From Candidatus Bathyarchaeota archaeon (GTDB lineage: Archaea; Thermoproteota; Bathyarchaeia; Bathyarchaeales; Bathycorpusculaceae), in NCBI GenBank assembly GCA_026014725.1, contig JAOZHV010000052.1, positions 124,001-188,000 on the forward strand: a stretch of DNA of 64,000 nucleotides. The letters run 5' to 3'. A program made the translations under genes and the position numbers. Under the pieces are notes generated by a model. It was not told the DNA's origin and searched no databases. It saw nothing but the letters and a program-made list of their open reading frames with translations. Within the stretch, counting starts at the first letter, position 1. The number at the start of each line of letters is the position of its first letter. This document shows positions 1-64,000 of this stretch, one piece after another.

Positions 1-1
1 A

Positions 2-211
2 GGAAAATACGATAAACTTGACGATTTCTTGCTGAGTGTGAAAACTGAAGAGTTCGATTACAACTCGCTTCTGGAAATCCAGCGAAGGTATTTTAGGGAA
101 TTTAACATGTCGCCAAAGCAAATAATCAAGCGAGTGAGGCGTGAAGGCGTTATCAACTTTGCAAAAAGAAGGCTCAATCCTAAAGCGCCAAAACGTGTTG
201 GAATCGCTTAA
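2..211 (+). CDS. C-terminal fragment of a probable B12-binding radical SAM protein
   Basis: Open from the window edge to a TAA; only the last 69 residues are present, so the catalytic part lies outside the window. The stretch QRRYFREFNMSPKQIIKRV resembles the basic tail (Y-F-R-E-F ... P ... I-x-R) found at the C-terminus of B12-binding radical SAM enzymes such as the hopanoid and BchE-like families. A complete member of that broad family follows 1 kb downstream at 1266, which supports a local cluster. The identification rests on the tail only and is tentative. Confidence 0.55.
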   Translation, partial: GKYDKLDDFLLSVKTEEFDYNSLLEIQRRYFREFNMSPKQIIKRVRREGVINFAKRRLNPKAPKRVGIA

Positions 212-222
212 CAGTTTTAGCA

Positions 223-1086
223 CTATTTTTTTGCTATCCAATAACTCATTTCAGGTCTACATAGCAACCGATACAAGTAGAATAACGCGTTTGGGAACAT
301 TGCACCGTTTAGGTGGTAATCTGCCCTCTCAAACCGTTCGAAACCTGCTTGTTTGAACGTTTGAGCTATTGCATTGTGGTTTATGGCGTGCTCTTTTTTG
401 TGCCAATAATCAGACAGCGTGTAATCGATTGAGGGCACCCTTAAGCCTGTGATTTGGAAGTAAAAACTGTTGATTAAGGGGTTCGAGTGGAAGTAGAGGC
501 TCTTTACGAGTTCAGCTAGGCTACTGGGCTCGTTCTTCCAGTAAAAAGGCGAAGCCTCATGGTCAATGTAAATTACTCCGCCTTTCTTTAGTAAACCGCA
601 AAGTGTTCGAAGCGCGGCAAGGTAATCGGGCAAGTGATGAAGCACCGAATAACCCACTATCAAATCAAACGCACCTTTTGTGAAGTTTAGGTCTTCGATT
701 GGCGAGTTAATCACTGTGAGTTTGTCGTTGAGGTAGGCGAGGTACTTTTTCTTGAGGATGGCACACATTTCGGCTGAGATGTCTATGGCTGTGACTTTGT
801 AGCCCATCTGTAGCAGTTTACCTGTTAAGTTGCCTGTGCCTGCGCCAACGTCAAGTGCGTTTTTTTGGTTATCAACAATCTGCTTGTCTATCTGCTCAAG
901 AAGCGTCTTTACTCTTTTTTGTTCGCGTTTACTGTACACTTCAGGATGAATCAGCTCGTAGTACTCAGCTTCGCTACGGTGAACCTCAATGTTGGCTTGA
1001 TGGATTTTCTCTTTTAGCGTTTGGTCTTTAGGCAATACTGTTTGTGCCTTCTTCACGGTTAGGTTTGTTGAGTAATTAGTTTCCAA
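223..1086 (-). CDS. class I SAM-dependent methyltransferase
   Basis: 287 residues, ATG start. A Rossmann methyltransferase core begins near residue 97 with the SAM-binding motif LDVGAGTGNLTGKL, followed by the acidic ribose-binding end of strand 2 (AIDIS) and a motif-IV region FDLIVGYSVLHHLPD. The first ~90 residues are charged and hold no recognised domain. It is convergent with the radical SAM fragment at 2-211 and divergent from the radical SAM protein at 1266. The substrate (small molecule, lipid or sugar) cannot be read from the sequence; the B12/radical-SAM neighbours suggest tailoring of a lipid or glycan, which is inference. Confidence 0.8.
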   Translation of the reverse strand: METNYSTNLTVKKAQTVLPKDQTLKEKIHQANIEVHRSEAEYYELIHPEVYSKREQKRVKTLLEQIDKQIVDNQKNALDVGAGTGNLTGKLLQMGYKVTAIDISAEMCAILKKKYLAYLNDKLTVINSPIEDLNFTKGAFDLIVGYSVLHHLPDYLAALRTLCGLLKKGGVIYIDHEASPFYWKNEPSSLAELVKSLYFHSNPLINSFYFQITGLRVPSIDYTLSDYWHKKEHAINHNAIAQTFKQAGFERFERADYHLNGAMFPNALFYLYRLLCRPEMSYWIAKK

Positions 1087-1265
1087 TTAATATATTATTT
1101 TCAAAAATTCAAGAATACGCATCGCAAAATCCAAGAGGCATTCTTAACCTACAGTGTCATAAGAAAATCATCACAGCTGTCTTGTCTTTGAATTTGCTCT
1201 AAAAATGCGAAAAGTTTAAGCACAAAGCGCCGCCTTTGAGAGATAAACACCCGCGTGAAGCAAAA

Positions 1266-2651
1266 ATGAAGCCTCATATAACATTAGTGAACCCAGCCGC
1301 GCCGCCTGCTGCTGCTATGCATTGGCCCTTTGCACTGTTAGGCTTAGGGTACTTAGGTGCAGTTTTAGAAAAAAACAACTACAAAGTTGACGTAATCGAT
1401 TGCCAAATGCTTAATCTCTCTTTTGAAGACTTCAGAGCTGAGATTGCCAAGCGGCAACCCAACATTGTCGGCATGACTTCCTCCACGTTAACGTATAAAT
1501 CAGGCTTGAAATTGGTGAAAATCGCCAAAGAAGCTTGCCCCAACTGTATTACAATCGCAGGTGGACCCCACGTTACCTTCTGGGACGACCATGCTCTGGA
1601 AGAGTGCCCCGAACTTGACATTGTAGTTAGGAAAGAGGGGGAAGAAACTATGCTGGAACTGGTGCAGAAGATAGAAGCGGGCGAGAGCTACTATGACGTT
1701 TTGGGCATCACCTGCAGAAAAGACGGCAAAATCCACAGAACACCAGACCGCCCATACATTGAAGATTTAGATAGCTTGCCGTTTCCAGCGCGCCACCTGT
1801 GGCCAATGGAGAAGTTCCGTGAACACGAGGATGTGTTGTATTTGGCGACTAGCAGGGGGTGCGTGTACTGGTGTGAATTCTGCGCTACTGTTAGGATGCA
1901 CGGTCGCAAGTACCGCATGCGAAGCCCAAAAAACGTAGTTGACGAGATAGAGTTTCTCCACAAGACGTATGGCATGAGCAATTTCACGTTTTGTGATGAC
2001 GCTTTTACCGTGGACCAGCCCAGAGTCGAGGAATTATGTAATGATATCCTAAAACGCGGCTTAAAGATAAAGTGGAACTGTGGAACACGCGTTGACATGC
2101 TAACTAAAGAACTGCTTATCAAAATGAAAGAAGCAGGTTGCATCTCAGTCTGGTTTGGCGTGGAGTCAGGTACACAACAAATGTTAGATGCCATGAAGAA
2201 AGGAATCACCCCAGAATTAACCATTAAAGTTCTAGGTTGGGTACGAGAATTAGGGCTCCAGCCAGTTCCAAACGTTATTCTCGGCTTTCCAGGAGAAACC
2301 AAAGAGAGCGCTTGGAAGACCATAAAGTTTGTTGAAAAGATATCGCCTGACGCGGTAGGCTTCTACAATGTCGCTACACCTTTCCCTGGCACGCCGATGT
2401 ACGACATGGTTAAAGAGAAAGGCTGGTTGAGAGTCACAGACTTTGACTTGTACGATACTACAAGACCTACCTTTGAGACACCGTGGCTTAGCATGAAAGA
2501 ACTTGGAAAACTCCGCGAAGGCGCTTTTCACCATTACTATTTGCGTAGAGCGTACTTCTTTGATAAGAAAAGACGGTTTAAGCTGTCTACAGCATTGATT
2601 GTGGCGATGAACCTAATAGCAGACATCAAGCTAAAACTTCGAAGAAACTAA
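1266..2651 (+). CDS. B12-binding domain radical SAM protein
   Basis: An N-terminal cobalamin-binding-like Rossmann domain (about residues 1-140; LVNPAAPP, GYLGAVLE, GMTSSTLTYKSG, GGPHVTFW) is followed by a radical SAM barrel with the cluster motif CVYWCEFC (CxxxCxxC) near residue 200 and GGVESGT-like SAM-contact segment VWFGVESGTQQ. An upstream TTG at 1236 is in frame, but ATG 1266 starts directly at the conserved strand and is preferred (461 residues). Enzymes of this class methylate unreactive carbons or rearrange substrates; the substrate here is unknown. The C-terminal tail is basic and ends in KLKLRRN. Confidence 0.85.
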   Translation: MKPHITLVNPAAPPAAAMHWPFALLGLGYLGAVLEKNNYKVDVIDCQMLNLSFEDFRAEIAKRQPNIVGMTSSTLTYKSGLKLVKIAKEACPNCITIAGGPHVTFWDDHALEECPELDIVVRKEGEETMLELVQKIEAGESYYDVLGITCRKDGKIHRTPDRPYIEDLDSLPFPARHLWPMEKFREHEDVLYLATSRGCVYWCEFCATVRMHGRKYRMRSPKNVVDEIEFLHKTYGMSNFTFCDDAFTVDQPRVEELCNDILKRGLKIKWNCGTRVDMLTKELLIKMKEAGCISVWFGVESGTQQMLDAMKKGITPELTIKVLGWVRELGLQPVPNVILGFPGETKESAWKTIKFVEKISPDAVGFYNVATPFPGTPMYDMVKEKGWLRVTDFDLYDTTRPTFETPWLSMKELGKLREGAFHHYYLRRAYFFDKKRRFKLSTALIVAMNLIADIKLKLRRN

Positions 2652-2658
2652 AAACTGC

Positions 2659-3105
2659 TTACCGCTTTTTTCTTCGTCTAAAGCGTAAGGCTTCAAAAAG
2701 AAAAATCGCGGCTGAAACAACCGTCACTATTGTCAAAAGCCAAAAAGCCTCTTGAATCCCAGACCCATAAAACAAATGCGGAATTAAAACCAAAATTTCA
2801 GCAATCAAAACACCTACGAATACAAAACCGAAGATTGCAAAGCTTGGAACAAGACTTTTCCCAACCCAAACATACCCTCGCATAGCTGCTTTTTTCTTTA
2901 CAACGTAATTGCCGTACTCGTCTTTAGTAACTAACTCTAAATCCATGAGCTTTTGCAGGTTTCGGTACGCCACGCTTGGGCTGCTCAGGTTAGCGCCACG
3001 CATTAAATCTCTTGGACCAACTGGCTTGCCAGCCTTAACCAAATAAACGTAGGTATCAAACAATGTTGTGTTGAGTTCTTCCTCAAGCTCCAAGGTAAAC
3101 ACCAT
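2659..3105 (-). CDS. winged-helix regulator with two C-terminal membrane helices
   Basis: 148 residues. Residues 10-70 form a winged helix-turn-helix (LVKAGKPVGPRDLMR, SSPSVAYRNLQKLMDLELV, then a YGNYVV wing). Residues ~85-140 hold two hydrophobic segments separated by a short loop, and the tail RFRRRKKR is strongly basic and probably cytosolic. The same architecture is present at 30103-30519, so the genome has at least two paralogues. Membrane-tethered winged-helix proteins are frequent in archaea; ligand and targets are unknown. It is convergent with the radical SAM gene, 7 nt from its stop. Confidence 0.75.
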   Translation of the reverse strand: MVFTLELEEELNTTLFDTYVYLVKAGKPVGPRDLMRGANLSSPSVAYRNLQKLMDLELVTKDEYGNYVVKKKAAMRGYVWVGKSLVPSFAIFGFVFVGVLIAEILVLIPHLFYGSGIQEAFWLLTIVTVVSAAIFLFEALRFRRRKKR

Positions 3106-3320
3106 AAACCACTAATCGCTGTTTATCCTTAAAAAATAAAGCCCCAAACCACCACTAAACTGAATGCTCTCTTAAGCCTTGCACAGCCACATTACCGCTA
3201 AAATTGTCCCAAACTCACTACACCCAAAGGCACACGAATCAAATTTGAGTATAGTGATTTATGCAGAATCTTAAGGGGCAAGCGCTATTACGAAAAAATA
3301 GCAAAGCATTTCGAAACCAG

Positions 3321-3359
3321 CGCTTTAAATAGGGGATAGGGGTCTGTGGCAAAGCAAAC
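3321..3359 (+). repeat. short dispersed element A, copy 1
   Basis: A roughly 40-bp block starting CGCTTTAAATAGGGG and ending TCTGTGGCAAAGCAAAC recurs in inverted orientation at 6581-6619 and, less perfectly, at 55907-55938. This copy abuts the aspS stop codon. Read along the aspS transcript it is pyrimidine-rich (CCCCTATCCCCTA), so it could be a 3'-end or terminator-like signal; in the opposite direction it contains a TATA-like TTTAAA. The rest of the 3106-3362 gap shows nothing else recognisable. Confidence 0.6.
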
Positions 3360-3362
3360 TGT

Positions 3363-4682
3363 TTATGGTGTTAGTCTGACTCTGTCTCGTGGGTAGAGTG
3401 TTACTTCGCGTATGTTTTTGTTGCCTGTTAATATCATGGTTAGGCGTTCGAGCCCTATTGCCCAGCCTGCGTGGGGTGGCATGCCGTAGTCGTAGGCTTG
3501 CAGGTGGCATTTGAAGGATTCTGGGTTTAGTCCTTTCTCTTTGAGTCGCGCGATGAGTTGGTCTTTTTGGGCTATGCGTGTTCCGCCTGAGACGAGTTCG
3601 ATGTAGCGCCACATTAAGTCGAAGCCTTCGCAGATTTCAGGTTTGTCGTCTTTGGGTTTAATGTAGAAAGCTTTGGCATGCGTGGGCCAATCCGTTATAA
3701 AGTAGAAGTAGGGGTAGAGTTTACCCAGTACACGGAATGCTTCTGTTGGGATATCTTCGCCCCACGGAATCGTGACACCTTGCGCTTTGAGGTCTTCTAG
3801 GACTTGGTCGTAGGTTAAGCGCTTAAACGGTAATGTGGGCACTTCAAACTTGTAGCCAAGCGCAGACAACTCTGTGGCACATTTCTCCTTAACAGTAGCG
3901 CAGGCGTATTGGATAACTTGCTCAAGGAGCGCCATGACATCTTTAGCATCAGCAAACGCTTGCTCAATGTCAACGGAGACGAATTCGCTGAGATGCCTGC
4001 GCGTGTGTGATTCTTCAGCGCGGAAAAATGGTCCGACCTCAAAAACTTTCTCAAAACTCAGCGTTAACTCTTCCTTGTAGAGTTGTGGGCTCTGCGCGAG
4101 GTAAGCTTTCTGACCGAAATAGTCAACGCTGAAGAGTTCGGCGCCTCCTTCAGTTGCCGAAGCAATAATTCTTGGTGTATGAACCTCCAGAAAACCTTTC
4201 TCAAAGAGGAAACCGCGAATTGCTTCTAGGGCGGTGTGTTGGATTTTGAAGGTGGCTAAGGTTTTTTCTTGGGTGAGGTCGAGGGGTCTTGCGTCTAAGC
4301 GTGCTTCTATGTTTGCAGGTGTTTTGCCTGTGATGTCGATGGGTAATTGTTCGGTTGCTGTGTTGAATATTTTTATGGCGTTAGGAATGACTTCTATACC
4401 TCTGGGCGTCATGTTGGTTTTTTTAACCGTGCCCTTCACGCCGATTGCAAACCGTTTCTGTAGGATGTCAGATTTGGCTAAAACTTCGGGCGGGATTCTT
4501 TTTTTGGGAATGGTCAACTGGATGGTGCCTTCGCGGTCTTGCATAATTATGAAGCGGATTCCGCCGAGGTCACGTATGTCTTGAACCCAACCGAAAACTG
4601 TTACTTCTTGACCGTCCGTTTCTGGCGTTATGTTGCTAGTATAATGTGTTCTAATCAAATCATCAATAGAGTCCAAATTCAT
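3363..4682 (-). CDS. aspS: aspartyl-tRNA synthetase, archaeal type, probably non-discriminating
   Basis: 439 residues, the usual archaeal length. N-terminal OB-fold anticodon-binding domain (about 25-110, GWVQDIRDLGG), then a class II catalytic core with motif 2 (PFFRAEESHTRRHLSEF, near 215-232) and motif 3 (GWAIGLERLTM, near 404-414). It charges tRNA-Asp and possibly tRNA-Asn. The position that is Trp in discriminating and His in non-discriminating archaeal enzymes is Gln here (GWVQ), and the second position aligns with Pro (MTPRGIE), the residue seen in non-discriminating enzymes. Last gene of an alba-KH-aspS run, 15 nt after the KH gene. Confidence 0.95.
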   Translation of the reverse strand: MNLDSIDDLIRTHYTSNITPETDGQEVTVFGWVQDIRDLGGIRFIIMQDREGTIQLTIPKKRIPPEVLAKSDILQKRFAIGVKGTVKKTNMTPRGIEVIPNAIKIFNTATEQLPIDITGKTPANIEARLDARPLDLTQEKTLATFKIQHTALEAIRGFLFEKGFLEVHTPRIIASATEGGAELFSVDYFGQKAYLAQSPQLYKEELTLSFEKVFEVGPFFRAEESHTRRHLSEFVSVDIEQAFADAKDVMALLEQVIQYACATVKEKCATELSALGYKFEVPTLPFKRLTYDQVLEDLKAQGVTIPWGEDIPTEAFRVLGKLYPYFYFITDWPTHAKAFYIKPKDDKPEICEGFDLMWRYIELVSGGTRIAQKDQLIARLKEKGLNPESFKCHLQAYDYGMPPHAGWAIGLERLTMILTGNKNIREVTLYPRDRVRLTP

Positions 4683-4697
4683 GCCACTTCGCCAATC

Positions 4698-5207
4698 CTA
4701 GTCCGCGATTTCAACACGTAAGGACATTTTACGTATTTTACTAGCTATTTCCTTTAAAGCCTTAACGTCAAAAGGCAGTTGCGCTCCGCGTTTGCGCTTG
4801 AGAATTACGCGGGTTTCTGTGGTCCCGTCTGGAAGCCAGATGGTGTTTATTGTTAAGATGCTGAAGGGTATGAATAAATCTTCAAGGAATTTGCGGTCGT
4901 CAACTCCATACTCGAGAACGCGAACGTTTTTGCCTGTTTCATCGCCGATGGCTTTGACGATTTTGCCGCCATAACCTAGAATTCTTGGAACATCGCCGTG
5001 CCCCACGAGGATGGCTAAGGTTTTTTCTACTTCGACGGCTTTGTAGAAGCAGACGTTCTGTAGGGAAGGATACTTTTCTTCTAGACTCAGCAGTAGGCGG
5101 GCGATTTTCAGGTCTAAGTTACTTATTTCGCCAGCTTTCACTTTTGCTGAGCACTTTTGGCATAGAATGCCGCTTTTTAAGCAGAAGCTGCAGAGTTCTG
5201 TTTTCAT
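4698..5207 (-). CDS. zinc-ribbon plus KH-domain protein (archaeal NusA-like)
   Basis: 169 residues. An N-terminal CxxC...CxxC zinc knuckle (CSFCLKSGILCQKC, residues 6-19) is followed by a helical linker and a KH RNA-binding domain around residues 68-100 whose GxxG loop is GYGG (GHGDVPRILGYGGKIVKAI). Archaeal proteins of this type are often called transcription elongation factor NusA-like because of the KH fold; the direct target is not established. Tight linkage to aspS (15-nt gap) and alba suggests an RNA-related role in the same transcript. Confidence 0.7.
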   Translation of the reverse strand: MKTELCSFCLKSGILCQKCSAKVKAGEISNLDLKIARLLLSLEEKYPSLQNVCFYKAVEVEKTLAILVGHGDVPRILGYGGKIVKAIGDETGKNVRVLEYGVDDRKFLEDLFIPFSILTINTIWLPDGTTETRVILKRKRGAQLPFDVKALKEIASKIRKMSLRVEIAD

Positions 5208-5255
5208 TTGCCGTCGGTTTTTCCTGCAAAGAAGGAGTTTAGCTTTCGTGAATTT

Positions 5256-5540
5256 TTATCTGGTGAGCGTTATTTCTATGGTGCTGACGTTTGTTCCTTG
5301 GTTGCCTTCTTCATGGTCTTGTGGTAGGAATTGGTCTGTTCCAATGCCGATGTTTTTGATTTTTACGTCCGGGAGGAATTTGTGCCTGACTACTTCAACG
5401 ACATCGATTGCTCGGCAGATGGATCTCCCGCGGGCTTTAACGCTGACTTCTTTTGCGCCGCTGTGGAAGAAGGTGATGCAAGCGAGGACATAGTTCATTG
5501 TTGGTTTTTTTCCGATTAAGACTGCGTTGGTTTCTGTCAC
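5256..5540 (-). CDS. albA: Alba nucleic-acid-binding chromatin protein
   Basis: 94 residues beginning at GTG. The N-terminal segment [14 protein letters not shown] carries the lysine loop of the Alba fold, followed by the helix [21 protein letters not shown] and the beta-hairpin [11 protein letters not shown]. Alba dimers coat DNA and RNA in most archaea. It leads the alba-KH-aspS run; the 48-nt spacing to the next gene is compatible with one transcript. Confidence 0.92.
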
Positions 5541-5757
5541 GTTCGCTACACTCCTAGTTTACTTTGAGTGGTTTGTGTAAAGCTTTTTTTCGAAATAAAT
5601 ACATTGTGGTGGATGCTTGAGGTTCTTACTTTTCAATGAAGACTGGTTTTAGTTTCTTTTTAGCTAAATTAGTTTTTGTTACATAGGAGTTTGTTTATTT
5701 TTCAGGCATTAGATTCTTAAGCAACTTCACTATTGTAAAGGTTTAAGTTAACAAAAC

Positions 5758-6234
5758 ATGGCAAAAGTGACCAGTTTGGAACCATTAACTAAACGTTCAA
5801 TCCAGCTGTTAAAAACCCTTTATGAAAAGGGAAAAGCCACAAACACTTACACTTTGAGAGTAAAACAGGATGAATTATCAAATCAACTTGGAGTAAGTAG
5901 GCAAGCGTTAAACGTGCATCTGCGCAAACTCAAAAATCGCGGTTACATCCGCACTGGCAGAGGCTTTATCGACGTAACTGAGAAAGGGTTAAGTGCCCTA
6001 GGTGTGTCAACCACCCCTGCGTTTGTTTTGCTTAAAGTTTCGCCGATGAAGCGGATTCACGTTTACCAGCAAATCCATGAACTCGGGGTTTCCAGAGCTT
6101 TCCGTATTGCAGGAGAAGTTGATGCGCTAATTATTGTTGAGCGAGAAAACCTAGATGAGTTCTTAAAGAAACTCTACAGCATCGATGGCATTGAGGACAC
6201 GCGTTCTTATGTGACCATTGACACAATCAAGTAG
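5758..6234 (+). CDS. winged-helix regulator with Lrp-like ligand domain
   Basis: 158 residues. Residues ~10-75 form an HTH (QDELSNQLGVSRQALNVHLRKLKNRGYIRTG), and residues ~85-158 form a beta-alpha-beta RAM-like domain (FVLLKVSPMKRIHVYQQIHELGVSRAFRIAGEVDALIIV ... ). This is the layout of Lrp/AsnC regulators, with an HTH closer to MarR in spacing. The AT-rich 5541-5757 gap upstream has GTTTAAGTT about 20 nt before the ATG, suggesting a short-leader transcript. The effector is unknown. Confidence 0.8.
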   Translation: MAKVTSLEPLTKRSIQLLKTLYEKGKATNTYTLRVKQDELSNQLGVSRQALNVHLRKLKNRGYIRTGRGFIDVTEKGLSALGVSTTPAFVLLKVSPMKRIHVYQQIHELGVSRAFRIAGEVDALIIVERENLDEFLKKLYSIDGIEDTRSYVTIDTIK

Positions 6235-6322
6235 ACACACTAAGTTTAGGCGATGTTAGACAAAAGGTATATTTGATACTTAGCCATCAAAGACTTAGCC
6301 AAAATGGAAGGTTAACAATAAA

Positions 6323-6484
6323 ATGCCGATATTAGACCCAGTAAAGAAATCCATAGCTCAAAAACACAGGCTTTACATGAAAATCTGCCGAGACTGCGGG
6401 GCACGCAACGCTGAAACAGCGTTAAAATGCAGAAAGTGCAAGGGCAAAAACCTGCGCTGGAAGAAACGAGAAATAGTAAAATAA
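6323..6484 (+). CDS. rpl40e: 50S ribosomal protein eL40 (L40e)
   Basis: 53 residues, found by reading the gap after the Lrp-like gene. After a short basic helix (MPILDPVKKSIAQKHRLY) come two CxxC pairs, CRDC and CRKC (residues 22-39), and a basic tail KNLRWKKREIVK. This is the size and zinc-ribbon layout of archaeal eL40, whose eukaryotic homologue is made as a ubiquitin fusion; here there is no fusion. ATG at 6323, TAA at 6482. Confidence 0.88.
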   Translation: MPILDPVKKSIAQKHRLYMKICRDCGARNAETALKCRKCKGKNLRWKKREIVK

Positions 6485-6580
6485 CCAGTTCACTTTTATT
6501 TTACTTTGTTTTCTCTAACGAAAATGAAGTTTTTATCTGCCAATTTTTAATGCCCAATTAGTGCTGTTTTGCGGAAGATT

Positions 6581-6619
6581 GTTGCTCTGCCACAGACCCC
6601 CCTCCCCCTATTTAAAGCG
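6581..6619 (-). repeat. short dispersed element A, copy 2
   Basis: The minus strand reads CGCTTTAAATAGGGGGAGGG followed by GGGTCTGTGGCAGAGCAAC, matching copy 1 at 3321-3359 in nearly every position apart from one expanded G-run. As with copy 1 it lies downstream of a plus-sense-equivalent gene (here eL40, about 95 nt past the stop) and reads in the same direction relative to that gene. The rest of the 6485-6748 gap is AT-rich and presumably carries the promoter of the gene at 6749. Confidence 0.6.
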
Positions 6620-6748
6620 GGAAACTTTTTTTACTACGTACATGGTGCTTTACTGGTTCGCTAAAGCCTTGAGAAAAATGCTAACGGCTGTCTGTTAGGG
6701 TTATGGCAAAATTAAAAGGGAACGCTGACACATTAGCTAACCAGACAA

Positions 6749-7135
6749 GTGGAGAAGAAGAGTTTGACCAAAGCTGAGATAGCTGTTAGTTATCAGCCTT
6801 TTAAAGAAATTGTGGTTATGGAGAAAACCCGTTTCAACTCAGTAGAGGAAATAGCCCGATTCACTTCTGTCATCGCGGGCGGCAAGTTGGCAGGTTTGTA
6901 CTGGGTGGACGGCGTGGTTTTCCTGTACTTTCCACTTACCGCTTCAACAACCATCGTTGCTAAGGAGCTTTTGGAGCACGGCAAAGTTTACTGGACTTTT
7001 GTAGGCTACGCGCTGATGCCAAAGTACACTCAAGTGATCGAAACTAAAGAGAAAATGATTGTACCTGTCGTGGACATTTCATCTGACACAATCTTAAAAA
7101 CCGTGGCGCAGTGGCTAAAAGAACAGAAACCCTAA
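6749..7135 (+). CDS. hypothetical protein coupled to ribK
   Basis: 128 residues from a GTG. I do not recognise the family. It is a small soluble alpha/beta protein with two beta-rich halves (SVIAGGKLAGLYWVDGVVFLYFP and KVYWTFVGYALMPKYTQVI) and no cysteine clusters or membrane segments. Its last 25 nt overlap the start of ribK in another frame, so the two are translationally coupled and may share a flavin-related or general cofactor context; that link is inference from position only. Confidence 0.7.
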   Translation: MEKKSLTKAEIAVSYQPFKEIVVMEKTRFNSVEEIARFTSVIAGGKLAGLYWVDGVVFLYFPLTASTTIVAKELLEHGKVYWTFVGYALMPKYTQVIETKEKMIVPVVDISSDTILKTVAQWLKEQKP

Positions 7136-7539
7136 GCGCCGAGGGTCAGTTCTTGCCGCAGGTAGTTTTTTTTGGCACCGTTTTCTCGGGAACAGGTCAA
7201 GGAAAGAAGTTTATTGATTTGCCTTGGGTGAAGCAGCAGATAGAGGAAAAACTCGGTTTCACACCGTATTCTGGAACGCTAAACCTGCGTTTAACCAAAG
7301 AAAGCGTCGAAAACAAAAAACGGCTCGAGGATGCTAAGGGGTTTGTGGTTGAGCCGCAGGCAGGTTACTGTAGAGGCGTAATGTTTAGGGCGCAAATCGA
7401 TTCTGTGCAGGGTGCAATCATTGTTCCGAAAGTTCCAAAATACCCCAGCAGTGTTTTGGAGGTTATTGCTCCTGTTTACCTACGCGAACACCTTAAGTTA
7501 ACAGATGGCAGTCAAGTAGTTGTTACCGTCAGCGTTTAG
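7111..7539 (+). CDS. ribK: CTP-dependent riboflavin kinase (DUF120 family)
   Basis: 142 residues. Phosphorylates riboflavin to FMN using CTP, the archaeal route to flavin cofactors. Family marks are the GFTPYSGTLNLRL segment (residues ~49-62), the GYCRGVMFRAQI strand and a C-terminal beta strand LKLTDGSQVVVTV of the cradle-loop barrel. It lacks the N-terminal HTH fusion found in some archaea. GTG start inside the preceding gene; its 3' end overlaps the convergent acyl-CoA synthetase gene by 11 nt. Confidence 0.9.
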   Translation: MAKRTETLSAEGQFLPQVVFFGTVFSGTGQGKKFIDLPWVKQQIEEKLGFTPYSGTLNLRLTKESVENKKRLEDAKGFVVEPQAGYCRGVMFRAQIDSVQGAIIVPKVPKYPSSVLEVIAPVYLREHLKLTDGSQVVVTVSV

Positions 7540-9028
7540 GCGTACAGGACTTCTTGTATTCTGCGATGTACTCCTCTGAACAGCCTGCCCGTTTTAGGTA
7601 CTCGCCATAGGTTACCAGCGATTTCATAGCTCGCGCCGCGTCCTCAGGTGACCCAAAGGACGGCACACACAACCTGTCAAATCGCGAGCGTGTGTAGAGC
7701 GCCATTTCTGTCTCGCCGATGTCACACATGACTATTGGTTTGCTGTATTTGGCAGCGACTTCCACAATACCGTCGATGTATTTTTCTCTGAGACCTGGCA
7801 TGTGATGTAAACCAAGTAAAATGATGCCGTCAACTTTAGGGTCTTCGAACATCAGCTCAGCGGCGATTTCAAACATTTCATCCGTCACTGAACCTGTCAA
7901 ATCCACAGGGTTAGAAGTTGTAGCAATCTTTAGTATAACCCCTTTGTCTTTGAGTTCTTGGAATTTTTGCAGTGTCGACTCAGAGAAGCGCTCAACCGTC
8001 AACCCTAATGTTTCGCATTCGTCAACTGTCATAACGCCTGGTCCACCAGCATCTGTGAGAATGCCGATGTTTCTGCCTAAAGCAGGCGGCTGCATAGCTA
8101 ATGCTTTACCCATATCAAAGAATTCTTCCATGTCGCGTGCCCTGATGACTCCGCCCTGCTCAAATGCCGCATCATAAATCTTATCCGACCCCGCGATAGC
8201 GCCAGTGTGCGAAGCCGCTGCTCTTGCGCCAGCAGTACTGCGTCCCGACTTGATGGCTACAATTGGTTTTTTAACTGTGACTTTTTTGGCTACGTTGAGA
8301 AATTCTCTGCCGTCTTTGACGTCCTCTATGTACATGAGTGTAACCTTGGTGTCGTCATCATAAAACAAATAGTTGAGGATATCTGATTCGCTAACGTCAC
8401 ATTTGTTGCCGAAACTTACGAATTTGCTAACACCCATCTGGCGACCAGTCAAGTAGTCCAGTGCAGCTACACCAAAAGCTCCACTCTGTGTGACCATTGC
8501 AATGCTTCCAGGCATAGGTCTTGGCGTCGCAACAACATCATCACCAGTGGTCAGCACCTTCGTCTCAGGCAGGAACAAGGTGTCGATGCCTGTTTTTGAG
8601 TAGTAGACGCCTAAGCAGTTGGGTCCTAAAATTCGAATTCCGCCCTTCTTGGCAGTAGCCACCACTTGCTCTTCCAACTCGGCATTGCCGACTTCTCGGA
8701 AGCCTGAGCTTATGATTATGGCGGCTTTAACTTTCTTGGCGACAGCCTCCGCCATAACCGAGGGGACAACTTTGGCAGGCACGATAATAACAATCAACTC
8801 TACTTCGCAGGGGATACGGGAAAGCGACTTGTAGCATTTGAAGCCTAGAATTGACTCTTCGTTGGGGTTCACAGGGTAGAGCTCACCTTTGAAAACTCCG
8901 CGTTCCTTGTTTGTGGAGAAGTTCTTGAAAATAACATGCCCTGCTTTATCAACCTTTTTTGTAGCGCCGATAACGGCGACTGAACGCGGATTGAAAAACG
9001 CGTCTAACTGGTGTATTGATTCTTCCAT
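7529..9028 (-). CDS. ADP-forming acyl-CoA (acetate-CoA) synthetase, alpha subunit
   Basis: 499 residues: CoA-binding Rossmann domain (residues ~10-140, SVAVIGATKK), then two succinyl-CoA-ligase-like CoA/phosphate domains. The active-site histidine is in AAASHTGAIAGSD (around 275), the residue phosphorylated during CoA-thioester conversion to acid plus ATP. ADP-forming synthetases make ATP during peptide or sugar fermentation. The ATP-grasp beta subunit is not next to it in this window, so it must be encoded elsewhere or this is a single-subunit variant. Which acyl-CoA is used cannot be told. Confidence 0.88.
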   Translation of the reverse strand: MEESIHQLDAFFNPRSVAVIGATKKVDKAGHVIFKNFSTNKERGVFKGELYPVNPNEESILGFKCYKSLSRIPCEVELIVIIVPAKVVPSVMAEAVAKKVKAAIIISSGFREVGNAELEEQVVATAKKGGIRILGPNCLGVYYSKTGIDTLFLPETKVLTTGDDVVATPRPMPGSIAMVTQSGAFGVAALDYLTGRQMGVSKFVSFGNKCDVSESDILNYLFYDDDTKVTLMYIEDVKDGREFLNVAKKVTVKKPIVAIKSGRSTAGARAAASHTGAIAGSDKIYDAAFEQGGVIRARDMEEFFDMGKALAMQPPALGRNIGILTDAGGPGVMTVDECETLGLTVERFSESTLQKFQELKDKGVILKIATTSNPVDLTGSVTDEMFEIAAELMFEDPKVDGIILLGLHHMPGLREKYIDGIVEVAAKYSKPIVMCDIGETEMALYTRSRFDRLCVPSFGSPEDAARAMKSLVTYGEYLKRAGCSEEYIAEYKKSCTPKR

Positions 9029-9140
9029 ACATACCCCTACTAGCTATTTGCTTGGATGCCCAAGGCATTTTTATGTGTTGCCCTCTATAAAACCACATTC
9101 AAGCTCAAATGCATTAATGTTTTGTCATGTATTAACTTTC

Positions 9141-9983
9141 TTAGAGGTGTTTCCTGACGATTACGATAGGGTTGTGCTTGATGGAGCCAAGCATCTCCCA
9201 ACTCACTGCATTAACATCCACGCCAAAACGAGAAGCCATGTCCCACACTGTCGCCCCTGAGCCTGGGCCTCGGGCTCTGTCACCTATGTTTGTGATTTTC
9301 AATGCCTCGACAGCGGAAAGATTGCAGCCTGCAACTGCAAGGGGCGTGGAACTCTTCTTTAGCTTCAAAACCCTGCCTAAAATGTACGTGGGAGTGCCCC
9401 CAAAGGAATGTATGCCTTTTAGAGGATTGGGTCTGGGCGTGAAGAGGAAGTTTCTGAACTTGTAGGTTTTGTCCGTGTCAGCAATAATTACACAAACGTG
9501 TGTCTTTAATCGGTGAAGAATTTCGTGCTGAATCTCCACCGCAACAGCCTCACTGTTAGCTAAGGGCAAACTCACATAAGAGTAAGCCAAGTTAGAGCCA
9601 TCAATCCCGCCCTCGGAACCAAACATCAACGCCTGCAAAAAACCAACACGCTCCAGCGCAACCTGCTTGTGGCGACTACCAGCCTCCAATGGGTACTCGC
9701 GCAAACGCTTCAAAAGCCGTTGCCCAAAACCGCAGAGAAAACCAAGACAGTAACCCCAAACAATTCGCATCCAAAAACCCGCCAACACTTTCGCAGTACC
9801 GCTTGGTTTTACGGCGCTTTCATCTATCATGTTGCCTGTTGCTGTGGAGATTGCCTTCTCTGAAACCACAACGAAATCACCGTTCTGCACCCTGTTTTGC
9901 AGGGCAGTTATGATTTGTTCTGTGTAGTTGTCGTTTGGTTTCCAGTAACAGGTAGCAACCGCTAAGGCAGAGTACGTGGTCAT
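9141..9983 (-). CDS. coenzyme F420-0:L-glutamate ligase (CofE)-like protein
   Basis: 280 residues. The segments NGDFVVVSEKAISTATGNMI and HVCVIIADTDKT resemble the core strands of CofE, which adds glutamates to F420-0 using GTP; GSEGGIDGSNLAYS corresponds to the CofE N-A-G-I-D-x-S-N loop. The protein is longer around residues 60-100 than canonical CofE, with a hydrophobic WGYCLGFLCGF stretch, so it may be a divergent family member acting on another substrate. Monocistronic between the synthetase and a radical SAM gene. Confidence 0.7.
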   Translation of the reverse strand: MTTYSALAVATCYWKPNDNYTEQIITALQNRVQNGDFVVVSEKAISTATGNMIDESAVKPSGTAKVLAGFWMRIVWGYCLGFLCGFGQRLLKRLREYPLEAGSRHKQVALERVGFLQALMFGSEGGIDGSNLAYSYVSLPLANSEAVAVEIQHEILHRLKTHVCVIIADTDKTYKFRNFLFTPRPNPLKGIHSFGGTPTYILGRVLKLKKSSTPLAVAGCNLSAVEALKITNIGDRARGPGSGATVWDMASRFGVDVNAVSWEMLGSIKHNPIVIVRKHL

Positions 9984-10032
9984 TGATGAGCACTTTCTTC
10001 AGAGATGCAATTTGGCTTTCTCTTAAATAAGA

Positions 10033-11112
10033 TTAAGCCAAGTTCTCCAGCCCTACCTGCTCCGCCAACCGCAAAGCCTTATCCATCTCGGATTGCGTTA
10101 GCCTTCTGCGCAGTTCTGGGACTTCACCAGCACGCCACGCTGGCCTGTACTGGAACATCAAATTGACCCTTGTTTGTACACCTAAATTCTGGGCTATCCA
10201 CTCCAGAATCGGCTTAGTGCAACAGTCCAAGTGTCCTGGCAACACTAGCACACGCACGATTAATTCACCATACTTTTTGGCTTCCAGATGGTTGCGAGTG
10301 CAAACCTGCCAGTAATTTGGTGCATCCGAAATCCTGTTTGCGCAATCGCTTGGTCCATACTTGAAATCCAAAAGGTAAACATCCGCAAAGCCCGCAAGCA
10401 ACCGTGCTGTTTCTTGGCTGTAGTAAGAGTTTGAGTTCCAAACCACAGGCACGTTCACGTGTACATGCTTGAAAGTTTCCAGCCAGTGCCAAAGCCACGG
10501 CGTCGGCTCTCCCCCGACCAAATTCACGTTTCTGCAACCCTCTAAACGCAGGTTTTCCACTTCTTTTGCCAACTCTTCAGGCTTATACTCCAGCGGCGTT
10601 TCTTGCCATTGTGATATTGTCCAGTTCTGGCAGTGCTTGCATCTGATTGTGCAACCCATTGTGAAAACGGTTCCAGAAGGCACCAGCTCAGGCTCCTCCC
10701 CCAAATGCGTAAAAATGCTTGAAACACTCATTGATTTGCCGCAGTTGCAAAATCCCCGATGGTCAGCCAAACGGTTCACGCCGCATCGGCGATTGCATAA
10801 GTGACAGCACTCAAGAATTTTTTGGGCAATTCTTACTTTCAAATCAAAATACGATTTCTCAGGAACAGCAACCGCATCAAAGTTCATGCCAGCATCAACT
10901 TGGCGCTCAAAAGTTAGATACTCCTCTGTGGAGAGCTTATGTTGTTCCCAGAGCGCTTCCAAAGAATCGGCGCTGCCAAATTCAGCCTTGACTTTTCTGG
11001 CTAAAAGAAATTTCGCCTTCTTCTTGTTCTCAATTATGGCAAAGTATCTGGCTAAACTTTTCCTTACTAATCTGTCGTCTGGGAAGGCAGGGTTGCTTGT
11101 GATTTTATGCAT
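10033..11112 (-). CDS. PflX-like radical SAM protein
   Basis: 359 residues. An N-terminal ~90-residue helical extension precedes a cysteine-rich segment CHLCNRRCGVNR...GFCNCG and the radical SAM motif CTIRCKHCQNW (CxxxCxxC) near residue 153. The whole layout matches the uncharacterised PflX group (COG1313) related to pyruvate-formate-lyase activase. Proteins of this group are often encoded near AmmeMemoRadiSam components, and AmrS is indeed the next gene upstream on the same strand, 30 nt away. Substrate unknown. Confidence 0.8.
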   Translation of the reverse strand: MHKITSNPAFPDDRLVRKSLARYFAIIENKKKAKFLLARKVKAEFGSADSLEALWEQHKLSTEEYLTFERQVDAGMNFDAVAVPEKSYFDLKVRIAQKILECCHLCNRRCGVNRLADHRGFCNCGKSMSVSSIFTHLGEEPELVPSGTVFTMGCTIRCKHCQNWTISQWQETPLEYKPEELAKEVENLRLEGCRNVNLVGGEPTPWLWHWLETFKHVHVNVPVVWNSNSYYSQETARLLAGFADVYLLDFKYGPSDCANRISDAPNYWQVCTRNHLEAKKYGELIVRVLVLPGHLDCCTKPILEWIAQNLGVQTRVNLMFQYRPAWRAGEVPELRRRLTQSEMDKALRLAEQVGLENLA

Positions 11113-11142
11113 TAGTTTTCGCTTATTCCCGTCTGATTGTTA

Positions 11143-12198
11143 CTAAAACAGTGAGTAGGGAAATCGCAGGTTACTCTGATACACTTTGCCTTTTATTGGG
11201 ATGCGGTATCCGCACACGGGGCACTGCATGTCGCTTGTGAGTTTCCATTCGACAATTTCGAAGCTGTTGCGTTTAATCACTGCTTGGTCACAGTTGGGGC
11301 AATACGTGTTCTCTGAGGGGTGGCCTGGCATGTTACCAAGATAAACGTACTTTAGTCCTTGGTTTTTGGCGGTCATGTAAGCCTCCTCCATGGTCTGCAC
11401 GCTTGTGGCAGGTATGGTGGTTAATTTGTAGTCTGGGTGGAAGCGCAACAGGTGAAACGGCGTGTCCTCGCCCAAGTAATCCTTAATCCACTTAGCCATT
11501 TTCCGAATATTATCCATAGAATCGCCGATTTTTGGCACAACCAAATTAGTAAGCTCAATGTGAACATCGTTCAGCTTGAGTTCCTTTAACGACTCATAAA
11601 TCGGCTCCACTTTAGGAACCGACATAACAGACTTGTAAAAATCAGGGTCTGCCCCGCCTTTGTAATCAACAGTCGCCGCATCTAAGTAAGGCGCAATGGT
11701 CTTGACGGCTTCAGGCGTCATGTAGCCGTTGGTGACAAAAGTGTTAAACAAGCCTGCCTTTTTGGCAAGCTTCGCTGTGTCATAAGCATACTCAAAAAAT
11801 ATAGTGGGCTCCGTGTAAGTGTAGCTGATTCCTTGGCAACCACTGTTCTGCGCTGATTTGACCACCTCTTGGGGCGGAAACAGTTTGCCCGCAATTTCTT
11901 TTTCTTGGCTAATCATCCAGTTATCGCAGAACTGGCAGCGGAAGTTGCAGCCAGCCGCCGCAATCGAGAGCACCAGCGCGCCAGGATTAAAGTGTGAGAG
12001 CGGTTTTTTGCTAATCGGGTCAACGCCAGCGGAAACGGCTTTGGCGTAGTTGAGTGTGAAGAGGGTTCCGCCTTGGTTTTGTCGGACTAAGCAGAAGCCG
12101 GGTGCGCCGTTACTGATGAGGCAACGCCTTGCGCATAAGCAACATTTTACTTTGCTTTCTTCTTGGCGTTCGTAGAGCATAGCTTCATGTAACGACAA
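11143..12198 (-). CDS. amrS: AmmeMemoRadiSam system radical SAM enzyme
   Basis: 351 residues. N-terminal cysteine motif (CCLCARRCLISNGAPGFC), radical SAM cluster CNFRCQFCDNW near residue 85, a GYMTP...DAATVDYKG segment typical of AmrS, and a C-terminal zinc ribbon (CPNC ... CPVCGYR). The system normally includes AMMECR1 (AmrA) and MEMO (AmrB) proteins; neither is in this window. The modified substrate of the system is not firmly established. Located directly downstream of hisI (47-nt gap) and possibly cotranscribed with it. Confidence 0.88.
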   Translation of the reverse strand: MSLHEAMLYERQEESKVKCCLCARRCLISNGAPGFCLVRQNQGGTLFTLNYAKAVSAGVDPISKKPLSHFNPGALVLSIAAAGCNFRCQFCDNWMISQEKEIAGKLFPPQEVVKSAQNSGCQGISYTYTEPTIFFEYAYDTAKLAKKAGLFNTFVTNGYMTPEAVKTIAPYLDAATVDYKGGADPDFYKSVMSVPKVEPIYESLKELKLNDVHIELTNLVVPKIGDSMDNIRKMAKWIKDYLGEDTPFHLLRFHPDYKLTTIPATSVQTMEEAYMTAKNQGLKYVYLGNMPGHPSENTYCPNCDQAVIKRNSFEIVEWKLTSDMQCPVCGYRIPIKGKVYQSNLRFPYSLF

Positions 12199-12245
12199 AA
12201 CAATTCACAAAAGAGAATAGATGATTATTTGTTTAAAAATCTTAA

Positions 12246-12578
12246 CTACAGCAGTTTGTTATAGAAGCAGGAGTATTTGCCTGTGTGGCACGCTGGGCCA
12301 GTCTGTTCAACCACGTACAGGAGCGAGTCATAGTCGCAGTCGGTTGATACTGAGATGACTTTTTGGGTGTGCCCTGAGGTTTCGCCTTTTATCCAAAGTT
12401 CGTTTCGGCTGCGGCTCCAGTAGGTTGCTTTCTTGGTTTTGAGGGTGTGTTCTACAGCTTCTTTGTTGGCGTATGCTTGCATCAAAATTTCCTTTGTCTT
12501 TGCGTCTTGAACTATAACGGGAATGAGCCCGTTGCCTTTCTTGAAATCAAGTTTTTCCAGCAAATAGTTTGTTGTCAT
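12246..12578 (-). CDS. hisI: phosphoribosyl-AMP cyclohydrolase
   Basis: 110 residues, third step of histidine synthesis (opening of the PR-AMP adenine ring). Shows [18 protein letters not shown], the [21 protein letters not shown] metal-binding region and a C-terminal SCFY. It is the single-domain form: no HisE pyrophosphohydrolase is fused. Last his gene of the operon, overlapping hisF by 4 nt. Confidence 0.95.
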
Positions 12579-13378
12579 GGTCTAATAGTTACCCCCATCT
12601 TGCGCAAGTAATCTTTCACCACAGGAACAGGATACTTGTTGTAGTGGAAAATTGAAGCCGCCAACGCCGCGTCTGCCTTGCCCTCGGTCAGCACATCAAA
12701 GAGGTGTTTGGGGACGCCCGCGCCGCCGCTTGCAATCACTGGCGCTTTCACGTTCTCGGAGATGGTGCGTGTTAGTTCGATGTCGTAGCCGTCTTCGGTG
12801 CCGTCTTTATCCATTGAAGTGACTAAGAATTCGCCTGCGCCAAGCTCATTTGCACGTTTAGCCCATGCTATAGCGTCGATGCCTGTGCGTTTTCTTCCCC
12901 CGTAAGTGACAACCTCAAACCATACTGGTCCGTCGCTAGTTTTCACGATGGTTTTGCCTTCGCTTGGCGTACTGTTTCTTTTTGCGTCTATGGCGACGAC
13001 TACGCATTGGCTCCCAAAAACTTCAGCCAACTCCGAAATTACTTTTGGGTTTTCAACTGCTGCCGTGTTAACTGAGACTTTGTCAGCGCCACTGCATAAG
13101 ACGAGCCGTGCGTCGGCTACGTTGCGGATTCCGCCGCCCACTGTGAAGGGTATGTTGATAGCTTTTGCTACGCCTTCAACGTAATTGCGCATGATGTCGC
13201 GCTTCTCGTGTGAAGCGGTTATGTCTAAAAAGACAAGTTCGTCGGCGCCTTCGTCAGAGTAGCGTTTTGCTAATTCTACTGGGTCGCCTGCTTGTTTGAG
13301 TTGGACGAAGTTGATGCCTTTGACTACTTTTCCATGGTCAACGTCTAGGCATGGCACGATTCTTTTTGCTAGTGGCAT
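12575..13378 (-). CDS. hisF: imidazole glycerol phosphate synthase, cyclase subunit
   Basis: 267-residue TIM barrel. Catalytic aspartates are in [13 protein letters not shown] (strand 1) and [12 protein letters not shown] (strand 5); phosphate-binding glycines in VGGGIRN and ASGGAG. Works with HisH, which supplies ammonia, to make IGP and AICAR. Three nucleotides separate it from hisA, its evolutionary half-barrel relative. Confidence 0.96.
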
Positions 13379-13381
13379 TTT

Positions 13382-14107
13382 TTATGCTCCTATGGTTTGT
13401 ATGGCTTGCTTTAACGTAAACTTTTCCTCGTAGAGGGCTTTTCCGATAACTGCGCCTTCCACGCCGATTTCTTTGAGGGCAACCAAATCACCAAGGGTGC
13501 CGATTCCGCCTGCCGCAATGATTTTGACATTCGGATACAGTGCGGCTCCGCTGAGCGTTTGCAGGTCTGGTCCAGTGAGCATACCATCTTGTGCAATTGA
13601 AGTTATCAGAAAACGGCGCACCCCAAGAGCAGTGTACTTGTCGAGTGCATCGTCAACGGTCATTGCGGTTTTGGTCTGCCAGCCCTCAACCATTATTTGC
13701 CCGTCCTTGTTGTCTAAGGCAACGATGACTGATTCATCACTAAATTTCTTTTGGATTTTCGTGATTGCTGAGGGGTCGCTGAAGGCTAAGGCACCCAGTA
13801 TGACTTGAGTGACGCCTGTCTGCAGAATTTTTTCAGCTATTTCATAACTGCGGATGCCCCCGCCGACTTGAATTGGCAGATCAATGTTTTTTGCAACCTC
13901 AGCGATGACGGCGCGGTTGTCGCCGATGCCGAAAGCCGCATCCAAATCGATTATGTGTAGTTTACCTGCGCCCTCGTCTCGCCAGCGTTTTGCGGCTTCA
14001 AGGGGCGTGCCGAATTTTTTTTCGTAGGTTTTGGCGGTTTTGGCTTCGCCGCGGGTTAAGCGCACGATTTTTCCACTCATCAAATCTATTGCTGGAATCA
14101 ACTGCAT
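13382..14107 (-). CDS. hisA: ProFAR isomerase
   Basis: 241-residue TIM barrel. The base-catalyst aspartate is in PAIDLMSGKIVRL at the N-terminus and the second acid in ITSIAQDGMLTGPD; phosphate loops QVGGGIRS and AAGGIGT are intact. Converts ProFAR to PRFAR. Six nucleotides after hisH. Confidence 0.96.
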   Translation of the reverse strand: MQLIPAIDLMSGKIVRLTRGEAKTAKTYEKKFGTPLEAAKRWRDEGAGKLHIIDLDAAFGIGDNRAVIAEVAKNIDLPIQVGGGIRSYEIAEKILQTGVTQVILGALAFSDPSAITKIQKKFSDESVIVALDNKDGQIMVEGWQTKTAMTVDDALDKYTALGVRRFLITSIAQDGMLTGPDLQTLSGAALYPNVKIIAAGGIGTLGDLVALKEIGVEGAVIGKALYEEKFTLKQAIQTIGA

Positions 14108-14113
14108 CTTGGT

Positions 14114-14719
14114 TTACCTCACGACTGCTTTGGCGAAGTTTTTGAGCATCGCCAAGCCGATGTCTCCTGATTTTTCTGGGTGAAACTGTGTACCGTAAAT
14201 GTTCTTGCTGACAACTGTTGAGGTAAAGACTGCCCCGTATTCGGTTGTGGTGCAAATTATGCTTTTGTCTTTTGGCACAGGGTAGAGGGAGTGCACAAAG
14301 TAGACGTACGAAGCGTCCGCTATCCCGTCTAAGAGTTCGTTTTGTTTTATGATGTTTAGTGTATTCCAACCCATGTGCGGCACCTTAACTGTGCTGGGTA
14401 ACTGTACGCATTTGCCTTCGAAGAATGCTAAGCCGTTTCCTGGTCCTTCCTGGCTGGTTTCAAAGAACAGTTGCAAGCCCAAGCAAATGCCGAGCAGTGG
14501 CGTGCCTTCTTTGACTTTGTTTTGGAGGGTTTCTTTGACGGCGTCAAGTTTTGTGGCTGCGGCGCTAAAGTTTCCGACTCCGGGCAGTGCGATGGCGTCT
14601 GCTTCTTTGAGTTCTTTGGCTGTTGTTGCTATTGTTGCGTTTAAGCCTGCTTTTTCCAATGCGATTTTGAGGCTCAACAGGTTGCCTACGCCATAGTCGA
14701 ATATTGCTGCTTTCGCCAC
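14114..14719 (-). CDS. hisH: imidazole glycerol phosphate synthase, glutaminase subunit
   Basis: 201 residues, class I glutamine amidotransferase. Nucleophile elbow GICLGLQLFFE (Cys near 79), oxyanion region PGVGNF, and the His-x-Glu pair in TQFHPEKSGDIG complete the triad. Partner of HisF. Start abuts the hisB stop. Confidence 0.96.
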   Translation of the reverse strand: MAKAAIFDYGVGNLLSLKIALEKAGLNATIATTAKELKEADAIALPGVGNFSAAATKLDAVKETLQNKVKEGTPLLGICLGLQLFFETSQEGPGNGLAFFEGKCVQLPSTVKVPHMGWNTLNIIKQNELLDGIADASYVYFVHSLYPVPKDKSIICTTTEYGAVFTSTVVSKNIYGTQFHPEKSGDIGLAMLKNFAKAVVR

Positions 14720-15304
14720 TTAGATGACTCCCTTGGAACTGGGCACGCCTTTACGTCTGGGGTCCAGGGCTATTGCTTGTCTTAGTGATAGGGCTAGGGC
14801 TTTGGTTGCGGCTTCTGCTTTGTGGTGGTCGTTGCTGCCGTACTCTACGTACATGTGTACGTTGGCTTGGAGCGCTTGGGCTAAGGATTCGTAGAAGTGG
14901 ACGATGTCTTCGGTTGGCATGTCTTCTACTTTTTTGCCTCGGAGTTTTAGGTCGATTTTGAAGTATGGGCGCTTGACGAGGTCAACTGCGGCGAATGCGA
15001 GTGAGCAGTCCATGGGTGCGGCGGCGTTGCCGAAGCGTGTGATGCCTTCGCGTGTGCCTAAGGCTTTGTTTAGGGCTTCTCCTAAGCCTATGGCTAAGTC
15101 TTCTACAGAGTGGTGTGCCAAGTCGCCTTTTACGGAGGCGTTGATGTCGATTAGGCTGTGTGTTGCTAGGGAAGTTATCATGTGGTCTAGGAACGGCACA
15201 GGTGTGCATACGCTGACTTTTCCTTCGCCGTCAAGATTCACGCTCACTTTAACTTCGGTTTCTTTGGTTTTACGGTAAACCTCTTCTTTACGCATATCAA
15301 TCAC
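14720..15304 (-). CDS. hisB: imidazoleglycerol-phosphate dehydratase
   Basis: 194 residues, single-domain IGPD. Metal-binding histidine clusters DHMITSLATHS and HHSVEDLAIGLG in the first half are repeated as DIVHFYESLA and NDHHKAEAATKAL in the second half. The histidinol-phosphatase domain of bifunctional bacterial HisB is absent. ATG at 15304 or, after three codons, at 15295; overlaps hisC by 8 nt. Confidence 0.95.
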   Translation of the reverse strand: MIDMRKEEVYRKTKETEVKVSVNLDGEGKVSVCTPVPFLDHMITSLATHSLIDINASVKGDLAHHSVEDLAIGLGEALNKALGTREGITRFGNAAAPMDCSLAFAAVDLVKRPYFKIDLKLRGKKVEDMPTEDIVHFYESLAQALQANVHMYVEYGSNDHHKAEAATKALALSLRQAIALDPRRKGVPSSKGVI

Positions 15305-16415
15305 TTTGAATTTCCTTTAATGCCTCGATTAGTTTAGCGTTCATTTGGGGTGTGCCAATGGTCACGCGGAAGCAGTTATCGTACTGGAGCAGTTTGCCCC
15401 ATTTCTTGAGCATGATGCCCCTCTTTAGCAGTTTCTCGTAAACCTCATCCGCAGGCTTCTTTGTGTTCATCAGCAAGAAGTCTGCTTGCGACTCGAAGGC
15501 TTGTACGCCTTCTATTTGGTTTAGTGCCTTTATGAGTTTTCCGCGTTCAGCCTTCAGTGCCGCTACGGCTTCTTTCATTATGTCCATGTTTTCAAGCATT
15601 TTTATGCCCATGCGGATTGAGAAGCCGCTCACTGGGTAAGGAAGCGGAGACTTCTCAGTCAGCAACTTCGCTAATTCAGGGTTTGCAACAGCGTAACCAA
15701 GTCGCAGCATTGCTAAGCCGAAGGCTTTGGAGAACGTTCGCAGGATAATCATGTTTGGGAACTCGCGGATTCTTGGCACAAACGAGTAGTCAGCAAATTC
15801 CCCGTATGCCTCGTCTAAGATGACGATGCCTGGGAAAGCTTTGACTAAGGTTTCTACGTTTTTTGTTTTCATTTGGTTGGCGGTTGGGTTGTTGGGCGAG
15901 CACAGATACAGCAAGCGGGTTTTATCTGAAAATTTAGACAGCATGCCTTGCACGTCTAGTTGGAAATCACTTTTGAGCGGCACCGTAACGTATTCGCCCT
16001 CTAGACGCTTTATGCAGAGGCGGGGAATTGCGAAAGATGGAGCAAATGAAACGGCGGCGTCGCCCTTTTCCATGAAGAGGCGTATTGTACGGTCGATTAA
16101 CTCGTCGCCAGCATTGCCAATCACTAAGTAATCTTTTGGGACACCCATGTATCCTGTGAGTTTTTCTCGTAGCTTAACTTCTTCGTCTTCTGGGTACATG
16201 CGCAAGTCAATTTCGTCAGCTAACTCCTTAATGAGTGCTGACTGCTTGGCTCGGTTTATGAAGAAGTTTTCGTTAAAGTTTAGTTTGACAATTTTTGATT
16301 GGTCAACGCCAAGTTGCTCCGCTAATCCTTCAGGCGTGACCCCTGCTGAATAGCAGTCTGTTGCCTGCAGTTTTGCTGTTTTTTCTTTTAGCCATTTTTT
16401 GTAGGATGCGCTCAT
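15297..16415 (-). CDS. hisC: histidinol-phosphate aminotransferase
   Basis: 372 residues, fold-type I PLP enzyme. Asn-Asn-Pro motif CSPNNPTANQ, the PLP-contact DEAYGEF, and the Schiff-base lysine in RTFSKAFGLAMLRLGY (near 230). Transfers the amino group from glutamate to imidazole acetol phosphate. Overlaps hisD by 4 nt. Confidence 0.95.
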   Translation of the reverse strand: MSASYKKWLKEKTAKLQATDCYSAGVTPEGLAEQLGVDQSKIVKLNFNENFFINRAKQSALIKELADEIDLRMYPEDEEVKLREKLTGYMGVPKDYLVIGNAGDELIDRTIRLFMEKGDAAVSFAPSFAIPRLCIKRLEGEYVTVPLKSDFQLDVQGMLSKFSDKTRLLYLCSPNNPTANQMKTKNVETLVKAFPGIVILDEAYGEFADYSFVPRIREFPNMIILRTFSKAFGLAMLRLGYAVANPELAKLLTEKSPLPYPVSGFSIRMGIKMLENMDIMKEAVAALKAERGKLIKALNQIEGVQAFESQADFLLMNTKKPADEVYEKLLKRGIMLKKWGKLLQYDNCFRVTIGTPQMNAKLIEALKEIQSD

Positions 16416-17710
16416 TTGTTAAACCTTGCCTCTATTGCTTTGTAGTGATTTGGAAGGTTCTCTGCGTCAGTTAAGACTTTGACGTTGCCCCTGACTTTTT
16501 CGAGCCCTTCCTTGGAGCACTCCGTTATGCTGACTCGGCGCATGAAATCGATTGCGGATAGACCTGAGAATGATTGCGCGAACCCGCCAGTGGGAAGAAC
16601 ATGGTTGGTTCCACTCGCGTAGTCGCTCAGCGGAACAGGACTGTACTGACCAATCAAGATTAAGCCTGCCACGAGTTTCTCAGCAAGCTTCTTGGCATCG
16701 CTGACTATGACTTCTAAGTGTTCAGCGGCAAACTGGTTTGTCAGCGCCACAGCTTCTTCGATGTCTTTGCAGACGATTATGAAGCCGTATTTGTTTAGTG
16801 ATTCAACTATTTTTTCTCCTCTTGGAGCAACAGCCGCCAGTTTTGACAGGTTGAGTTGGACTTCTTGGGCAAGTTTTTGCGAAGTTGTGATGAGTCCTGC
16901 AACGCTGTCTCCGCCGTGTTCTGCCTGTGAAATCATGTCGTAGGCGATGAGTCGTGCATCAGCCCATTGGTCGGCTAAGATTAGGACTTCGCTTGGACCC
17001 GCAGGCATGTCGATGGCTACGTCAGTTGAAACCAGCACTTTAGCCATTGTCACGTACTTGCTGCCTGGCCCCACAATCTTGCGTACGGGTTTTATGGTGT
17101 CTGTTCCGTATGCCAAAGCGGCTATAGCTTGGGCTCCGCCGACCTTGTAAACCTCATCTACGCCACAGACATCTGCGGCGACAAGAACAAGAGGGTTCAC
17201 TTTGCCTTCAGAGTCAGAAGGAGAGCAAACAACCACACGGGGCACGCCTGCGATTTTTGCTGGAACAGCAGTCATAACCACTGTGCTTGGATACGCGGCT
17301 TGTCCTCCTGGAACGTAGCAGCCCACGCTTTCGATGGGGCGCAGAACGGTTTGAGTCATGATGCCTTCGTTGAAGGTTGTGACTTGGGTTTGGTTTAGCA
17401 GTTGTTTTTGGAAGACGCTGACGCGTTCCTTCATGAATTGGATTGCGGCGACTTGTTCTTTGGTGATTTTGCTGTAGGCTTCCTTGATTTCCTCAGCAGT
17501 GGCTTTGAGTGTTTGCGGGGTGAGGTTGGCTTTGTCAAATTTCTGCGCCAACGCAACGAGCGCTTTGTCGCCGTCCTGTTTAACTTGGTTGATGATGGCT
17601 TTTACGTTGCTTTCTAGTTCAGCGGTGGCTTTTTGGTCAACTTGTTGGCGTTTGAACCAGTCGGCTGGTAACTCTTTGGATTTGTAGAGTCTCACTTGGA
17701 CCTTCTGCAC
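16412..17710 (-). CDS. hisD: histidinol dehydrogenase
   Basis: 432 residues, full length. Conserved [38 protein letters not shown] and the FAAEHLEV region with catalytic Glu-His are present, as is the zinc-binding [11 protein letters not shown] tail. Oxidises histidinol to histidine in two NAD-dependent steps. Overlaps the 3' end of hisG by 19 nt. Confidence 0.96.
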
Positions 17711-18687
17711 GGCTTCTCCTCTCGCTGGTTTATCTCGTCAAGCGCCAGCACCTGCCTCGGCTCGTAAACTACCAGTCCCTGCGCAAGTTTGCGGATTTTT
17801 GGTAACAGTTCAATTAGGCAGTCTTTTTCGATGACTGTGTTGACGCCTACCCACGCGTCGTCTGCTAGTGGCGAAATGGTTGGGTTCTTTAGGGCTGGCA
17901 GTTCCGTGAGCAGTTTTTGCAGGTTTGCTTTTTTGACATTAACAAATATATGAATCCTCTTTGAGCCGTCCACGACGCCTTTGAGTAATGCAACTATGTC
18001 GAAGATTTTTTCTCGTTTCTCTGGGTCTTCGAGAGCTTTCTTGTTGGCAATTAGAATGGCGCTGGATTTGAGGATTGTGTCTATGATTTTTAGGTTGTTG
18101 GCTTCTATGGTTGAGCCTGTCTCGGTTACGTCCATGATGCAGTCGCTGTTTTCTGGCGGCTTGGCTTCTGTTGCGCCAAAGGAGAGGAAGATTTTGGCTC
18201 TTGGGTTGTCGCCTTTTTTCCACCATGGCGTCACAATTAATGGTTCAGCGTTGCCGAAGCGTTTTTTGTACTGTGGCGTGTTTTTGATGTAGTCTGAAGC
18301 TATGTTTAGGTATTCTGTGCTTACGCGGAAGTTTCTGCCTTGACTCCAAACAGCCTCCATGAATTCTCCGATGGTTTCTTGAGGAACGCTTTTTGGCACA
18401 GCTATGACGAGCCTGATTTTTCCGTATTCAAGGTTCTGAAGGATTTCTACGTCTGCACGGTTTTCTTTGACCCAGTCTTCTCCTGTTATGCCTATGTCTT
18501 GTAAGCCTTCGCTGACAAAAACGGGGATTTCTTGGGGGCGCAGAACTTTCATTTCGATTTGGGGGTCGTTTATGCTGGGGCGGTATGTGCGCTCTGACGA
18601 GCCGATTTTGAAGCCTGATTTTGAGAAGAATTCGGCTGTTGCTTTTTCTAGGGAGCCTTTTGGGATGGCAAATTTTATTTTATCCAT
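17692..18687 (-). CDS. hisG: ATP phosphoribosyltransferase, long form
   Basis: 331 residues with the periplasmic-binding-protein-like catalytic domain (FAIPKGSLEKAT, ITGEDWVKE, DCIMDVTETGSTIEANNL) and a C-terminal ~75-residue ferredoxin-like domain (about 240-315) typical of the long, histidine-feedback-inhibited HisG. No HisZ is therefore needed. First enzyme and first gene of the operon; AGGTGA lies about 12 nt before the ATG and a TTATAAC-like TATA signal about 35 nt upstream. Confidence 0.95.
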   Translation of the reverse strand: MDKIKFAIPKGSLEKATAEFFSKSGFKIGSSERTYRPSINDPQIEMKVLRPQEIPVFVSEGLQDIGITGEDWVKENRADVEILQNLEYGKIRLVIAVPKSVPQETIGEFMEAVWSQGRNFRVSTEYLNIASDYIKNTPQYKKRFGNAEPLIVTPWWKKGDNPRAKIFLSFGATEAKPPENSDCIMDVTETGSTIEANNLKIIDTILKSSAILIANKKALEDPEKREKIFDIVALLKGVVDGSKRIHIFVNVKKANLQKLLTELPALKNPTISPLADDAWVGVNTVIEKDCLIELLPKIRKLAQGLVVYEPRQVLALDEINQREEKPCRRSK

Positions 18688-18819
18688 AAATTTTTTTCAC
18701 CTAATTTAGAGTTATAACTAAGGGGTTTTTGTTTTGTGAGAACGTTTTGCTGTGGGGTTGCGCCTAATTTCAAATAACTAAACGGTATTGTACTTATGGG
18801 GTTTCGATTGCTAACTTGG

Positions 18820-18850
18820 ATGAACGCAATCGCCTTGTATGAACGCAATC
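18820..18850. promoter_or_regulatory. tandem direct repeat upstream of the his operon
   Basis: The 12-mer ATGAACGCAATC occurs at 18820-18831 and again at 18839-18850, start-to-start 19 nt, close to two helical turns. It lies about 135 nt upstream of hisG and about 80 nt past the end of the gene at 18928. Such spacing fits a dimeric regulator binding one DNA face; no regulator is assigned. The rest of 18688-18927 shows only the hisG promoter region. Confidence 0.4.
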
Positions 18851-18927
18851 CCTCATCATACGTCACTGGAAGACACCTTTGCTTGTCTTCCTAATAAACC
18901 TGTTTACTAATATTTAACTGTCGAATG

Positions 18928-19512
18928 CTAAACTGAGCCTGACTTACGCTTTTTTATCTCAAAAACAATCGGAGGCACCGAAGTTCTAGTCTCCAATTCA
19001 ACGCTCAACAAGCCCTCCATGATGCCCCTCAAAATCTCGCAATCATGAATGAACGGCGTTTTGAGAAGCAAAAACTTGTCTTTCAAATAGAAGTCGCCGA
19101 ACCCCTGAACTTTGAGCCTGTGGAACACGGCGTCCCAACTTTCCTGCTTACTTGCATCCGCACCAATCGTTGACTGTATAGAAACTCGAAGAGCATCGCC
19201 CATTTTCTTGCCTATATCAAACCATTTTTCTTTTGGAATCTCCTGCGTTAATATGTTGAGTAATTCAACGTTAACGAAGGCTATGCGGCTTATTCCACAG
19301 TAGTATTCGCCGGGGTAGCGCCAGTCATGAATCATCATTTTCTTGTAGATGTCAAGCATCTTTGAGATGAGCGGTTTGATTCCTGCTTCTTTGCCTTCTT
19401 TTAGGAGCGATTCAATGAAGTCCCGCTCGGCTTTTTCAAGAATAATCGTGGTTCGCTTGGCGTCGTCTCTGTGGCGCGAGTCTTCAGGGAGGTCTTTTCT
19501 GTCAGCCTGCAT
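18928..19512 (-). CDS. putative regulator: ribbon-helix-helix N-terminus with V4R-like C-terminus
   Basis: 194 residues. Residues ~20-60 (RTTIILEKAERDFIESLLKEG) look like a ribbon-helix-helix strand-helix-helix. The C-terminal ~110 residues end in ILRGIMEGLLSVELETRT followed by PPIVFEIKK, the pattern of V4R ligand-binding domains (a G-x-x-x-G-L helix then a strand ending the fold), although the usual cysteine is missing. It precedes the his operon on the same strand by 240 nt. No experimental family is recognised; the domain assignments are pattern-based. Confidence 0.6.
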   Translation of the reverse strand: MQADRKDLPEDSRHRDDAKRTTIILEKAERDFIESLLKEGKEAGIKPLISKMLDIYKKMMIHDWRYPGEYYCGISRIAFVNVELLNILTQEIPKEKWFDIGKKMGDALRVSIQSTIGADASKQESWDAVFHRLKVQGFGDFYLKDKFLLLKTPFIHDCEILRGIMEGLLSVELETRTSVPPIVFEIKKRKSGSV

Positions 19513-19627
19513 AACTAGTATTCTTCGGGCAATATCTAATATGCCTTATGCATCCAGCAAACATATTAAAACTCAAGTTTCTCGACCCAACTCTTCACTT
19601 CCTCAAGTAAAAACAATGCTACAAAAG

Positions 19628-19777
19628 CAACCGAACCACTGATTGTGCAACGCCACAACCAACCATCAACGCAAACCAAACCCAAAAACCAAAAAGCAAC
19701 ATTCCACACAACCCACTGCTTGTTGTTGTGAGGGGAGAGGGGGGTCACACCCAACAACCCCCAAAAAAACAAACATC
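19628..19777 (-). repeat. dispersed repeat family B, copy 1
   Basis: On the minus strand this stretch begins with a T-rich run, contains ACCCCCCTCTCCCCTCACAA and then TGGTTGGTTGTGGCGTTGCA, matching copy 2 at 59376-59520 over most of its length (for example both have GGTTGGTTGTGGxxGTTGCA followed by CAAnCAGT). It fills the 19513-19877 gap downstream of the PAC2/small membrane protein pair. A 68-codon frame spans it but its translation has no domain and is not conserved in the other copies. Confidence 0.6.
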
Positions 19778-19877
19778 AAAAGAATACTTAATAAAACAGG
19801 TTCTGCCCTACTTTGTCGCCGATGAAGAATCTAAAAAGCTGATTGATGATGCACTCTAGGGTATCTGAGGCAAAACT

Positions 19878-20111
19878 CTAAGTAACAACCTTCTTGCGGA
19901 TAAGGAAGAACAACACAACAAGCCCCAAAATGAACAGCACCAAGCCGACGCCGATGGAAGCAAAATACTCCATGCCGATGACATTCGCTAGCAAGAATGG
20001 TATGTAGGTTGGACCAACGAAAATCAAGAACACCGCAACAATTGTTAAAACTATCCGAGTGAATTTAGACTCTATACCGCTAACTTCCACATTCTCATTC
20101 TCTTCCATCAT
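19878..20111 (-). CDS. small membrane protein downstream of PAC2
   Basis: The frame is open from 20144, but ATG 20111 (or 20108) starting MEENENVEVSG is the more natural start and reduces overlap with the upstream gene. About 77 residues with two hydrophobic helices (IVLTIVAVFLIFVGPTYIPFLLA and ASIGVGLVLFILGLVVLFFLI) and a basic end RKKVVT. No function recognised. Coupled to the PAC2 gene. Confidence 0.65.
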   Translation of the reverse strand: MMEENENVEVSGIESKFTRIVLTIVAVFLIFVGPTYIPFLLANVIGMEYFASIGVGLVLFILGLVVLFFLIRKKVVT

Positions 20112-20124
20112 ACGAACGCCCAAC

Positions 20125-20802
20125 TTACTCTTCTTCAAGTGCATTGTTTTCTATTAATCCTTCTTTTATCTCTTTTCCTAAACTCTTCATCAAAAACTTA
20201 AAAACCAGAAATCCAGCGCCCCTATCAGCCTTAAAACCCATAGTTGTCCCCAGCAAACTCACGCCGTCAATCTTTCGCTCCTTCGCCAACGCCAACGTTA
20301 AGCCTGTTCCACCGACTATTCTGCCCTTACTGTAGATTACGCCGCCTTTCTCCATAAACTCCGTTGCCAACCGCGGAGACGTAGCAGCAATGTAAACCTG
20401 AGTCTTATCCTCAGTAATTGGCACACCGCCCATCGTAACAATGAAGCGGCAACCTATTTCTTCAACAAAATCCATCACCGCATCACAAACCGTATAGTGA
20501 GCAACCACATCATCAAACGAAGGCTGAATCTCACCCGTCATGATAACCAAGTTATTCTTCTCCATGGGTGCATAAAAGAACTCATACCTTGGCAGATGAC
20601 AAATGCCTTTGGATGAGATTGAAACGTAATCGGGAAAAGAAGGCGAATACAACTCCGCAAACGGCTTCGCATCACAGAACTTGATGAGCAAATGTGCCGC
20701 AATCCTGCCTACGTTGCCAAAGCCCGGTAGTCCCTGAATAAAAATCGGATTATCCAACGTCGGATTCGAAAGCTTACGCAAATACGGCTTATCCATCGGC
20801 AA
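20125..20802 (-). CDS. PAC2-family proteasome assembly chaperone homologue
   Basis: 225 residues with the PAC2 core: PIFIQGLPGFGNVGRIAAHLLI at the N-terminus, a MTGEIQPS strand, GCRFIVTMGG, and the glycine-rich GGTGLTLALAKERKIDGVSLLG. Eukaryotic PAC2 and archaeal PbaA-type proteins act in 20S proteasome assembly; the archaeal role of this subgroup is less certain. A PAC4-like gene lies at 62272, so two such chaperone homologues occur in the window. Confidence 0.82.
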   Translation of the reverse strand: MPMDKPYLRKLSNPTLDNPIFIQGLPGFGNVGRIAAHLLIKFCDAKPFAELYSPSFPDYVSISSKGICHLPRYEFFYAPMEKNNLVIMTGEIQPSFDDVVAHYTVCDAVMDFVEEIGCRFIVTMGGVPITEDKTQVYIAATSPRLATEFMEKGGVIYSKGRIVGGTGLTLALAKERKIDGVSLLGTTMGFKADRGAGFLVFKFLMKSLGKEIKEGLIENNALEEE

Positions 20803-20923
20803 ACCACACGCCCAAATAAAACAATGTTCCCCTCTAAAATGCTTTTGCCGACAAACGAAAAAGAAACTATTAATATTTGACGAAGGAAGTAATAGGTGCG
20901 CTGGCGAAATATAAGGAATATTC

Positions 20924-20999
20924 AGCGGGGTGGGGTAGCCAGGATTAACCCGCTGGGCTCATAACCCAGAGATCAGTAGTTCAAATCTACTCCCCGCTA
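20924..20999 (+). tRNA. initiator tRNA-Met (CAT)
   Basis: Folds as a complete cloverleaf: acceptor AGCGGGG/CCCCGCT, D stem GGGT/ACCC, anticodon stem CTGGG/CCCAG with loop CTCATAA, T stem AGTAG/CTACT with loop TTCAAAT, discriminator A. The A1-U72 closing pair and the G-G-G/C-C-C run in the anticodon stem are marks of archaeal initiator tRNA rather than elongator Met. No intron, no encoded CCA. A TATA-like TATTAATATTT lies about 50 nt upstream. Confidence 0.95.
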
Positions 21000-21095
21000 C
21001 TAATCCTTCAATTCTACTAAGAAGCACAAAAAAGCGTAAAAAAGACTTAATTTGCATTTCAGCAGGTCAGCAAAACTCTAGCCAACAGAAAGGTC

Positions 21096-21461
21096 TTATG
21101 ATTGAAGCAGCAGAATTGCTTTAGCTAAGTCTCCGCCGCATTCTTCAAGCGCTTCTTTAGCCTTCTCCAAACTCTTCCCCGTTTGGTCTGCTACCAGTTG
21201 CACGTCTTCTTCGCTGAACGCCGGTTTAGCAGGTGCCCCCACGCCTCGTTTGGAGGGCGCTTGCTCGCTGACTTGTCCGCCGATGACTTGGTACATTTTT
21301 TGTCCCTGAACCTGCAGAATAGCTACTTCAGGCTCATCAATAACAATATCTTTAGTGTTAGTTCGGATTATGACCTGTTGGACATCAGCGACGGAGTCCA
21401 TGTTCATGCCCATGCGCTGCATCAGGCGCTTTTGCTCTCGAGGATTCATTCGTCTATGCAT
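21096..21461 (-). CDS. nac: nascent polypeptide-associated complex protein (archaeal NAC)
   Basis: 121 residues: N-terminal basic ribosome-contact segment (MNPREQKRLMQRMGM), NAC beta-barrel (about 25-65, QQVIIRTNTKDIVIDEPEV) and a C-terminal UBA domain (EEDVQLVADQTGKSLEKAKE, ending in GGDLAKAILLLQS). Archaeal NAC is a homodimer at the ribosome exit. A second ATG four codons in (21449) is also plausible. Follows the PUA gene by 42 nt on the same strand. Confidence 0.92.
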   Translation of the reverse strand: MHRRMNPREQKRLMQRMGMNMDSVADVQQVIIRTNTKDIVIDEPEVAILQVQGQKMYQVIGGQVSEQAPSKRGVGAPAKPAFSEEDVQLVADQTGKSLEKAKEALEECGGDLAKAILLLQS

Positions 21462-21503
21462 AACTTTTCACTATCCAAGTATTCACGCTAGAAGTTGATA
21501 TAT

Positions 21504-21971
21504 TTAGCTTTCCTTGCTGCCATGCCTGACCTTGACGGCGACACCTGTCTTGAAAGCCAACATTTCCCCACTGGAGAGCACAGCTCGCCCCACAGCCAAA
21601 ACACGCCTATCCTCATCCAAAACTATGACTTCATCCTTAGCGCCTATCTCATCGTCAACCTTTACGACGTGAACGGCAAAAACGTCTCCGCCAGCCGCAA
21701 TGTACTGCGCCACATCGTTCTGCACGGTTACAAAGCATTTGGCGAAAGGCGTGTGCTCAGCCATGAACTGTGCAGCTTTGACGCTCAACGAAAGCATTCC
21801 ATCAGTTGGGCGCAGCGTCGCTAGTCTTTCTCCGTTTAGGTTAATGTAACGTATCCTGCCTGTCCTAGGCGACAGCTGTATCTCGGTATTATCTGGAAAG
21901 AGGAGTTCACCCACGCCTTTGCCGAACTGGTAATCAGCGATGCTTCTTACTTTGCCCACTGGATTTTCCAT
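21504..21971 (-). CDS. PUA-domain RNA-binding protein
   Basis: 155 residues. The C-terminal ~80 residues form a PUA domain (FAKCFVTVQNDVAQYIAAGG, DEVIVLDEDRRVLAVGRAV, MLAFKTGVAVKVRHG). The N-terminal half (IADYQFGKGVGELLFPD, RTGRIRYINLNGERLATLRP) matches the predomain that accompanies PUA in archaeosine-type proteins. Probably binds structured RNA; paired with NAC in one transcript. No catalytic domain is present. Confidence 0.82.
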   Translation of the reverse strand: MENPVGKVRSIADYQFGKGVGELLFPDNTEIQLSPRTGRIRYINLNGERLATLRPTDGMLSLSVKAAQFMAEHTPFAKCFVTVQNDVAQYIAAGGDVFAVHVVKVDDEIGAKDEVIVLDEDRRVLAVGRAVLSSGEMLAFKTGVAVKVRHGSKES

Positions 21972-22056
21972 CGTTTCTCATCATATTCTTTTGTTGATAT
22001 TTCGACAAGTATAAACATAACAAGGTAATAAAGACACTGAAAGGTGAAAGGTCACA

Positions 22057-22581
22057 ATGAGATGCGAAGTCTGCGGACGTAAAATACACACCGAACCCAT
22101 ACGCGCAATCATCGAGGGAGCAAAACTAACAGTATGCGTCGAATGCTCCAAGCACGGAAAAGTAATCCTGCACGAAGAAGCAGACCTCCCTAAAAAAGTC
22201 ACAGCTAAACCGCAGGCGCCAATCAGCGTGGTTCCGAAGCGACCAATCGTCGCCAAGGTTGAGATTACACAAGAAGTAACCGAAGATTATGCTAACAAAA
22301 TAAAAGCAGCAAGAGAAAAACTAGCCTTAAGCCATGAGGAACTCGGCAAAAAAATCAATGAAAAAGCCTCAGTTCTGCGAAATCTTGAAGCGGGAAAGAT
22401 GGCGCCAAACAATCAACTTGCATCAAAACTTGAACACATGCTAAAAATCAAGCTACTTGTCCCTGTTTCTGAAGAAAAAGTAACCACTTTGCCTAAAGCT
22501 ACAAGTCAAGAATTGACTTTGGGGGACCTCATTGAGATGGATAAGAAAGGGGAGGCTTCCACAGAACGAAAGCCATCCTAG
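22057..22581 (+). CDS. mbf1: archaeal multiprotein bridging factor 1
   Basis: 174 residues: N-terminal zinc ribbon (CEVCGRKI ... CVECSKHG), basic linker, and a Cro-type HTH (KIKAAREKLALSHEELGKKI followed by LRNLEAGKMAP). The eukaryotic homologue bridges TBP and activators; in archaea it is associated with translation or transcription. SD-like GGTGAAAGGT precedes the ATG. Its last 16 nt overlap the inferred start of hflX. Confidence 0.92.
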   Translation: MRCEVCGRKIHTEPIRAIIEGAKLTVCVECSKHGKVILHEEADLPKKVTAKPQAPISVVPKRPIVAKVEITQEVTEDYANKIKAAREKLALSHEELGKKINEKASVLRNLEAGKMAPNNQLASKLEHMLKIKLLVPVSEEKVTTLPKATSQELTLGDLIEMDKKGEASTERKPS

Positions 22582-23834
22582 TCCAGCGTAGGCTTAATCG
22601 TGAAGAATCAAGCTTAGATGAACTCAAAAAATTGGCGCAATCCGCTGGTTACACTATTGTTGGAGTTTTAGAGCAAACTCGAAGGCCTGATGCCCGTTAC
22701 CAGATTGGCGCTGGAAAAGTCGAAGAACTGGCCACTATGGTTAAGGAAACAGGTGCAGAAAAAGTAATTTTCGACAACCCCCTGCGAACCCTGCAGACAT
22801 ATAACCTTGCTAAGGCAACTCGTGTCGAAGTCATAGACCGCTTCCAACTCATCTTAGAAATCTTTACTAAACGAGCCACAACAACCGAAGCGCAACTGCA
22901 GATTCAACTTGCCACCCTGCAAAACGAGCTAAAGCACGCCAAAGAAAAAGTGCGACTATCCAAAGGAAGCGAGCAGCCTGGCTTTATGGGTCTTGGTGCT
23001 TACGAAGCAGACGTTTACAGAGAAGCCATAAAACGGCAAGTTCAAACAATCCTCAAGAAACTGTCAAGAATCCGAGAGAAAAGAATAATCCAGCGGGAAC
23101 GAAGAGCAGAACTGGGCTTTCTTAGCATTTCACTTGCAGGTTACACGAGTGCAGGAAAAAGTTCACTGTTCAACGCTCTAGCCGAAGAGACAGCACGGGT
23201 GGACAAGGCGTTGTTCACTACGCTTTCAACTACAACTCGTGTGGTGGAGTTCTCAAACCGCCGCTTCCTATTAACCGACACTGTCGGCTTTATTGACCGC
23301 TTGCCCATCTCGCTGATTGAGGCGTTCCATTCAACACTGGAAGAAACCATCTACTCAGACCTAATCATTTTGGTCATTGATTTAAATGAGCCAATCCAAA
23401 CCATAGAGAAGAAAAATAACATCTGCCTTGAAACCATCGAGCGCCTTGGAGCCTCAGGAATACCGCTCATCACCGCCCTAAACAAAATCGATTTAATGAA
23501 TAAAGATGTGGTAGAGCAGAATGTGCAAGCGCTCAAAGACAAGGTTCATAATCCGATTCTTATTTCAGCCAAATGCAAAACAAACCTCGGCACTCTGAAG
23601 AAGGAAATTGTGAAAATTCTCGAGTACTTCGTGCAAGCCCAGTTCTCCGTGCCCTTGACAAACAAGACTATGCCTTTTATGTCGTGGGTGCATGAGAAAA
23701 CGGTCATAAAAAAAGAAGACTACACCAACGACTCCGTCCAAGTGGTGTTTGAGGCTGACCCAGCCTTAGCGGAGCAAGTGAGAAAGAAAGTGAAAGATTT
23801 AAATGGAAAATTCCAAACCAACCCAACCAAATAA
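22566..23834 (+). CDS. hflX: GTPase HflX, start codon apparently ACG
   Basis: Ribosome-associated GTPase. Glycine-rich N-terminal domain (RRPDARYQIGAGKVEELA), a coiled-coil, then G domain: P-loop GYTSAGKSSLFNAL, DTVGFIDRLP and NKID. The first standard start in frame is TTG 22632, but this drops about 22 residues (KAILVQRRLNREESSLDELK) that match the conserved HflX N-terminus. The reading frame is open upstream to a stop at 22542, without any ATG, GTG or TTG. ACG at 22566 sits 10 nt after GGGGAGG (22549-22555) and gives 422 residues. ACG differs from ATG by one base. Confidence 0.88.
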   Translation, partial: TKAILVQRRLNREESSLDELKKLAQSAGYTIVGVLEQTRRPDARYQIGAGKVEELATMVKETGAEKVIFDNPLRTLQTYNLAKATRVEVIDRFQLILEIFTKRATTTEAQLQIQLATLQNELKHAKEKVRLSKGSEQPGFMGLGAYEADVYREAIKRQVQTILKKLSRIREKRIIQRERRAELGFLSISLAGYTSAGKSSLFNALAEETARVDKALFTTLSTTTRVVEFSNRRFLLTDTVGFIDRLPISLIEAFHSTLEETIYSDLIILVIDLNEPIQTIEKKNNICLETIERLGASGIPLITALNKIDLMNKDVVEQNVQALKDKVHNPILISAKCKTNLGTLKKEIVKILEYFVQAQFSVPLTNKTMPFMSWVHEKTVIKKEDYTNDSVQVVFEADPALAEQVRKKVKDLNGKFQTNPTK

Positions 23835-24384
23835 CAAACCCCAAATAGTTGTACTGCGATGGGGGCACAGGCCACAACGTGACGTGCGATTAACTACTCA
23901 TGTAGCTTTGACGGCGCGGGCTCTTTGCGCCTCAGGCTTCATACTTTCAGACACGCAAGACAAGCACATAGAACAAACTGTAACCAAAATCAGCAAGGCA
24001 TGGGGCGGAAAATTCCACTTTGAAATGGGAACCCCTTGGAAAGTGGCAGTTCAAAACTGGAAAGCAAAAGGCGGCATAATCGTGCACTTAACCGCTTACG
24101 GAGAAAACATTCAAACAAGCGATGTGCTGAGCCGAATCAAAGCACAGAATAAGGATGTTATGTTGCTTGTTGGGAGCCAAAAGGTGCCGGGCGAATTCTA
24201 CTCCAGCGAGGTTTCGGATTTCAATGTTGCAGTTGGGAATCAGCCGCACTCTGAATGTTCGGCGCTTGCGATATTTTTGGACCGTTACTTTGAAGGCAAA
24301 GAGCTTGCTGAGCCGTTCCAGAACGCTAAGATGGAGATTGTTCCCAAAGAAAGAGGCAAAGAAATCAAGACTCGTCGACGTTAA
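23803..24384 (+). CDS. trm56: tRNA (cytidine-56-2'-O)-methyltransferase
   Basis: 193 residues, SPOUT fold. N-terminal VLRWGHRPQRDVRLTTHVALTA is diagnostic of aTrm56, and the knot region contains LLVGSQKVPGEFYS and NVAVGNQPHSECSALAIFLDRYF. Methylates the ribose of C56 in the T loop, a modification made in most archaea by this enzyme or by a C/D guide RNA. Its start overlaps hflX by 32 nt, indicating coupling. Confidence 0.92.
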   Translation: MENSKPTQPNNKPQIVVLRWGHRPQRDVRLTTHVALTARALCASGFILSDTQDKHIEQTVTKISKAWGGKFHFEMGTPWKVAVQNWKAKGGIIVHLTAYGENIQTSDVLSRIKAQNKDVMLLVGSQKVPGEFYSSEVSDFNVAVGNQPHSECSALAIFLDRYFEGKELAEPFQNAKMEIVPKERGKEIKTRRR

Positions 24385-24468
24385 TTCACGTCGATTTTTC
24401 ATAGATATGTGATAAGAGTTTTATGGAAGCATGTAGCAGTATTATAGGTGTTAAAAGGAACACCAGAT

Positions 24469-24981
24469 ATGTTATCGACTATTGATGATGCAACTTTAAT
24501 GAAAGTGGCTTTGGCATTAGGCGAAGAAGATGCCGTAAAACTTATTGAGCATTTAAAAGGCGTAGACGAAATAACTGATGATGAAATCGCGAACAAAACA
24601 GCCATACGTCTAAATTCTGTTCGTAAAATTCTCTACAAACTCTACGACCACTCACTTGTTAGCCTCCGTAGAACACGTGACCCCAAAACAGGCTGGTTTA
24701 TTTTTCACTGGAAGCTTCAACCAGACCAGCTTGAAGGCTTCATTTTAAGCCAGAAACGCCGTGTTCTGGAAAAACTCAACGTTAGACTGGAATATGAGAA
24801 AAACCACGATTTCTACTACTGCGGCAGCCCAGAGTGCAAACGGGTTCCGTTCGAAGAAGCCGTCGAACTGGTTTTTCACTGTTCCACATGCGGCAAACCA
24901 CTGGTGCATTTTGGAAACGAAACCATGATAAGTAGACTTTCAGAAAAAGTCGAATTGCTCAGGAAGGAACTGGGTGAGTGA
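24469..24981 (+). CDS. tfe: transcription initiation factor TFE subunit alpha
   Basis: 170 residues from ATG 24469 (an in-frame TTG at 24448 is less likely). N-terminal extended winged helix (DDEIANKTAIRLNSVRKILYKLYDHSLVSLRRTRDPKTGWFIFHWKL) and C-terminal zinc ribbon (YYCGSPECKRVPFEEA ... FHCSTCGKPLVHF). Stabilises the open promoter complex. Followed with an 8-nt overlap by the HD gene. Confidence 0.93.
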   Translation: MLSTIDDATLMKVALALGEEDAVKLIEHLKGVDEITDDEIANKTAIRLNSVRKILYKLYDHSLVSLRRTRDPKTGWFIFHWKLQPDQLEGFILSQKRRVLEKLNVRLEYEKNHDFYYCGSPECKRVPFEEAVELVFHCSTCGKPLVHFGNETMISRLSEKVELLRKELGE

Positions 24982-25504
24982 GAGGCTTCCTTCAAGGGAG
25001 CAAGCAATAGCCCTTCTCAAAGACAACGGTTGCTCAGACCACGTCATTAGCCATTGCCTAGCCGTTGCAGAGTTATCCTTAGAGATTGCAAACAAACTCC
25101 AAAAGAAAGGCTTAACAGTTAACCTCGCTCTGGTTGAGGCAGGTGCACTTCTCCATGACATTGGTCGCGCAAAAACGCACACTGTTGACCACGCGGTTGT
25201 TGGAGCGCAAATCGCAAAGTCCATAGGGTTACCAGAATCTATTATCAAGGTAATCAAGCGTCATGTCGGTGCTGGCATCACGGCAGAGGAAGCAAAATGG
25301 CTTGGCTGGCCACAAGACGTGTACACGCCTCAGTCGCTTGAGGAAAAGGTTGTTTCATACGCTGACAAGCTAATCGACAAGTCAGAGCGAATTTCAATCG
25401 AAACAGAAATTAAGCGGCTTCGAGAGGAAAACAAGAGTGAGGCTGCCCAAAGAGTTGGATTGCTTCATCAAGAAATGACTAACTTGCTTGGCAATGAAAA
25501 ATGA
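24974..25504 (+). CDS. HDIG-type HD-domain phosphohydrolase (TIGR00295-like)
   Basis: 176 residues from a GTG overlapping tfe. The HD metal motif is ALLHDIGRAKTHTVDHAVVG, with SHCLAVAELSLEIA before it and KRHVGAGIT and YADKLIDKSER after. This is the layout of archaeal TIGR00295 proteins; the substrate, likely a nucleotide or cyclic nucleotide, is not known. Shares an ATGA overlap with the DUF2110 gene. Confidence 0.85.
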   Translation: MSERLPSREQAIALLKDNGCSDHVISHCLAVAELSLEIANKLQKKGLTVNLALVEAGALLHDIGRAKTHTVDHAVVGAQIAKSIGLPESIIKVIKRHVGAGITAEEAKWLGWPQDVYTPQSLEEKVVSYADKLIDKSERISIETEIKRLREENKSEAAQRVGLLHQEMTNLLGNEK

Positions 25505-26274
25505 CCATCTTAACGTTGCTGGTTAAAGCTTCAAACACAGGCCAACTAAGACAAGTAGGTGACTTGCTATCAGCAGAATTCGAAGACTTAGACGTTGAAG
25601 CTAAAGTTTTAGGCAACCCGATCAACAAGTGGGTTCAAGTTTCCCTCTCAGGCGAAGATGAAACCATAGCCGCAAACTACATCAACAAGGAAATCGGCAC
25701 ATGCCCCACAACTCTCGAGAACGCAAAAAACCAGCCAGTCTTGAAAGGTTACATTTCAAAGATTGACCAAACCAAGCAGGAACTAAAAGTTGACGTTGGA
25801 ATTTTCGAGCCCAAAACGATGCATGCAATTGTTCCTTTGTCGCGTTTGCAAGCTCAACTTGCAGAGGGCAAAGAGGTTGCCTTCAAAAAAATTGTTGATG
25901 CCTTCGGGTTGGCTGAAGGGTTGCCTTTAAGCGTTAAAGAAATTGGCGAAGAGGCGGAAGGGTTAGGCACAGAATTATCAAAGCCGCAAGTTGAAAAGTT
26001 GCTGGGGTGGCAGCAATCGCTTTTGGATAGACTGATTATTTTGGGTGCAGCCCGCGGCACGGTTGATTCTGTGCTGGAGCGAACAAGGCTAGACAGGGAT
26101 GTTATCGATTTGGAAGCGCTTGGATTTTTTGAGCATGCTTTAACGTGTAAGCTTGGGACTGATGCGACTGGAGTTATTCCAAGAATTGGGGGGTACTTGA
26201 AACATTCTGTTTTTGTTGTCTTTAGTGCCAAGAAAAGCGTTAGTTTTCTGGGTGAACAGGGATTAACCTTATAA
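25501..26274 (+). CDS. DUF2110 family protein
   Basis: 257 residues, no membrane segments. Sequence features such as LEDLDVEAKVLGNPINKWVQV-type opening and the central GYISKIDQTKQELKVDVGIF suggest an S1/KOW-like beta-barrel in the middle, and the C-terminal third (LIILGAARGTVDSVLERTRL) a small helical unit. DUF2110 proteins commonly sit next to tfe in archaea, as here (tfe-HD-DUF2110), hinting at a role in gene expression. Family assignment is from recollection of this context and sequence. Confidence 0.72.
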   Translation: MTILTLLVKASNTGQLRQVGDLLSAEFEDLDVEAKVLGNPINKWVQVSLSGEDETIAANYINKEIGTCPTTLENAKNQPVLKGYISKIDQTKQELKVDVGIFEPKTMHAIVPLSRLQAQLAEGKEVAFKKIVDAFGLAEGLPLSVKEIGEEAEGLGTELSKPQVEKLLGWQQSLLDRLIILGAARGTVDSVLERTRLDRDVIDLEALGFFEHALTCKLGTDATGVIPRIGGYLKHSVFVVFSAKKSVSFLGEQGLTL

Positions 26275-26338
26275 TCTGGTACATAAATAGTTGAACGCTC
26301 TATAATCCAAAAATGAATTATGAGAGGGAGAGGGGTTC

Positions 26339-26500
26339 ATGAGTCAAAGTGAAGATAGAGAGAGAAGAAAATATCGGATAGATATCGGAGCTTATGGCAG
26401 CATAGGCGTTGAAGCACCAACAAAAGAGGAGTGCCTCGAATTATTCAAAGAGGTTACTCGAACGCGGCGCGACTCGAAACTAGACGAAGCAATAAGATAA
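26339..26500 (+). CDS. small hypothetical protein, 53 residues
   Basis: ATG 26339 to TAA 26500, MSQSEDRERRKYRIDIGAYG at the start and a charged helix at the end (EECLELFKEVTRTRRDSK). The upstream GAGAGGGAGAGGGG run provides a strong ribosome-binding site. No cysteines or membrane segment; no family recognised. Its regular strand-then-helix amphipathic pattern and the strong RBS make it credible as a gene. Confidence 0.6.
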   Translation: MSQSEDRERRKYRIDIGAYGSIGVEAPTKEECLELFKEVTRTRRDSKLDEAIR

Positions 26501-26625
26501 AACACTAAAGTGTTCATTCTCTCTTACTTTTTTATTAAAGTAGTCGCAACTAAAGCGCACTAAGTCAAAAAGTGCCATAACCAATTATTTATTAGCCAAG
26601 AACCTGTAAAGCAGAGCTAGAGACC

Positions 26626-27426
26626 ATGCCTAAACCAACCCGAACCCTAATCCTTACGCACGATGTTGATTGGCCACTTAACGGTCCAGGGAAAGCGCAT
26701 GTTTTAGCCAGACTCGACAGGTTTCCCCCAGAAATTGTAGCCAAAGTAACCAAGGAGGACTTTAACCCTTACTACGGAATACCTACTATAATGGAGATTG
26801 AAGAAAAGTTTGGTGTTCGTTCAACTTTTTTCTTTAGACCAAGTTATGATGACGGCAACGGGGTAAGCCAGTATAGAGAAACGATGAATGCGCTGATTTG
26901 TGGTGGTTGGGAAGTCGGTTTACACTGCAACGACACAGCTACTTTTGAACAAGTCGCAGAGGAAAAAGCTCTTGTGGAGAAGGCTACTGGTCAGGCGGTG
27001 TTTGGTTCGCGGGTTCATTGCCTAAAAGTCTTGGACAGCACTTTTGAGAATCTTGCTAAGGCAGGACTCAAATATGATTCATCACTCTCGTTCAACAAAG
27101 AGAAAATAGACCTTAAAAACACCGGGTTCTTGGAGAAGAGCGGGTTGATTGTTTTTCCGATAACTTTTATGGATGCTTACCTGTTCACTTACATGGGGCT
27201 GACTGAAGAGACAATCGTGCCTTTCATGGTGAAAACGATAGAGAAACTGTTTGCCCAAGGCGCTCAGATGTTGACGTTGCTTTGGCATGACAACGCCGTT
27301 ATGATGAAGGGCGGCAGAGCCTATGGGGAACTAATCAAGCAGCTGGCTAATGCCCCAAAAGAGATAAAGTTCCTAAAGGGCATAGAAGCCTACGAGATAG
27401 TCAAACAAAAAGGAGAAGCCAAATAA
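26626..27426 (+). CDS. polysaccharide-deacetylase-fold protein
   Basis: 266 residues. NodB-type (beta/alpha) barrel: the metal-binding Asp-Asp pair is replaced by THDVDWP (first motif), with RSTFFFRPSY (motif 2), WEVGLHCNDTATF (H-x-x-D-like motif), and LLWHDNAVM near the C-terminus (motif 5 histidine). Such proteins remove acetyl or formyl groups from amino sugars. First gene of a three-gene operon: the ATP-grasp gene overlaps its stop by 1 nt. A TATA-like TTATTTATTA about 40 nt upstream marks the promoter. Confidence 0.82.
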   Translation: MPKPTRTLILTHDVDWPLNGPGKAHVLARLDRFPPEIVAKVTKEDFNPYYGIPTIMEIEEKFGVRSTFFFRPSYDDGNGVSQYRETMNALICGGWEVGLHCNDTATFEQVAEEKALVEKATGQAVFGSRVHCLKVLDSTFENLAKAGLKYDSSLSFNKEKIDLKNTGFLEKSGLIVFPITFMDAYLFTYMGLTEETIVPFMVKTIEKLFAQGAQMLTLLWHDNAVMMKGGRAYGELIKQLANAPKEIKFLKGIEAYEIVKQKGEAK

Positions 27427-28517
27427 TGACAAGCATCTTGGTAACGGGGTCAGGTGGGTCAGGCGGAATAAGCTTTGTCCGAGCGTTGAGGCTTGCAGAG
27501 GAACAGCAAAAACAAAAAATGTTCATCGCCGCTACCGACCACAACCCTCACTTTCTACAGTTTCCTCAAGTAGACGGTAGAGCGGTTTCTCCAAGGCATG
27601 ATGATGCCGCGTTTGTTCCTTTGCTGTTGGAGCTTATCAAGAAGCATAAAGTTGAGTTTTTGCACCCTCACCCAAGCAGTGAAGCACGCATCGTTTCAGA
27701 AAATCTTTCCGTTTTCAAGAAAGCGGGCGTTAAGACCTATCTGCCTAACCCAAAATCAATCATGCCCGACAAAACCGAAATCCAAAGCGCCCTCTCAAAA
27801 AAGAAAGTGGCAGTCGCTAAAACTGTTGAGTTGACCACTCTTGACGACATTGACAGAGCCTTCTCGGAGCTCGGCGCGCCTCTTTGGATAAGAGCTAAAC
27901 GCGGAGCAGGCGGAAGGCTGGGCTTGAAGGTGGATTCGCCAGAGCAGGCAAAGCATTGGGTTGAACTAAACAGGCTTCAGCACCGAAGCGAGGTTATAGA
28001 TTTTATTATTCAAGAGTTTTTGCCGGGCAGGGATTTGGCTGTTGATTCCTTATGGTTCAAAGGACGCTTGGTAACTTCTTACGGGAGGGAGCGGCTTGAG
28101 TACTTCCTAAAGCACATTTCGCTCTCAGGAATCACTGGCACTCCAACAATAGCGAGAACTGTGGCTGATGAAAAAGTGAACAAGGTAGGCATCGAAGCGG
28201 TAAAAGCGTTAGACCCTAAGCCGCATGGGTTTTTCTCAGCAGACATCAAAGAGGATGCTTCTGGCAACTGTGTGGTTACTGAAGTCGATGGCAAATGGCA
28301 CACAACCGCGCCGCTTTGGGGCTTTGCCTTCGCAAAAGCATTCAACAAGCCAGAGTTGAACTTAGCTTACCAGTACCTCAAGTTGGCTTTGAGCGATGGC
28401 GATGCAGATTTGGGCTTGCCCAGCTACAACCTGTTTCCAGCGGACTACTATTTGGTGCGGCAGCTTGATGCTGGCGTAATTCTTCAAAGTGGGGATAAAA
28501 CATGGCGCGTAGTTTAG
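27426..28517 (+). CDS. ATP-grasp (CarB-like) ligase
   Basis: 363 residues. N-terminal Rossmann-like domain beginning ILVTGSGGSGGISFVRALR, a central ATP-grasp nucleotide-binding part (LWIRAKRGAGGRLGLKV lysine loop; IIQEFLPGRDLAVDSLWF), and the Mg-binding end FFSADIKEDASGNCVVTEVDGKW. Ligases of this kind join a carboxylate to an amine or thiol via acyl phosphate. The acceptor is unknown; the deacetylase next door could expose the amine. Start overlaps the previous stop; end overlaps the HAD gene by 16 nt. Confidence 0.82.
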   Translation: MTSILVTGSGGSGGISFVRALRLAEEQQKQKMFIAATDHNPHFLQFPQVDGRAVSPRHDDAAFVPLLLELIKKHKVEFLHPHPSSEARIVSENLSVFKKAGVKTYLPNPKSIMPDKTEIQSALSKKKVAVAKTVELTTLDDIDRAFSELGAPLWIRAKRGAGGRLGLKVDSPEQAKHWVELNRLQHRSEVIDFIIQEFLPGRDLAVDSLWFKGRLVTSYGRERLEYFLKHISLSGITGTPTIARTVADEKVNKVGIEAVKALDPKPHGFFSADIKEDASGNCVVTEVDGKWHTTAPLWGFAFAKAFNKPELNLAYQYLKLALSDGDADLGLPSYNLFPADYYLVRQLDAGVILQSGDKTWRVV

Positions 28518-29098
28518 ACATCAAAGCTGTTGCTCTTGATTTTGACGGAGTAGTCACCAATCTGGATGTTGACTGGAGGGACGCTGTGCGCCGAGCGTCC
28601 GAAATTGCTGGCTACGAAGTGAAAAGCCTCAACGTGTTCTATGAGACTAATGGCGAAACTGGGCTTTTCAAAAAAATCAGCGATGAAATAGAAAAGCTGG
28701 AACTGGATGCCATAAAGAAAACGCAGCCTAAGCAAAGCATCAAAGAGTTTCTCCAAAAAATCCGAGAAGAAAAAATTAAAATCTTCATGGTTTCCATGCA
28801 GAGTCGCAAGGTAGTTGAAACCTTTCTGAACATGCATGGGTTGGCAGGCTATTTTGAGGATATCATAACACGCGATAGGTGCCCAAGCAAAAGAACCCAA
28901 GTTGAGTGCATCCTAAAACAAACGGGAATCACTGCAAGCGAGGTTTTGTTGATTGAGGATTCTAAGAAAAACATCGGTGTATGCAGGAAACTGGGTGTGG
29001 TTTGTTTTCTCTTTGACAGGAATGCGAGTCCTAAAAAAACCAAGCACACGTGGAATAGGATTTTGGGTTTATTAAAAATAGGTAATTTGATTTCTTAG
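28502..29098 (+). CDS. HAD-superfamily phosphatase
   Basis: 198 residues. Motif I AVALDFDGVVTNLDVDW (D-x-D nucleophile), motif II KIFMVSMQS (Ser), motif III lysine in RCPSKRTQVE, motif IV LLIEDSKKNI. A small alpha-helical cap (residues ~25-85) indicates the C1 subclass, acting on small phosphorylated compounds. Third gene of the deacetylase/ATP-grasp/HAD operon. Confidence 0.85.
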   Translation: MARSLDIKAVALDFDGVVTNLDVDWRDAVRRASEIAGYEVKSLNVFYETNGETGLFKKISDEIEKLELDAIKKTQPKQSIKEFLQKIREEKIKIFMVSMQSRKVVETFLNMHGLAGYFEDIITRDRCPSKRTQVECILKQTGITASEVLLIEDSKKNIGVCRKLGVVCFLFDRNASPKKTKHTWNRILGLLKIGNLIS

Positions 29099-29111
29099 AA
29101 CAGGCTCGCGT

Positions 29112-29273
29112 TTAGAGTACGTCGTGTTCTTCTTTGCAGTGCGTCTCATAGTCTTCGCGGTTATCGTAAACTTCTTGGTCTATGGGGCACTTGAACTTCT
29201 TGTCCTTGGTCATTTCAGGCTCTGGAATAGTTACGCGAGGTGCCGTGCGTTTGAGTTCATCACTTTCAGGCAA
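29112..29273 (-). CDS. small single-zinc-finger protein
   Basis: 53 residues, too short for ordinary calling. On the minus strand GGAGGTGA is followed 4 nt later by TTG 29273 and a frame reading PESDELKRTAPRVTIPEPEM then a C-terminal finger FKCPIDQEVYDNREDYETHC with KEEHDVL to the TAA. Cysteine, a second ligand region and C/H near the end give a C2H2- or C-x-D-like treble. An internal ATG (MTKDKK) is an alternative start. Convergent with the HAD gene. Function unknown; may bind nucleic acid. Confidence 0.6.
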   Translation of the reverse strand: MPESDELKRTAPRVTIPEPEMTKDKKFKCPIDQEVYDNREDYETHCKEEHDVL

Positions 29274-29448
29274 AACTTCACCTCCAAAGGTCTGGTTGCT
29301 AAAACAGACACATAGCTGGTTGAATGATTATTAAGAGTATGTGACTGTACGTAGCCAACAACCAACCGTTAAAAAGCAAGTGCTAAGCCCAAAATTTGCG
29401 TTTAGAAAAAAGAAAAAGAGGGATAACAATTGGAAGGGATTTTACGTT

Positions 29449-29847
29449 TCAGCTCTTGCGATAGTAGACTATACCTGTTACTCCGCCAAAAGCGACAGCT
29501 AATAGTACTCCCCCTACCATGAGGGGCAGAGTATTGTCAAGAGCGCCTGTGTTTGTCGCTATCAAGTTGGCTTCATTTTCAGCACCGGGCACTTGAGCGT
29601 CATCAGCGGATTCACGTCCGTCTTGGTATAGTTGATAGATTTTGTCATCCTGTGTTATTGTTGAGTTTTCGTCAGGCGCGATTTTTTCTGGCACGTCAGG
29701 GTTCGGTGTGGAATCAGGTGCAGGAGCTATAAGGTTTGGCTCTTCATCTGTTCCTGCTTCTTCTTGGGCTGCTGCCACTGAAAATAAGGCGCTACTCAAG
29801 AGAACTGTTGCGAACAGTGATATGACGAGCAGGGTTGTTTTTCGCAT
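29449..29847 (-). CDS. exported or membrane-anchored low-complexity protein
   Basis: 132 residues. N-terminal signal peptide (MRKTTLLVISLFATVLLSSA, likely cut after ALFSVAAAQ), then an acidic proline/asparagine-rich region, and a C-terminal membrane helix (LPLMVGGVLLAVAFGGVTGIVYY) with basic tail RKS. Probably a surface protein anchored with the bulk outside. Divergent from the winged-helix membrane regulator at 30103, a pairing often seen between such regulators and their target. Confidence 0.75.
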   Translation of the reverse strand: MRKTTLLVISLFATVLLSSALFSVAAAQEEAGTDEEPNLIAPAPDSTPNPDVPEKIAPDENSTITQDDKIYQLYQDGRESADDAQVPGAENEANLIATNTGALDNTLPLMVGGVLLAVAFGGVTGIVYYRKS

Positions 29848-30102
29848 TATTTATTCCTCGGTTTTTGCTTGTTAGAAGTAGAGGGTGACTGGGTATTTAG
29901 CACCAAGCATGCGAACAAACCGTCCAATTTCTGGAACCATCATGGAAAAGCAACAAATGTTATTTGTGGGTCAAGTCGGGACTTGAATCAGCGACCTTGG
30001 CAACAGGGCAACTTGCCTTGTAAGTCTGCGCAGTCAGCGATTTTAGGGTGCGAAAAATGCATAAAGGATAGTGCTGTAACTACTTTTCGAGGGGAAATAA
30101 AT

Positions 30103-30519
30103 ATGGTTGAAAAAGAATCCGAGACTCTAAAGGGAACAGCCCTTGACATCTACCGTTTACTGCTCAAAGCCAACAAGCCGCTGGGCATCAGAGAAATCCA
30201 GCGCATCCTAAAACTCAGCAGTCCCTCAATAGCCCAGCATCACCTCGCCAGATTGGAGGAGGCGTGCCTTGTCAAACGAGAATGGGGCGACTACGTAATC
30301 AACCGCGTGGAGCTGCAGAACTGTGTAAAAATCAGTAGCTTCCTAATTCCCCGGCACTTCTTCTACCTCATATTTGCCGTTGGGGTTTTAGCGCTGGAGC
30401 TTGTGGTTCTTGAGCCGATTTTCACCCTCGCGTATGCAATCTCAGTCGTCGCCGCACTGGTCTTTATAGTGATTTTCGGATATGAAACAATCAAAGTCTG
30501 GCGTAGGGGTAGCCTATAA
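30103..30519 (+). CDS. winged-helix regulator with two membrane helices
   Basis: 138 residues from ATG 30103 (MVEKESETLKG). The frame extends to 29869 but the added residues are encoded by a region resembling part of a tRNA and lack a domain. Winged helix at ~8-70 (LLLKANKPLGIREIQR, SSPSIAQHHLARLEEA, wing WGDYVI), two membrane helices at ~85-130, basic end KVWRRGSL. Paralogue of 2659-3105. Just upstream of the ABC exporter, so it may regulate that operon. Confidence 0.78.
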   Translation: MVEKESETLKGTALDIYRLLLKANKPLGIREIQRILKLSSPSIAQHHLARLEEACLVKREWGDYVINRVELQNCVKISSFLIPRHFFYLIFAVGVLALELVVLEPIFTLAYAISVVAALVFIVIFGYETIKVWRRGSL

Positions 30520-30660
30520 CAAGTCCATGCATGACAGGTTCACGATAACCTGTATTTTTGGCAGTCAAGTGACTGTACTAAACCGTAGTACAAAATCGCC
30601 TAGACCGTAGAAATAATAATTTAATATAGCTTTCATAGAAAAGCTGGGGAACGAGAGAAG

Positions 30661-32034
30661 ATGGGAATCTTAACAAGAGCCACAAGAAACATATCCAGAA
30701 GAAAAGCAAGAGCGTTCTTGCTGATTGTAGTGTTGAGTTTGGCTTTGGCGATAATAATTTCTTTGCCGCCAAACATCGTCGCAAACCAGAAAGGCAACCA
30801 GGGGGTGCTGGACGAAATATTTGGCGTCATCGACAGCAATAATCAGGCTATGAATATCACTGCAACCCAACTGGACTGCTCTCTACAATTACAATTTCTC
30901 CATAATCAAGGACCATACAAAAATATGACTATGATGGTAACGCCATTTTTGAACATATCTGACTACGCTAACCTTACCTCTATCCCAGAAATCGCCGACG
31001 TTATACCTATAATGTATTATTGGATACCAGATGAGGAGAACTTTTTCTTCAATGCCACTTACAATGGATATAACTACGTGGGCTTCATGAACATTTGGGG
31101 AATACCTTTAGACGCCTCTTATCTCGAAAGGTTTCCCTCGGTTATTCCTTCAACGGCCACAGCGACTTTCAGCACAAGAGCAAATATTACCGCTGGCAGA
31201 AACCTAGAGGCTGGAGACCATGGCGTCGTCGTTTTGCAGGATTTTATTGCTCATTACTTTAACGCCAGCGTTGGCGACACCGTTAACATTTTAGGGCAAA
31301 ACTTTACGGTAGTAGGCATTCAGGGAACGAGAAAATCAGGCGGCCAAGAGTTTGATATGTACATGAATCTTGAGGATGCCCAAAAAATCACCAACACAAC
31401 GGGGCAAGCACTAACCCTCGTAGTTTTTGCTGATAGTGTAGAAAACGTAGAGACAGTCGAGAGTAAAATCAAAACTGAATATTCCCAGCTTGATATTCAG
31501 ACTAATAAAGCGTTGATAAACAATATTTTAGATGCCCAAGAACAATGGACGCGGCAGATGCAAACAGCACAAGCTAAAATGAGGAATATAGAAAACACCG
31601 GTATACTGATTATAGGCATCGTGGTGGCTGCTCAAATCGCCATAATACTGCTTGTCATGATGTATAATGTTCGAGAGAGGACCAGAGAAATCGGAACCCT
31701 CAAAGCTATGGGCGCAAGCAACAGAATGATTCTGGGGCAATTCATGATTGAAGGCACACTTCTGAGCCTAATCGCTGGCGTAATCGGTATAGTCATCGGT
31801 ACAGTTGGTGCATCAGCAATAGGAACCCTGCTTCTGCCACGTCTAAACCAATATGGAGTCGATTTGATAACTGTAGATGGACAAGATGTGGCGGTACCCC
31901 TTGCTATTACAATAACCCCCGAGCTTATCCTTGCTGGATTGGGTATTGCATTGGCGCTGGGAGCGCTTGGCAGCCTCTATCCGGCATGGAGAGCAGCAAA
32001 AATCCGTCCAGCGGAGGCGATGCGCAATGATTGA
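30661..32034 (+). CDS. MacB/FtsX-type ABC transporter permease
   Basis: 457 residues. One N-terminal membrane helix (LLIVVLSLALAIIISLPPNIV), a ~260-residue outside domain with several N-glycosylation sequons, and three C-terminal helices forming the FtsX domain (YNVRERTREIGTLKAMGAS follows the first). A TATA box TTTAATATA at about 30620 lies 35-40 nt before the ATG. Works with the ATPase encoded next; MacB-type pumps export peptides, lipoproteins or drugs by mechanotransmission rather than substrate translocation. Confidence 0.9.
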   Translation: MGILTRATRNISRRKARAFLLIVVLSLALAIIISLPPNIVANQKGNQGVLDEIFGVIDSNNQAMNITATQLDCSLQLQFLHNQGPYKNMTMMVTPFLNISDYANLTSIPEIADVIPIMYYWIPDEENFFFNATYNGYNYVGFMNIWGIPLDASYLERFPSVIPSTATATFSTRANITAGRNLEAGDHGVVVLQDFIAHYFNASVGDTVNILGQNFTVVGIQGTRKSGGQEFDMYMNLEDAQKITNTTGQALTLVVFADSVENVETVESKIKTEYSQLDIQTNKALINNILDAQEQWTRQMQTAQAKMRNIENTGILIIGIVVAAQIAIILLVMMYNVRERTREIGTLKAMGASNRMILGQFMIEGTLLSLIAGVIGIVIGTVGASAIGTLLLPRLNQYGVDLITVDGQDVAVPLAITITPELILAGLGIALALGALGSLYPAWRAAKIRPAEAMRND

Positions 32035-32719
32035 GACAGTTGTAAAAATCGAAAACCTATCCAAGACATTTACGCTTGGCAAACGCAAAATACAACCTCT
32101 AAACGGCTTAGACCTTGAGGTTAAACGAGGCGAGTTCACAGCCATCATGGGACCTAGCGGTTCAGGCAAAACTACTCTGCTAAATCTTATCGGCTGCATG
32201 GACAAACCAACAGACGGCAAAATAACCATAGACAACATAGACATTGCCCATCTGCCAGAATCAGAGCTATACAAGATACGACGAGACAAAATAGGCTTTG
32301 TATTCCAAAACTTCAACCTGCTACCCTATCTAAACGCAAGGGAAAACGTCGAGCTAGCAATGGAGTTAGCAAGCAAGTTCAAAGGGCAACGAAAACAGAG
32401 AGCACTCGAACTACTCAATACCGTTGGTTTATCTGGAAGAGAACAACACAGACCCCAACATTTAAGCCAAGGAGAACAACAACGGGTCGCAATTGCACGA
32501 GCACTAGCCAACGACCCAGCCATAATTTTAGCTGACGAGCCCACGGGCAACTTGGATGCCGCCAACAAACAGGAAATCGTCAAGTTGCTGGCAAAGCTAA
32601 ACCAGACACAGGGCACAACCATCTTGATGGTGACGCATGACGAGCAGGTTGCGGCACATACAGAACGGATGCTCTTGTTAAATGAGGGAAAAATAACCCA
32701 AGAAAAACAGGGCTCATAA
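32027..32719 (+). CDS. ABC transporter ATP-binding protein (MacB/LolD type)
   Basis: 230 residues from ATG 32027, which overlaps the permease stop by 8 nt; the frame itself is open from 31931. Walker A GPSGSGKTTLLNL, Q-loop FVFQNFNLLP, signature LSQGEQQRVAIARAL (the usual LSGGQ is LSQGE), Walker B ILADEPTGNLD, H-loop MVTHDE. Energises the permease. The signature variation is within what LolD-like ATPases tolerate. Confidence 0.93.
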   Translation: MIETVVKIENLSKTFTLGKRKIQPLNGLDLEVKRGEFTAIMGPSGSGKTTLLNLIGCMDKPTDGKITIDNIDIAHLPESELYKIRRDKIGFVFQNFNLLPYLNARENVELAMELASKFKGQRKQRALELLNTVGLSGREQHRPQHLSQGEQQRVAIARALANDPAIILADEPTGNLDAANKQEIVKLLAKLNQTQGTTILMVTHDEQVAAHTERMLLLNEGKITQEKQGS

Positions 32720-32918
32720 AACAGTGCTTGAGCAACAAAACAAATCACAACTCGCGGGGATTTTGAAACCAATGGTGGGCATCAGTGCTCTTTGGCTCGT
32801 AAAGCCATGCTGAACTTGCTGTAGTTTTGTATTTTACTTAAGTGGGTTAAGTACTTAAGGGGGGTTAAGTTCCTGCCGTTTTTCAGCCGCGCCCAAGAAA
32901 GCCAAACCTAAACCAAGG

Positions 32919-33062
32919 GCGCTTACCGCTACTTGTACTGCGTCCACAACCAACAAGTAATCCAAACCAGACGCAGGCACAAAAAAGCAATGCGCAGATA
33001 AACCCGCTGGAAGATGATGAGCAAGGAAGCTACTTTCTTCTTCTACTACTAGAAAAAACAAA
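32919..33062 (-). repeat. dispersed repeat family B, copy 3
   Basis: On the minus strand this follows tRNA-Pro directly. It begins with a T-run and TTCTAGTAGTAGAAGAAG, includes CTCATCATCTTCCAGCGGG and GTTGGTTGTGGACGCAGTAC. It matches copy 4 at 55740-55883 at roughly 60 of 82 positions in its first part and copy 2 in its second part (GTTGGTTGTGGA...TACAAGTAG versus GTTGGTTGTGGA...CACAAGCAG). The 32720-32918 part of the gap holds TTAAG repeats (32836-32870) and nothing else recognised. Confidence 0.62.
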
Positions 33063-33078
33063 AACCGAAAACAAGTGG

Positions 33079-33153
33079 TGGGGCTGCCCGGATTTGAACC
33101 GGAGTCTATAGAGCCCAAGTCTACAAGCCTAGACCAAGCTAGCCGACAGCCCC
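33079..33153 (-). tRNA. tRNA-Pro (TGG)
   Basis: Minus-strand cloverleaf: acceptor GGGGCTG/CAGCCCC, D stem GGCT/GGCT with two G-U pairs, anticodon stem GTAGA/TCTAT with loop CTTGGGC (anticodon TGG), four-base variable region, T stem TCCGG/CCGGG with loop TTCAAAT, discriminator A. No intron and no encoded CCA. A T-run (33052-33066, minus strand) follows and probably ends transcription, coinciding with the start of repeat B copy 3. Confidence 0.95.
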
Positions 33154-33360
33154 AAACCGTGTCGCAGACAACAATAATTTCGCAAGAACCATAAAAACCT
33201 TGTCAACCACCAAAACAAAAACAACATCAACCAACCGCACACCCAAACACACAAACACCACAAAAACCAAAACAACCACTAATCAACAACTTGTTTCCTC
33301 ACCATGCAACAACATACATTTATTAGATTTCCCCTCCGCCTTCTTAAATGGTGAATTTTA

Positions 33361-33477
33361 ATGCATCATAAAGGAAAAACAATAATCATGGCCGCTCTTT
33401 TAGGAGTAGCAATCGGCGCATCAGTCGCAACCATATGCCTGCACGCTAAAAAACACCAAGACAAAGGCTACCACTAA
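33361..33477 (+). CDS. 38-residue single-pass membrane peptide
   Basis: ATG 33361, TAA 33475. Reads MHHKGKTIIMAALLGVAIGA then SVATICLHAKKHQDKGYH: a basic N-terminus, one clear membrane helix (IIMAALLGVAIGASVATICL) and a polar basic tail. TTCTTAAATGG about 20 nt upstream may be its TATA region. Between tRNA-Pro and the Lon gene; the remaining spacers (33154-33360 and 33478-33740) show no other gene. Confidence 0.55.
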   Translation: MHHKGKTIIMAALLGVAIGASVATICLHAKKHQDKGYH

Positions 33478-33740
33478 ACACAAAACCGCCCTTTTCTCTG
33501 CCACGTAACCTTATCCAACCGCTCCGCCCAGAACAGCCTTTACTCTAAACTACTCAAACCTCACCACCAAAAACCTCTTCATATAGGAGGATGGTAATTG
33601 CAGTGCGATAAAACTGCGACCATTTGAAGTATAAATAAGGGGCTATAACTATAAAATTACAGCTAGCTCAACCCCGCTCCAAAAACACTTAAAAGTTAAA
33701 AAGACTTTTTTCAAGTAGTCACCGCGGAGAGGATTTTGTC

Positions 33741-36155
33741 TTGGTCAACAAGTTACCAATAGAGAAATTGAGAAACGTTTGTGATGCAAGTTTTATGCAG
33801 TGCGAATCAACCAAAAACCTGCAACCCCTAAGCGAAATTATCGGACAAGAAAGAGCCGTTCGCGCTCTCAAATTTGGACTCGGCATCAAAAATAACGGCT
33901 TTAACATGTACGTTGCAGGTTACCCCGGCACAGGAAGAAAAACCGCCACTAAAAACTTCGTTGAAGCCCAAGCTAAAACACAGCCTGTTCCGCCAGACTG
34001 GTGCTACGTAAACAATTTCAGCGATCAATATGAACCAAAAGCTATTCAACTGCCAGCGGGAAAGGGCAAAGAATTCAAAGAAGACATGAAGAACTTTATC
34101 GAAAACATAAGAACTGCACTGCCAAAGGCTTTTGAAAGCGAAGACTACATCGCCAGAAGAGAATCAACACTCAAAGGACTCGAAAACCAAAGAAAACAAC
34201 TAATCCAAGAACTAAACGCAAAAGCCCAACACGAAGGATTCGTAATCCAAACAACACCCATCGGCATCCTGCTCATCCCAGTTTTAGACGGCAAACCACT
34301 AAGCGAAGAAGAAATTCTAGCCTTACCCCAAAGCATGAAAAACAGGCTTCAGGAAAAACGCGAACATCTCGAGAAAGAGTTCACTAACACCATGAGACAA
34401 CTCATTGACATGGAAAGGCAAATCCATGAAGCCCTCAACAAGCTAAACAAAGAAGTTGCCCTCTACGCCATCGGCAACCAAGTGCAGAATCTCATGGAGA
34501 AATACAAGGCTCTATCTGAAGTTACAGCTTACCTTAAGGCTGTAGAAAAAGATATCCTAGACAATCTACAGCAGTTTGTAGGAAGAGGAGAACGAAAACA
34601 GCAACTTTCCCTCCAGATGCCATGGATGCGCGAAGAACCATTCAGAAAATACGAAGTCAACGTTGTCATCGACAACTCGGAAACCACGGGTGCGCCAGTA
34701 GTTATGGAAACCAATCCGACTTACCACAATCTTTTGGGCAAAACAGAAAAAGAAGCCCAGTTTGGTGCGCTCACAACAGACTTTACTATGATTCGAGGTG
34801 GTTCAATACATAAAGCAAACGGTGGATACCTTATAATTCCAGTTGAGGACCTGTTAAGAAACCCCTTCTCATATGACGGTTTAAAACGAGACCTAAAAGA
34901 CGAAAGCATAGTCATAGAAGAACCAGAAGAACGCTACGGCTTTCTGAGCGTTAAAAGCCTCAAGCCGCAACCCATAAAATTAACCGCCAAAGTAATCCTC
35001 ATTGGTAACCCCTACATTTACCAAATGCTTTTCCAGCTTGACCCTGACTTTCGAGAGCTCTTCAAAATCAAAGCAGAATTCGACACAACGATGCCCCGAA
35101 CAGAAGAAAAAATCAAAAAGTATGCGGCTTTTGTTTGCATGCTCTGCGAAAAAGAAAACCTCAAGCACCTTGATGGCTCAGGATTAGCCAAACTTGTTGA
35201 ATACAGTTCAAGAATTGTCGAAGACCAATACAAACTGTCAACTCAATTCTCCAACATCGCCGACATCATCCGAGAATCAAACTATTATGCCACACAAGAA
35301 AACTCCCAGCACATAACAGGCGAACACGTAAAGAAAGCCATAGAAGAAAAAATCTACCGCTCAAAACTCATACAAGAAAAAATCCAAGAAATGATACAAA
35401 GAGGATTCTTCCTAATAGACACCGTTGCAGAAAAAGTTGGCCAAGTCAACGGGTTAGCAGTCATGGGCTTAGGCGACTTCGCCTTTGGGAACCCCTCACG
35501 CGTAACAGCAAGCATCGGCTTAGGCAGAGAAGGCGTAATCGACATCGAGCGAGAATCAAAAATGGGTGGTCCAATCCACACTAAAGGTGTGCTGATCCTA
35601 AGCGGTTACATCAACGACAAGTATGCGCGCGATAAGCCGTTGAGTCTTTCCGCTCGGTTGGTTTTCGAACAAAACTATGAGGGAGTTGAGGGCGATAGTG
35701 CATCAAGCACAGAATTGTACGCTCTCCTGTCAGCGTTGTCTGGTCTACCGATTAAACAAAACATTGCGGTGACAGGCTCCGTTAACCAGAAAGGTGAAGT
35801 CCAAGCTATCGGCGGCGTGAACGAGAAAATTGAAGGATTCTTTGAAGTATGTAAAGCTAAAGGGCTAACTGGCGATCAGGGCGTTATGATTCCTGAAAGC
35901 AACGTGCAAAACCTTATGCTAAAAGAAGAAGTCATTGACGCTGTAAAAGCTGGCAAATTCAACATATACTCAGTAAAAACCATCGATGAAGGTATAGAAT
36001 TGCTTACTGGAACCAAAGCTGGGCAGAGGCAACCAGAAGGCGGCTTTGAAGAAGGGACAGTTAATTACCTTGTGGATAAGCAGCTCAGAGAGATGGCTGA
36101 TAGACTCAAAGGATACCTGTCTTTTGAGGTGCAAACCAAAAAAATGGAAAGCTAA
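33741..36155 (+). CDS. soluble Lon-like AAA+ protease (COG1067 type)
   Basis: 804 residues from a TTG preceded by GGAGAGG. AAA+ module with Walker A AGYPGTGRKTATKNF near residue 58, interrupted by a long coiled-coil insert (~120-280), then KANGGYLIIPVEDLL and a C-terminal S16 protease domain. The catalytic dyad is Ser653 (EGDSASS) and Lys696 (VNEKIEGF), 43 residues apart as in other Lon enzymes. No membrane segment, so it is unlike archaeal membrane LonB and closer to the soluble Lon-like proteins common in bacteria. Walker B is atypical (IIPVED). Confidence 0.88.
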   Translation: MVNKLPIEKLRNVCDASFMQCESTKNLQPLSEIIGQERAVRALKFGLGIKNNGFNMYVAGYPGTGRKTATKNFVEAQAKTQPVPPDWCYVNNFSDQYEPKAIQLPAGKGKEFKEDMKNFIENIRTALPKAFESEDYIARRESTLKGLENQRKQLIQELNAKAQHEGFVIQTTPIGILLIPVLDGKPLSEEEILALPQSMKNRLQEKREHLEKEFTNTMRQLIDMERQIHEALNKLNKEVALYAIGNQVQNLMEKYKALSEVTAYLKAVEKDILDNLQQFVGRGERKQQLSLQMPWMREEPFRKYEVNVVIDNSETTGAPVVMETNPTYHNLLGKTEKEAQFGALTTDFTMIRGGSIHKANGGYLIIPVEDLLRNPFSYDGLKRDLKDESIVIEEPEERYGFLSVKSLKPQPIKLTAKVILIGNPYIYQMLFQLDPDFRELFKIKAEFDTTMPRTEEKIKKYAAFVCMLCEKENLKHLDGSGLAKLVEYSSRIVEDQYKLSTQFSNIADIIRESNYYATQENSQHITGEHVKKAIEEKIYRSKLIQEKIQEMIQRGFFLIDTVAEKVGQVNGLAVMGLGDFAFGNPSRVTASIGLGREGVIDIERESKMGGPIHTKGVLILSGYINDKYARDKPLSLSARLVFEQNYEGVEGDSASSTELYALLSALSGLPIKQNIAVTGSVNQKGEVQAIGGVNEKIEGFFEVCKAKGLTGDQGVMIPESNVQNLMLKEEVIDAVKAGKFNIYSVKTIDEGIELLTGTKAGQRQPEGGFEEGTVNYLVDKQLREMADRLKGYLSFEVQTKKMES

Positions 36156-36295
36156 TGAACTATTGGCAAAAATCAGCTTCGTTAATTGCCTTATTTGACG
36201 AAAATGTTGTTTCTAACTGTTGATATTAAATCTTAATTCTTAATAATCAAAAGCTTTTTTACTGCTTTCAACCATTACAATGCAGTGGTGTACCC

Positions 36296-36484
36296 TTGAA
36301 AAGCAAGCATAAACGCCTCAGGCTTCTGCTTTTCCCCATATTCATCCCTATATTCATTATAGGATGGTGCATGAGTTTCTTTGGCGATAATCGGAGAGCA
36401 AAACAGAAGAAGCATAATACAAAAAACAAAGCGGACTTTAGCTTCATGCCAGCCATTTTTGAAAAGGAACAGGAAATTACATAA
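36296..36484 (+). CDS. small membrane protein, 62 residues
   Basis: TTG start at 36296. Basic N-terminus (MKSKHKRLR), one long hydrophobic helix (LLLFPIFIPIFIIGWCMSFFG) and a lysine-rich tail. The pattern P-I-F-I-P-x-F-I-x-G-W followed by FFG recurs in short archaeal membrane proteins of unknown role. No clear ribosome-binding site, which with TTG lowers confidence. Lies between Lon and the candidate structured RNA. Confidence 0.5.
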   Translation: MKSKHKRLRLLLFPIFIPIFIIGWCMSFFGDNRRAKQKKHNTKNKADFSFMPAIFEKEQEIT

Positions 36485-36538
36485 TAGTATCACTAATAAT
36501 ACATGCTTGTTGGCTGATGTCATACAACCACAATTCCA

Positions 36539-36545
36539 TTTATAG
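36539..36545 (+). promoter_or_regulatory. TATA box for the structured RNA candidate
   Basis: TTTATAG preceded by AATTCCA (BRE-like purine/pyrimidine context). An archaeal start site would be expected about 25 nt downstream, near 36568, about 30 nt before the 5' arm of the long stem at 36599. Confidence 0.4.
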
Positions 36546-36598
36546 TTGGCGAAGAGTTGTTATTTTGCGAGAAATAGCCATCCAAGAGGTACACCCAT

Positions 36599-36711
36599 GC
36601 TTGGCAGACCACCGTTAAACGGGACGCGCGTCGCCCAGACACCCTAAAGAAGGATTAGGGTTACTATTTTTGATTCGCGTTCTCGTCTTAAACTTGGGTG
36701 GTCTGCCAAGC
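36599..36711 (+). ncRNA. candidate structured RNA with 15-bp closing stem
   Basis: GCTTGGCAGACCACC (36599-36613) pairs perfectly with GGTGGTCTGCCAAGC (36697-36711). The enclosed 83 nt contains ACCCTAA/TTAGGGT (36641-36647 with 36655-36661, 7-nt loop) and a GC-rich CCGT/ACGG or GACG/CGTC hairpin near 36611-36632, giving a multi-branch fold. It does not match 5S rRNA, tRNA, SRP or RNase P that I can recognise. It sits in a gap of about 260 nt before the nuclease gene; it could be a free RNA or a leader of that gene. Confidence 0.5.
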
Positions 36712-36824
36712 CTACTTTTGGTTACAGCAGTTGCATATATGTTTAGTTGGTTTTTTCTATAGAATTTATAAGGGTTAGCTGCAATCATAATGCTGGGAAG
36801 CTAACGTTGAGTTATAAGGCAAAC

Positions 36825-37166
36825 ATGCATCCGAAGGTCAGCAAGGCAGAAATCGAAATATTCAAAGCCCTAAGCGTTGCTGGATTAACCAATGGCATGG
36901 TAACCCAAAAACCCATCATCCTGAAAACCACTATCCCTGACTTTTGCTGGATAAACAAGAAGAAAATCGTCTATATAGATGGACTTCCAGTTCATTCCAG
37001 CGATAAACAGCAACAGCGGGATGCCGAGATTTTTGATCTCTTGGAGGCTCAAGGCTGGGATGTGCTTAGGATTCCGTATGAGCCGCCTTTAACCGAGCAA
37101 GGTTTGCAAGAGATAGTTTTGACGATAAAACGTTTTTTGAACATTGACGAGGAAGACATTGAGTAA
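36825..37166 (+). CDS. VSR/DUF559-like endonuclease-fold protein
   Basis: 113 residues from ATG 36825 (frame open from 36747; TTG 36807 also possible). KVSKAEIEIFKAL then TTIPDFCWINKKKIVYIDG and RDAEIFDLLEAQGWDVLRIPY match the very-short-patch-repair endonuclease fold: a metal-binding Asp in PDF, a second acid in YIDG, and the helix plus strand W-x-V-L-R-I. Lysines replace some usual residues. It precedes top6B by 250 nt on the same strand, suggesting a DNA-related role. Activity not proven. Confidence 0.65.
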   Translation: MHPKVSKAEIEIFKALSVAGLTNGMVTQKPIILKTTIPDFCWINKKKIVYIDGLPVHSSDKQQQRDAEIFDLLEAQGWDVLRIPYEPPLTEQGLQEIVLTIKRFLNIDEEDIE

Positions 37167-37413
37167 ACGGGTTTTGTCAAGGGTCAGGTTCACATTACAA
37201 CATATCTGCAGATGATTTCGTGTTACCGAGCAACCTTTTTTTGAAAAATGTGTTATTTGACAGGTTCACGGTAAAAGTAACCATACACATAGCAATTTTC
37301 GTCTTTTGTAAACAAGGTTTTATTACTCAAATTGCAGTTAACTTAAAGAACCAGCAACCACATACCTAAACAAATTGTAAAACTAAAAACGGGGAAAGTG
37401 GTGTAAGCAGCAA

Positions 37414-38940
37414 GTGGCTCAAGCAACCTTTGAAGAAATAAGCGCATCAGATTTTTTTTACCGTAACCGAGACATTGCAGGCTTAACAAACCCATCACGA
37501 GCAATTTTCGTTGCTATACGAGAAATCGTGGAAAACTCGCTCGATGCAGCTGAAAGCCAAAAAATTCCTCCAGACATTTATGTGCGATTGTCGTTCGAAG
37601 GAGAAGCTACTAAAGACACGCAAATCTACCGATTAAGAGTTCAAGATAACGGTAGCGGAATACAACCTCGTTTCATTCCTTCAGCTTTTGGGCAGGTTCT
37701 CTACGGAAGCAAATACAAACTAAAACAAATGCGTGGAACGTTCGGTTTAGGCGGAAAAATGGCAGTTTTATACGGGCAAATTACGACTCATCAACCTGCG
37801 TTTATAACGTCTTGCACTGGGCAAACGAAAATTTACAGTTTCAAACTGATGATTGACATCCAGCGCAACCGCCCCATAATCCTTGACCGAAAAGTCCTCA
37901 TTAACAAGGACAACTGGCATGGCACCATCGTCGAATTTACCCTCGAAGGCGATTACCTGCGGGCTATGCCAAAAATTTTAGAGTATTTCAAGCAGACCGC
38001 CATGGTTAACCCATACGCCAACTTGACATTCGTTGACCCTAAAGGAAGGCTCTACAAGTTCACTCGCGCCACCACAAAAATGCCTGAGCCTCCCAAAGAA
38101 ACCATGCCGCACCCATACGGTGTTGACGTGGAACTGCTTCAGCGTCTTATCCAGATAACGTCATACAAAACTATGACTGATTTTCTAAAGGGTCATTTTC
38201 ACCGAGTTGGAGACATTACTGCACAAAAATTCCTCGAATTCAGTGCATTACCTCCCACGAAAAACCCCAAAAAATTATCTCATGAAGAAATAGTCCGCTT
38301 GATGCAGAACCTGAAGAAATTCAAGGAGTTCCTTCCACCGGACGCCAGTTGCCTCTCACCATTAGGCGAGGAATTGCTCAAAGCGGGTGTCACGAAGGAA
38401 CTTAAACCAGAATACCTCGTTGTGCACCAGCGCAAACCGGCCACGTACGCTGGACATCCATTTATCATAGAGATGGCGATGGCATACGGCGGCGAGGTAC
38501 CCAAACGGGAGAATTTTGTAATCTACCGCTTTGCCAACAAAATCCCCTTACTTTATGATGAAGCAAGCGATGTTTCTTACCGCGTAATCTCTACCATGAA
38601 TTGGCGACGCTACAAGGTTTCACCAGACATGCCAATCGCCATTGTAGTCCACATTTGCAGTACTAAAGTGCCCTACAAAACTGTTGGGAAAGAATTCATT
38701 GCTGACCGACCTGAAGTGCGCAGAGAAGTTGCGAATTCTCTACGTGAAGTTGCTCGTCAACTTCAGCATTTCCTCAGTCGCCAAGAGCATGTGCACATGG
38801 AAAAGAAGCGGCTGGGAATCTTCAGTAAATATCTTCCGAAAATTGCTCAGTTCGCAACCACTTTGGCGCAGGAAGAGAAAGTTCCAGATATAGAAAAACT
38901 CCTAAAGAGTGTGCAAAAATATGGAGCAGAAGAAAGTTAA
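37414..38940 (+). CDS. top6B: DNA topoisomerase VI subunit B
   Basis: 508 residues from GTG. GHKL ATPase: N-box EIVENSLDAAESQ (~45), G1 VQDNGSGI, G2 GTFGLGGKMAVLYGQ, followed by the H2TH-type linker and transducer domain with a lysine switch region (HICSTKVPYKTVGKEF). Forms A2B2 with Top6A and relaxes DNA by double-strand passage. Overlaps top6A. Confidence 0.95.
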   Translation: MAQATFEEISASDFFYRNRDIAGLTNPSRAIFVAIREIVENSLDAAESQKIPPDIYVRLSFEGEATKDTQIYRLRVQDNGSGIQPRFIPSAFGQVLYGSKYKLKQMRGTFGLGGKMAVLYGQITTHQPAFITSCTGQTKIYSFKLMIDIQRNRPIILDRKVLINKDNWHGTIVEFTLEGDYLRAMPKILEYFKQTAMVNPYANLTFVDPKGRLYKFTRATTKMPEPPKETMPHPYGVDVELLQRLIQITSYKTMTDFLKGHFHRVGDITAQKFLEFSALPPTKNPKKLSHEEIVRLMQNLKKFKEFLPPDASCLSPLGEELLKAGVTKELKPEYLVVHQRKPATYAGHPFIIEMAMAYGGEVPKRENFVIYRFANKIPLLYDEASDVSYRVISTMNWRRYKVSPDMPIAIVVHICSTKVPYKTVGKEFIADRPEVRREVANSLREVARQLQHFLSRQEHVHMEKKRLGIFSKYLPKIAQFATTLAQEEKVPDIEKLLKSVQKYGAEES

Positions 38941-40033
38941 GATAACTGAAAAAAAACAAGAGGTCCTCAGAGGACTTAAGACCTTCGGTGCTTCGATTTA
39001 TAATCAACTCAACCAAGGTGTATTCCCAACAGTAACAATGCCCAGCCGCTCCACTGAAAACATCACATACGATCCATCTCTGCGCCAATACATCCTTGGC
39101 GAAAAAAGTGTTGACAGAAGTGCCAGAAACATCCGCCACATTAAACCCTTCACCCAGCTTGCTTGGGTTGCAATGTTTAGTAATGAACTTACTAGTCAGC
39201 GTAAAACCTCAACGTTAAGAGATGTCTACTACTCCGCGCAAGCGTACGAAATGACATTTGCTGACCAGCAAGAATCAAACAACATAATCACAGACCTAGA
39301 AACTCTTACAGGTTTTGCACGAGAAGACTTCAGCATATTTCCCGAAGAACGCAGCGCAATTTTCGGCGACCTCGACATTGGCTATACTGTTCCCGGCTAT
39401 GAAGGCAAAACGGTGAATTTAACCAATCATCCTGACGGCGTACTCATTGGACCCGCCGTAACTTCTGCAGAGTTCATAAAAACCAGCGCTGACAAAGTCA
39501 TAGCCATCGAGAAAGGCGCGCTCTTCACCAGATTCATCGAAGAAAACGTCCACACCAAACACAAATCGTTGTTAATCTCATGCGGTGGACAAGCGCCAAG
39601 ACAAACCCGCAGTTTCATACGCCGACTGCACGACGAGCTTGGTCTCCCCGTATACATACTGACCGATGGCGACCCTTGGGGCATGCACATCGCCCAAGTC
39701 ATCATCTCAGGTTCAGCCAATGCTGCCCACTTAAGAGACTTAAACACGCCAGACGCTGTTTGGAGTGGAGTTTGGGCAAGTGACATCATCGAATACAAGT
39801 TGCCTACTGATCCGCTAGATGAAGTGGACATCAAACGTCTCTATGAACTGCAGAAAGACCCAAGATACCAAAACGACCCCGTTTGGCAACGCGAAATTAA
39901 ACTAGCCCTCAAGATTAGGCGTAAGACGGAACTTGAGGCTTTCAGCCGCTATGGCTTAACTTACATTGTAGATGAGTATTTGCCTACTAAACTGGAGCAG
40001 CAGCCAAACGGCGCAAACGGCAAGAAAAAGTAA
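38921..40033 (+). CDS. top6A: DNA topoisomerase VI subunit A
   Basis: 370 residues from ATG 38921; a GTG four codons earlier is possible. Winged-helix (CAP) domain with the catalytic tyrosine in TLRDVYYSAQ (~104) and Toprim domain with VIAIEKGALF and the metal site LTDGDPWGMHIA. Homologous to Spo11. Overlaps top6B by 20 nt, so subunits are coupled. The C-terminus is a polar Asn/Gly/Lys tail. Confidence 0.96.
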   Translation: MEQKKVKITEKKQEVLRGLKTFGASIYNQLNQGVFPTVTMPSRSTENITYDPSLRQYILGEKSVDRSARNIRHIKPFTQLAWVAMFSNELTSQRKTSTLRDVYYSAQAYEMTFADQQESNNIITDLETLTGFAREDFSIFPEERSAIFGDLDIGYTVPGYEGKTVNLTNHPDGVLIGPAVTSAEFIKTSADKVIAIEKGALFTRFIEENVHTKHKSLLISCGGQAPRQTRSFIRRLHDELGLPVYILTDGDPWGMHIAQVIISGSANAAHLRDLNTPDAVWSGVWASDIIEYKLPTDPLDEVDIKRLYELQKDPRYQNDPVWQREIKLALKIRRKTELEAFSRYGLTYIVDEYLPTKLEQQPNGANGKKK

Positions 40034-40141
40034 TTCTTTGCACTTTTTTACCATATTTAGACTTAAATTACACATCACTACCTTTCACACGATAAGAGTT
40101 TATCAACTCGACAGTAAATAGTAAAAGCTGAAGGTCAAGCA

Positions 40142-40966
40142 ATGAAAAAACAAATCAACTGGCAACTAATCTTTAAAGAATGCAAAACCCAGATAGAAGC
40201 AGGCATCATCCCACACTTAACAACTCTGCGTCAACCGCAACCTGACTTAGGCAGAGGCGCTGGCGGAGACGCCGTGAAACCCGTGGATTTAGCCGCGGAA
40301 ACGGCAATCATTAAAACGTTACAGCAACACGGTGTTTCTTTCACGCTGGTCAGCGAGGAGTCAGGCATAAAAGAGTTCGGCAACTCAGCCAAAGAGTGTT
40401 ATGTAACCGTTGACCCTATTGACGGCACAACGAACCTGATGCATGGGTTGCCCTTTTACGCTTCCTCTATCGCGGTTTCACATAAGCCTGAACTTGCCGA
40501 TGTTTATGCTGCTTTGGTTGCTGATCTCGCCCACGGTATAACTTATACAGCGTTTAAAGGAGAAGGCGCCTACCGTGACGGCGAAAGAATCTCAACATCA
40601 AAAAACACCTCTTTGGATGAAGCATGCTTGGGCTTGGACATAAACAATTATCAAGCCAAACCCATGCTTCCTAAGGTTAGTGCTCTAATCGAGAAGACAA
40701 GGCACATTCGACATTTTGGCGCCAACGCCCTAGAAGTCTGCTACGTTGCAGATGGCTCAACAGATGCCTTCATTGATTTGCGGGGGAAAATTCGCACGAC
40801 TGATGTTGCCGCTGGCTTTCTTATCGTTAAAGAAGCCGGTGGAATAGTAAGCACGGCAGACAATAAAGAAATAAACGTTGGGCTTGACCCTAAACAGAGC
40901 CTGAGTTTTATTGCTTCAGGCAACGCGGAGCTTCACAAAAAAATCTTAAATTTGGTAAAACCCTAA
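40142..40966 (+). CDS. inositol monophosphatase-family phosphatase
   Basis: 274 residues. Metal site motifs LVSEESG and VDPIDGTTNLMHGLPFYAS; the second motif W-D-x-A-A-G is TTDVAAGFLIVKEAGG, with T in place of W. Archaeal members hydrolyse inositol-1-phosphate or fructose-1,6-bisphosphate; some family members serve as histidinol-phosphatase, a step not otherwise represented here, but there is no evidence for it. Adjacent to and translationally coupled with the phosphoesterase gene. Confidence 0.88.
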   Translation: MKKQINWQLIFKECKTQIEAGIIPHLTTLRQPQPDLGRGAGGDAVKPVDLAAETAIIKTLQQHGVSFTLVSEESGIKEFGNSAKECYVTVDPIDGTTNLMHGLPFYASSIAVSHKPELADVYAALVADLAHGITYTAFKGEGAYRDGERISTSKNTSLDEACLGLDINNYQAKPMLPKVSALIEKTRHIRHFGANALEVCYVADGSTDAFIDLRGKIRTTDVAAGFLIVKEAGGIVSTADNKEINVGLDPKQSLSFIASGNAELHKKILNLVKP

Positions 40967-41808
40967 TGCTGAATTTGCTCTTGCCTCACCCTGCAGCCCT
41001 CATAAAAACCGAAAAAACCAGAACACTCCTTATCGCTGATCCTCATCTGGGCTGGGAAAACTCTCTGCAAGAAAAAGGTATCCATGTGCCAAGCCAAACC
41101 CAGAAAATCCTAAACAAGCTCATCTCGATTATTACCAAGTACAAGCCTGACAAGCTGGTTATTCTTGGTGACGTGAAGTACACTGTTGTTTCCAGCGAAC
41201 TGGGTGAATGGCAGGACATCCCTGACTTTTTTGCCAAACTGCAAGACCACATCAGCGACATAGCCATTGTACGTGGTAACCATGACGCTAACCTTGAACC
41301 ACTCTTGCCAGAGAAAATCTCGCTCTTGCCTGCAACAGGAACCGTTATCGGTGATGTCGGAGTTTTTCATGGACACAAATGGCCTTCTCCAGCCATACTT
41401 GGCTGTAAAACGCTGGCTATGGGGCACCTGCATCCAGTGGTTGTTTTCCGTGACCCAGCAGGCTTTAAGATTACACGGCAAGTCTGGATGAGAGCAGGTT
41501 GCAAAGCCGAAGCCTTAGCAAAAATTCTCCTGCAAAAACACGGCATAAAAATCGAGGGTTCAGTTGCCCAAACACTACAGAAGCACTACAACGTTAAACC
41601 AAAAGCGAATGAACTGATTATTATGCCCAGTTTCAGCGATTTCTTGGGTGGCAGACCAGTAAACGAAACAAAACCACGAAAAGAAATCGGAGCGGAAGCC
41701 CTCATTGGACCTGTGTTGCGCTCGGAAGCAATCGATGTGGATGACGCTGAATTGTATCTTTTGGATGGCACTTACCTTGGGACTCTAAACCAGCTAAGGA
41801 AACTATAA
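40966..41808 (+). CDS. archaeal calcineurin-like metallophosphoesterase
   Basis: 280 residues. Motifs IADPHLGWE, VILGDVKYT, IVRGNHDAN, VFHGHKWP and AMGHLHPV give the five-motif two-metal site. It corresponds to the archaeal SbcD-related family (TIGR00024). The ~60-residue C-terminal part (MPSFSDFLGGRPV, LYLLDGTYLGTL) is characteristic of that family. Start overlaps the IMPase stop by 1 nt. Substrate unknown. Confidence 0.88.
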   Translation: MLNLLLPHPAALIKTEKTRTLLIADPHLGWENSLQEKGIHVPSQTQKILNKLISIITKYKPDKLVILGDVKYTVVSSELGEWQDIPDFFAKLQDHISDIAIVRGNHDANLEPLLPEKISLLPATGTVIGDVGVFHGHKWPSPAILGCKTLAMGHLHPVVVFRDPAGFKITRQVWMRAGCKAEALAKILLQKHGIKIEGSVAQTLQKHYNVKPKANELIIMPSFSDFLGGRPVNETKPRKEIGAEALIGPVLRSEAIDVDDAELYLLDGTYLGTLNQLRKL

Positions 41809-41963
41809 AGACAAATAGGAATAGGTTACTACTACGTACATCCCAACGCTGGTCTGCTGATGGATAATACCACGTACATCTCAAAACTTAGTTTGTACGT
41901 AGGTTCATTTTCCTTAATTTACGCAGTAGACATTCGCGCCTCAGATATGTGCGCACAGCTTTT

Positions 41964-43730
41964 TTAACTAAAAAACCTGCGCGGGTCAGTATCTATGTCC
42001 ACAATCGCAGGTTTAGTAGCCTTCAGTGCGTCATCGACTGCTCTTTCCAAGTCGCTGGGTTCTGACACTTTAATTCCCACGCCGCCCGAATGCTTAGCAA
42101 AATCGGCAAAACTGTAATCAAATAGTTCTGTCTGCCAGCCCTCGTAGCCCTCAACTTTCTGCTCCTGCATAATCATACCCAACCGCTTATTGTTAATGAC
42201 AAACACTTTGATGGGCAACTGGTACTTGAGCGCTGTCAAGAAGTCGCCTAAAACCATGGTTAACCCCCCGTCACCAGTTAAACAAACAACCTGCCTTTTC
42301 GGGTAAGCCAACGCAGCCGCTAACGCTCCAGGCAAACCAAACCCCATCGTAGCTAAAGTTCCACTCATCACCATCTTCTGAGATTTCTTCATCCTAAAGT
42401 TGCGTCCAAACCACCAGCAATTCTCGCCAACATCAAGCGAAATTACCGCGTCATCAGCAATCTTCTCGTTTAACACCTTGATAATGTAAGGTGGACGAAT
42501 TGGTTTCGCGCTGGCGTCTGCTTCTTTTTCAAGCTGGTTTAGCCACGCCTGCTTGAGCCGTGAAACCTCCGCTAAGTACTCTGCGTTCTCTTTTTTCTTC
42601 ACGTGCTCAGTCAACTTGGGAATCAAAACCGCACTATTACCCAACAACCCAACCTCCACAGGGTAGCGGCGAGCAATCATTAACGGATTAATGTCAATCT
42701 GCACCATGCGTCTCTGCGGAATCTGAGTCAAATCCGAAAAAGACGAGCCAATCACTATTAGCAAATCAGTCTTCTCCATAAGTTCCCCAGCCGCAGTTGA
42801 GCCGACACCGCCATGGCAACCAACATACAAAGATTCATTCTCATCAACCACGCCTTTAGCTCTAAAAGTAGCCATAATCGGCGCGCCAATCTTTGAGGCC
42901 AACGCTAAAACCTTGTTTCCTTGTCCCCTAGCTCCGAATCCAGCTAAAATCACTGGGCGCTTCGCTTGGTCAATGATGTTTGCTGCCTTCTCAATCACCC
43001 ATGCCTCTTGGCCATACGCCAAATTAGGCATTCGCCCCTCAAACGGCAAAATCTCTGCTTCATAGGGCAACTTTTGCACATCGTTTGGGATTCCGATGTG
43101 GGCAACGCCTTGATCTAAAAGTGCGTGCTTGATTGCCAAAGTCGCCAGCGAAGTCGTTTGGTCTTCAGTCATTAAAGTTTTGTTGTAAACGCTTATGGGC
43201 TCAAAAAACGCGTGCTGATCAATCTCTTGCACTGCACCTTGACCAATAAGTCTTCTAGCAACCAAGCCAGTTAAAGCTAAAACAGGCGTATGATCCAGCT
43301 GAGCATCATACAAGCCAGTGGCCAGATTCGTTGCGCCAGGACCCGAAATCCCAAGACAGGCTGCCACGTGCCCAGTTAACTTTCCATATGCTGAAGCCAT
43401 GAATGCTGCTGTTTCTTCATGCCTGACCTGAATGTATTGGACTTTGCCGTTAGTTTTCCGTATGGCATCTACTACGCCGAGGGTTGATGTGCCTGGAATG
43501 CCGAAAACATATTTGACTCCCCACTCAGCGATTTGGTTAATCAGAATCTCTGAAACCGTGTGTTCAACCTTTTTTTCTGACGCCTTCTCAGATAGCAAAA
43601 CGAATGCTGATTTGGGGACTCCGCAAACAGGGCATACCCACTCTTTTGGCAAGTCGGCGAACTTGCGTCCTTCTTTCTCCTCGTCAAACACATAATTACA
43701 AACTGTGCACCTGTATTTCGCCATAATCAA
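41964..43730 (-). CDS. rubredoxin-thiamine diphosphate enzyme fusion (pyruvate oxidase/acetolactate synthase-like)
   Basis: 588 residues. Residues ~4-48 form a rubredoxin with two metal loops ([11 protein letters not shown] and [13 protein letters not shown]). Residues ~57-588 form a complete TPP enzyme: catalytic Glu in [21 protein letters not shown], mid FAD/CoA-like domain ([12 protein letters not shown]), and TPP-binding [14 protein letters not shown]...VINNKR. Overall closest to pyruvate oxidase/acetohydroxyacid synthase-like enzymes. The fused rubredoxin suggests electrons leave the TPP reaction through a one-electron carrier. Divergent from trxB, 130 nt apart. Confidence 0.88.
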
Positions 43731-43859
43731 CCCTCAAAAACATTACAAACTAAATCACCTTCGCGCTTATCAGTTTATTGGAGCCACCGAAAATAATCAT
43801 TAGCTATCGAACAATTCATAAACCGCTCCAACCAAGTATTTCCCAGTAGAGAGATACGT

Positions 43860-44792
43860 ATGGAAAGTTGGGATGTCATAATCATCGGCGCGGGGTCTGC
43901 TGGTTTAGCAGCAGGAATCTACGCTGTACGAAGCGGACTAAAAACACTAATTCTTGACGAAAAATTCGCTGGAGGAACAATCTCTGACGCTCCAACCGTG
44001 GTGAACTACCCTGGCTTCGCAGAGGTTAGCGGTGGAGAACTTGCACAGAAAATGGCTGATCACGCTAAAAAACTCGGCGCAACAGTTCGAGATATAGAAG
44101 CCGTAACAGCCCTCAACCTGACAGGCGAAACTAAAACAATAACAACCACAAGAACAACCTACCAAGCCAAAGCAGTAATAATCGCCACTGGCTCACACTA
44201 CAAAGAAATCGGCGTTAAAGGCGAAAAAGAATACCGCGGAAGAGGCGTAAGCTACTGCGGCGTGTGCGATGGGCCCTTCTTTAAGGGCAAAAGAGTGCTC
44301 GTTATAGGTGGCGGAAACACGGCGGCAACCACCATTTTGTACCTTGCGGGTATTGCCTCAGAAGTTGTGGTGGTGCACAGGCGAGGTGGTTTTAGGGCTG
44401 AAGAATCTCTAGTTAGAGATATTTTAACAAAACCAAATGTTAAGATAATGTGGAATACGGAAGTCCAAGAGATTAAAGGCAACAAGCAAGTAAACGCGGT
44501 AGCATTAATTGACAAGATGACTCAAGCAAAAAGTGAGATAAGTGTTGATGCGGTTTTTGTGCAAATCGGTGAAGCACCCAACAGCCAACTTGCTCAAGCC
44601 AGCGGTGTTGAAACAGATGAGCATGGATACATTAAAATTGACATTCGGCAACGCACAAACATAGCTGGCGTCTTTGCTGCGGGTGATGTGACTAATCATC
44701 CAGTGAAGCAAGTGGGCACAGCGGTGGGTCAAGGCATCACTGCCGCCCTAGAAGCGTACAGTTACATTAGACAACCATATTACAGAAAATAG
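43860..44792 (+). CDS. trxB: thioredoxin reductase
   Basis: 310 residues. FAD-binding IIGAGSAGLAAGIY, redox-active CGVC in SYCGVCDGPFF, NAD(P)H-binding VIGGGNTAATTILYLAG with VVVHRR, and a closing FAD site VFAAGDV. Reduces thioredoxin or a related partner. Shares the 43731-43859 promoter region with the divergent rubredoxin-TPP enzyme, so the two may be co-regulated. Confidence 0.94.
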   Translation: MESWDVIIIGAGSAGLAAGIYAVRSGLKTLILDEKFAGGTISDAPTVVNYPGFAEVSGGELAQKMADHAKKLGATVRDIEAVTALNLTGETKTITTTRTTYQAKAVIIATGSHYKEIGVKGEKEYRGRGVSYCGVCDGPFFKGKRVLVIGGGNTAATTILYLAGIASEVVVVHRRGGFRAEESLVRDILTKPNVKIMWNTEVQEIKGNKQVNAVALIDKMTQAKSEISVDAVFVQIGEAPNSQLAQASGVETDEHGYIKIDIRQRTNIAGVFAAGDVTNHPVKQVGTAVGQGITAALEAYSYIRQPYYRK

Positions 44793-44900
44793 AGAGAAAG
44801 GATTATATGATTCTAAAGCCCTTTTCAAGATTTCAATAAGCTTAGCTAGCATGCTCAAGCTGTCAAGGTAACAGCGGAAACGCGAAAAAGAGGTTTACGA

Positions 44901-46115
44901 ATGAGTGAAAAATGTCTCGCTGTAGTAGAAATCAACCAAGACTTGTGCAGTCGATGTTATGTCTGTAAATCAATCTGCCCTTATGAAGCCATAAAAGCTG
45001 ACTCAGCTGGAAAAGTGGAAATTAATAATGAAGAATGCCAAGTCTGCGGTATATGCTACAGTGCTTGTCCGTCTTCAGCCATAAAAATGAAGTATTACAC
45101 CTATGATAATCTTTCCGAATATGTTAAGCAAGCTCGTGGACAAACCAAGAGCGATGTTGACACGCTTGTTTTGATGTGCCGAGGAAACTCGCCTTCAACT
45201 GGCGAAGTCCAAGACATCCTCAAAGAGGAAGGTTTGAAGGTTGACAACTATATTGCTCTGCGTGTGCCATGTGCAGGCAGGGTTCCAACTGACTTTGTTT
45301 TTGAATCGTTGAATTCAGGCATTAAAAATATTGTTTCTGTGCAGTGTGAAGACCCATTCTGCCGCTACAAAGAAGGCACAAAAATTAACACTCGAAGACT
45401 TGTCTTAGCAAGAACCGTGCTCAAGCAGTTAGGCTTTGACGAGGATGCAGTTAGACTCATAAAGTTCTCTCGAAAAGCACTCTACGACGTGCAGGAATGC
45501 GTGGGCTGCGGAAAATGCGTCTTTATATGTCCGTATGACGCTTTGGAATTCGAATCGTTTGCCACTCCAAAGGTGAATGAGGATAAATGCGTCGGTTGCG
45601 GTGCATGCCAGCTAGTTTGCCCTCACCATGCTATACAAGTGAAAGGATTCGAGTTTGAAAATGTTCTCAAACGTTACGGTGGAGTAGCCGAAAAACTGAA
45701 AGCAAAAGGAAATGGTCCAGCAGTTTTGACTTTTGTTTGTCAGTGGTCAGAGTTCTCAGCCTTAGATAACCCAAACAAAGCCTTCGAAGGCAAAAACGTG
45801 TTGGCTCTGGAAGTTCCATGCTTCAAATCCCTCGACCCAGTGCATGTGGTGAACGCTCTTAACTGCGGTTTTGACGGTGTGATGGCTGTTGTTTGCTCAT
45901 CAAAGGACTGCAAGCTTCAAGAAGGCCGTGACACTGCAGAACGCAACTTAGGCGTGATATTTGATGTGCTCAGGAAGGAGGGTTTGCTTGAACGGTTCGC
46001 GATTTATGAAGAGTCACCCAGATGCGAAGGAGATTTCGAGCAGAAACTGGATGCTTTCTACAAGAAGATTTCAGCGTTACCTAAATGTGAAATGACAGCG
46101 GAGGCGAAAGCATGA
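44901..46115 (+). CDS. tandem 4Fe-4S ferredoxin / MvhD-like electron-transfer protein
   Basis: 404 residues with a duplicated layout. Two 4Fe-4S motifs (CSRCYVCKSICPYEAI and CQVCGICYSACPSSAI, ~16-60), an MvhD/FlpD-like domain (~85-170, RVPCAGRVPTDFVFES), two more 4Fe-4S motifs (CVGCGKCVFICP, CVGCGACQLVCP, ~198-250), then a second MvhD-like domain (~270-370, LEVPCFKSLDPVHVVNAL). MvhD carries a 2Fe-2S centre to heterodisulfide reductase in methanogens. Four nucleotides overlap with the NfnA-like gene make it part of that complex. Confidence 0.85.
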   Translation: MSEKCLAVVEINQDLCSRCYVCKSICPYEAIKADSAGKVEINNEECQVCGICYSACPSSAIKMKYYTYDNLSEYVKQARGQTKSDVDTLVLMCRGNSPSTGEVQDILKEEGLKVDNYIALRVPCAGRVPTDFVFESLNSGIKNIVSVQCEDPFCRYKEGTKINTRRLVLARTVLKQLGFDEDAVRLIKFSRKALYDVQECVGCGKCVFICPYDALEFESFATPKVNEDKCVGCGACQLVCPHHAIQVKGFEFENVLKRYGGVAEKLKAKGNGPAVLTFVCQWSEFSALDNPNKAFEGKNVLALEVPCFKSLDPVHVVNALNCGFDGVMAVVCSSKDCKLQEGRDTAERNLGVIFDVLRKEGLLERFAIYEESPRCEGDFEQKLDAFYKKISALPKCEMTAEAKA

Positions 46116-46960
46116 CCTACAAAATAGTTACTAAAAAAGAACTTGTTCCAAAGATTAAACTCTTCGAGGTTGAAGCTCCAGATGTGGCGGCAAAAGCACA
46201 AGCTGGTCAATTTTTAATCGTAATTCACGGCAAGACAGGCGAACGAATGCCCTTAACAATCTGCGGATATGACAAAGTGAAAGGCACGGTTTCTTTTGCA
46301 TTCCACGAAGTCGGCAAAAGCACAAAAACTTTGGGCTTACTAAACGAAGGCGACTCCATAGACAACGTTACTGGTCCGCTTGGCAATCCTTCAGAGGTTC
46401 AAAAATTCGGCAATGTCCTCTGCGTTGGCGGTAGCGTCATGATTGCGCCGCTACTTTTGCAGGTTAAAGCCATGAAGGAAGCAGGTAACAGTGTTACTAC
46501 TATTCTTGGTGCAAGAACAAAAGAGTTCATTATGATGGAAGAGGAAGCAAAAAAGATGAGCGACAAAGTTTACATTGCGACCGATGACGGCACCAAAGGC
46601 TATAAGGGCTTGGATTTTCTCAAAGAATTGCTAAAGAAGGAAAAGTTTGACCGCTGTGTGGTAATGGGTCCAGTTGTCCTCATGAAGGATGTTAGCGAAA
46701 TCACCAAACCATACAACATTCCGACAATTGTCACCACGACACCCATAATGATTGACGGTATGGGCATGTGCGGCGTTTGCCGTGTAACAGTGGACGGCAA
46801 AATGAAGTTCGGCTGTGTTGACGGCCCAGAATTTGAGGGACACAAAGTTGATTTTGACGAGTTAATTATGCGTCAGCGAATGATGCTGCCTGAGGAACGG
46901 TTAAGTTCCGTTCTTTGGGAAATGAGAGGAGGTTGCCAATGTGGCAGAAGCAAAGCCTAA
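46112..46960 (+). CDS. nfnA: NfnA-like FAD/NAD-binding subunit (SudB/PyrK type)
   Basis: 282 residues. Ferredoxin-NADP reductase-like fold (MPLTICGYD FAD motif; CVGGSVMIAPLLLQVKAMK NAD-binding) with a C-terminal 2Fe-2S cluster (MCGVCRVTVDGKMKFGCVDGP). In Nfn this small subunit couples to the large GltD-like subunit to bifurcate electrons between NAD(P)H and ferredoxin; sulfide dehydrogenase and dihydroorotate dehydrogenase use the same fold. Overlaps NfnB by 20 nt. Confidence 0.88.
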   Translation: MTYKIVTKKELVPKIKLFEVEAPDVAAKAQAGQFLIVIHGKTGERMPLTICGYDKVKGTVSFAFHEVGKSTKTLGLLNEGDSIDNVTGPLGNPSEVQKFGNVLCVGGSVMIAPLLLQVKAMKEAGNSVTTILGARTKEFIMMEEEAKKMSDKVYIATDDGTKGYKGLDFLKELLKKEKFDRCVVMGPVVLMKDVSEITKPYNIPTIVTTTPIMIDGMGMCGVCRVTVDGKMKFGCVDGPEFEGHKVDFDELIMRQRMMLPEERLSSVLWEMRGGCQCGRSKA

Positions 46961-48353
46961 ACCAAAGTTGAATAAGAAAGCTGTTGAAATGGCAAAGCAG
47001 GACCCTAAAGTTAGGGCTAAAAATTTCAGTGAAGTTGCTTTAGGTTATACTGAAGCGGAAGCACAAGAAGAAGCCAGTCGCTGTTTACAGTGTCCAAAGC
47101 CCCAATGTGTTACTGGTTGTCCAGTGGAAGTTCCTATTCCAGGCTTCATTAAGCTACTTAAGGAAAAGAAGTACGATGAAGCTATCGCACTGATTAAGTC
47201 GAAGAATGCGTTGCCAGCGGTTTGCGGGCGAGTGTGTCCTCAAGAAGTACAATGCCAAGCAAAATGTGTCGTTGGAAAAGTTGGTGAACCAATTAGCATT
47301 GGACGGCTTGAGCGTTTCCTTGCAGACTGGGAACGTGACAACGGTTATCAACTTCCGCAGAGGGCTCCGCCAACAGGTAAAAAAGTAGCGATTGTCGGTG
47401 CTGGTCCAGCTGGATTGACGGCTGCTGCTGACCTTGTTAAACTTGGTCACGAGGTTACAATGTTTGAGGCACTGCATGTTGGCGGTGGAGTGCTCATGTA
47501 TGGTATTCCAGAGTTCCGTTTACCTAAAGCCATCGTCCAAAACGAAGTTAATTACATACAAAAGCTTGGCGTTGACTTACGCCTTGGCAACTTAATAGGC
47601 AGAATCCACACAATCCCTGAACTCATGAAGGAAGGCGGTTATGACGCTGTTTTCATCGGCAGTGGTGCCGGCTTGCCGCAGTTCACAGGATGCCCGGGAG
47701 AAAACTTGGGAGGAATCTATTCAGCTAACGAGTTCCTCATACGCGTTAACCTGATGAAGGCATTCCAGTTCCCAGAGTACGATACGCCAATCCGCATCGG
47801 TAAACACGTGGTCGTTATCGGCGGCGGAAACGTTGCCATGGACTGCGCAAGATGCAGTATGCGTTTAGGCTCTGAAGTATGCTTACTCTATAGGCGTTCA
47901 CGTGACGAATTGCCAGCTAGGCATGAAGAAATTGAAAACGCTGAAGAGGAAGGCTTAGTCTGCAAGTTCTTGGCTGCACCGCTTGAATTCTACGGCGACG
48001 AGAAAGGCTGGGTTAAGAGCATGAAATGCATCGCCATGGAACTCACCGAGCCAGATGCGAAAGGCAGAAGAGGAGTCAAACCGATTCCAGGTAGCGAATT
48101 CACAATGGACGTTGACACAGTAATCATTGCTATTGGACAAACACCCAACCCAATCATCCAGCGTACAACAGAAGGCTTACAGAGCGACCCACGACACGGG
48201 ACAATCACAGTTAACGAAGTCGGCAAAACCAGCTTAGACGGCGTTTACGCAGGCGGAGATGTCGCCACGGGCGCGGCAACGGTTATCAGCGCCATGGGTG
48301 CAGGCAAACGCGCAGCAAAAGCAATCCACGAATACTTAACAAACAAAAAATAA
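46941..48353 (+). CDS. nfnB: NfnB/GltA-like NADPH-dependent oxidoreductase
   Basis: 470 residues, homotetrameric-glutamate-synthase small-subunit type. N-terminal helical domain with two 4Fe-4S-type cysteine sets (CLQCPKPQCVTGCP and CGRVCPQEVQCQAKC), then FAD domain (VAIVGAGPAGLTAAADL) and NADPH domain (VVVIGGGNVAMDCARCSMRLG, YRRSRDELPA). With NfnA it forms either an Nfn transhydrogenase, a sulfide dehydrogenase or a GltS-like module; the upstream Fe-S protein favours an electron-bifurcating complex. The partner glutamate synthase large subunit is not in this window. Confidence 0.88.
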   Translation: MAEAKPKPKLNKKAVEMAKQDPKVRAKNFSEVALGYTEAEAQEEASRCLQCPKPQCVTGCPVEVPIPGFIKLLKEKKYDEAIALIKSKNALPAVCGRVCPQEVQCQAKCVVGKVGEPISIGRLERFLADWERDNGYQLPQRAPPTGKKVAIVGAGPAGLTAAADLVKLGHEVTMFEALHVGGGVLMYGIPEFRLPKAIVQNEVNYIQKLGVDLRLGNLIGRIHTIPELMKEGGYDAVFIGSGAGLPQFTGCPGENLGGIYSANEFLIRVNLMKAFQFPEYDTPIRIGKHVVVIGGGNVAMDCARCSMRLGSEVCLLYRRSRDELPARHEEIENAEEEGLVCKFLAAPLEFYGDEKGWVKSMKCIAMELTEPDAKGRRGVKPIPGSEFTMDVDTVIIAIGQTPNPIIQRTTEGLQSDPRHGTITVNEVGKTSLDGVYAGGDVATGAATVISAMGAGKRAAKAIHEYLTNKK

Positions 48354-48620
48354 GCGCAATCTTTCAATCTATCTGAACTATAACTCCCTATTTTAACATA
48401 TTACATACTTTTTAGAGGGGTGGTTTATTGCTTGCCTTAACCACCCATCCTATAATATAAAAGAACGATAATGCGATTTTTTTAATTTTGTATGTTAAAA
48501 TTTGGGGTAAGGTGAGGGGGATAAGCCCCTCTCTCTCCGTTCTTCCTTTCTTCCCTTCCTGAAATAGAAAGTGTCTTCTTGATTTAAAAGGGATATTTCG
48601 GAAACCGTAATATTCCATTT

Positions 48621-49067
48621 TCATGTGGCTGGTTGCGGTTTAGGCCAAGACTGTCCCCGCTCCTGTTGAGCGCTCGGCGCGGAAAGATGCAACTGCATAA
48701 GCAACCAGTTTCCATCACGCTTTTCCAAGACTCCTGTCAACCGAGCTGGGTATGTAAACTTTTCCACAGCTATTTTTCCGTGGAAAATGATGTCTGTTGC
48801 AAACCAAGAAACTGAGCCAGACATGGACACAGCAACGTCTTTGTGTTCGATTGTTACAGAATCGGATTGTTCCCAATCCCTTCTTAAGCACTTAACGAAC
48901 TGGTTTATGCCTATGCATTTCTCGTCTTCGCCTGAGCCAATGACTACTATATCAGGGTCAGGAGCCCAAAAAGAAAGTACGCCATTTAGGTCTCTCTTTC
49001 CGTAAGCCTCAAACATAGCTCTCAACGTTAGAGTAACTTCAGCTTGCGTTTGTCTATCTGATTTCAC
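48621..49067 (-). CDS. SnoaL-like / NTF2-fold protein
   Basis: 148 residues. Cone-shaped NTF2-like fold: LRAMFEAYGKRDLNGVLSFWAPD, GINQFVKCLRRDW, WFATDIIFHGKI and a closing GNWLLMQLHLSAP strand. Such domains occur in DUF4440/SnoaL proteins with varied or no catalysis. The gap 48354-48620 before it holds only a pyrimidine-rich tract (48525-48560, CCCCTCTCTCTCC) and no gene. Confidence 0.75.
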   Translation of the reverse strand: MKSDRQTQAEVTLTLRAMFEAYGKRDLNGVLSFWAPDPDIVVIGSGEDEKCIGINQFVKCLRRDWEQSDSVTIEHKDVAVSMSGSVSWFATDIIFHGKIAVEKFTYPARLTGVLEKRDGNWLLMQLHLSAPSAQQERGQSWPKPQPAT

Positions 49068-49156
49068 TTTGTTTCCTCGTCGGCGGAACTTTTGCGGCGT
49101 GGCTTTTAAGTGTAACTATTAATTATAGAATGTATTAATCATTAAATTATAACAAA

Positions 49157-49441
49157 TTATGGAATTATACGTTCTTCAGCTTGTTTTTTCCGTAGTCCTT
49201 TTGCAAATAATTTTTTTTGCCTAGAAGTAGCACCTGAGACAAGTTCCACCTCAGTATGCAACAGCCTCGAAAGTTCCTTTACGATTTCTTTGTTTACTTT
49301 GCCTTTGACTGGTTCCTCGGTGCAATACAGAACGATTTCGTCGCCATCAAGTTTTATTTTAAATTTTGCACTGTTGGGTTTAACAAAAACTGAGATGATT
49401 ACGCCATCTTTTGTCTCGGTGATGCTCATGCAGTTATGCAC
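49157..49441 (-). CDS. DUF167 (YggU) family protein
   Basis: 94 residues with the DUF167 pattern VFVKPNSAKFKI, then PVKGKVNKEIVKELSRLLHTEVELVSGATSRQKKL. Function of the family is unsettled. It starts within the last codons of the topoisomerase IB gene (16-nt overlap) and is translated from the same message. Alternative start at MSITETK, four codons in. Confidence 0.85.
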   Translation of the reverse strand: MHNCMSITETKDGVIISVFVKPNSAKFKIKLDGDEIVLYCTEEPVKGKVNKEIVKELSRLLHTEVELVSGATSRQKKLFAKGLRKKQAEERIIP

Positions 49442-51084
49442 TCAGTCTGCTCTTGCGCTTTGCTGTTCTGCAGTGCCCAGCTGAACTTGTTACGTAGAGT
49501 TTTTGGGTAGAACTTTTCGATGTCGAACTTAACTTTTTTTGCCCATTTAACATATGCTGTAGGGTCAATGTATGATTTCAGCGAAGTGCCAAGGTTGTAT
49601 TCTCGCGTTAGCTTAGTTAATTCGATATCTAGTTTTGCTCGCTCAATTCTTGTTTCGAGTGACTCGGTTTTTTTGCCCTCTTTCTTTTTTGCTTCGAGCT
49701 GATCTTGGAGTTTTTTGAGGTTTTCTTCTTTCTTGGCTAAGCGCTCATCAAAAGTTGGAGGAATCTTGCGCTTGTGGTTAGCTACTTCTGCCACCTTCAG
49801 GTTAGCCATCTTGGCAGCGAAATTTTTCTTGTAGGGCGGGTCATCTTTTGTGATACCGCTTTTTTCTAATTCTTCTTTAACGGTTTTTGTGCACCGCCAC
49901 GTACGGAAAACTTTGGCTGTTAGCTTGGGCATTTTCTCCGAGAGGAAGCGGCTGACTTTTTTGGAGTCAATGCCTTGGAAGAGGTATTCTTTGCTTTTAT
50001 CGTTCATGTATTCTTTGATGTTTCGGATGACTTGCGGCGGGGCCTCAACTTCCTTTATCCACCTCACGCTGTCTTTGCCTAGAAAATCGAAGTGTATGAT
50101 GTTGGGTTCTTTTATTGTGATGTGTTCTGCCCTAAGAGTGATTGCGCCCACTGTGTCGGCTTCATCTGGGTCTTTTTCGTCACCAACTCTCATGTTAGGA
50201 ACCAGAATAAGCCACGAAACAGTGGCAACTTTGCGTCTCATCTCATCCTTGTCATCGAGGTTTCTGAGGATGTGGGCTTCGATTTGCTTGATTTGTTTGC
50301 CGAGTGTTTCTGCTTTTTTGAATTTCTCTTTTTCACGGTTCTGTTTTAGGAAAGCTGTATCGCTAAACCAAACGTACTTGATTTTACCCGTGAGTTTATC
50401 CTTCCAACTGGCAACATACATTTTGTTCGGTTCCCAAACAGCCCCAGCCCATCCTGCTTTTTTCGCTTCTTCATCAGTCATTGATGAAGTATTAAGTGTA
50501 ATGTCGCATTTGCTTGGGCCATCCTTCCATCTTCCACGTTGCGGGTGGTCGCCGCGCCCAGCGAACAGGCAAGACGGCTCAGCAGTCCAGTTGGCTACCT
50601 CTAAGCGTTGCCCATCAACTTCTGCGTAACCGAATTTTTCTTTGAACTCTAAACGTTTGACTTTGCGTTCTTCAGCTTGTTTCTTTTTTTCTTCTTTACT
50701 TAAAGCCTCTTTTTTCGCTTTGTCTTCAATAATGAAGCTTTTGACTTGGCTGAAGTCAATGTCGTTGATTTCTTCTCCACCGTTGTTTTGGGTTGGGTTA
50801 TCGATACTTGCCAGATATTTCGGAACGAACGGCGCTAAGTAGTCGGCTGAAGGGTTTTCTTTCTGTAACTGTTCGAGGAATTCTCTCATAAAGTTCTTTG
50901 TGAAAACTTTGTCTGGCGGCGGTATAGTGGTTGATAGAGTCCTGCGGATCCATGCGACCGCCATCTGCTCAGTTTTTTCTGAAAGTTTGATGGTGTTACC
51001 TTGAATTTTTATGTTAAACCCTTTGTAATCGTAAGGCGGAACGTATATGCCGTTATGTTTTAGGCTTTTCATAACGTGCTTCAT
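49426..51084 (-). CDS. eukaryote-type DNA topoisomerase IB
   Basis: 552 residues, lacking the long N-terminal extension of the human enzyme but with the full core. All catalytic residues are recognisable by alignment with human TOP1: Arg in LVPNMRVGDEKD, Lys in FLGKDSVRW, Arg in VFRTWR, His in ANHKRKIPP and the nucleophile Tyr505 in LGTSLKSYIDPT. A charged coiled-coil linker (~420-490) precedes the tyrosine. In archaea this enzyme is known from Thaumarchaeota and relatives such as Caldiarchaeum and Bathyarchaeia, so it is a taxonomic marker here. It coexists with topoisomerase VI. Confidence 0.95.
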   Translation of the reverse strand: MKHVMKSLKHNGIYVPPYDYKGFNIKIQGNTIKLSEKTEQMAVAWIRRTLSTTIPPPDKVFTKNFMREFLEQLQKENPSADYLAPFVPKYLASIDNPTQNNGGEEINDIDFSQVKSFIIEDKAKKEALSKEEKKKQAEERKVKRLEFKEKFGYAEVDGQRLEVANWTAEPSCLFAGRGDHPQRGRWKDGPSKCDITLNTSSMTDEEAKKAGWAGAVWEPNKMYVASWKDKLTGKIKYVWFSDTAFLKQNREKEKFKKAETLGKQIKQIEAHILRNLDDKDEMRRKVATVSWLILVPNMRVGDEKDPDEADTVGAITLRAEHITIKEPNIIHFDFLGKDSVRWIKEVEAPPQVIRNIKEYMNDKSKEYLFQGIDSKKVSRFLSEKMPKLTAKVFRTWRCTKTVKEELEKSGITKDDPPYKKNFAAKMANLKVAEVANHKRKIPPTFDERLAKKEENLKKLQDQLEAKKKEGKKTESLETRIERAKLDIELTKLTREYNLGTSLKSYIDPTAYVKWAKKVKFDIEKFYPKTLRNKFSWALQNSKAQEQTECITA

Positions 51085-51234
51085 AGCTTAAACCTCAATT
51101 GCAAGGGCATTCTGTAGACCTTGCCTGACTATTTGCTTATGCATGGTTCTTTTATCTTTCGCTGTCGAACCTGCAACTTTCTATAACCCTATAGTGCGAA
51201 GCTTAAAAATGTTGCATCAAAAACGTATTGTTTG

Positions 51235-51642
51235 TCAGGGAAACAGCTTTTTTTGGCGTTTTGCAGCGCGGTCGCTTTGCAGTTTTTTGTAGACCATTTC
51301 AACGTTTTTTCTCTCAACGTATCCTTTGTGTGGTCGAAAACCGCCTGAGAAGCCGCCGGGGATGTGCATTAGTTCATGAATGAGGGTTTTTTCTTGGTCT
51401 TCAGGTGACATTTTGTCGTAGATTTCGGAGATGACTTCGATGGTGTATGAGGGGGGAAGGTTTAGGACTCCTTGCCAGATTCTGCCTAAACCGTGGATGC
51501 GAGCGATTGTGCGGCGAGCTTTGGAGCCCCTGCTTCGGACGCAGAAGACGAATTGGGGGACGACGTGGTAGAATTCGCATTCTTCCGCAAGCTGGTCGAC
51601 TTGCTTTTTTATTTCTGGGGCGTCATAATATCTTATCGGTAT
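51235..51642 (-). CDS. HELMH-type putative metallopeptidase, apparent ATA start
   Basis: 135 residues, absent from ordinary gene calls because no ATG, GTG or TTG occurs in frame. The frame reads IRYYDAPEIKKQVDQLAEEC, then FVFCVRSRGSKARRTIARIH, and the zinc motif EKTLIHELMHIPGGFSGGF followed by RPHKGYV. It matches a conserved archaeal putative metallopeptidase family with HELLHIP. GGAG lies 9 nt before ATA 51642 (a second ATA is at 51636), so initiation at ATA is plausible. Alternatively ATG has been miscalled as ATA by one base. Confidence 0.78.
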   Translation of the reverse strand: MPIRYYDAPEIKKQVDQLAEECEFYHVVPQFVFCVRSRGSKARRTIARIHGLGRIWQGVLNLPPSYTIEVISEIYDKMSPEDQEKTLIHELMHIPGGFSGGFRPHKGYVERKNVEMVYKKLQSDRAAKRQKKLFP

Positions 51643-51733
51643 TTTTTCTCTCTCCGTTTACTTGATGTATTGTTGTTTGGGTTAAAAAGTTAAGTGCTTT
51701 TCAAGTTCTCGTTTGTGCTCTTTGACTTAGAGG

Positions 51734-52816
51734 TCAGCCGATTATTTGCTTTATGAACGGGATTTTCTTTAAGGGATAAACTATCGCCGCTGTTAGCGCA
51801 AACGTAATTATGGTGAGTAATGGAATTTCAATTATTGGGTTCATCGTGTTCATGTTTAGTGTGAAGCCCAAGAAGCCAGCCTTAATCGTCTCCATCACAA
51901 TGATGTGTAACAGGTAAATCGGTAGGGTGTTTTGGCTTATCCAATGCAGCAAGTTGTTAGCTATGGGGTGACCATTTTCGATTTTGCTTTTTGGAATGGC
52001 GGTTAAGAGAAGAAAAAGTGATGTTGATGCCATTATAAGGGTGACGTTTAGGGGTTCATGGAAAAAACCGGTGAATTTTTCGCCTGCAGTAGCGGTTATC
52101 CACCATGACCCAAATATTGTTGCCGAAACTCCTGTGACAACGCCAAGTATCGCTACCCACGAACGGGCTTTGACCTTGAGTAAGTAAATGCCTAAGAGGA
52201 AGTAGCCTATCCAGCCTGTGAAAACAAACATTACGGGGTTAAAACCGAAAGAGGCGAATTGGTTGATGAATGGAACGGCGGTGTTGCCGATGAACCACAG
52301 GACTAGCAGGTACTTGAATTTGTCTCGGTTAACATGTTTGACTATCACACGCAGGACGGGTGTGGCGAGGTAGAGTCCGACTAGCAGGTAGAGGAACCAG
52401 AGGTGGTAGTATGAGCCGGAGAGTAGCCCTTGCAGTACACTGTTTACTGTAAGTGGTTGCCCGCTGACGAATACGCCCCAGCCGAAGTAGGCTATGGTCC
52501 AGAAAATCATGGGTAGCCCCACGCGCATGAAGCGTTTTTTGAAGAAGACTTTGAGTGGTTCGTCGGCCTTTGCAGGGTCAAGGAGCAGTGCGCCGCTTAA
52601 CATGACAAACAGGGGAACGGCTAGGTTTGCAACAGCTGCGTAGATGTCTATTGTCCACCATGTTTTCATAACTGTGGGTGTGATCTCGCCCGGGATAATG
52701 TATGGAAATGCTGTGGCGTGGACAAGAACAACGAGTAGAATGGCGAGGGAGCGGATTAAATCAACTGAGTATGGTGCTGCTGTTGCTCCTGCTGTTTGGG
52801 TTCCAATATTCGCCAT
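51734..52816 (-). CDS. membrane acyltransferase (acyltransferase-3/OafA type)
   Basis: 360 residues, about ten membrane helices. The first helix contains YSVDLIRSLAILLVVLVHAT, with the R-x-x-A and His of acyltransferase-3 proteins, and later FWTIAYFGWG, YHLWFLYLLVGLYL and LPIYLLHIIVMETI. These enzymes O-acetylate sugars or lipids of the cell surface. Fits with the later surface-protein cluster only loosely. Confidence 0.88.
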   Translation of the reverse strand: MANIGTQTAGATAAPYSVDLIRSLAILLVVLVHATAFPYIIPGEITPTVMKTWWTIDIYAAVANLAVPLFVMLSGALLLDPAKADEPLKVFFKKRFMRVGLPMIFWTIAYFGWGVFVSGQPLTVNSVLQGLLSGSYYHLWFLYLLVGLYLATPVLRVIVKHVNRDKFKYLLVLWFIGNTAVPFINQFASFGFNPVMFVFTGWIGYFLLGIYLLKVKARSWVAILGVVTGVSATIFGSWWITATAGEKFTGFFHEPLNVTLIMASTSLFLLLTAIPKSKIENGHPIANNLLHWISQNTLPIYLLHIIVMETIKAGFLGFTLNMNTMNPIIEIPLLTIITFALTAAIVYPLKKIPFIKQIIG

Positions 52817-52903
52817 TTTAGCATCGCGTTTGGTCTGCCCAACAGAAGAATCACTTATAAGGGTAGTGAAGCCAAATGTGAAAAAGTCAGGATGAAAAAG
52901 GGA

Positions 52904-54397
52904 TTATTGTTTTGGGGTTTTGCCGTTGTAGTCTGTTTTGAGCACGTTCATGCCGCTTATGACTGCTTCCATGCTTGCTTTTACGATGTCTTCGCGTACG
53001 CCCATGGCTGTGACGACTCGGTTGCCTTTGCGCATGCGTACGACGACTTCGACCATGGCGTCTGTTCCGCCTGTGATGGCTTTGACCATGTATTGTTCTA
53101 GCGTTATGGGTTCGACTTCTGCGATGGCGTTTCTAACCGCGTTTATGGCTGCGTCGACTGGTCCGACGCCGACTGCTGTGCCCCAGACTGTTCTGTCGTT
53201 GACTTTTAGGCGTACTGAGGCTGTTGAGGTGACTTTGTCGCCGCCCACATATGTCATTTCTTCAAGTTGGATGGGTTTTTCTTTGCTGCTGAGCCCCATG
53301 ACGTTTTCTGCTATGGCGAGGACGTCGGCATCCATAACGCTTTTGCCTTTGTCGCCTAGGTCTTTGATACGTTGGAAGATTTCTTTGAATTGTTCGTCTG
53401 TGGGTTTTATGCCCATGTATTGGAGGCTGTCTCGTATGGCGTGTGAACCTGAGTGTTTGCCGGGTGAGAGGCGTCTTGTGCGTCCTACGAGTTCTGGTGT
53501 GATGGGTTCGTAGGTTAGGGGGTTTTGGAGTAGTCCTTGGGTGTGTATGCCTGATTCATGTGTGAAGGCGTTTTCGCCGACGATGGCTTTGTTGGGTTGT
53601 ACATAGATGCCTGTTAGGCGTGAAACCAGTTGCGAGGTGCCGTAGAGGAGTTCGGTTTTTATGTTTAGGTCTAGTTTGTAGAGTGCTTTTAGGGTAACTA
53701 CGATTTCTTCTAGGGAAGCGTTTCCAGCGCGTTCGCCCAAGCCGTTTATGGTTGCGTGTGCTTCTTGTGCTCCTGCGCCTAGTGCAGCGATTGTGTTGGC
53801 GACTGCCATGCCGAAGTCGTTGTGACAGTGAACTCCGACGGGGACTTCAAGTTGGTCTACTATTTTTGAGTAGAATTCAAACGAGCGGTCGGGTGTGAGG
53901 ATGCCTACGGTGTCGCATGGGACGATGCGGTCTGCGCCTGCCTCTTGGGCGGCTTGGAGGACTTTGGTTAGGTAGTCAAAGTCTGAGCGTGTTGCGTCTT
54001 CAGCTAGGTATTCTACGGTCAAGCCGTGTTTTTTGGCGTATGCGACGAGTTCTTTGGTGGTGTTTAGTATGTCGTCTCGTGTCTTGTGGAGTTTGCACTC
54101 GATGTGCAAATCAGAGGTTGGGATAATCATGCTGATGCCCGAAGCACCGCTTTTGAGTACGGCATCGATGTCCCCTTTGGTACCTCTTGCGGCACTGTAG
54201 ACTTGCGCTTTCAAGCCCTGCTTGGCGATTAGTTTGACGGCTTCAAGTTCGCCCTCAGAAACCGCCGCGAAACCAGCCTCAATGAAGTCTACGCCGAGCT
54301 CGTCTAGGCGCTGGGCTATTCTGAGTTTGGTTTCAGGTACAAGTGATACTCCGGGTGTTTGTTCACCATCACGCAGGGTGGTGTCTAAAAATTTTAT
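52904..54397 (-). CDS. 2-isopropylmalate/citramalate/homocitrate synthase family enzyme, apparent ATA start
   Basis: 497 residues if ATA 54397 is used. The first standard start (ATG 54214) would remove the active-site segment FLDTTLRDGEQTPGVSL, so the real N-terminus must be upstream; the frame there is open to a stop near 54445 with no ATG, GTG or TTG. TTTAAAT (minus strand, 54433-54439) is a TATA box placing the transcript start close to ATA. TIM barrel with VHCHNDFGMAVAN, then HESGIHTQGL, and a C-terminal regulatory LeuA domain (~370-497). Substrate (leucine, isoleucine or lysine route) not determined. Confidence 0.88.
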   Translation of the reverse strand: MKFLDTTLRDGEQTPGVSLVPETKLRIAQRLDELGVDFIEAGFAAVSEGELEAVKLIAKQGLKAQVYSAARGTKGDIDAVLKSGASGISMIIPTSDLHIECKLHKTRDDILNTTKELVAYAKKHGLTVEYLAEDATRSDFDYLTKVLQAAQEAGADRIVPCDTVGILTPDRSFEFYSKIVDQLEVPVGVHCHNDFGMAVANTIAALGAGAQEAHATINGLGERAGNASLEEIVVTLKALYKLDLNIKTELLYGTSQLVSRLTGIYVQPNKAIVGENAFTHESGIHTQGLLQNPLTYEPITPELVGRTRRLSPGKHSGSHAIRDSLQYMGIKPTDEQFKEIFQRIKDLGDKGKSVMDADVLAIAENVMGLSSKEKPIQLEEMTYVGGDKVTSTASVRLKVNDRTVWGTAVGVGPVDAAINAVRNAIAEVEPITLEQYMVKAITGGTDAMVEVVVRMRKGNRVVTAMGVREDIVKASMEAVISGMNVLKTDYNGKTPKQ

Positions 54398-54432
54398 TTT
54401 TTTAGGGAAGCGATTGAATAAAGCAATACCCC

Positions 54433-54439
54433 ATTTAAA
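54433..54439 (-). promoter_or_regulatory. TATA box of the isopropylmalate-type synthase gene
   Basis: Minus strand TTTAAAT, about 36 nt from ATA 54397; a start site ~25 nt downstream leaves a leader of about ten nucleotides or less, so ribosome-binding-site guided start choice is not expected. Confidence 0.45.
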
Positions 54440-54559
54440 TCACATCTCTCTTGAAGGCGTGTTGCGAAGATATAAGATTTATGGTGCAGCGATTCACTGT
54501 TGTGTGCCTTCTCTATCTTGGTGCGTCGTTTCTGTCTTAAGTAATGGGTTTTTGAAAAG

Positions 54560-54566
54560 TTTAAAT
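54560..54566 (+). promoter_or_regulatory. TATA box of vapBC
   Basis: TTTAAAT at 54560-54566. A start site about 25 nt downstream falls at 54585-54592, on top of the GTG at 54590, suggesting a leaderless vapB message. Confidence 0.45.
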
Positions 54567-54589
54567 GTGTGTTGTCCCACTCTATAGAT

Positions 54590-54847
54590 GTGGGAAATGT
54601 GGAAGAGCAGGTTACTCTAAAAATTGACTCAAAAGGCAGAATGTGTATCCCTAGCGAGTTCCGAGAAGAAATCGGAGATGTTGTCATCATGAAGAAAACC
54701 GCTGAAGGTTTCCTTATTCTGCCTGGTAAGCAAGAGAATTTCATTGAATCCTTCAACAAAATGATAACTTCTGAGCCTAAACGCAAAGGTAAACCCAAAC
54801 TTGCAACACCTGAAGAAATGAAGTCGGTTTGGAGAACCGTCAAGTGA
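54590..54847 (+). CDS. vapB: AbrB/MazE-fold antitoxin VapB
   Basis: From GTG 54590 (85 residues); the frame is open from GTG 54569 but promoter position favours the shorter form. N-terminal swapped-hairpin AbrB domain: VTLKIDSKGRMCIPSEFREE followed by VVIMKKTAEGFLILP. The C-terminal basic tail probably wraps the toxin. Overlaps vapC by 4 nt (GTGA), the usual coupling for toxin-antitoxin pairs. Confidence 0.82.
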   Translation: MGNVEEQVTLKIDSKGRMCIPSEFREEIGDVVIMKKTAEGFLILPGKQENFIESFNKMITSEPKRKGKPKLATPEEMKSVWRTVK

Positions 54848-55281
54848 TAGTTGGCTTAGACACCAATATCCTTTGCTATGCCCTTGACCCAGCGTATCCT
54901 GAGCATGCAAAAGTCAAAAACCTGTTAACTAACTTATCGCCAGAAAACATGGTTGCCATAAACCCAACCGTGCTCCATGAAGCCTACCACACGCTCGTTC
55001 ACTATTTAGAATGGACGCCAGAAGAAGCTGCCAGACGTCTCTTGGCAATGCTAAAACACCCCTACATCAAATTTTACAACCAAACCCAAAAAACCAGTCA
55101 AATCGCTCTGCACCTTGCAACAAAACATGGCTTAGACGGCAGAGATGCGCTCATAATAGCCAACTACGTAGCAAACAAAACCCCAACACTATGTACCCAT
55201 GACAAACCCCTGCTAAAACTACAAAAAATAGCATGGAAAAACACCAACTTAACCCTAAAAGACCCACTAAACCAAAAATAA
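54844..55281 (+). CDS. vapC: PIN-domain toxin VapC
   Basis: 145 residues from GTG 54844; a TTG 15 nt earlier is also in frame. The PIN acidic quartet is complete: Asp in VGLDTNILCY, Glu in HEAYHTLVHY, Asp in HGLDGRDALIIA and Asp in CTHDKPLLK. VapC proteins cleave tRNA or rRNA. Downstream 55282-55303 is a short spacer to the convergent cupin gene. Confidence 0.88.
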   Translation: MIVGLDTNILCYALDPAYPEHAKVKNLLTNLSPENMVAINPTVLHEAYHTLVHYLEWTPEEAARRLLAMLKHPYIKFYNQTQKTSQIALHLATKHGLDGRDALIIANYVANKTPTLCTHDKPLLKLQKIAWKNTNLTLKDPLNQK

Positions 55282-55303
55282 GGTGTTCAGGTTTTTTTGC
55301 TGG

Positions 55304-55624
55304 TTAGGCTGTTTTTGGCAGTTTCACCACAAGAAACCTGAAAACGCCCTCTCCGGTGTTGCGAAGAAGATGCGGAATCCCCTTCGGACTGTCGATTATT
55401 GTGTCCTTTTCCACTTCTTGGGCTTCTTCGCCGACCTCAACAACACCCTTGCCCTCCAAAATGTAGAAGAACACGCCCTCAGGCGTAGTGTGCCGCTTAA
55501 GACTCTGACCAGCCCCCAAGGCCATGTGGATAACGTCAGCGTCTTTTGATTCAAAGATTCTTCGCGCGTCAACCCCGTGAGCATTCGGGAAAGACTCAGT
55601 ATCTTCAACCTTAACGATTCTCAT
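55304..55624 (-). CDS. small cupin protein
   Basis: 106 residues, single beta-barrel. Cupin motif 1 is LKRHTTPEGVFFYILEGKG and motif 2 PKGIPHLLRNTG, retaining one histidine each plus a Glu. May be a sugar isomerase-like or metal-binding sensor; no catalytic partner is adjacent. Convergent with vapC. Confidence 0.8.
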   Translation of the reverse strand: MRIVKVEDTESFPNAHGVDARRIFESKDADVIHMALGAGQSLKRHTTPEGVFFYILEGKGVVEVGEEAQEVEKDTIIDSPKGIPHLLRNTGEGVFRFLVVKLPKTA

Positions 55625-55739
55625 AACAACACACTAGGCGACAATAACAATTTAGAGTTTCCCCCTAACAACTAAGGGACACCTTTTACATTTTCACCCT
55701 ACACACTTAATTGGCAAAGCGTGCTGTGAGCGACAGTTT

Positions 55740-55883
55740 GATGGTTGCTGCTTGCGGATTTGGCTACAACCTGCCTGCAGTTTGGGGCTAACGCTGACGC
55801 AAAAAAGCAATCCATCGCAAAGTCTGCTGGTAGATGATGAGTAGGGCAGGCACTCTCTTCTTCTACTAATAAAAAAAACAAAC
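55740..55883 (-). repeat. dispersed repeat family B, copy 4
   Basis: On the minus strand: T-run, TTAGTAGAAGAAGAGAGTGC, CTCATCATCTACCAGCAGA, GGATTGCTTTTTTGCG. The best match is copy 3 (32919-33062). Element A copy 3 lies about 25 bp from its T-rich end. Together they fill the 55625-56025 gap, in which no gene is seen. Confidence 0.62.
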
Positions 55884-55906
55884 CTAACCAAACGACTTAA
55901 CCTACC

Positions 55907-55938
55907 CTATAGGGGATAGGGTATACGGCAAAGCAACA
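55907..55938 (+). repeat. short dispersed element A, copy 3
   Basis: CTATAGGGGATAGGGTATAC followed by GGCAAAGCAACAAAC. It shares ATAGGGGATAGGG and GGCAAAGCAA with copy 1; the central TCTGT is TATAC here and TATA-like TTTAAA is replaced by CTATAG. Confidence 0.45.
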
Positions 55939-56025
55939 AACCATCACACAAACAACCATACAAAAAACAAAACCTAAACGGAAGACTATATCTGCAACAT
56001 CAAACCATCCATTGTTGAACCAAAC

Positions 56026-56307
56026 ATGAGTTCAGACAAGGAAATGCGCAAAATCCCAACCAGCCGCATCAAAATCCTAACCAAAGACGCCAAACAAATG
56101 GTCAACGGACCATACTACTGCCCAAAATGCCGAAAAGAACTCCTACAAATCTACGCTGACGTCAAAAACAAACAAGCCTACGCCATATGCAAATGCGGAC
56201 TAGAATGGCAACTAACCTACGCCCCAGTCTTCCAACCCATTGACTACTACAACAAATTTCGAGACCTCTGGAAAAAACAAAGCTACGGCATAATCAAACA
56301 AAAATAA
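56026..56307 (+). CDS. zinc-ribbon protein
   Basis: 93 residues. A central zinc ribbon (YYCPKCRKELLQIY ... YAICKCGLEWQL) with four cysteines, flanked by charged ends. The C-terminus PIDYYNKFRDLWKKQSYG looks like an aromatic/basic helix for protein or nucleic-acid contact. Unknown role; adjacent genes encode membrane and secreted proteins. Confidence 0.7.
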   Translation: MSSDKEMRKIPTSRIKILTKDAKQMVNGPYYCPKCRKELLQIYADVKNKQAYAICKCGLEWQLTYAPVFQPIDYYNKFRDLWKKQSYGIIKQK

Positions 56308-56384
56308 ACCAAACACCACCTTAAACCGAAAACAACAAACCCCTATAAACAACCAACCGTTACTAAAAAAAGGGCAAACCCAAC

Positions 56385-56825
56385 TTGACCACCCAACAAA
56401 AACTTGAATTCACACGACCACTGCTCATTTTAGGAAACCTCACACTCTTAGGATGGCTTTTTTTAGCATTCCTCAGCGTGTACATATTCAATGAAATCTA
56501 CGGCTACCTATACCTACTACTATTAACCATCACAATTTACGGAATCCTGCGCAGACTCGGCTGTAACAGTTGCTACATGTGCAAAACCTGCACCAGCGGA
56601 TTCGGCAGGTTAGCTGGAGTATTCTTCGGCAAAGGTTTCGTGAAAAAGGAAAGCGCTGGCAACAGACGAGGAATGATAGCTTTTGTTTACTTTCTACTCT
56701 TTCCGTTACCAACCACGGTTTTAGCATTGACTATCTGGAACGCTTTCTCATTTACTGTTCTGGCAGTCTTTGCGTGCCTTTTGACAGTAGCGTTCTACAG
56801 CTTAACAACTTGGTTAAACCACTAA
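56385..56825 (+). CDS. multi-pass membrane protein with cysteine-rich loop
   Basis: 146 residues with four hydrophobic segments (residues ~13-33, 38-55, 97-115, 120-142). The loop after the second holds CNSCYMCKTC, four cysteines in ten residues that could bind a metal, followed by glycine-rich GFGRLAGVFFGKG. Probably TTG start. Family not recognised. Confidence 0.65.
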   Translation: MTTQQKLEFTRPLLILGNLTLLGWLFLAFLSVYIFNEIYGYLYLLLLTITIYGILRRLGCNSCYMCKTCTSGFGRLAGVFFGKGFVKKESAGNRRGMIAFVYFLLFPLPTTVLALTIWNAFSFTVLAVFACLLTVAFYSLTTWLNH

Positions 56826-56907
56826 TCCGCCTAAAAATTATATAATTTGGGATAAGTTTTTAATGCCTCCTACCATAGTGTATCTATTCATTGCCGAAGA
56901 TGAACAG

Positions 56908-58020
56908 ATGAGAAGCCCAATCAACCCCAAGCTTGTTAAACTAATAATTATTGTTGCTTTATCATTAATATTGGCTGTTCCCACGGTTTCTTTCACCAAG
57001 GTTGCCGCCCAAACAAGCGACCAATATTATGACAAATCTTTCGCTTGGGACTACAATGGAAACCACTGGAAATGGAACCTAAGCATCCCCAAGGCTCTCT
57101 ACGATGCCTACAAGGAAGTGTCAATACGTTCCCGAACAAGAAATGGCCCGGATGGCTATGGTTTTCTAACGACAACAAACGATTATTACTTAAGAGCCCT
57201 CGCGCAGAAACTGAACGAAACCGCAACATCGATGAACTACGGCACATATGACCAAGTCAGCTTCGTTCTTGCATTTGTCCAAAGCTTAACCTACACCTCC
57301 GACTCAGTAACCACTAGCTACGACGAATACCCAAGATTCCCCATCGAAACGCTAGTCGATGAAGGCGGAGACTGCGAAGACACATCTATACTCTTTGCAA
57401 CATTAACACTAATCTTGGGATACGGCACAGTCTACATTAATCCACCAAACCACTACGCCGTCGGAATTCTAGGAAATGGTCTTATAGGCGTCTCATGGAC
57501 ATACCCTAAAGACTCCAACAACACATACTATTATTGCGAAACAACAGGAAGCGGTTTCAAAATCGGCATGCTTCCCGAAGAATTCAGCGGTCTATCCGCT
57601 TATGTTTACCCAATAGACGAAAGAGAACAATATGTTCCTCCAATAGTAGTGATACCTAAAGCAACACCAACCCCGGGAGCAGCAATCTCAAAAACACCAC
57701 TTCCCACAACTTCGTCATCCTCTAATGTTGGAGACCCAACTATTCAGCCAGTAATGCCCTTATCGCTTGACTTAATCAACAAAAACCCCGTTCTGTTTGC
57801 AATAATTATTGCTGCGATAGCGGGTTCAATCTTGATGGCTGTCATTTCGGTTAGAAAACCTAAGAACCGAACGGTTTTGCTCACTGAGGAACCCAAAGAA
57901 GCTGCTTCCCAGAAATCCCTTGATGGTGGTTCGGAAACAGAGAAGTTCTGTATTTATTGTGGTCAAAACAACAAAGACTACGCCGTTTATTGCGAACGTT
58001 GCGGTAAACAAATTGCTTAA
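56908..58020 (+). CDS. secreted transglutaminase-like protein with C-terminal zinc ribbon
   Basis: About 370 residues from ATG 56908; frame begins 56863. N-terminal signal/anchor (LIIIVALSLILAVPTVS), transglutaminase core with nucleophile in DEGGDCEDTSILF and histidine in PPNHYAVGI, a Pro/Ser/Thr stalk (~270-300), membrane helix (LFAIIIAAIAGSILMAVISV), then a cytosolic zinc ribbon CIYCGQNNKDYAVYCERCG. Several N-x-S/T sites lie outside. Probably a surface peptidase or crosslinker with a regulatory cytosolic tail. Confidence 0.78.
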   Translation: MRSPINPKLVKLIIIVALSLILAVPTVSFTKVAAQTSDQYYDKSFAWDYNGNHWKWNLSIPKALYDAYKEVSIRSRTRNGPDGYGFLTTTNDYYLRALAQKLNETATSMNYGTYDQVSFVLAFVQSLTYTSDSVTTSYDEYPRFPIETLVDEGGDCEDTSILFATLTLILGYGTVYINPPNHYAVGILGNGLIGVSWTYPKDSNNTYYYCETTGSGFKIGMLPEEFSGLSAYVYPIDEREQYVPPIVVIPKATPTPGAAISKTPLPTTSSSSNVGDPTIQPVMPLSLDLINKNPVLFAIIIAAIAGSILMAVISVRKPKNRTVLLTEEPKEAASQKSLDGGSETEKFCIYCGQNNKDYAVYCERCGKQIA

Positions 58021-58028
58021 TCGGCCGC

Positions 58029-58574
58029 TCATTTGGCAGATTTTTCTAGTTCATTGAAGGTTTCTTCTGCAATTACGTAGAGCTTGTTTTTGGCGTAACC
58101 AACAATCGCTATTTCAAGCAAGACTATGACTGAAAGGAAAACCGCTAAGCCCCACGCTAAATTAATTAACGATTGAGTTGCCTGCAAATTTACATCGCCC
58201 TCAACGGTGACAATCCAGCTCCAAAAACTAGGAGCCCGTTCAGCCATAAAAGCGGTTAAATCATTAGCCATCCAAACGCACAAGCTTGCCAGTGCGACCG
58301 CTAAGATGCAGCCGATTATGGTGATGTTTTTCCAGTCAGAAGCTAAGTTGGAAGAAGCAGACAGTTTTGTTTGAGAACCCTGAGCTTCCAAATTAATTAT
58401 TACCTTTTTCTTCGCGGTTCTTGGCGCTATACCCCAAAGTGACCCCTGCGAAAACTTGATTTGTTTTGTTGGTTCTTCTGAGAGTATTTTGTAGCCTTTC
58501 GCTGTAAAGTTGTCTTTTAGTTTTGTGTAAGCTTCATCAATATTTAGACTGACAGTTCGCTCAAGCGTAGGCAT
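58029..58574 (-). CDS. membrane protein with N-terminal soluble domain
   Basis: 181 residues. Residues 1-80 form a soluble alpha/beta part (LERTVSLNIDEAYTKLKDNF, KVIINLEAQGSQTKLSASS) then three hydrophobic segments (~88-108, ~118-125, ~143-163). The end EETFNELEKSAK is charged. No family recognised. Convergent with the transglutaminase-like gene. Confidence 0.6.
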   Translation of the reverse strand: MPTLERTVSLNIDEAYTKLKDNFTAKGYKILSEEPTKQIKFSQGSLWGIAPRTAKKKVIINLEAQGSQTKLSASSNLASDWKNITIIGCILAVALASLCVWMANDLTAFMAERAPSFWSWIVTVEGDVNLQATQSLINLAWGLAVFLSVIVLLEIAIVGYAKNKLYVIAEETFNELEKSAK

Positions 58575-58596
58575 AGCTTAAAGATAGCGTTTGTTG

Positions 58597-59253
58597 TTAT
58601 TGTGGTTTTTCGTTAGGTTTGAAAAGTTTCTTTTGGTATTGTGATTTAGGCTTAAAACCCCTAATTGGCTGGCGTACCATGGCTCGCTGTCGTTCAAGGT
58701 TTTTTATGCGTGCATAGAGCTTGGAGACTTTGGTTTTGGACGGCACTTTTGATTTTGGTTTATGAATTGGTACAGGCGTGAATGGTTGAGTGATTTCTAG
58801 CTTCGTCCGCTTGGATTTCTTGAATGGAGCATCACGCACTTTCTTGAATGTAACGTGCCCTTCTTTGAGGTTGACTTCCTGCACTTCCCAGCCTGCATTT
58901 AGCCAAGCCTTCGTGTGGATGCTTGATGAGTTGTTGCTCCACCATGCAGGGTCTCGGTAAGCGTTCATTGGGAGGTTGCTGCCGATTAAGCCGTCGATGC
59001 GTGCAAATGAAAGCTTCACTAGGTTTGTGAATGACGCTCGGAATTTTAGGTGGCTTTCAAGTCCAGCGTACTTGGATGCGGTTCGTGGTGAAACTATTCG
59101 TCTGGCGCAGTGCAGGCAAAGCATTTTGGTTGGGTCGCCTGTGGCAACATCTGGGGTCATACAGTCTCGGCAGAACAGTTTTTTGCAACGTTCGCACTTG
59201 CGCATGTATGTAGTTTGTATTACTCTGCCGCATATGCCGCATTCATCTTTCAA
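58597..59253 (-). CDS. zinc-finger protein with DUF7662-like domain
   Basis: 218 residues. N-terminal cysteine-rich zinc-binding part (CGICGRVI ... CERCKKLFCRDCM ... CLHCARR, residues 5-50). The middle (IDGLIGSNLPMNAYRDPAWW, then AWLNAGWEVQEVNLKEGHVTF) matches a small DNA- or effector-related domain found in many archaea and bacteria (I recall it as DUF7662-like). The C-terminal ~70 residues are strongly basic and low-complexity. Likely nucleic-acid binding. Confidence 0.65.
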   Translation of the reverse strand: MKDECGICGRVIQTTYMRKCERCKKLFCRDCMTPDVATGDPTKMLCLHCARRIVSPRTASKYAGLESHLKFRASFTNLVKLSFARIDGLIGSNLPMNAYRDPAWWSNNSSSIHTKAWLNAGWEVQEVNLKEGHVTFKKVRDAPFKKSKRTKLEITQPFTPVPIHKPKSKVPSKTKVSKLYARIKNLERQRAMVRQPIRGFKPKSQYQKKLFKPNEKPQ

Positions 59254-59375
59254 TGTTACTGCACCTGTGACCTGTAGGAAGCCGTTACCATTACCTTTGC
59301 TTTTTTAGGGATATTAATTTTGACCTGTTTAAAGCTGCTTTTCTTTCTGAAATTGTGATTATGGCGTTTTTATGG

Positions 59376-59520
59376 GTGTTTTCTTTTCTAGTAGTTGTTG
59401 TGTAGCCCCTCCCTCTTTCAACAATTAGCGGGATGTCTAAAGCGTTGTTTGTTGGTTTCTGTTTGTGGTTTGGGTTGCTGGTTGGTTGTGGATGTTGCAC
59501 AAGCAGTAGGGTGAGTTTTG
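59376..59520 (+). repeat. dispersed repeat family B, copy 2
   Basis: Plus strand: TTCTTTTCTAGTAGTTGTTG, GCCCCTCCCTCTTTCAACAA, then GGTTGGTTGTGGATGTTGCA and CAAGCAGTAGGG. Best match copy 1 (pyrimidine-rich centre and the GTTGGTTGTGG block). Together with flanking T-rich sequence it fills the 59254-59571 gap. An overlapping 62-codon frame (59433-59621) is hydrophobic but not conserved in the other copies. Confidence 0.58.
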
Positions 59521-59571
59521 TGTTGCTTGCTTTTTTCTGTTTTTTCACCAACTGCGATATGGTAATATTGC

Positions 59572-60861
59572 CTACGTGGTGGTTTGGTTCCAGTAGTAAA
59601 CTGTCTTGTACTCTACTTTAGAGACTGGGTAAGCTGAATCCTCATAGACTATGTCTAGGCTGGTGCCATATTTTGCCAGCAGTTCACTCATGATTGTTGC
59701 GATTTGCTGTGTTTTATCGTCTGTTGACCAGAACCCCCAGATGGTGTCGTTGGGGTTGCGCATGCCCCACCCGTAATTGTGAGGCAAAACCAGCGCTACC
59801 TCAGGGCTACTTTTATCCACAAACTGTTTGTTGTTGATGTCGTTCCAGAACCGTTCAAGCGCAAGGTAATGTTGCTTAGTCATAGCTGCTGCGGTGTTGC
59901 CCTTATCATCTTTGGCGTAATTAAAAATCGTTATGTACTTGGCGCCTGCTTGATAGGCGCTGAGCATTTGGCTGTAAATTTTCTCTGGAGTATCAAGGAA
60001 AGGCACCTCATCGTACTTCCATGTAATCATGGCGCCCCACTCCTTATCCTGAAGCCGCGCTGCACCTTTCACTTGAGCTATCTGCTGAGCAACACTCGCA
60101 TTCCACCCTAACTCAGCAAATAAAACATCGTATCCCCCTAAATAATCCCACCAATAGAGCCCATAATCAGAAGTGAAAGTGGTAATTCCTACAGCATTTA
60201 AGGTTGAAAGCCCCGGGTCACCATCACTTAACACTTCATTAATGAAAAATTCCGCTTCTAAATCATAGTTTTCAGGCTCAGTGCCATTATAGACGAAATC
60301 AAGCATTTTGAGATATATCTCATAGAGCGCTTGGAGTGCGGGATGGTCATGGCCGCTTAGGTTTTCTCCATAAGCTCTATACCAGTCTGCCCAGTACCCA
60401 TCCAACTGGATTCCACCTGGTTCATCGTTGTAATACATACCAAGGAACTTGTCGCCCCAGCGTTGTGTCCAGTTCTGCTTGATGCTGTCCAGTGGTTCCA
60501 GCCAAAACCAAGTAGACTCGTTTTTTTCTATAACATCATAGATGCCTAAGTTAACTATGATGCTTAATCCGTTTGCTACGGCGTAATCGCAGGCTTCATA
60601 CACTGCAGACTGGTTCCTGCTCAACACGCTTCTGCCCGAATCTAAAATAAACAGGTTAGTGTACGCTTTTGTTCTGTCGATAAGCGCTTTCGCTTCAGCG
60701 GTGGTGTTTCCGCAAAAAGCAACCCCGACAAAAACGCCTGGGTCCGCTTTCACTCGGCTCCAGCCTAAATAGTACATGTGAAAGCCCAAGATTGAAACTG
60801 CCAGAACTGTAATCAGCAAGGCTCCAACAACATACTTACCAATTCTTTTGAACCCGCTCAC
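59572..60861 (-). CDS. secreted glycoside-hydrolase-like TIM-barrel protein
   Basis: 429 residues. N-terminal membrane anchor (YVVGALLITVLAVSILGFHMYYL), then an outside domain with strands typical of alpha-amylase-like or GH-related barrels (GLSIIVNLGIYDVI, KFLGMYYNDEPGG, VGITTFTSDYGLYWW, GAMITWKYDEVPFLDT, YITIFNYAKDD). Possible catalytic acids are Glu in NDEPGG and Asp/Glu in KYDEV. At least eight N-x-S/T glycosylation sites. The sugar substrate is unknown; family assignment is by fold pattern only. Confidence 0.6.
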   Translation of the reverse strand: MSGFKRIGKYVVGALLITVLAVSILGFHMYYLGWSRVKADPGVFVGVAFCGNTTAEAKALIDRTKAYTNLFILDSGRSVLSRNQSAVYEACDYAVANGLSIIVNLGIYDVIEKNESTWFWLEPLDSIKQNWTQRWGDKFLGMYYNDEPGGIQLDGYWADWYRAYGENLSGHDHPALQALYEIYLKMLDFVYNGTEPENYDLEAEFFINEVLSDGDPGLSTLNAVGITTFTSDYGLYWWDYLGGYDVLFAELGWNASVAQQIAQVKGAARLQDKEWGAMITWKYDEVPFLDTPEKIYSQMLSAYQAGAKYITIFNYAKDDKGNTAAAMTKQHYLALERFWNDINNKQFVDKSSPEVALVLPHNYGWGMRNPNDTIWGFWSTDDKTQQIATIMSELLAKYGTSLDIVYEDSAYPVSKVEYKTVYYWNQTTT

Positions 60862-61025
60862 ACCTCGCTTTACATTAAAAATTCACGTGTACCCGCTTAA
60901 ATCTTACGATAAAACCGCCAAAACACGCTCCGCCCGTAGAACAGCAGTATTGTTCCAGTTTTGGAACATAATGTTCCTTCTGTAGAACTAAAAGCCCCTG
61001 CCCCATGGTACTGGTGGCGAGAGAA

Positions 61026-62198
61026 ATGAACAAATCAGTACCCACTATCATAATCATGGTAATTATAGCCGCCTCCAGCATACTCATGACTGAACCAGCA
61101 GAGGCAAGTGGCAACGTGATTGTTGTTCCAGACGATTTCCCAACTATAAATCAGGCAATCCAGAACGCTACAGAAGGCGACACCATCCTCGTCAGACAGG
61201 GCATGTACAACGAAACCCTAGTAATCGACAAAGCCATAACACTGAAAGGAGAAGATACAAACAAAACAATTATAAACGGAAACATGTCTGGAACTGTAAT
61301 CCAAATCCTATACGACAACGTCGCAATAACAGGTTTCACCGTCACCTATTCAACAACGCCCAACACGCCAAGAAGATACTACCAGCATAACATTCCCCAA
61401 GAATGGCTTCCTATGACGCATAATGGCTGGGCGCTCTCAAGTGGCTACCCGCTGGATGGCGGCTACTTTGTCAGGAAGACCCAGTTTAGGCTATCAGGAA
61501 TCCACATCCAAAACGCCAAAAACTGTCACATCTCTGGCAACAAAATATCTGACTGCGGTGTAGGCATGTGGCTTTGGAGAGCTTCTCAGAATAATATTAC
61601 TGGAAATATCTTGGTTCAGAACGATTACGGTATGCAGGTTGAGTCCTCAAGAAACAACAGCATTAGTGGCAACACCTTTTTGAATAATGGCGGTGGCGTA
61701 TGGCTTCCACAACTCAACTGGATGAGCGGCTGGGGCACTGACAGAAAAACCGTCAACAATACATTCACCGAAAACAACTTTATCGGCAACCAGAAAGCAA
61801 TAGAGCCGCAGAGCCTAACAAACACCACAAACTACTGGGACAACGGCACAGTAGGAAACTATTGGGAACTATACAACGGCACCGACAGCAACCAAGACGG
61901 AATCAGCGAAAAACCCTACCAAATTATCGGCGAATATTTTACAGGCGGATACCACCAACACGGCATCTGGAAAGAGCAAGTCTACGGTGTAGATAACTAT
62001 CCGCTTATGGAGCCCTTTAACACAACCAACATGTTTGTTGTTTACACACCGCCCCCATCCTCACCACCAACGGAACAAAAGCCCCTAAACTTATCCGAGC
62101 ACACCAAAACAACTCTCGCTATAGTTGCCACTGGCATAACCATAGCCGCTGTAGCAGGAATAGCAGTTCACTTTTACTTCAAAAAGCGCCAGCATTAA
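61026..62198 (+). CDS. secreted NosD-like right-handed beta-helix protein
   Basis: 390 residues from ATG 61026. Signal peptide (IIIMVIIAASSILM), then the carbohydrate-binding/NosD start VPDDFPTINQAIQNATEGDT and repeated parallel beta-helix rungs (GIHIQNAKNCHISGNKISDC, GMQVESSRNNSISGNTF), ending in a Pro-rich stalk and C-terminal membrane helix (TLAIVATGITIAAVAGIAVHFYF) with basic tail. Many N-x-S/T sequons. Surface-anchored, probably sugar-binding. Divergent from the glycoside-hydrolase-like gene. Confidence 0.82.
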   Translation: MNKSVPTIIIMVIIAASSILMTEPAEASGNVIVVPDDFPTINQAIQNATEGDTILVRQGMYNETLVIDKAITLKGEDTNKTIINGNMSGTVIQILYDNVAITGFTVTYSTTPNTPRRYYQHNIPQEWLPMTHNGWALSSGYPLDGGYFVRKTQFRLSGIHIQNAKNCHISGNKISDCGVGMWLWRASQNNITGNILVQNDYGMQVESSRNNSISGNTFLNNGGGVWLPQLNWMSGWGTDRKTVNNTFTENNFIGNQKAIEPQSLTNTTNYWDNGTVGNYWELYNGTDSNQDGISEKPYQIIGEYFTGGYHQHGIWKEQVYGVDNYPLMEPFNTTNMFVVYTPPPSSPPTEQKPLNLSEHTKTTLAIVATGITIAAVAGIAVHFYFKKRQH

Positions 62199-62271
62199 GG
62201 CTAAAGGCTATTTGTGTGTAAGTATTTTTAAGCAATTACAACATTATCAAACTCTAAGGGGAGAAAAACTG

Positions 62272-62640
62272 ATGGAACGCGCCAAAGTCGTAAAAGAAGA
62301 GCTCCTTGAACAGGACACACTTTTTTTGGCAGTTTATGTGGAGGCAAAAAACTCCATCATGATAATGCTCAGTGAAAAAGAGGACAAGCTAGGAACAATG
62401 GCAATTGCTGTTCCCAAATTCAAAGATGTTGGTCAAGTTACTTCTTCAGTGCTTTTAGGAGACCGAAACGTTATCTCTGCGCGCATGTTTGCTGAGCACG
62501 TTGCTTCCAAGAAGGGCAAAATCGCCATGGTCTCCGTTTACCTGGAAAAGGTCGGAGAGATGCAGGCGCAATCATTCTTCATGCACCTCATAGACAAACT
62601 CATCAAAACAGATAGCCCCAAAGAATCCACTGCAATCTAA
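62272..62640 (+). CDS. PAC4-family proteasome assembly chaperone-like protein
   Basis: 122 residues from ATG 62272 (frame opens at 62212). Beta strands DTLFLAVYVEAKNSIMIMLS and GTMAIAVPKF precede SSVLLGDRNVISARMFAEHVA and KKGKIAMVSVYLEKVG, the pattern of PAC3/PAC4-type chaperones that help assemble the 20S proteasome. Assignment rests on this strand pattern. The other homologue in the window is PAC2 at 20125. Confidence 0.6.
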   Translation: MERAKVVKEELLEQDTLFLAVYVEAKNSIMIMLSEKEDKLGTMAIAVPKFKDVGQVTSSVLLGDRNVISARMFAEHVASKKGKIAMVSVYLEKVGEMQAQSFFMHLIDKLIKTDSPKESTAI

Positions 62641-62663
62641 GCCAGCGCAGTAGCAGTGAAACC

Positions 62664-63149
62664 ATGATTCAAAAGCTTACAAACGCTGACTTTCAAACAA
62701 TCCTAACCGTGGTAAACGATGCCGCCATCGCTTACAAGGGAAAAATCCCAGCCGACAGGTGGAAAGAACCCTACATGCCAGCGCAAGAATTAGAAGAGGA
62801 AATCGAAAGGGGTGTCCAATTCTACGGCTGGACAGAAAAAGGCACAACTATCGCTGTTATGGGCATCCAGCTGGTAAACGATGTCACCTTAATACGGCAT
62901 GCCTACACGCTTACGAGCCACCAGCGCAGAGGGTTCGGGGAAAAACTCCTAAACTACCTGCTAAGCTTAGCGCAAACCCGCAAGATTTTGGTGGGCACTT
63001 GGGCATCAGCGCCATGGGCAATTAGCTTCTACGAAAAACATGGCTTCAGACTGGTTTCAACAGAAGAAAAGAATAACTTGCTCCATAAGTACTGGAACAT
63101 TCCAGAACGCCAAGTAGAAACATCAGTTGTACTTGAACTAAAAGGCTAA
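62664..63149 (+). CDS. GNAT-family N-acetyltransferase
   Basis: 161 residues. GNAT core with the acetyl-CoA pyrophosphate loop SHQRRGFGEKLLNYLL (R-x-x-G-x-G/A type) near residue 95, preceding strand VTLIRHAYTLT and following WAISFYEKHGFRLV. Acetyl acceptor unknown. Five nt separate it from sua5, so the two may share a transcript. Confidence 0.85.
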   Translation: MIQKLTNADFQTILTVVNDAAIAYKGKIPADRWKEPYMPAQELEEEIERGVQFYGWTEKGTTIAVMGIQLVNDVTLIRHAYTLTSHQRRGFGEKLLNYLLSLAQTRKILVGTWASAPWAISFYEKHGFRLVSTEEKNNLLHKYWNIPERQVETSVVLELKG

Positions 63150-63153
63150 AGCA

Positions 63154-64000
63154 ATGAAACAAACCCTCGTGCTCAAAGTTAATGCAGAGAATCCAGAGCC
63201 AGCAAAAATACAAACCGCAGCCCAAATCATACAAAACGGTGGATTAGTAGCGTTCCCCACAGAGACCGTTTACGGCTTAGGCGCAGACGCACTAAACCCC
63301 AAGGCGATTCTGGCTCTTTTTGAAGCTAAAAAACGACCATTGGATAATCCGCCAATAGTTCATGTGGCAAGCATAAGCGAGGTTTACCCGCTGGTTACAG
63401 GTGTCCCTGCTAAAGCTGAACTGCTAATGAAACAGTTTTGGCCTGGCCCCTTAACTCTCATTTTTAAACGCTCAAAATTGGTTCCGAGCGTGACAACCGC
63501 AGGCTTAGACACGGTAGCCATCCGCATGCCAAAACACAAAGTAGCCCTCGAACTTATCAAACAAAGCCGCCGCCCCATCGCGGCGCCAAGCGCAAACCTC
63601 GCAGGCAAACCCAGCCCAACCACCGCCAGCCACGTCTACGAAGACCTCAACGGAAGAATCGACGCTATCATAGACGGAGGCGATACAAACATTGGTGTGG
63701 AATCCACGGTTTTGGATTTGAGTGTTGAACCCTCGATGCTTCTGCGTCCTGGGGGAACGCCGTTTGAAGCCTTAAAGAGCGTGCTTGGCGACGTGAAACT
63801 TCACCCGTTTGTGCAAGCTGAACAGGAGCTACCCCTGCAGCAGATTCGTTCGCCTGGAATGAAGCATAAGCATTATGCGCCGAGGACTGAAGTGATTCTT
63901 GTCGAGGGTAGCGTTCAGGCAGTAATTGGCAAAGTTAAGGAACTTGCAGAAGCCTACAAGCGTAAAGGCGCAAAGGTTGGCATACTTGCTACTGATGAAA
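63154..64000 (+). CDS. sua5: L-threonylcarbamoyladenylate synthase (Sua5), cut by window end
   Basis: About 282 codons visible without a stop. YrdC domain: GGLVAFPTETVYGLGADAL at ~30-48, KKRPLDNPPIVHV, FWPGPLTLIF, VAIRMPKH and PIAAPSANLAGKPSPT, followed by the Sua5-type linker SPGMKHKHYAPRTEVIL and start of the C-terminal domain. Makes the threonylcarbamoyl-AMP used for tRNA t6A37. This is the long Sua5 form rather than YrdC alone. Confidence 0.93.
   Translation, partial: MKQTLVLKVNAENPEPAKIQTAAQIIQNGGLVAFPTETVYGLGADALNPKAILALFEAKKRPLDNPPIVHVASISEVYPLVTGVPAKAELLMKQFWPGPLTLIFKRSKLVPSVTTAGLDTVAIRMPKHKVALELIKQSRRPIAAPSANLAGKPSPTTASHVYEDLNGRIDAIIDGGDTNIGVESTVLDLSVEPSMLLRPGGTPFEALKSVLGDVKLHPFVQAEQELPLQQIRSPGMKHKHYAPRTEVILVEGSVQAVIGKVKELAEAYKRKGAKVGILATDE

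Follow-up and report, generated by a model that had tools for sequence, protein, structure and literature searches.

The PATEs of Haloquadratum walsbyi are multi-copy archaeal elements too short to encode a transposase; they have palindromes near their termini, mostly no TIR and heterogeneous copies, and they nest with other small elements (PMC3119063). Their palindromes resemble IS605-type transposons of the same genome. REPs and REPINs are short intergenic units of two palindromes with a near-fixed spacer and a TAG or GTAG by the palindrome, which form species-specific subfamilies and tandem clusters, lie near gene 3′ ends and reach tens to hundreds of copies (PMC3116915, PMC3733652). GTAG REPs have been reported from bacterial phyla, the halves of a REPIN are inverted copies of one sequence, and REPINs go with a RAYT. 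MITEs of DDE insertion sequences have been reviewed (PMC10969869).

The repeat described here, the core, was studied from a window, the whole stretch of 64,000 nucleotides that was analysed, corresponding to positions 124001-188000 of contig C52 in a 2.56-Mb, 63-contig genome of a Candidatus Bathyarchaeota archaeon (G000). As far as the available part of the PATE account goes, all of the PATE features listed above recur in the core except the kinship with IS605: most copies have palindromes near both ends, no TIR and no coding capacity, but no palindromes shared with an IS200/IS605 transposon were found, there being no Y1 transposase in G000, and no insertion sequence with core-like ends is known. 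The T-run with which the core starts and its orientation to the edges of transcription units have no counterpart in that part of the account. The likeness to REPs and REPINs extends to the features given for them in the first list, with a tag beside palindrome 1 that is common but differs in G015 (see below); the core is, however, archaeal, its two palindromes differ from each other, and RAYT/Y1 is absent from G000 and from G018, the congener with the most copies. Because no Y1 transposase was found in G000, membership of the REPIN/RAYT or IS605-PATE systems is not claimed. A minority of copies resembles the MITEs of DDE elements in having TIRs shared with a relative's 1.1-kb insertion sequence and TTAA/TTAT-like target letters, whereas most copies lack such ends and the core and TIR families are distributed differently among genomes.

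The repeat is best explained as a mobile, PATE/REPIN-like unit, about 135 bp long, non-autonomous and dispersed, whose T-run end settles at the edges of transcription units (probability about 0.6). Bathyarchaeia would then hold a REPIN-like repeat without a RAYT, patchy in occurrence, high in copy number, with species-specific palindromes and oriented at the edges of tRNA and housekeeping genes. Two questions become testable: what moves small palindromic repeats where there is no Y1 transposase, and whether compact archaeal genomes put repeats of this kind to use as terminators or insulators. The description of the family can also be used in annotating these MAGs.

The four window copies and the architecture of the core

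A search of G000 with copies 3 and 4 of the window as queries found about 42 different places, 30 of which were used to build a covariance model, R1. In the window R1 finds exactly the four copies given by the initial annotation, on the same strands, with 101-127 bits and E values of 1.8e-19 to 6.9e-25; the four are themselves among the sequences from which the model was built, and blastn between non-identical copies, which is independent of it, gives E values down to 1e-40. The four islands align with one another over about 135 bp, and the length of about 145 bp first given for the repeat shortens to this figure when the coordinates are tightened. Chance similarity of T-rich DNA was ruled out by the blastn results, by the model scores and by the core word TTGGTTGTGGANGTTGCACAAGCAGT at the right end of copy 4, for which the chance expectation in the window is 0.00 (patterned word, shuffled windows). 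A coding origin was also ruled out: the copies contain short, overlapping ORFs only and are non-coding, as had been said of them.

Copy 1 (19638..19774, minus strand; E=1.9e-21) belongs to the GTTGTTG/CAACAAC subtype, with its T-run end at 19774 and its right end (CAATCAGT) at 19638. It had been placed downstream of a pair of PAC2 genes. A PAC2 gene (PF09754) is indeed nearby, but the adjoining gene is the next one after it, which encodes 88 aa and ends 103 nt from the copy. Copy 2 (32928..33062, minus strand; E=6.9e-25), of the AAGAAG/CATCATC subtype, lies 13 nt downstream of a tRNA-Pro(TGG) gene (33076..33153, minus strand), and its T-run (TTTTTT, 33053..33058, minus strand) follows 17 nt behind the CCA end of the tRNA. 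The position at the tRNA-Pro T-run, originally assigned to copy 3, is thus that of copy 2. Palindrome 1 of copy 2 (GTAGAAGAAGA...TCATCATCTTC) occupies 33010..33046 and palindrome 2 (ACTTGTTGGTTGTGGACGCAGTACAAGTAGC), which is the right end of the element, 32928..32958, both on the minus strand.

Copy 3 (55747..55882, minus strand; E=1.8e-19) is of the AAGAAG/CATCATC subtype; an Elf1-like gene (56026-56307, plus strand) lies 143 nt downstream of its T-run end. Copy 4 (59378..59507, plus strand; E=4.5e-22), of the GTTGTTG subtype, stands between two genes on the minus strand: the one at 58597-59160 starts 217 nt from its T-run end, and the one at 59572-60861 has its 3′ end 64 nt away from its right end. 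Copies 3 and 4 had been paired by their first parts; by the subtype of palindrome 1, copies 2 and 3 (AAGAAG) belong together, as do copies 1 and 4 (GTTGTTG).

Read in the T-run orientation, the core is (G)TTTTTT-CTAG(TAG)-palindrome 1-GCGG..TTG-about 20 nt-TTGC(T)TTTTTG-..GTTTGGGTTGC-palindrome 2-CAAGCAG, the spacer between the palindromes holding a second T-tract. Its length is near-constant (mode 134-138 nt for most copies in five species) and its ends are sharp: outside the stretch from the T-run to CAAGCAG the information equals background, save for a weak T-richness that extends over about 12 nt upstream. The two palindromes are unlike each other, palindrome 1 being GTTGTTG/CAACAAC or AAGAAG/CATCATC and palindrome 2 GGTTGTGG/CACAAGCAG. 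The subtypes of palindrome 1 are AAGAAG../CATCATC, GTTGTTG../CAACAAC and GATGATG../CATCATC. Its loop and arm letters vary by species (..GTTGTGGGGGACCCCTCTTTACACAAC.. in G015, ..GTTGCCGAAAACCCCCTATACACAAC.. in G018 and ..GTTGTAACAGAAAAGCCCCTATACCACAAC.. in G024), and the species-specific sequence is carried by most copies of a genome. When the GTAG/GTWG tag of REPs was looked for beside palindrome 1, TAGTAG was common there and the G015 copies had TATAGTTG instead.

Two further observations concern the arrangement of copies. In G000 the copies L006 (C22:222382-222532) and L053 (C1:28070) have a common right half and about 50 nt of common flank and differ in their left halves, a likeness that appears as after recombination within the element. 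In G018 diverged cores stand head to tail, 18-73 nt apart, at L093:17100-17423, L101:8484-8775, L103:970-1264, L113:13616-13955, L121:7375-7704, L100:4053-4388 and L127:6333-6632.

Pairing in the two palindromes

RNAalifold gave no structure on a MAFFT alignment, because the trinucleotide-repeat arms slip by three columns. For a manually defined structure, a choice that biases the pair counts in its favour, and an alignment fitted to the model, 84.6% of cells are paired; shuffles give 78.4% and slid controls give lower values. Covarying stems had been proposed as a mark of a real RNA or mobile family. Among 120 copies from five species, helix 1 shows a strong correlation with strict Watson-Crick pairs (z=13), which rests on few subtype switches and not on many events, while the covariation in helix 2 does not exceed what the make-up of its columns gives. 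One-sided transitions in helix 2 mostly keep a G.U pair on the plus strand (95 vs 11), and the wobble bias of helix 1 is the opposite (1 vs 20). Folding is weak by z-score (mean -0.7 to -1.0), with similar values for the two strands. From the pairing, covariation, wobble and fold statistics together, the palindromes are real, and they may be recognised either as RNA or as DNA.

That the core is a structured small-RNA gene family, another of the original proposals, is nevertheless very unlikely. Such a family would have the two palindromes, a helix 1 that stays complementary across subtype changes and a helix 2 whose changes favour G.U on one strand, but the contrary bias of helix 1, the few switches behind its covariation, the silence of helix 2 and the strand-indifferent folding leave no consistent hairpin strand signal. 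There is also no covariance-model match to the repeat in Rfam 15, and neither flank of the core copies has a conserved promoter at a constant spacing. A box C/D RNA was considered because one subtype reads ATGATGA on its reverse strand, and was ruled out, as the box is missing from the other subtypes.

Dispersal and position relative to genes

The initial annotation had asked for more than four copies, and R1 gives 58 matches in G000 at E<=1e-3. The core is present in 13 of 32 genomes of the genus, with at least 104, 90, 58, 58, 49, 27, 16, 11, 6 and 6 copies and three genomes with one each, where copies within one genome are related and the counts are not independent events; the R1 search found none in the other 19. 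The highest count is that of G018, while G043 has 58, G015 49, G024 27 and G007 one. Among 163 genomes of the order the core was also found in five of other genera of the same family, one of which has 15 copies. Scans of GTDB r220 contigs and IMG/VR for the exact core, which were exact or without source genome, gave nothing, and the repeat had no blastn match among collections of phages and plasmids.

The copies are intergenic. The genes next to them mostly differ between species, and the copies are mostly at non-orthologous sites; copy identity is 0.70-0.77 within species and 0.67-0.71 between species. G000 has one element behind each of tRNA-Pro(TGG) and tRNA-Pro(CGG). The promoter region upstream of tRNA-Pro(TGG) is conserved in seven relatives, all of which are without the element behind the tRNA, and the element is absent behind tRNA-Pro(CGG) in eight relatives. 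As the same tRNA-Pro genes of eight relatives are without it, the element disperses: the core is dispersed within genomes and its presence at the tRNA-Pro sites is lineage-specific. Together with the high and patchy copy number and the presence of some copies in TIR-bounded MITEs (see below), this supports the suggestion, made at the outset, of a non-autonomous mobile element. No otherwise identical pair of filled and empty sites was found between species, and no copy was caught moving, because intergenic DNA of different species cannot be aligned beyond promoters and tRNAs. Two gene pairs that resembled empty sites were rejected as not clean, the neighbouring genes having moved.

By analogy with PATEs and REPINs, we suggest that a trans-acting enzyme recognising the two palindromes copies the core, which would then settle, or survive, with its T-run end against the edges of transcription units. 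No transposase with core-like ends was found; in these genomes, which are MAGs, insertion sequences may be missing. In a search confined to Y1 transposases (PF01797), matches number 0 in G000 and G018, and they occur in 15 of the 32 congeners in a manner unrelated to core number. An observation against mobility is that copies at shared sites are not each other's nearest.

Distances to genes were taken from gene calls made by a simple codon-usage script, so some of them are off. Over 169 copies from six genomes, gene 3′ ends are a median of 67 nt from the T-run end against 139 nt from the far end (p=0.0015), and for gene starts the medians are 117.5 nt from the T-run end against 239 nt from the far end (p=1e-6). 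The T-run end has seven tRNAs inside a distance of 20 nt, at 0-17 nt and all with their 3′ end towards it, and the far end has none; T-runs follow tRNA-Pro, tRNA-Val and tRNA-Ile. When gene 3′ ends in general are counted to the same distance, there are 18 on the T side and 9 on the far side, which is not significant alone (p=0.12). Copy L012 is preceded, at about 20 nt, by a tRNA-Arg according to ARAGORN. The idea of a 3′-end element is therefore supported in part, in that the T-run end abuts the 3′ ends of tRNAs and genes, yet the copies that face promoters outnumber those that do so.

In archaeal termination, U-tracts act with aCPSF1 (PMC8716108), and transcription from archaeal promoters can run either way (PMC6640164). 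Given these properties, the T-run may be a ready-made U-tract terminator for read-through from tRNAs and genes or for transcripts of divergent promoters. As it would terminate incoming transcripts, insertions could be harmless or even useful, and the mobile repeat has perhaps in part been taken over as a boundary of transcription.

An orientation is also seen at sites that different species have in common. At nine distinct sites the T-run end faces the same gene start, and at none does the far end (p=0.0055); at gene 3′ ends, one shared site has the T-run end and three have the far end facing the gene. Four species have a copy at one site, which lies upstream of a 236-aa gene that matches nothing in Pfam, and there the promoter letters are conserved up to the T-run. 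Copies at sites common to two to four species are mostly no more alike than random pairs; this could be explained by gene conversion, by repeated insertion at the same place or by change in step with a trans-acting factor. The genes at shared sites include those for thermosome, SRP54, a PNP-family phosphorylase, a TrmI-like methyltransferase, lysyl- and W/Y-type aminoacyl-tRNA synthetases and proteasome alpha, and neighbours of copies also include uS10, eL42 and DnaJ, a list biased by the fact that housekeeping genes are the easiest orthologues to match between species. At L119:250-300 (G018:C9), upstream of eL42, the right half is missing and what is present is a T-run and a palindrome 1 whose loop is shortened; the eL42 site in G000 has a full copy (L170).

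The nine oriented sites, the site filled in four species, the housekeeping neighbours and the species-specific palindrome 1 could also be read, with U-tract termination and two-way promoters in mind, as those of a host cis-element. This would be a terminator, insulator or regulator site kept by selection ahead of housekeeping promoters and downstream of tRNAs, its palindrome 1 co-evolving with a trans-acting protein. We regard such an element as somewhat unlikely, since the core is missing from 19 of 32 congeners and varies from one copy to dozens elsewhere, many copies occupy sites not shared between species, MITEs carry this core as well, gene-end and promoter copies do not differ in the length of the T-run, and the list of neighbours has the bias just described. 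It is improbable, too, that a once-mobile repeat is now a lineage-wide transcription-boundary system, with dozens of copies in a fixed orientation at housekeeping promoters and tRNAs and a palindrome 1 that would change species-wide because a dedicated protein reads the copies.

Cores carried by MITEs with the ends of an ISH3-like insertion sequence

The mobile repeat is in some cases part of a larger unit. Many G018 copies are framed by CAGTAGATCAAA...TTTGATCTACTG ends. The CAGTAGATCAAA ends bound units of about 183 bp with a single core, the TIR pairs lying 173-185 bp apart, and also one 341-bp unit with two cores in tandem. Among 63 G018 copies, TIR-like ends were seen on the left of 19, on the right of 21 and on both sides of 10, compared with 1 and 1 in control windows. 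Both ends are present at 5 of 44 G000 copies; further copies have one end and the rest none. The few G000 copies with TIR-like ends include L160, L163, L166 and L171, the last being bounded by both terminal repeats over 185 bp (L171:3977-4161 = G000:C52:19639-19823).

The same ends belong to a 1113-bp insertion sequence in G018 (L110:13857-14969 = G018:C22:38857-39969), which has perfect CAGTAGATCAAA terminal repeats and is flanked by TTAT. Its 347-aa protein matches DDE_Tnp_1 (PF01609; 1.1e-11) and scores 173.8 bits with the ISH3 family model, below the family cut-off of 225. A full copy was found in G018 only; other congeners have partial relatives of it. The same terminal repeats, with no core between them, also bound a second MITE of about 256-278 bp (L111:9669-9944, L113:11185-11460, L125:18968-19241, L126:3083-3359, L126:15002-15279, L126:18444-18721 and L130:6141-6396). 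A minority of cores is thus the cargo of MITEs of about 183 bp whose ends match those of an ISH3-like insertion sequence.

A rival account is that all copies were simply MITEs of this insertion sequence and have mostly lost their CAGTAGATCAAA ends by decay. TIR-bounded copies do occur in both G000 and G018, and beside some TIR-less copies there are T/G-rich letters resembling those just inside the TIR. This account is, however, highly improbable. The G000 copies that are most alike (88-94% to the subtype consensus), and so probably the youngest, have no TIR; G043, G015 and G024, rich in cores, have 2-4 exact TIRs each, and G007 has 8 with its one core; and there are 276-bp TIR elements without a core. 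Since TIR and core counts are unlinked across genomes and the most alike G000 copies are TIR-less, the core is treated as a unit of its own that is sometimes found in MITEs.

A short repeated motif, GACCTCCCCTCCC(C)TTATTTAAAG, and its complement are frequent in the intergenic flanks of G018 and G000, sometimes just outside the TIRs; examples are at L106:2040-2230, L093:6025-6510 and L160:3890-3990.

Follow-up and report, generated by a model that had tools for sequence, protein, structure and literature searches.

A noncoding RNA family of uncultured Bathyarchaeia, probably stress-linked, with its type A members beside a VSR-like nuclease gene

Methanosarcina mazei sRNA154 is reportedly an archaeal small RNA under dedicated transcriptional control, and differs from the RNA described here in lineage and signal. 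The excerpted text of PMC5892119 describes archaeal regulatory RNAs as poorly charted. It also deals with stress and starvation small RNAs of Haloferax volcanii, the subject of PMC6560208 too. These are archaeal, intergenic, and linked to stress or starvation, a link that is probable in the present case; what defines the Bathyarchaeia family is its covarying long hairpin together with a common promoter element.

A bacterial comparison is offered by LhrC1-5 of Listeria monocytogenes (PMC4132741, in excerpt), with which no homology is claimed. These RNAs are multicopy and under one stress-linked control, much as the paralogs here have a common promoter element; they also carry CU-rich motifs in loops and single strands, and their UCCC motifs bind mRNA. 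In our family, an unpaired UCCC is present in 25 of the 40 members outside type A/g3 and in none of the 24 type A/g3 members; the LhrC mode therefore suits the other types better. Counted anywhere in the sequence, UCCC occurs in 31 of those 40 members (20.9 expected from shuffles) and in 6 of the 24 (10.3 expected). A further difference from LhrC is that the stress control here is predicted.

Here, we describe an element in a 64,000-nucleotide stretch of archaeal DNA (the window). The region 36567-36725 is a member of a noncoding RNA family found in uncultured Bathyarchaeia and unlisted in Rfam; an incomplete literature search turned up no publication describing one in Bathyarchaeia. The order promoter, 5' segment, hairpin, and U-rich tail holds in 20 aligned loci, and the features in the window are as follows.

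36509..36533, + strand: upstream promoter element GTTG-N-CAACCACAA, of a kind common to other members and some KGG genes
36539..36544, + strand: TATA box TTTATA, about 28 nt upstream of the conserved RNA 5' end
36567..36725, + strand: noncoding RNA gene, type A member; extent as matched by the R2 model (109.5 bits)
36567..36597, + strand: 5' segment GCGAGAAATAGCCATCCAAGAGGTACACCCA, 31 nt, with a 23-nt core conserved in the loci alignment
36599..36613, + strand: 5' arm of basal stem P1 (inverted repeat, covariation)
36614..36633, + strand: 5' arms of the stacked helices above P1, approximate (predicted fold, covariation)
36642..36660, + strand: apical hairpin CCCTAA...TTAGGG (predicted fold)
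36667..36671, + strand: U-run flanking the apical region on its 3' side; 24 of 24 type A/g3 members have UUUU in this part
36674..36696, + strand: 3' arms of the stacked helices, approximate (predicted fold, covariation)
36697..36711, + strand: 3' arm of basal stem P1 (inverted repeat, covariation)
36712..36725, + strand: 3' tail CTACTTTTGGTTAC; UUUU within the last 20 nt in 24 of 24 type A/g3 members
36765..36771, + strand: TATA-like box TTTATAA of the nuclease gene, apart from the RNA promoter (sequence)
36807..37166, + strand: DUF559 (VSR-like) protein, 119 aa, TTG start (MSYKANMHPKVS...), the constant downstream neighbour of type A

The sequence-only reading of this DNA had proposed a structured RNA at 36599-36711, built on a perfect 15-bp stem beyond chance and taking a multi-branch shape. 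An inverted-repeat scan bears out the stem (36599-36613 with 36697-36711, enclosing 83 nt) and finds no other perfect inverted repeat of at least 15 bp with a loop of up to 150 nt within the window; as a chance control, 20 order-1 Markov sequences contained none. The predicted fold of 36580-36730 reaches -60.3 kcal/mol (z = -5.5), a value equalled by 0 of 200 shuffles. The multi-branch shape has to be given up, the prediction being one long imperfect hairpin with P1 at its base and the 7-bp CCCTAA/TTAGGG element at its tip. The extent was right for the stem, but the conserved unit is longer, at about 36567-36725.

Conserved pairing, on which the proposal had been staked, is present as compensatory changes in 20 relatives and in the paralogous family. 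The type A test covered 22 pairs in 20 sequences, in an alignment not fitted to the P1 model, though the tested structure was derived from that same alignment. Here, 94.3% of cells are paired and 15 pairs have changed on both sides; none of five measures was reached by any of 500 shuffles. In a 65-row family alignment, fitted to the P1 model so that its counts lean towards P1, the stem is 93.7% paired and two-sided changes are seen in 10 of 12 pairs, values that none of 500 shuffles reached. Slid controls of both alignments gave at most 55.4% of cells paired. One of the 65 rows, the antisense match L014 (minus strand), was kept in this count and then removed to leave the 64 members of the family. 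Over those 64 rows, P1 holds 80 G-U pairs versus 13 A-C mismatches, so selection has acted on one RNA strand, the + strand. The element acts as RNA on the + strand.

No gathering-score match to Rfam falls at the element, in agreement with the earlier impression that it belongs to no standard archaeal RNA class. Across the window, Rfam 15 returned two tRNAs only, neither of them here; between 36500 and 36830 at E <=10 there were two minus-strand matches that fell far short of the cut-off (E 0.37 and 5.8), and a search of 20 loci, 19 of them with R2 members, gave one unrelated tRNA only. Archaeal RNase P RNA (RF00373) was rejected, the genome's copy lying at C26:307618 (E 4.6e-53) and the element not being among the four matches, as was archaeal SRP RNA (RF01857), whose sole match is at C59:186875 (E 5.6e-34). 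Archaeal box C/D sRNAs have a box C, RUGAUGA, near the 5' end; none of the 64 members contains this motif at any position, and the class was rejected. Archaeal H/ACA sRNAs have an ACA box near the 3' end; ACA stands 2-4 nt before the end of the R2 match, which may differ from the true 3' end, in 0 of 64 members, and in the window it lies just past that end. A peptide-coding reading was also rejected because relatives do not preserve the ATG at 36597.

Beyond type A, a model named R1 gave weaker matches with a common hairpin plan and different 5' segments. The broader model R2 (E <=0.05) matches 22 of 32 genus genomes, with one to five matches each, of which a small number run antisense to a member. 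At E <=0.001, 31 of 256 Bathyarchaeia genomes are positive: 22 of genus g1, two of g3, and six of g16, all in one taxonomic family, plus G135, which belongs to another family of the same order, was absent from model building, and has both hairpin and promoter box. Type B paralogs are found in g16, where a single genome often has several of them; in G008, G009, and G029, a type C and a type D copy are arranged as a convergent pair. In eight loci, mostly of type C, the RNA adjoins a divergent ParB-like gene, with a ParB domain match for one.

In its own genome, the window's member is a single blastn copy. A type C paralog occurs there at L166 4710-4851 (G000:C26:248709-248850), flanked by a divergent ParB-like gene and a gene that by eye looks like DnaG. 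A possible third member, at L184 1601-1690 (G000:C26, near 172300), has the promoter element and a weak R2 match (14.8 bits, E 0.079).

At the DNA level, 21 of the 32 genus genomes match, and the best-conserved part is upstream of the stem; positions 36560-36605 (46 nt, mostly upstream of the stem) are identical in G026. Of 20 genus loci, 19 carry the 23-nt core of the 5' segment, TAGCCATCCAAGAGGTACACCCA, unaltered, and the remaining one has a single change. Positions 36567-36598 are partly unpaired in the predicted ensemble (mean 0.65), and the CCAAGAG of the 5' segment is predicted to pair with the tail. Members outside type A/g3 have a U-run near the tip in 36 of 40 cases and in the tail in 33 of 40. 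The tail motif CTTTTAGTTAC, or a close form, is tandemly repeated downstream of the RNA in L016, L018, and L020. Synteny with Topo VI was considered and rejected, the type A core being absent, at up to four mismatches, from 70 named Topo VI loci, several of them short.

The TATA box that had been noted at 36539 is indeed there (TTTATA, 36539-36544) and is exact in 16 of 20 relatives' loci, while the CARYCACAA box ahead of it is kept in 20 of 20. Upstream CARYCACA is found in 49 of the 64 members. Exact and one-mismatch counts are 34 and 36 of 38 training-related rows, which include type A loci outside alignment A5; 15 and 22 of 26 test rows (13 and 20 of 24 without L175:2733, which was in the training alignment, and L130, close to training locus L173); and 1.5% and 10.9% of random windows. 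In the window's own genome, the pattern GTTGN{7,13}CARYCACAW gives 26 matches, or 24 distinct ones after collapsing two overlapping pairs, versus 14 in a reversed control that was not collapsed, so about half of these sites may have arisen by chance. Where a TATA-like stretch accompanies the site, the genes that follow encode KGG (PF10685), Fasciclin, DUF326, HTH_45, and small zinc-finger-like proteins; a YHS gene and a TFS-like gene are further off, at 366 and 205 nt. Some matches are intragenic, and others precede genes without an evident tie to stress, for instance one that looks dehydrogenase-like by eye. One small protein, of 53 aa, is encoded in the window itself at 29112-29273 (-), with the same promoter element at 29339-29359 (-); it has no Pfam match, but a C2H2-like zinc-finger pattern can be made out by eye. 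A second, of 55 aa with a weak C2H2 match (E 0.03), lies behind the element in L187.

Among 30 fetched KGG loci, 13 contain the element, at 11 distinct sites that are each ahead of a KGG ORF, and 17 have none; the reversed-control pattern has 0 matches in 178 kb, both strands counted. Across the 32 genus genomes, KGG occurs in 21 and the RNA in 22: both are present in 21, neither in 10, and G015 has the RNA but no KGG. Genomes with neither are on the whole smaller, some of them incomplete; lineage or lifestyle could therefore be a confounder, and the co-occurrence may reflect lineage or genome size. For KGG, the "stress" role is taken from its Pfam name, and PMC12904285 urges caution in naming archaeal proteins of this sort without tests. 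Since the promoter element also stands before KGG-type genes, the RNA is probably made under stress, and its promoter sequence marks it as probably a stress-response RNA. In L234 and L236, RNA members lie upstream of an orthologous gene, which in L234 is Hsp20 (E 3.1e-24), 538 nt downstream.

When the complement of the 5' segment was sought in the 32 genomes (at most three mismatches, wobble allowed), 145 matches were found versus 58 for the reversed control, 22 of them being the RNA itself; much of the excess falls in G026, with 24 matches (one the RNA) and 5 in the control. The zero-mismatch sites, 22 in 21 genomes, are all the RNA itself, and a near-full-length conserved complement was thus rejected in the 32 genus genomes. 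Eleven sites of recurring strings were checked, and no gene-start position recurs among them from one genome to another; they lie inside ORFs, mostly antisense, or where no ORF is called. Pairing with the start of the DUF559 mRNA (-15.9 versus -15.1 kcal/mol for shuffles) was dismissed, as was pairing of the 5' region with rRNA, in which the best run is 21 versus 19-26 in 10 shuffles, for positions 1-1300 of the LSU model only and no SSU. The idea that the element targets itself found no support.

The reading we prefer, with a probability of about 0.58, is a free-standing, stress-regulated RNA gene of about 159 nt, which acts in trans and belongs to a new paralogous family in Bathyarchaeia. 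That the RNA is new, structured, and possibly free had already been suggested, and this is strengthened by the lack of an Rfam class, the covariation, the strand asymmetry, its own promoter, and the paralogs at unrelated loci. Under stress, the RNA would be made from the GTTG-N-CARYCACAW promoter and TATA box, and the long hairpin would serve as a conserved scaffold. Its contact surfaces might be the 5' segment, the U-runs, and, in other types, the pyrimidine-rich apical loop. Acting in trans on other RNAs, it could use short base pairing helped by an RNA-binding protein, for example, an Sm-like one, with the translation of some mRNAs dampened as the putative outcome. Its mode of action in trans may be either short-seed pairing or protein binding. 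The fuller picture of lineage-specific paralogous stress RNAs with type-specific 5' segments, a common scaffold, joint switching-on by one dedicated promoter element, and a type A tied to the nuclease is more tentative, and we rate it somewhat below even odds.

The neighbouring nuclease suggests two other explanations. The RNA could be a cis-acting leader, an attenuator or riboswitch-like, controlling the DUF559 gene, as the sequence-only reading had considered, for DUF559 is the nearest downstream ORF of at least 80 aa, on the same strand, in 24 of 24 type A/g3 loci while the genes upstream vary. Of the Lon/nuclease setting proposed earlier, the nuclease is thus constant, but Lon, upstream here, is not. 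The gene probably starts with the TTG at 36807, given the conservation of YK and of the in-frame residues that precede the ATG. A separate TATA-like box lies 38-46 nt ahead of its start in 19 of 20 loci, as against a mean of 7.0 in shuffles. DUF559 is present in 48 of 90 genomes of the taxonomic family, and nine genus genomes (G002, G003, G006, G014, G016, G025, G027, G028, and G031) keep it without a family RNA match. R2 found no RNA in nine DUF559 loci from g16, g30, and RNA-less genus genomes, and the RNA copies found in g16 sit on other contigs or tens of kilobases away; the nuclease gene, therefore, does not need the RNA. Paralogs, too, lie beside unrelated or convergent genes, the nearest downstream ORF of non-A members being on the same strand in 18 cases, on the opposite strand in 21, and lacking in one. 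All of this makes a leader improbable. Even less probable is a module in which the RNA is partner or guide of the VSR-like protein: the constant adjacency, kept by both copies in G010, and a 5' segment near-invariant over 23 nt would suit it, but DUF559 persists in RNA-less genomes, other RNA types occur away from it, and PADLOC models gave the protein no match at E <=0.01. The adjacency of type A and DUF559 may reflect either ancient linkage or a genuine association within this lineage.

By analogy with 6S and CsrB, RNAs that act as protein-sequestering decoys, a stress RNA might instead titrate a protein with no base pairing at all. The long, near-invariant 5' segment, the conserved U-runs, and a target search that yielded no convincing complementary site all speak for such a decoy, yet the 5' segment differs between subfamilies, and different partners fit this better than one decoy target; we consider it unlikely on balance. 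That the element works as DNA, for instance, as a MITE or a replication or termination structure, is scarcely credible: it is a perfect inverted repeat with several related copies in some genomes, but the G-U excess (80 to 13) points to one-strand RNA selection, a promoter box lies upstream, positions are kept across genomes, and blastn finds the window's member once in its own genome.

For Bathyarchaeia, to our knowledge a class without easy genetics, the RNA family brings a covariance model together with synteny and a candidate for a promoter code. If the promoter link is true, it would open the way to a stress regulon of archaea made up of KGG proteins, a Fasciclin protein, small zinc fingers, and RNAs, and such a regulon could be checked in public metatranscriptomes. 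In the more tentative picture, the stress-regulated RNA genes might form one arm, composed of several RNAs, of a general stress response in archaea, type A having an added tie to a VSR-like nuclease.
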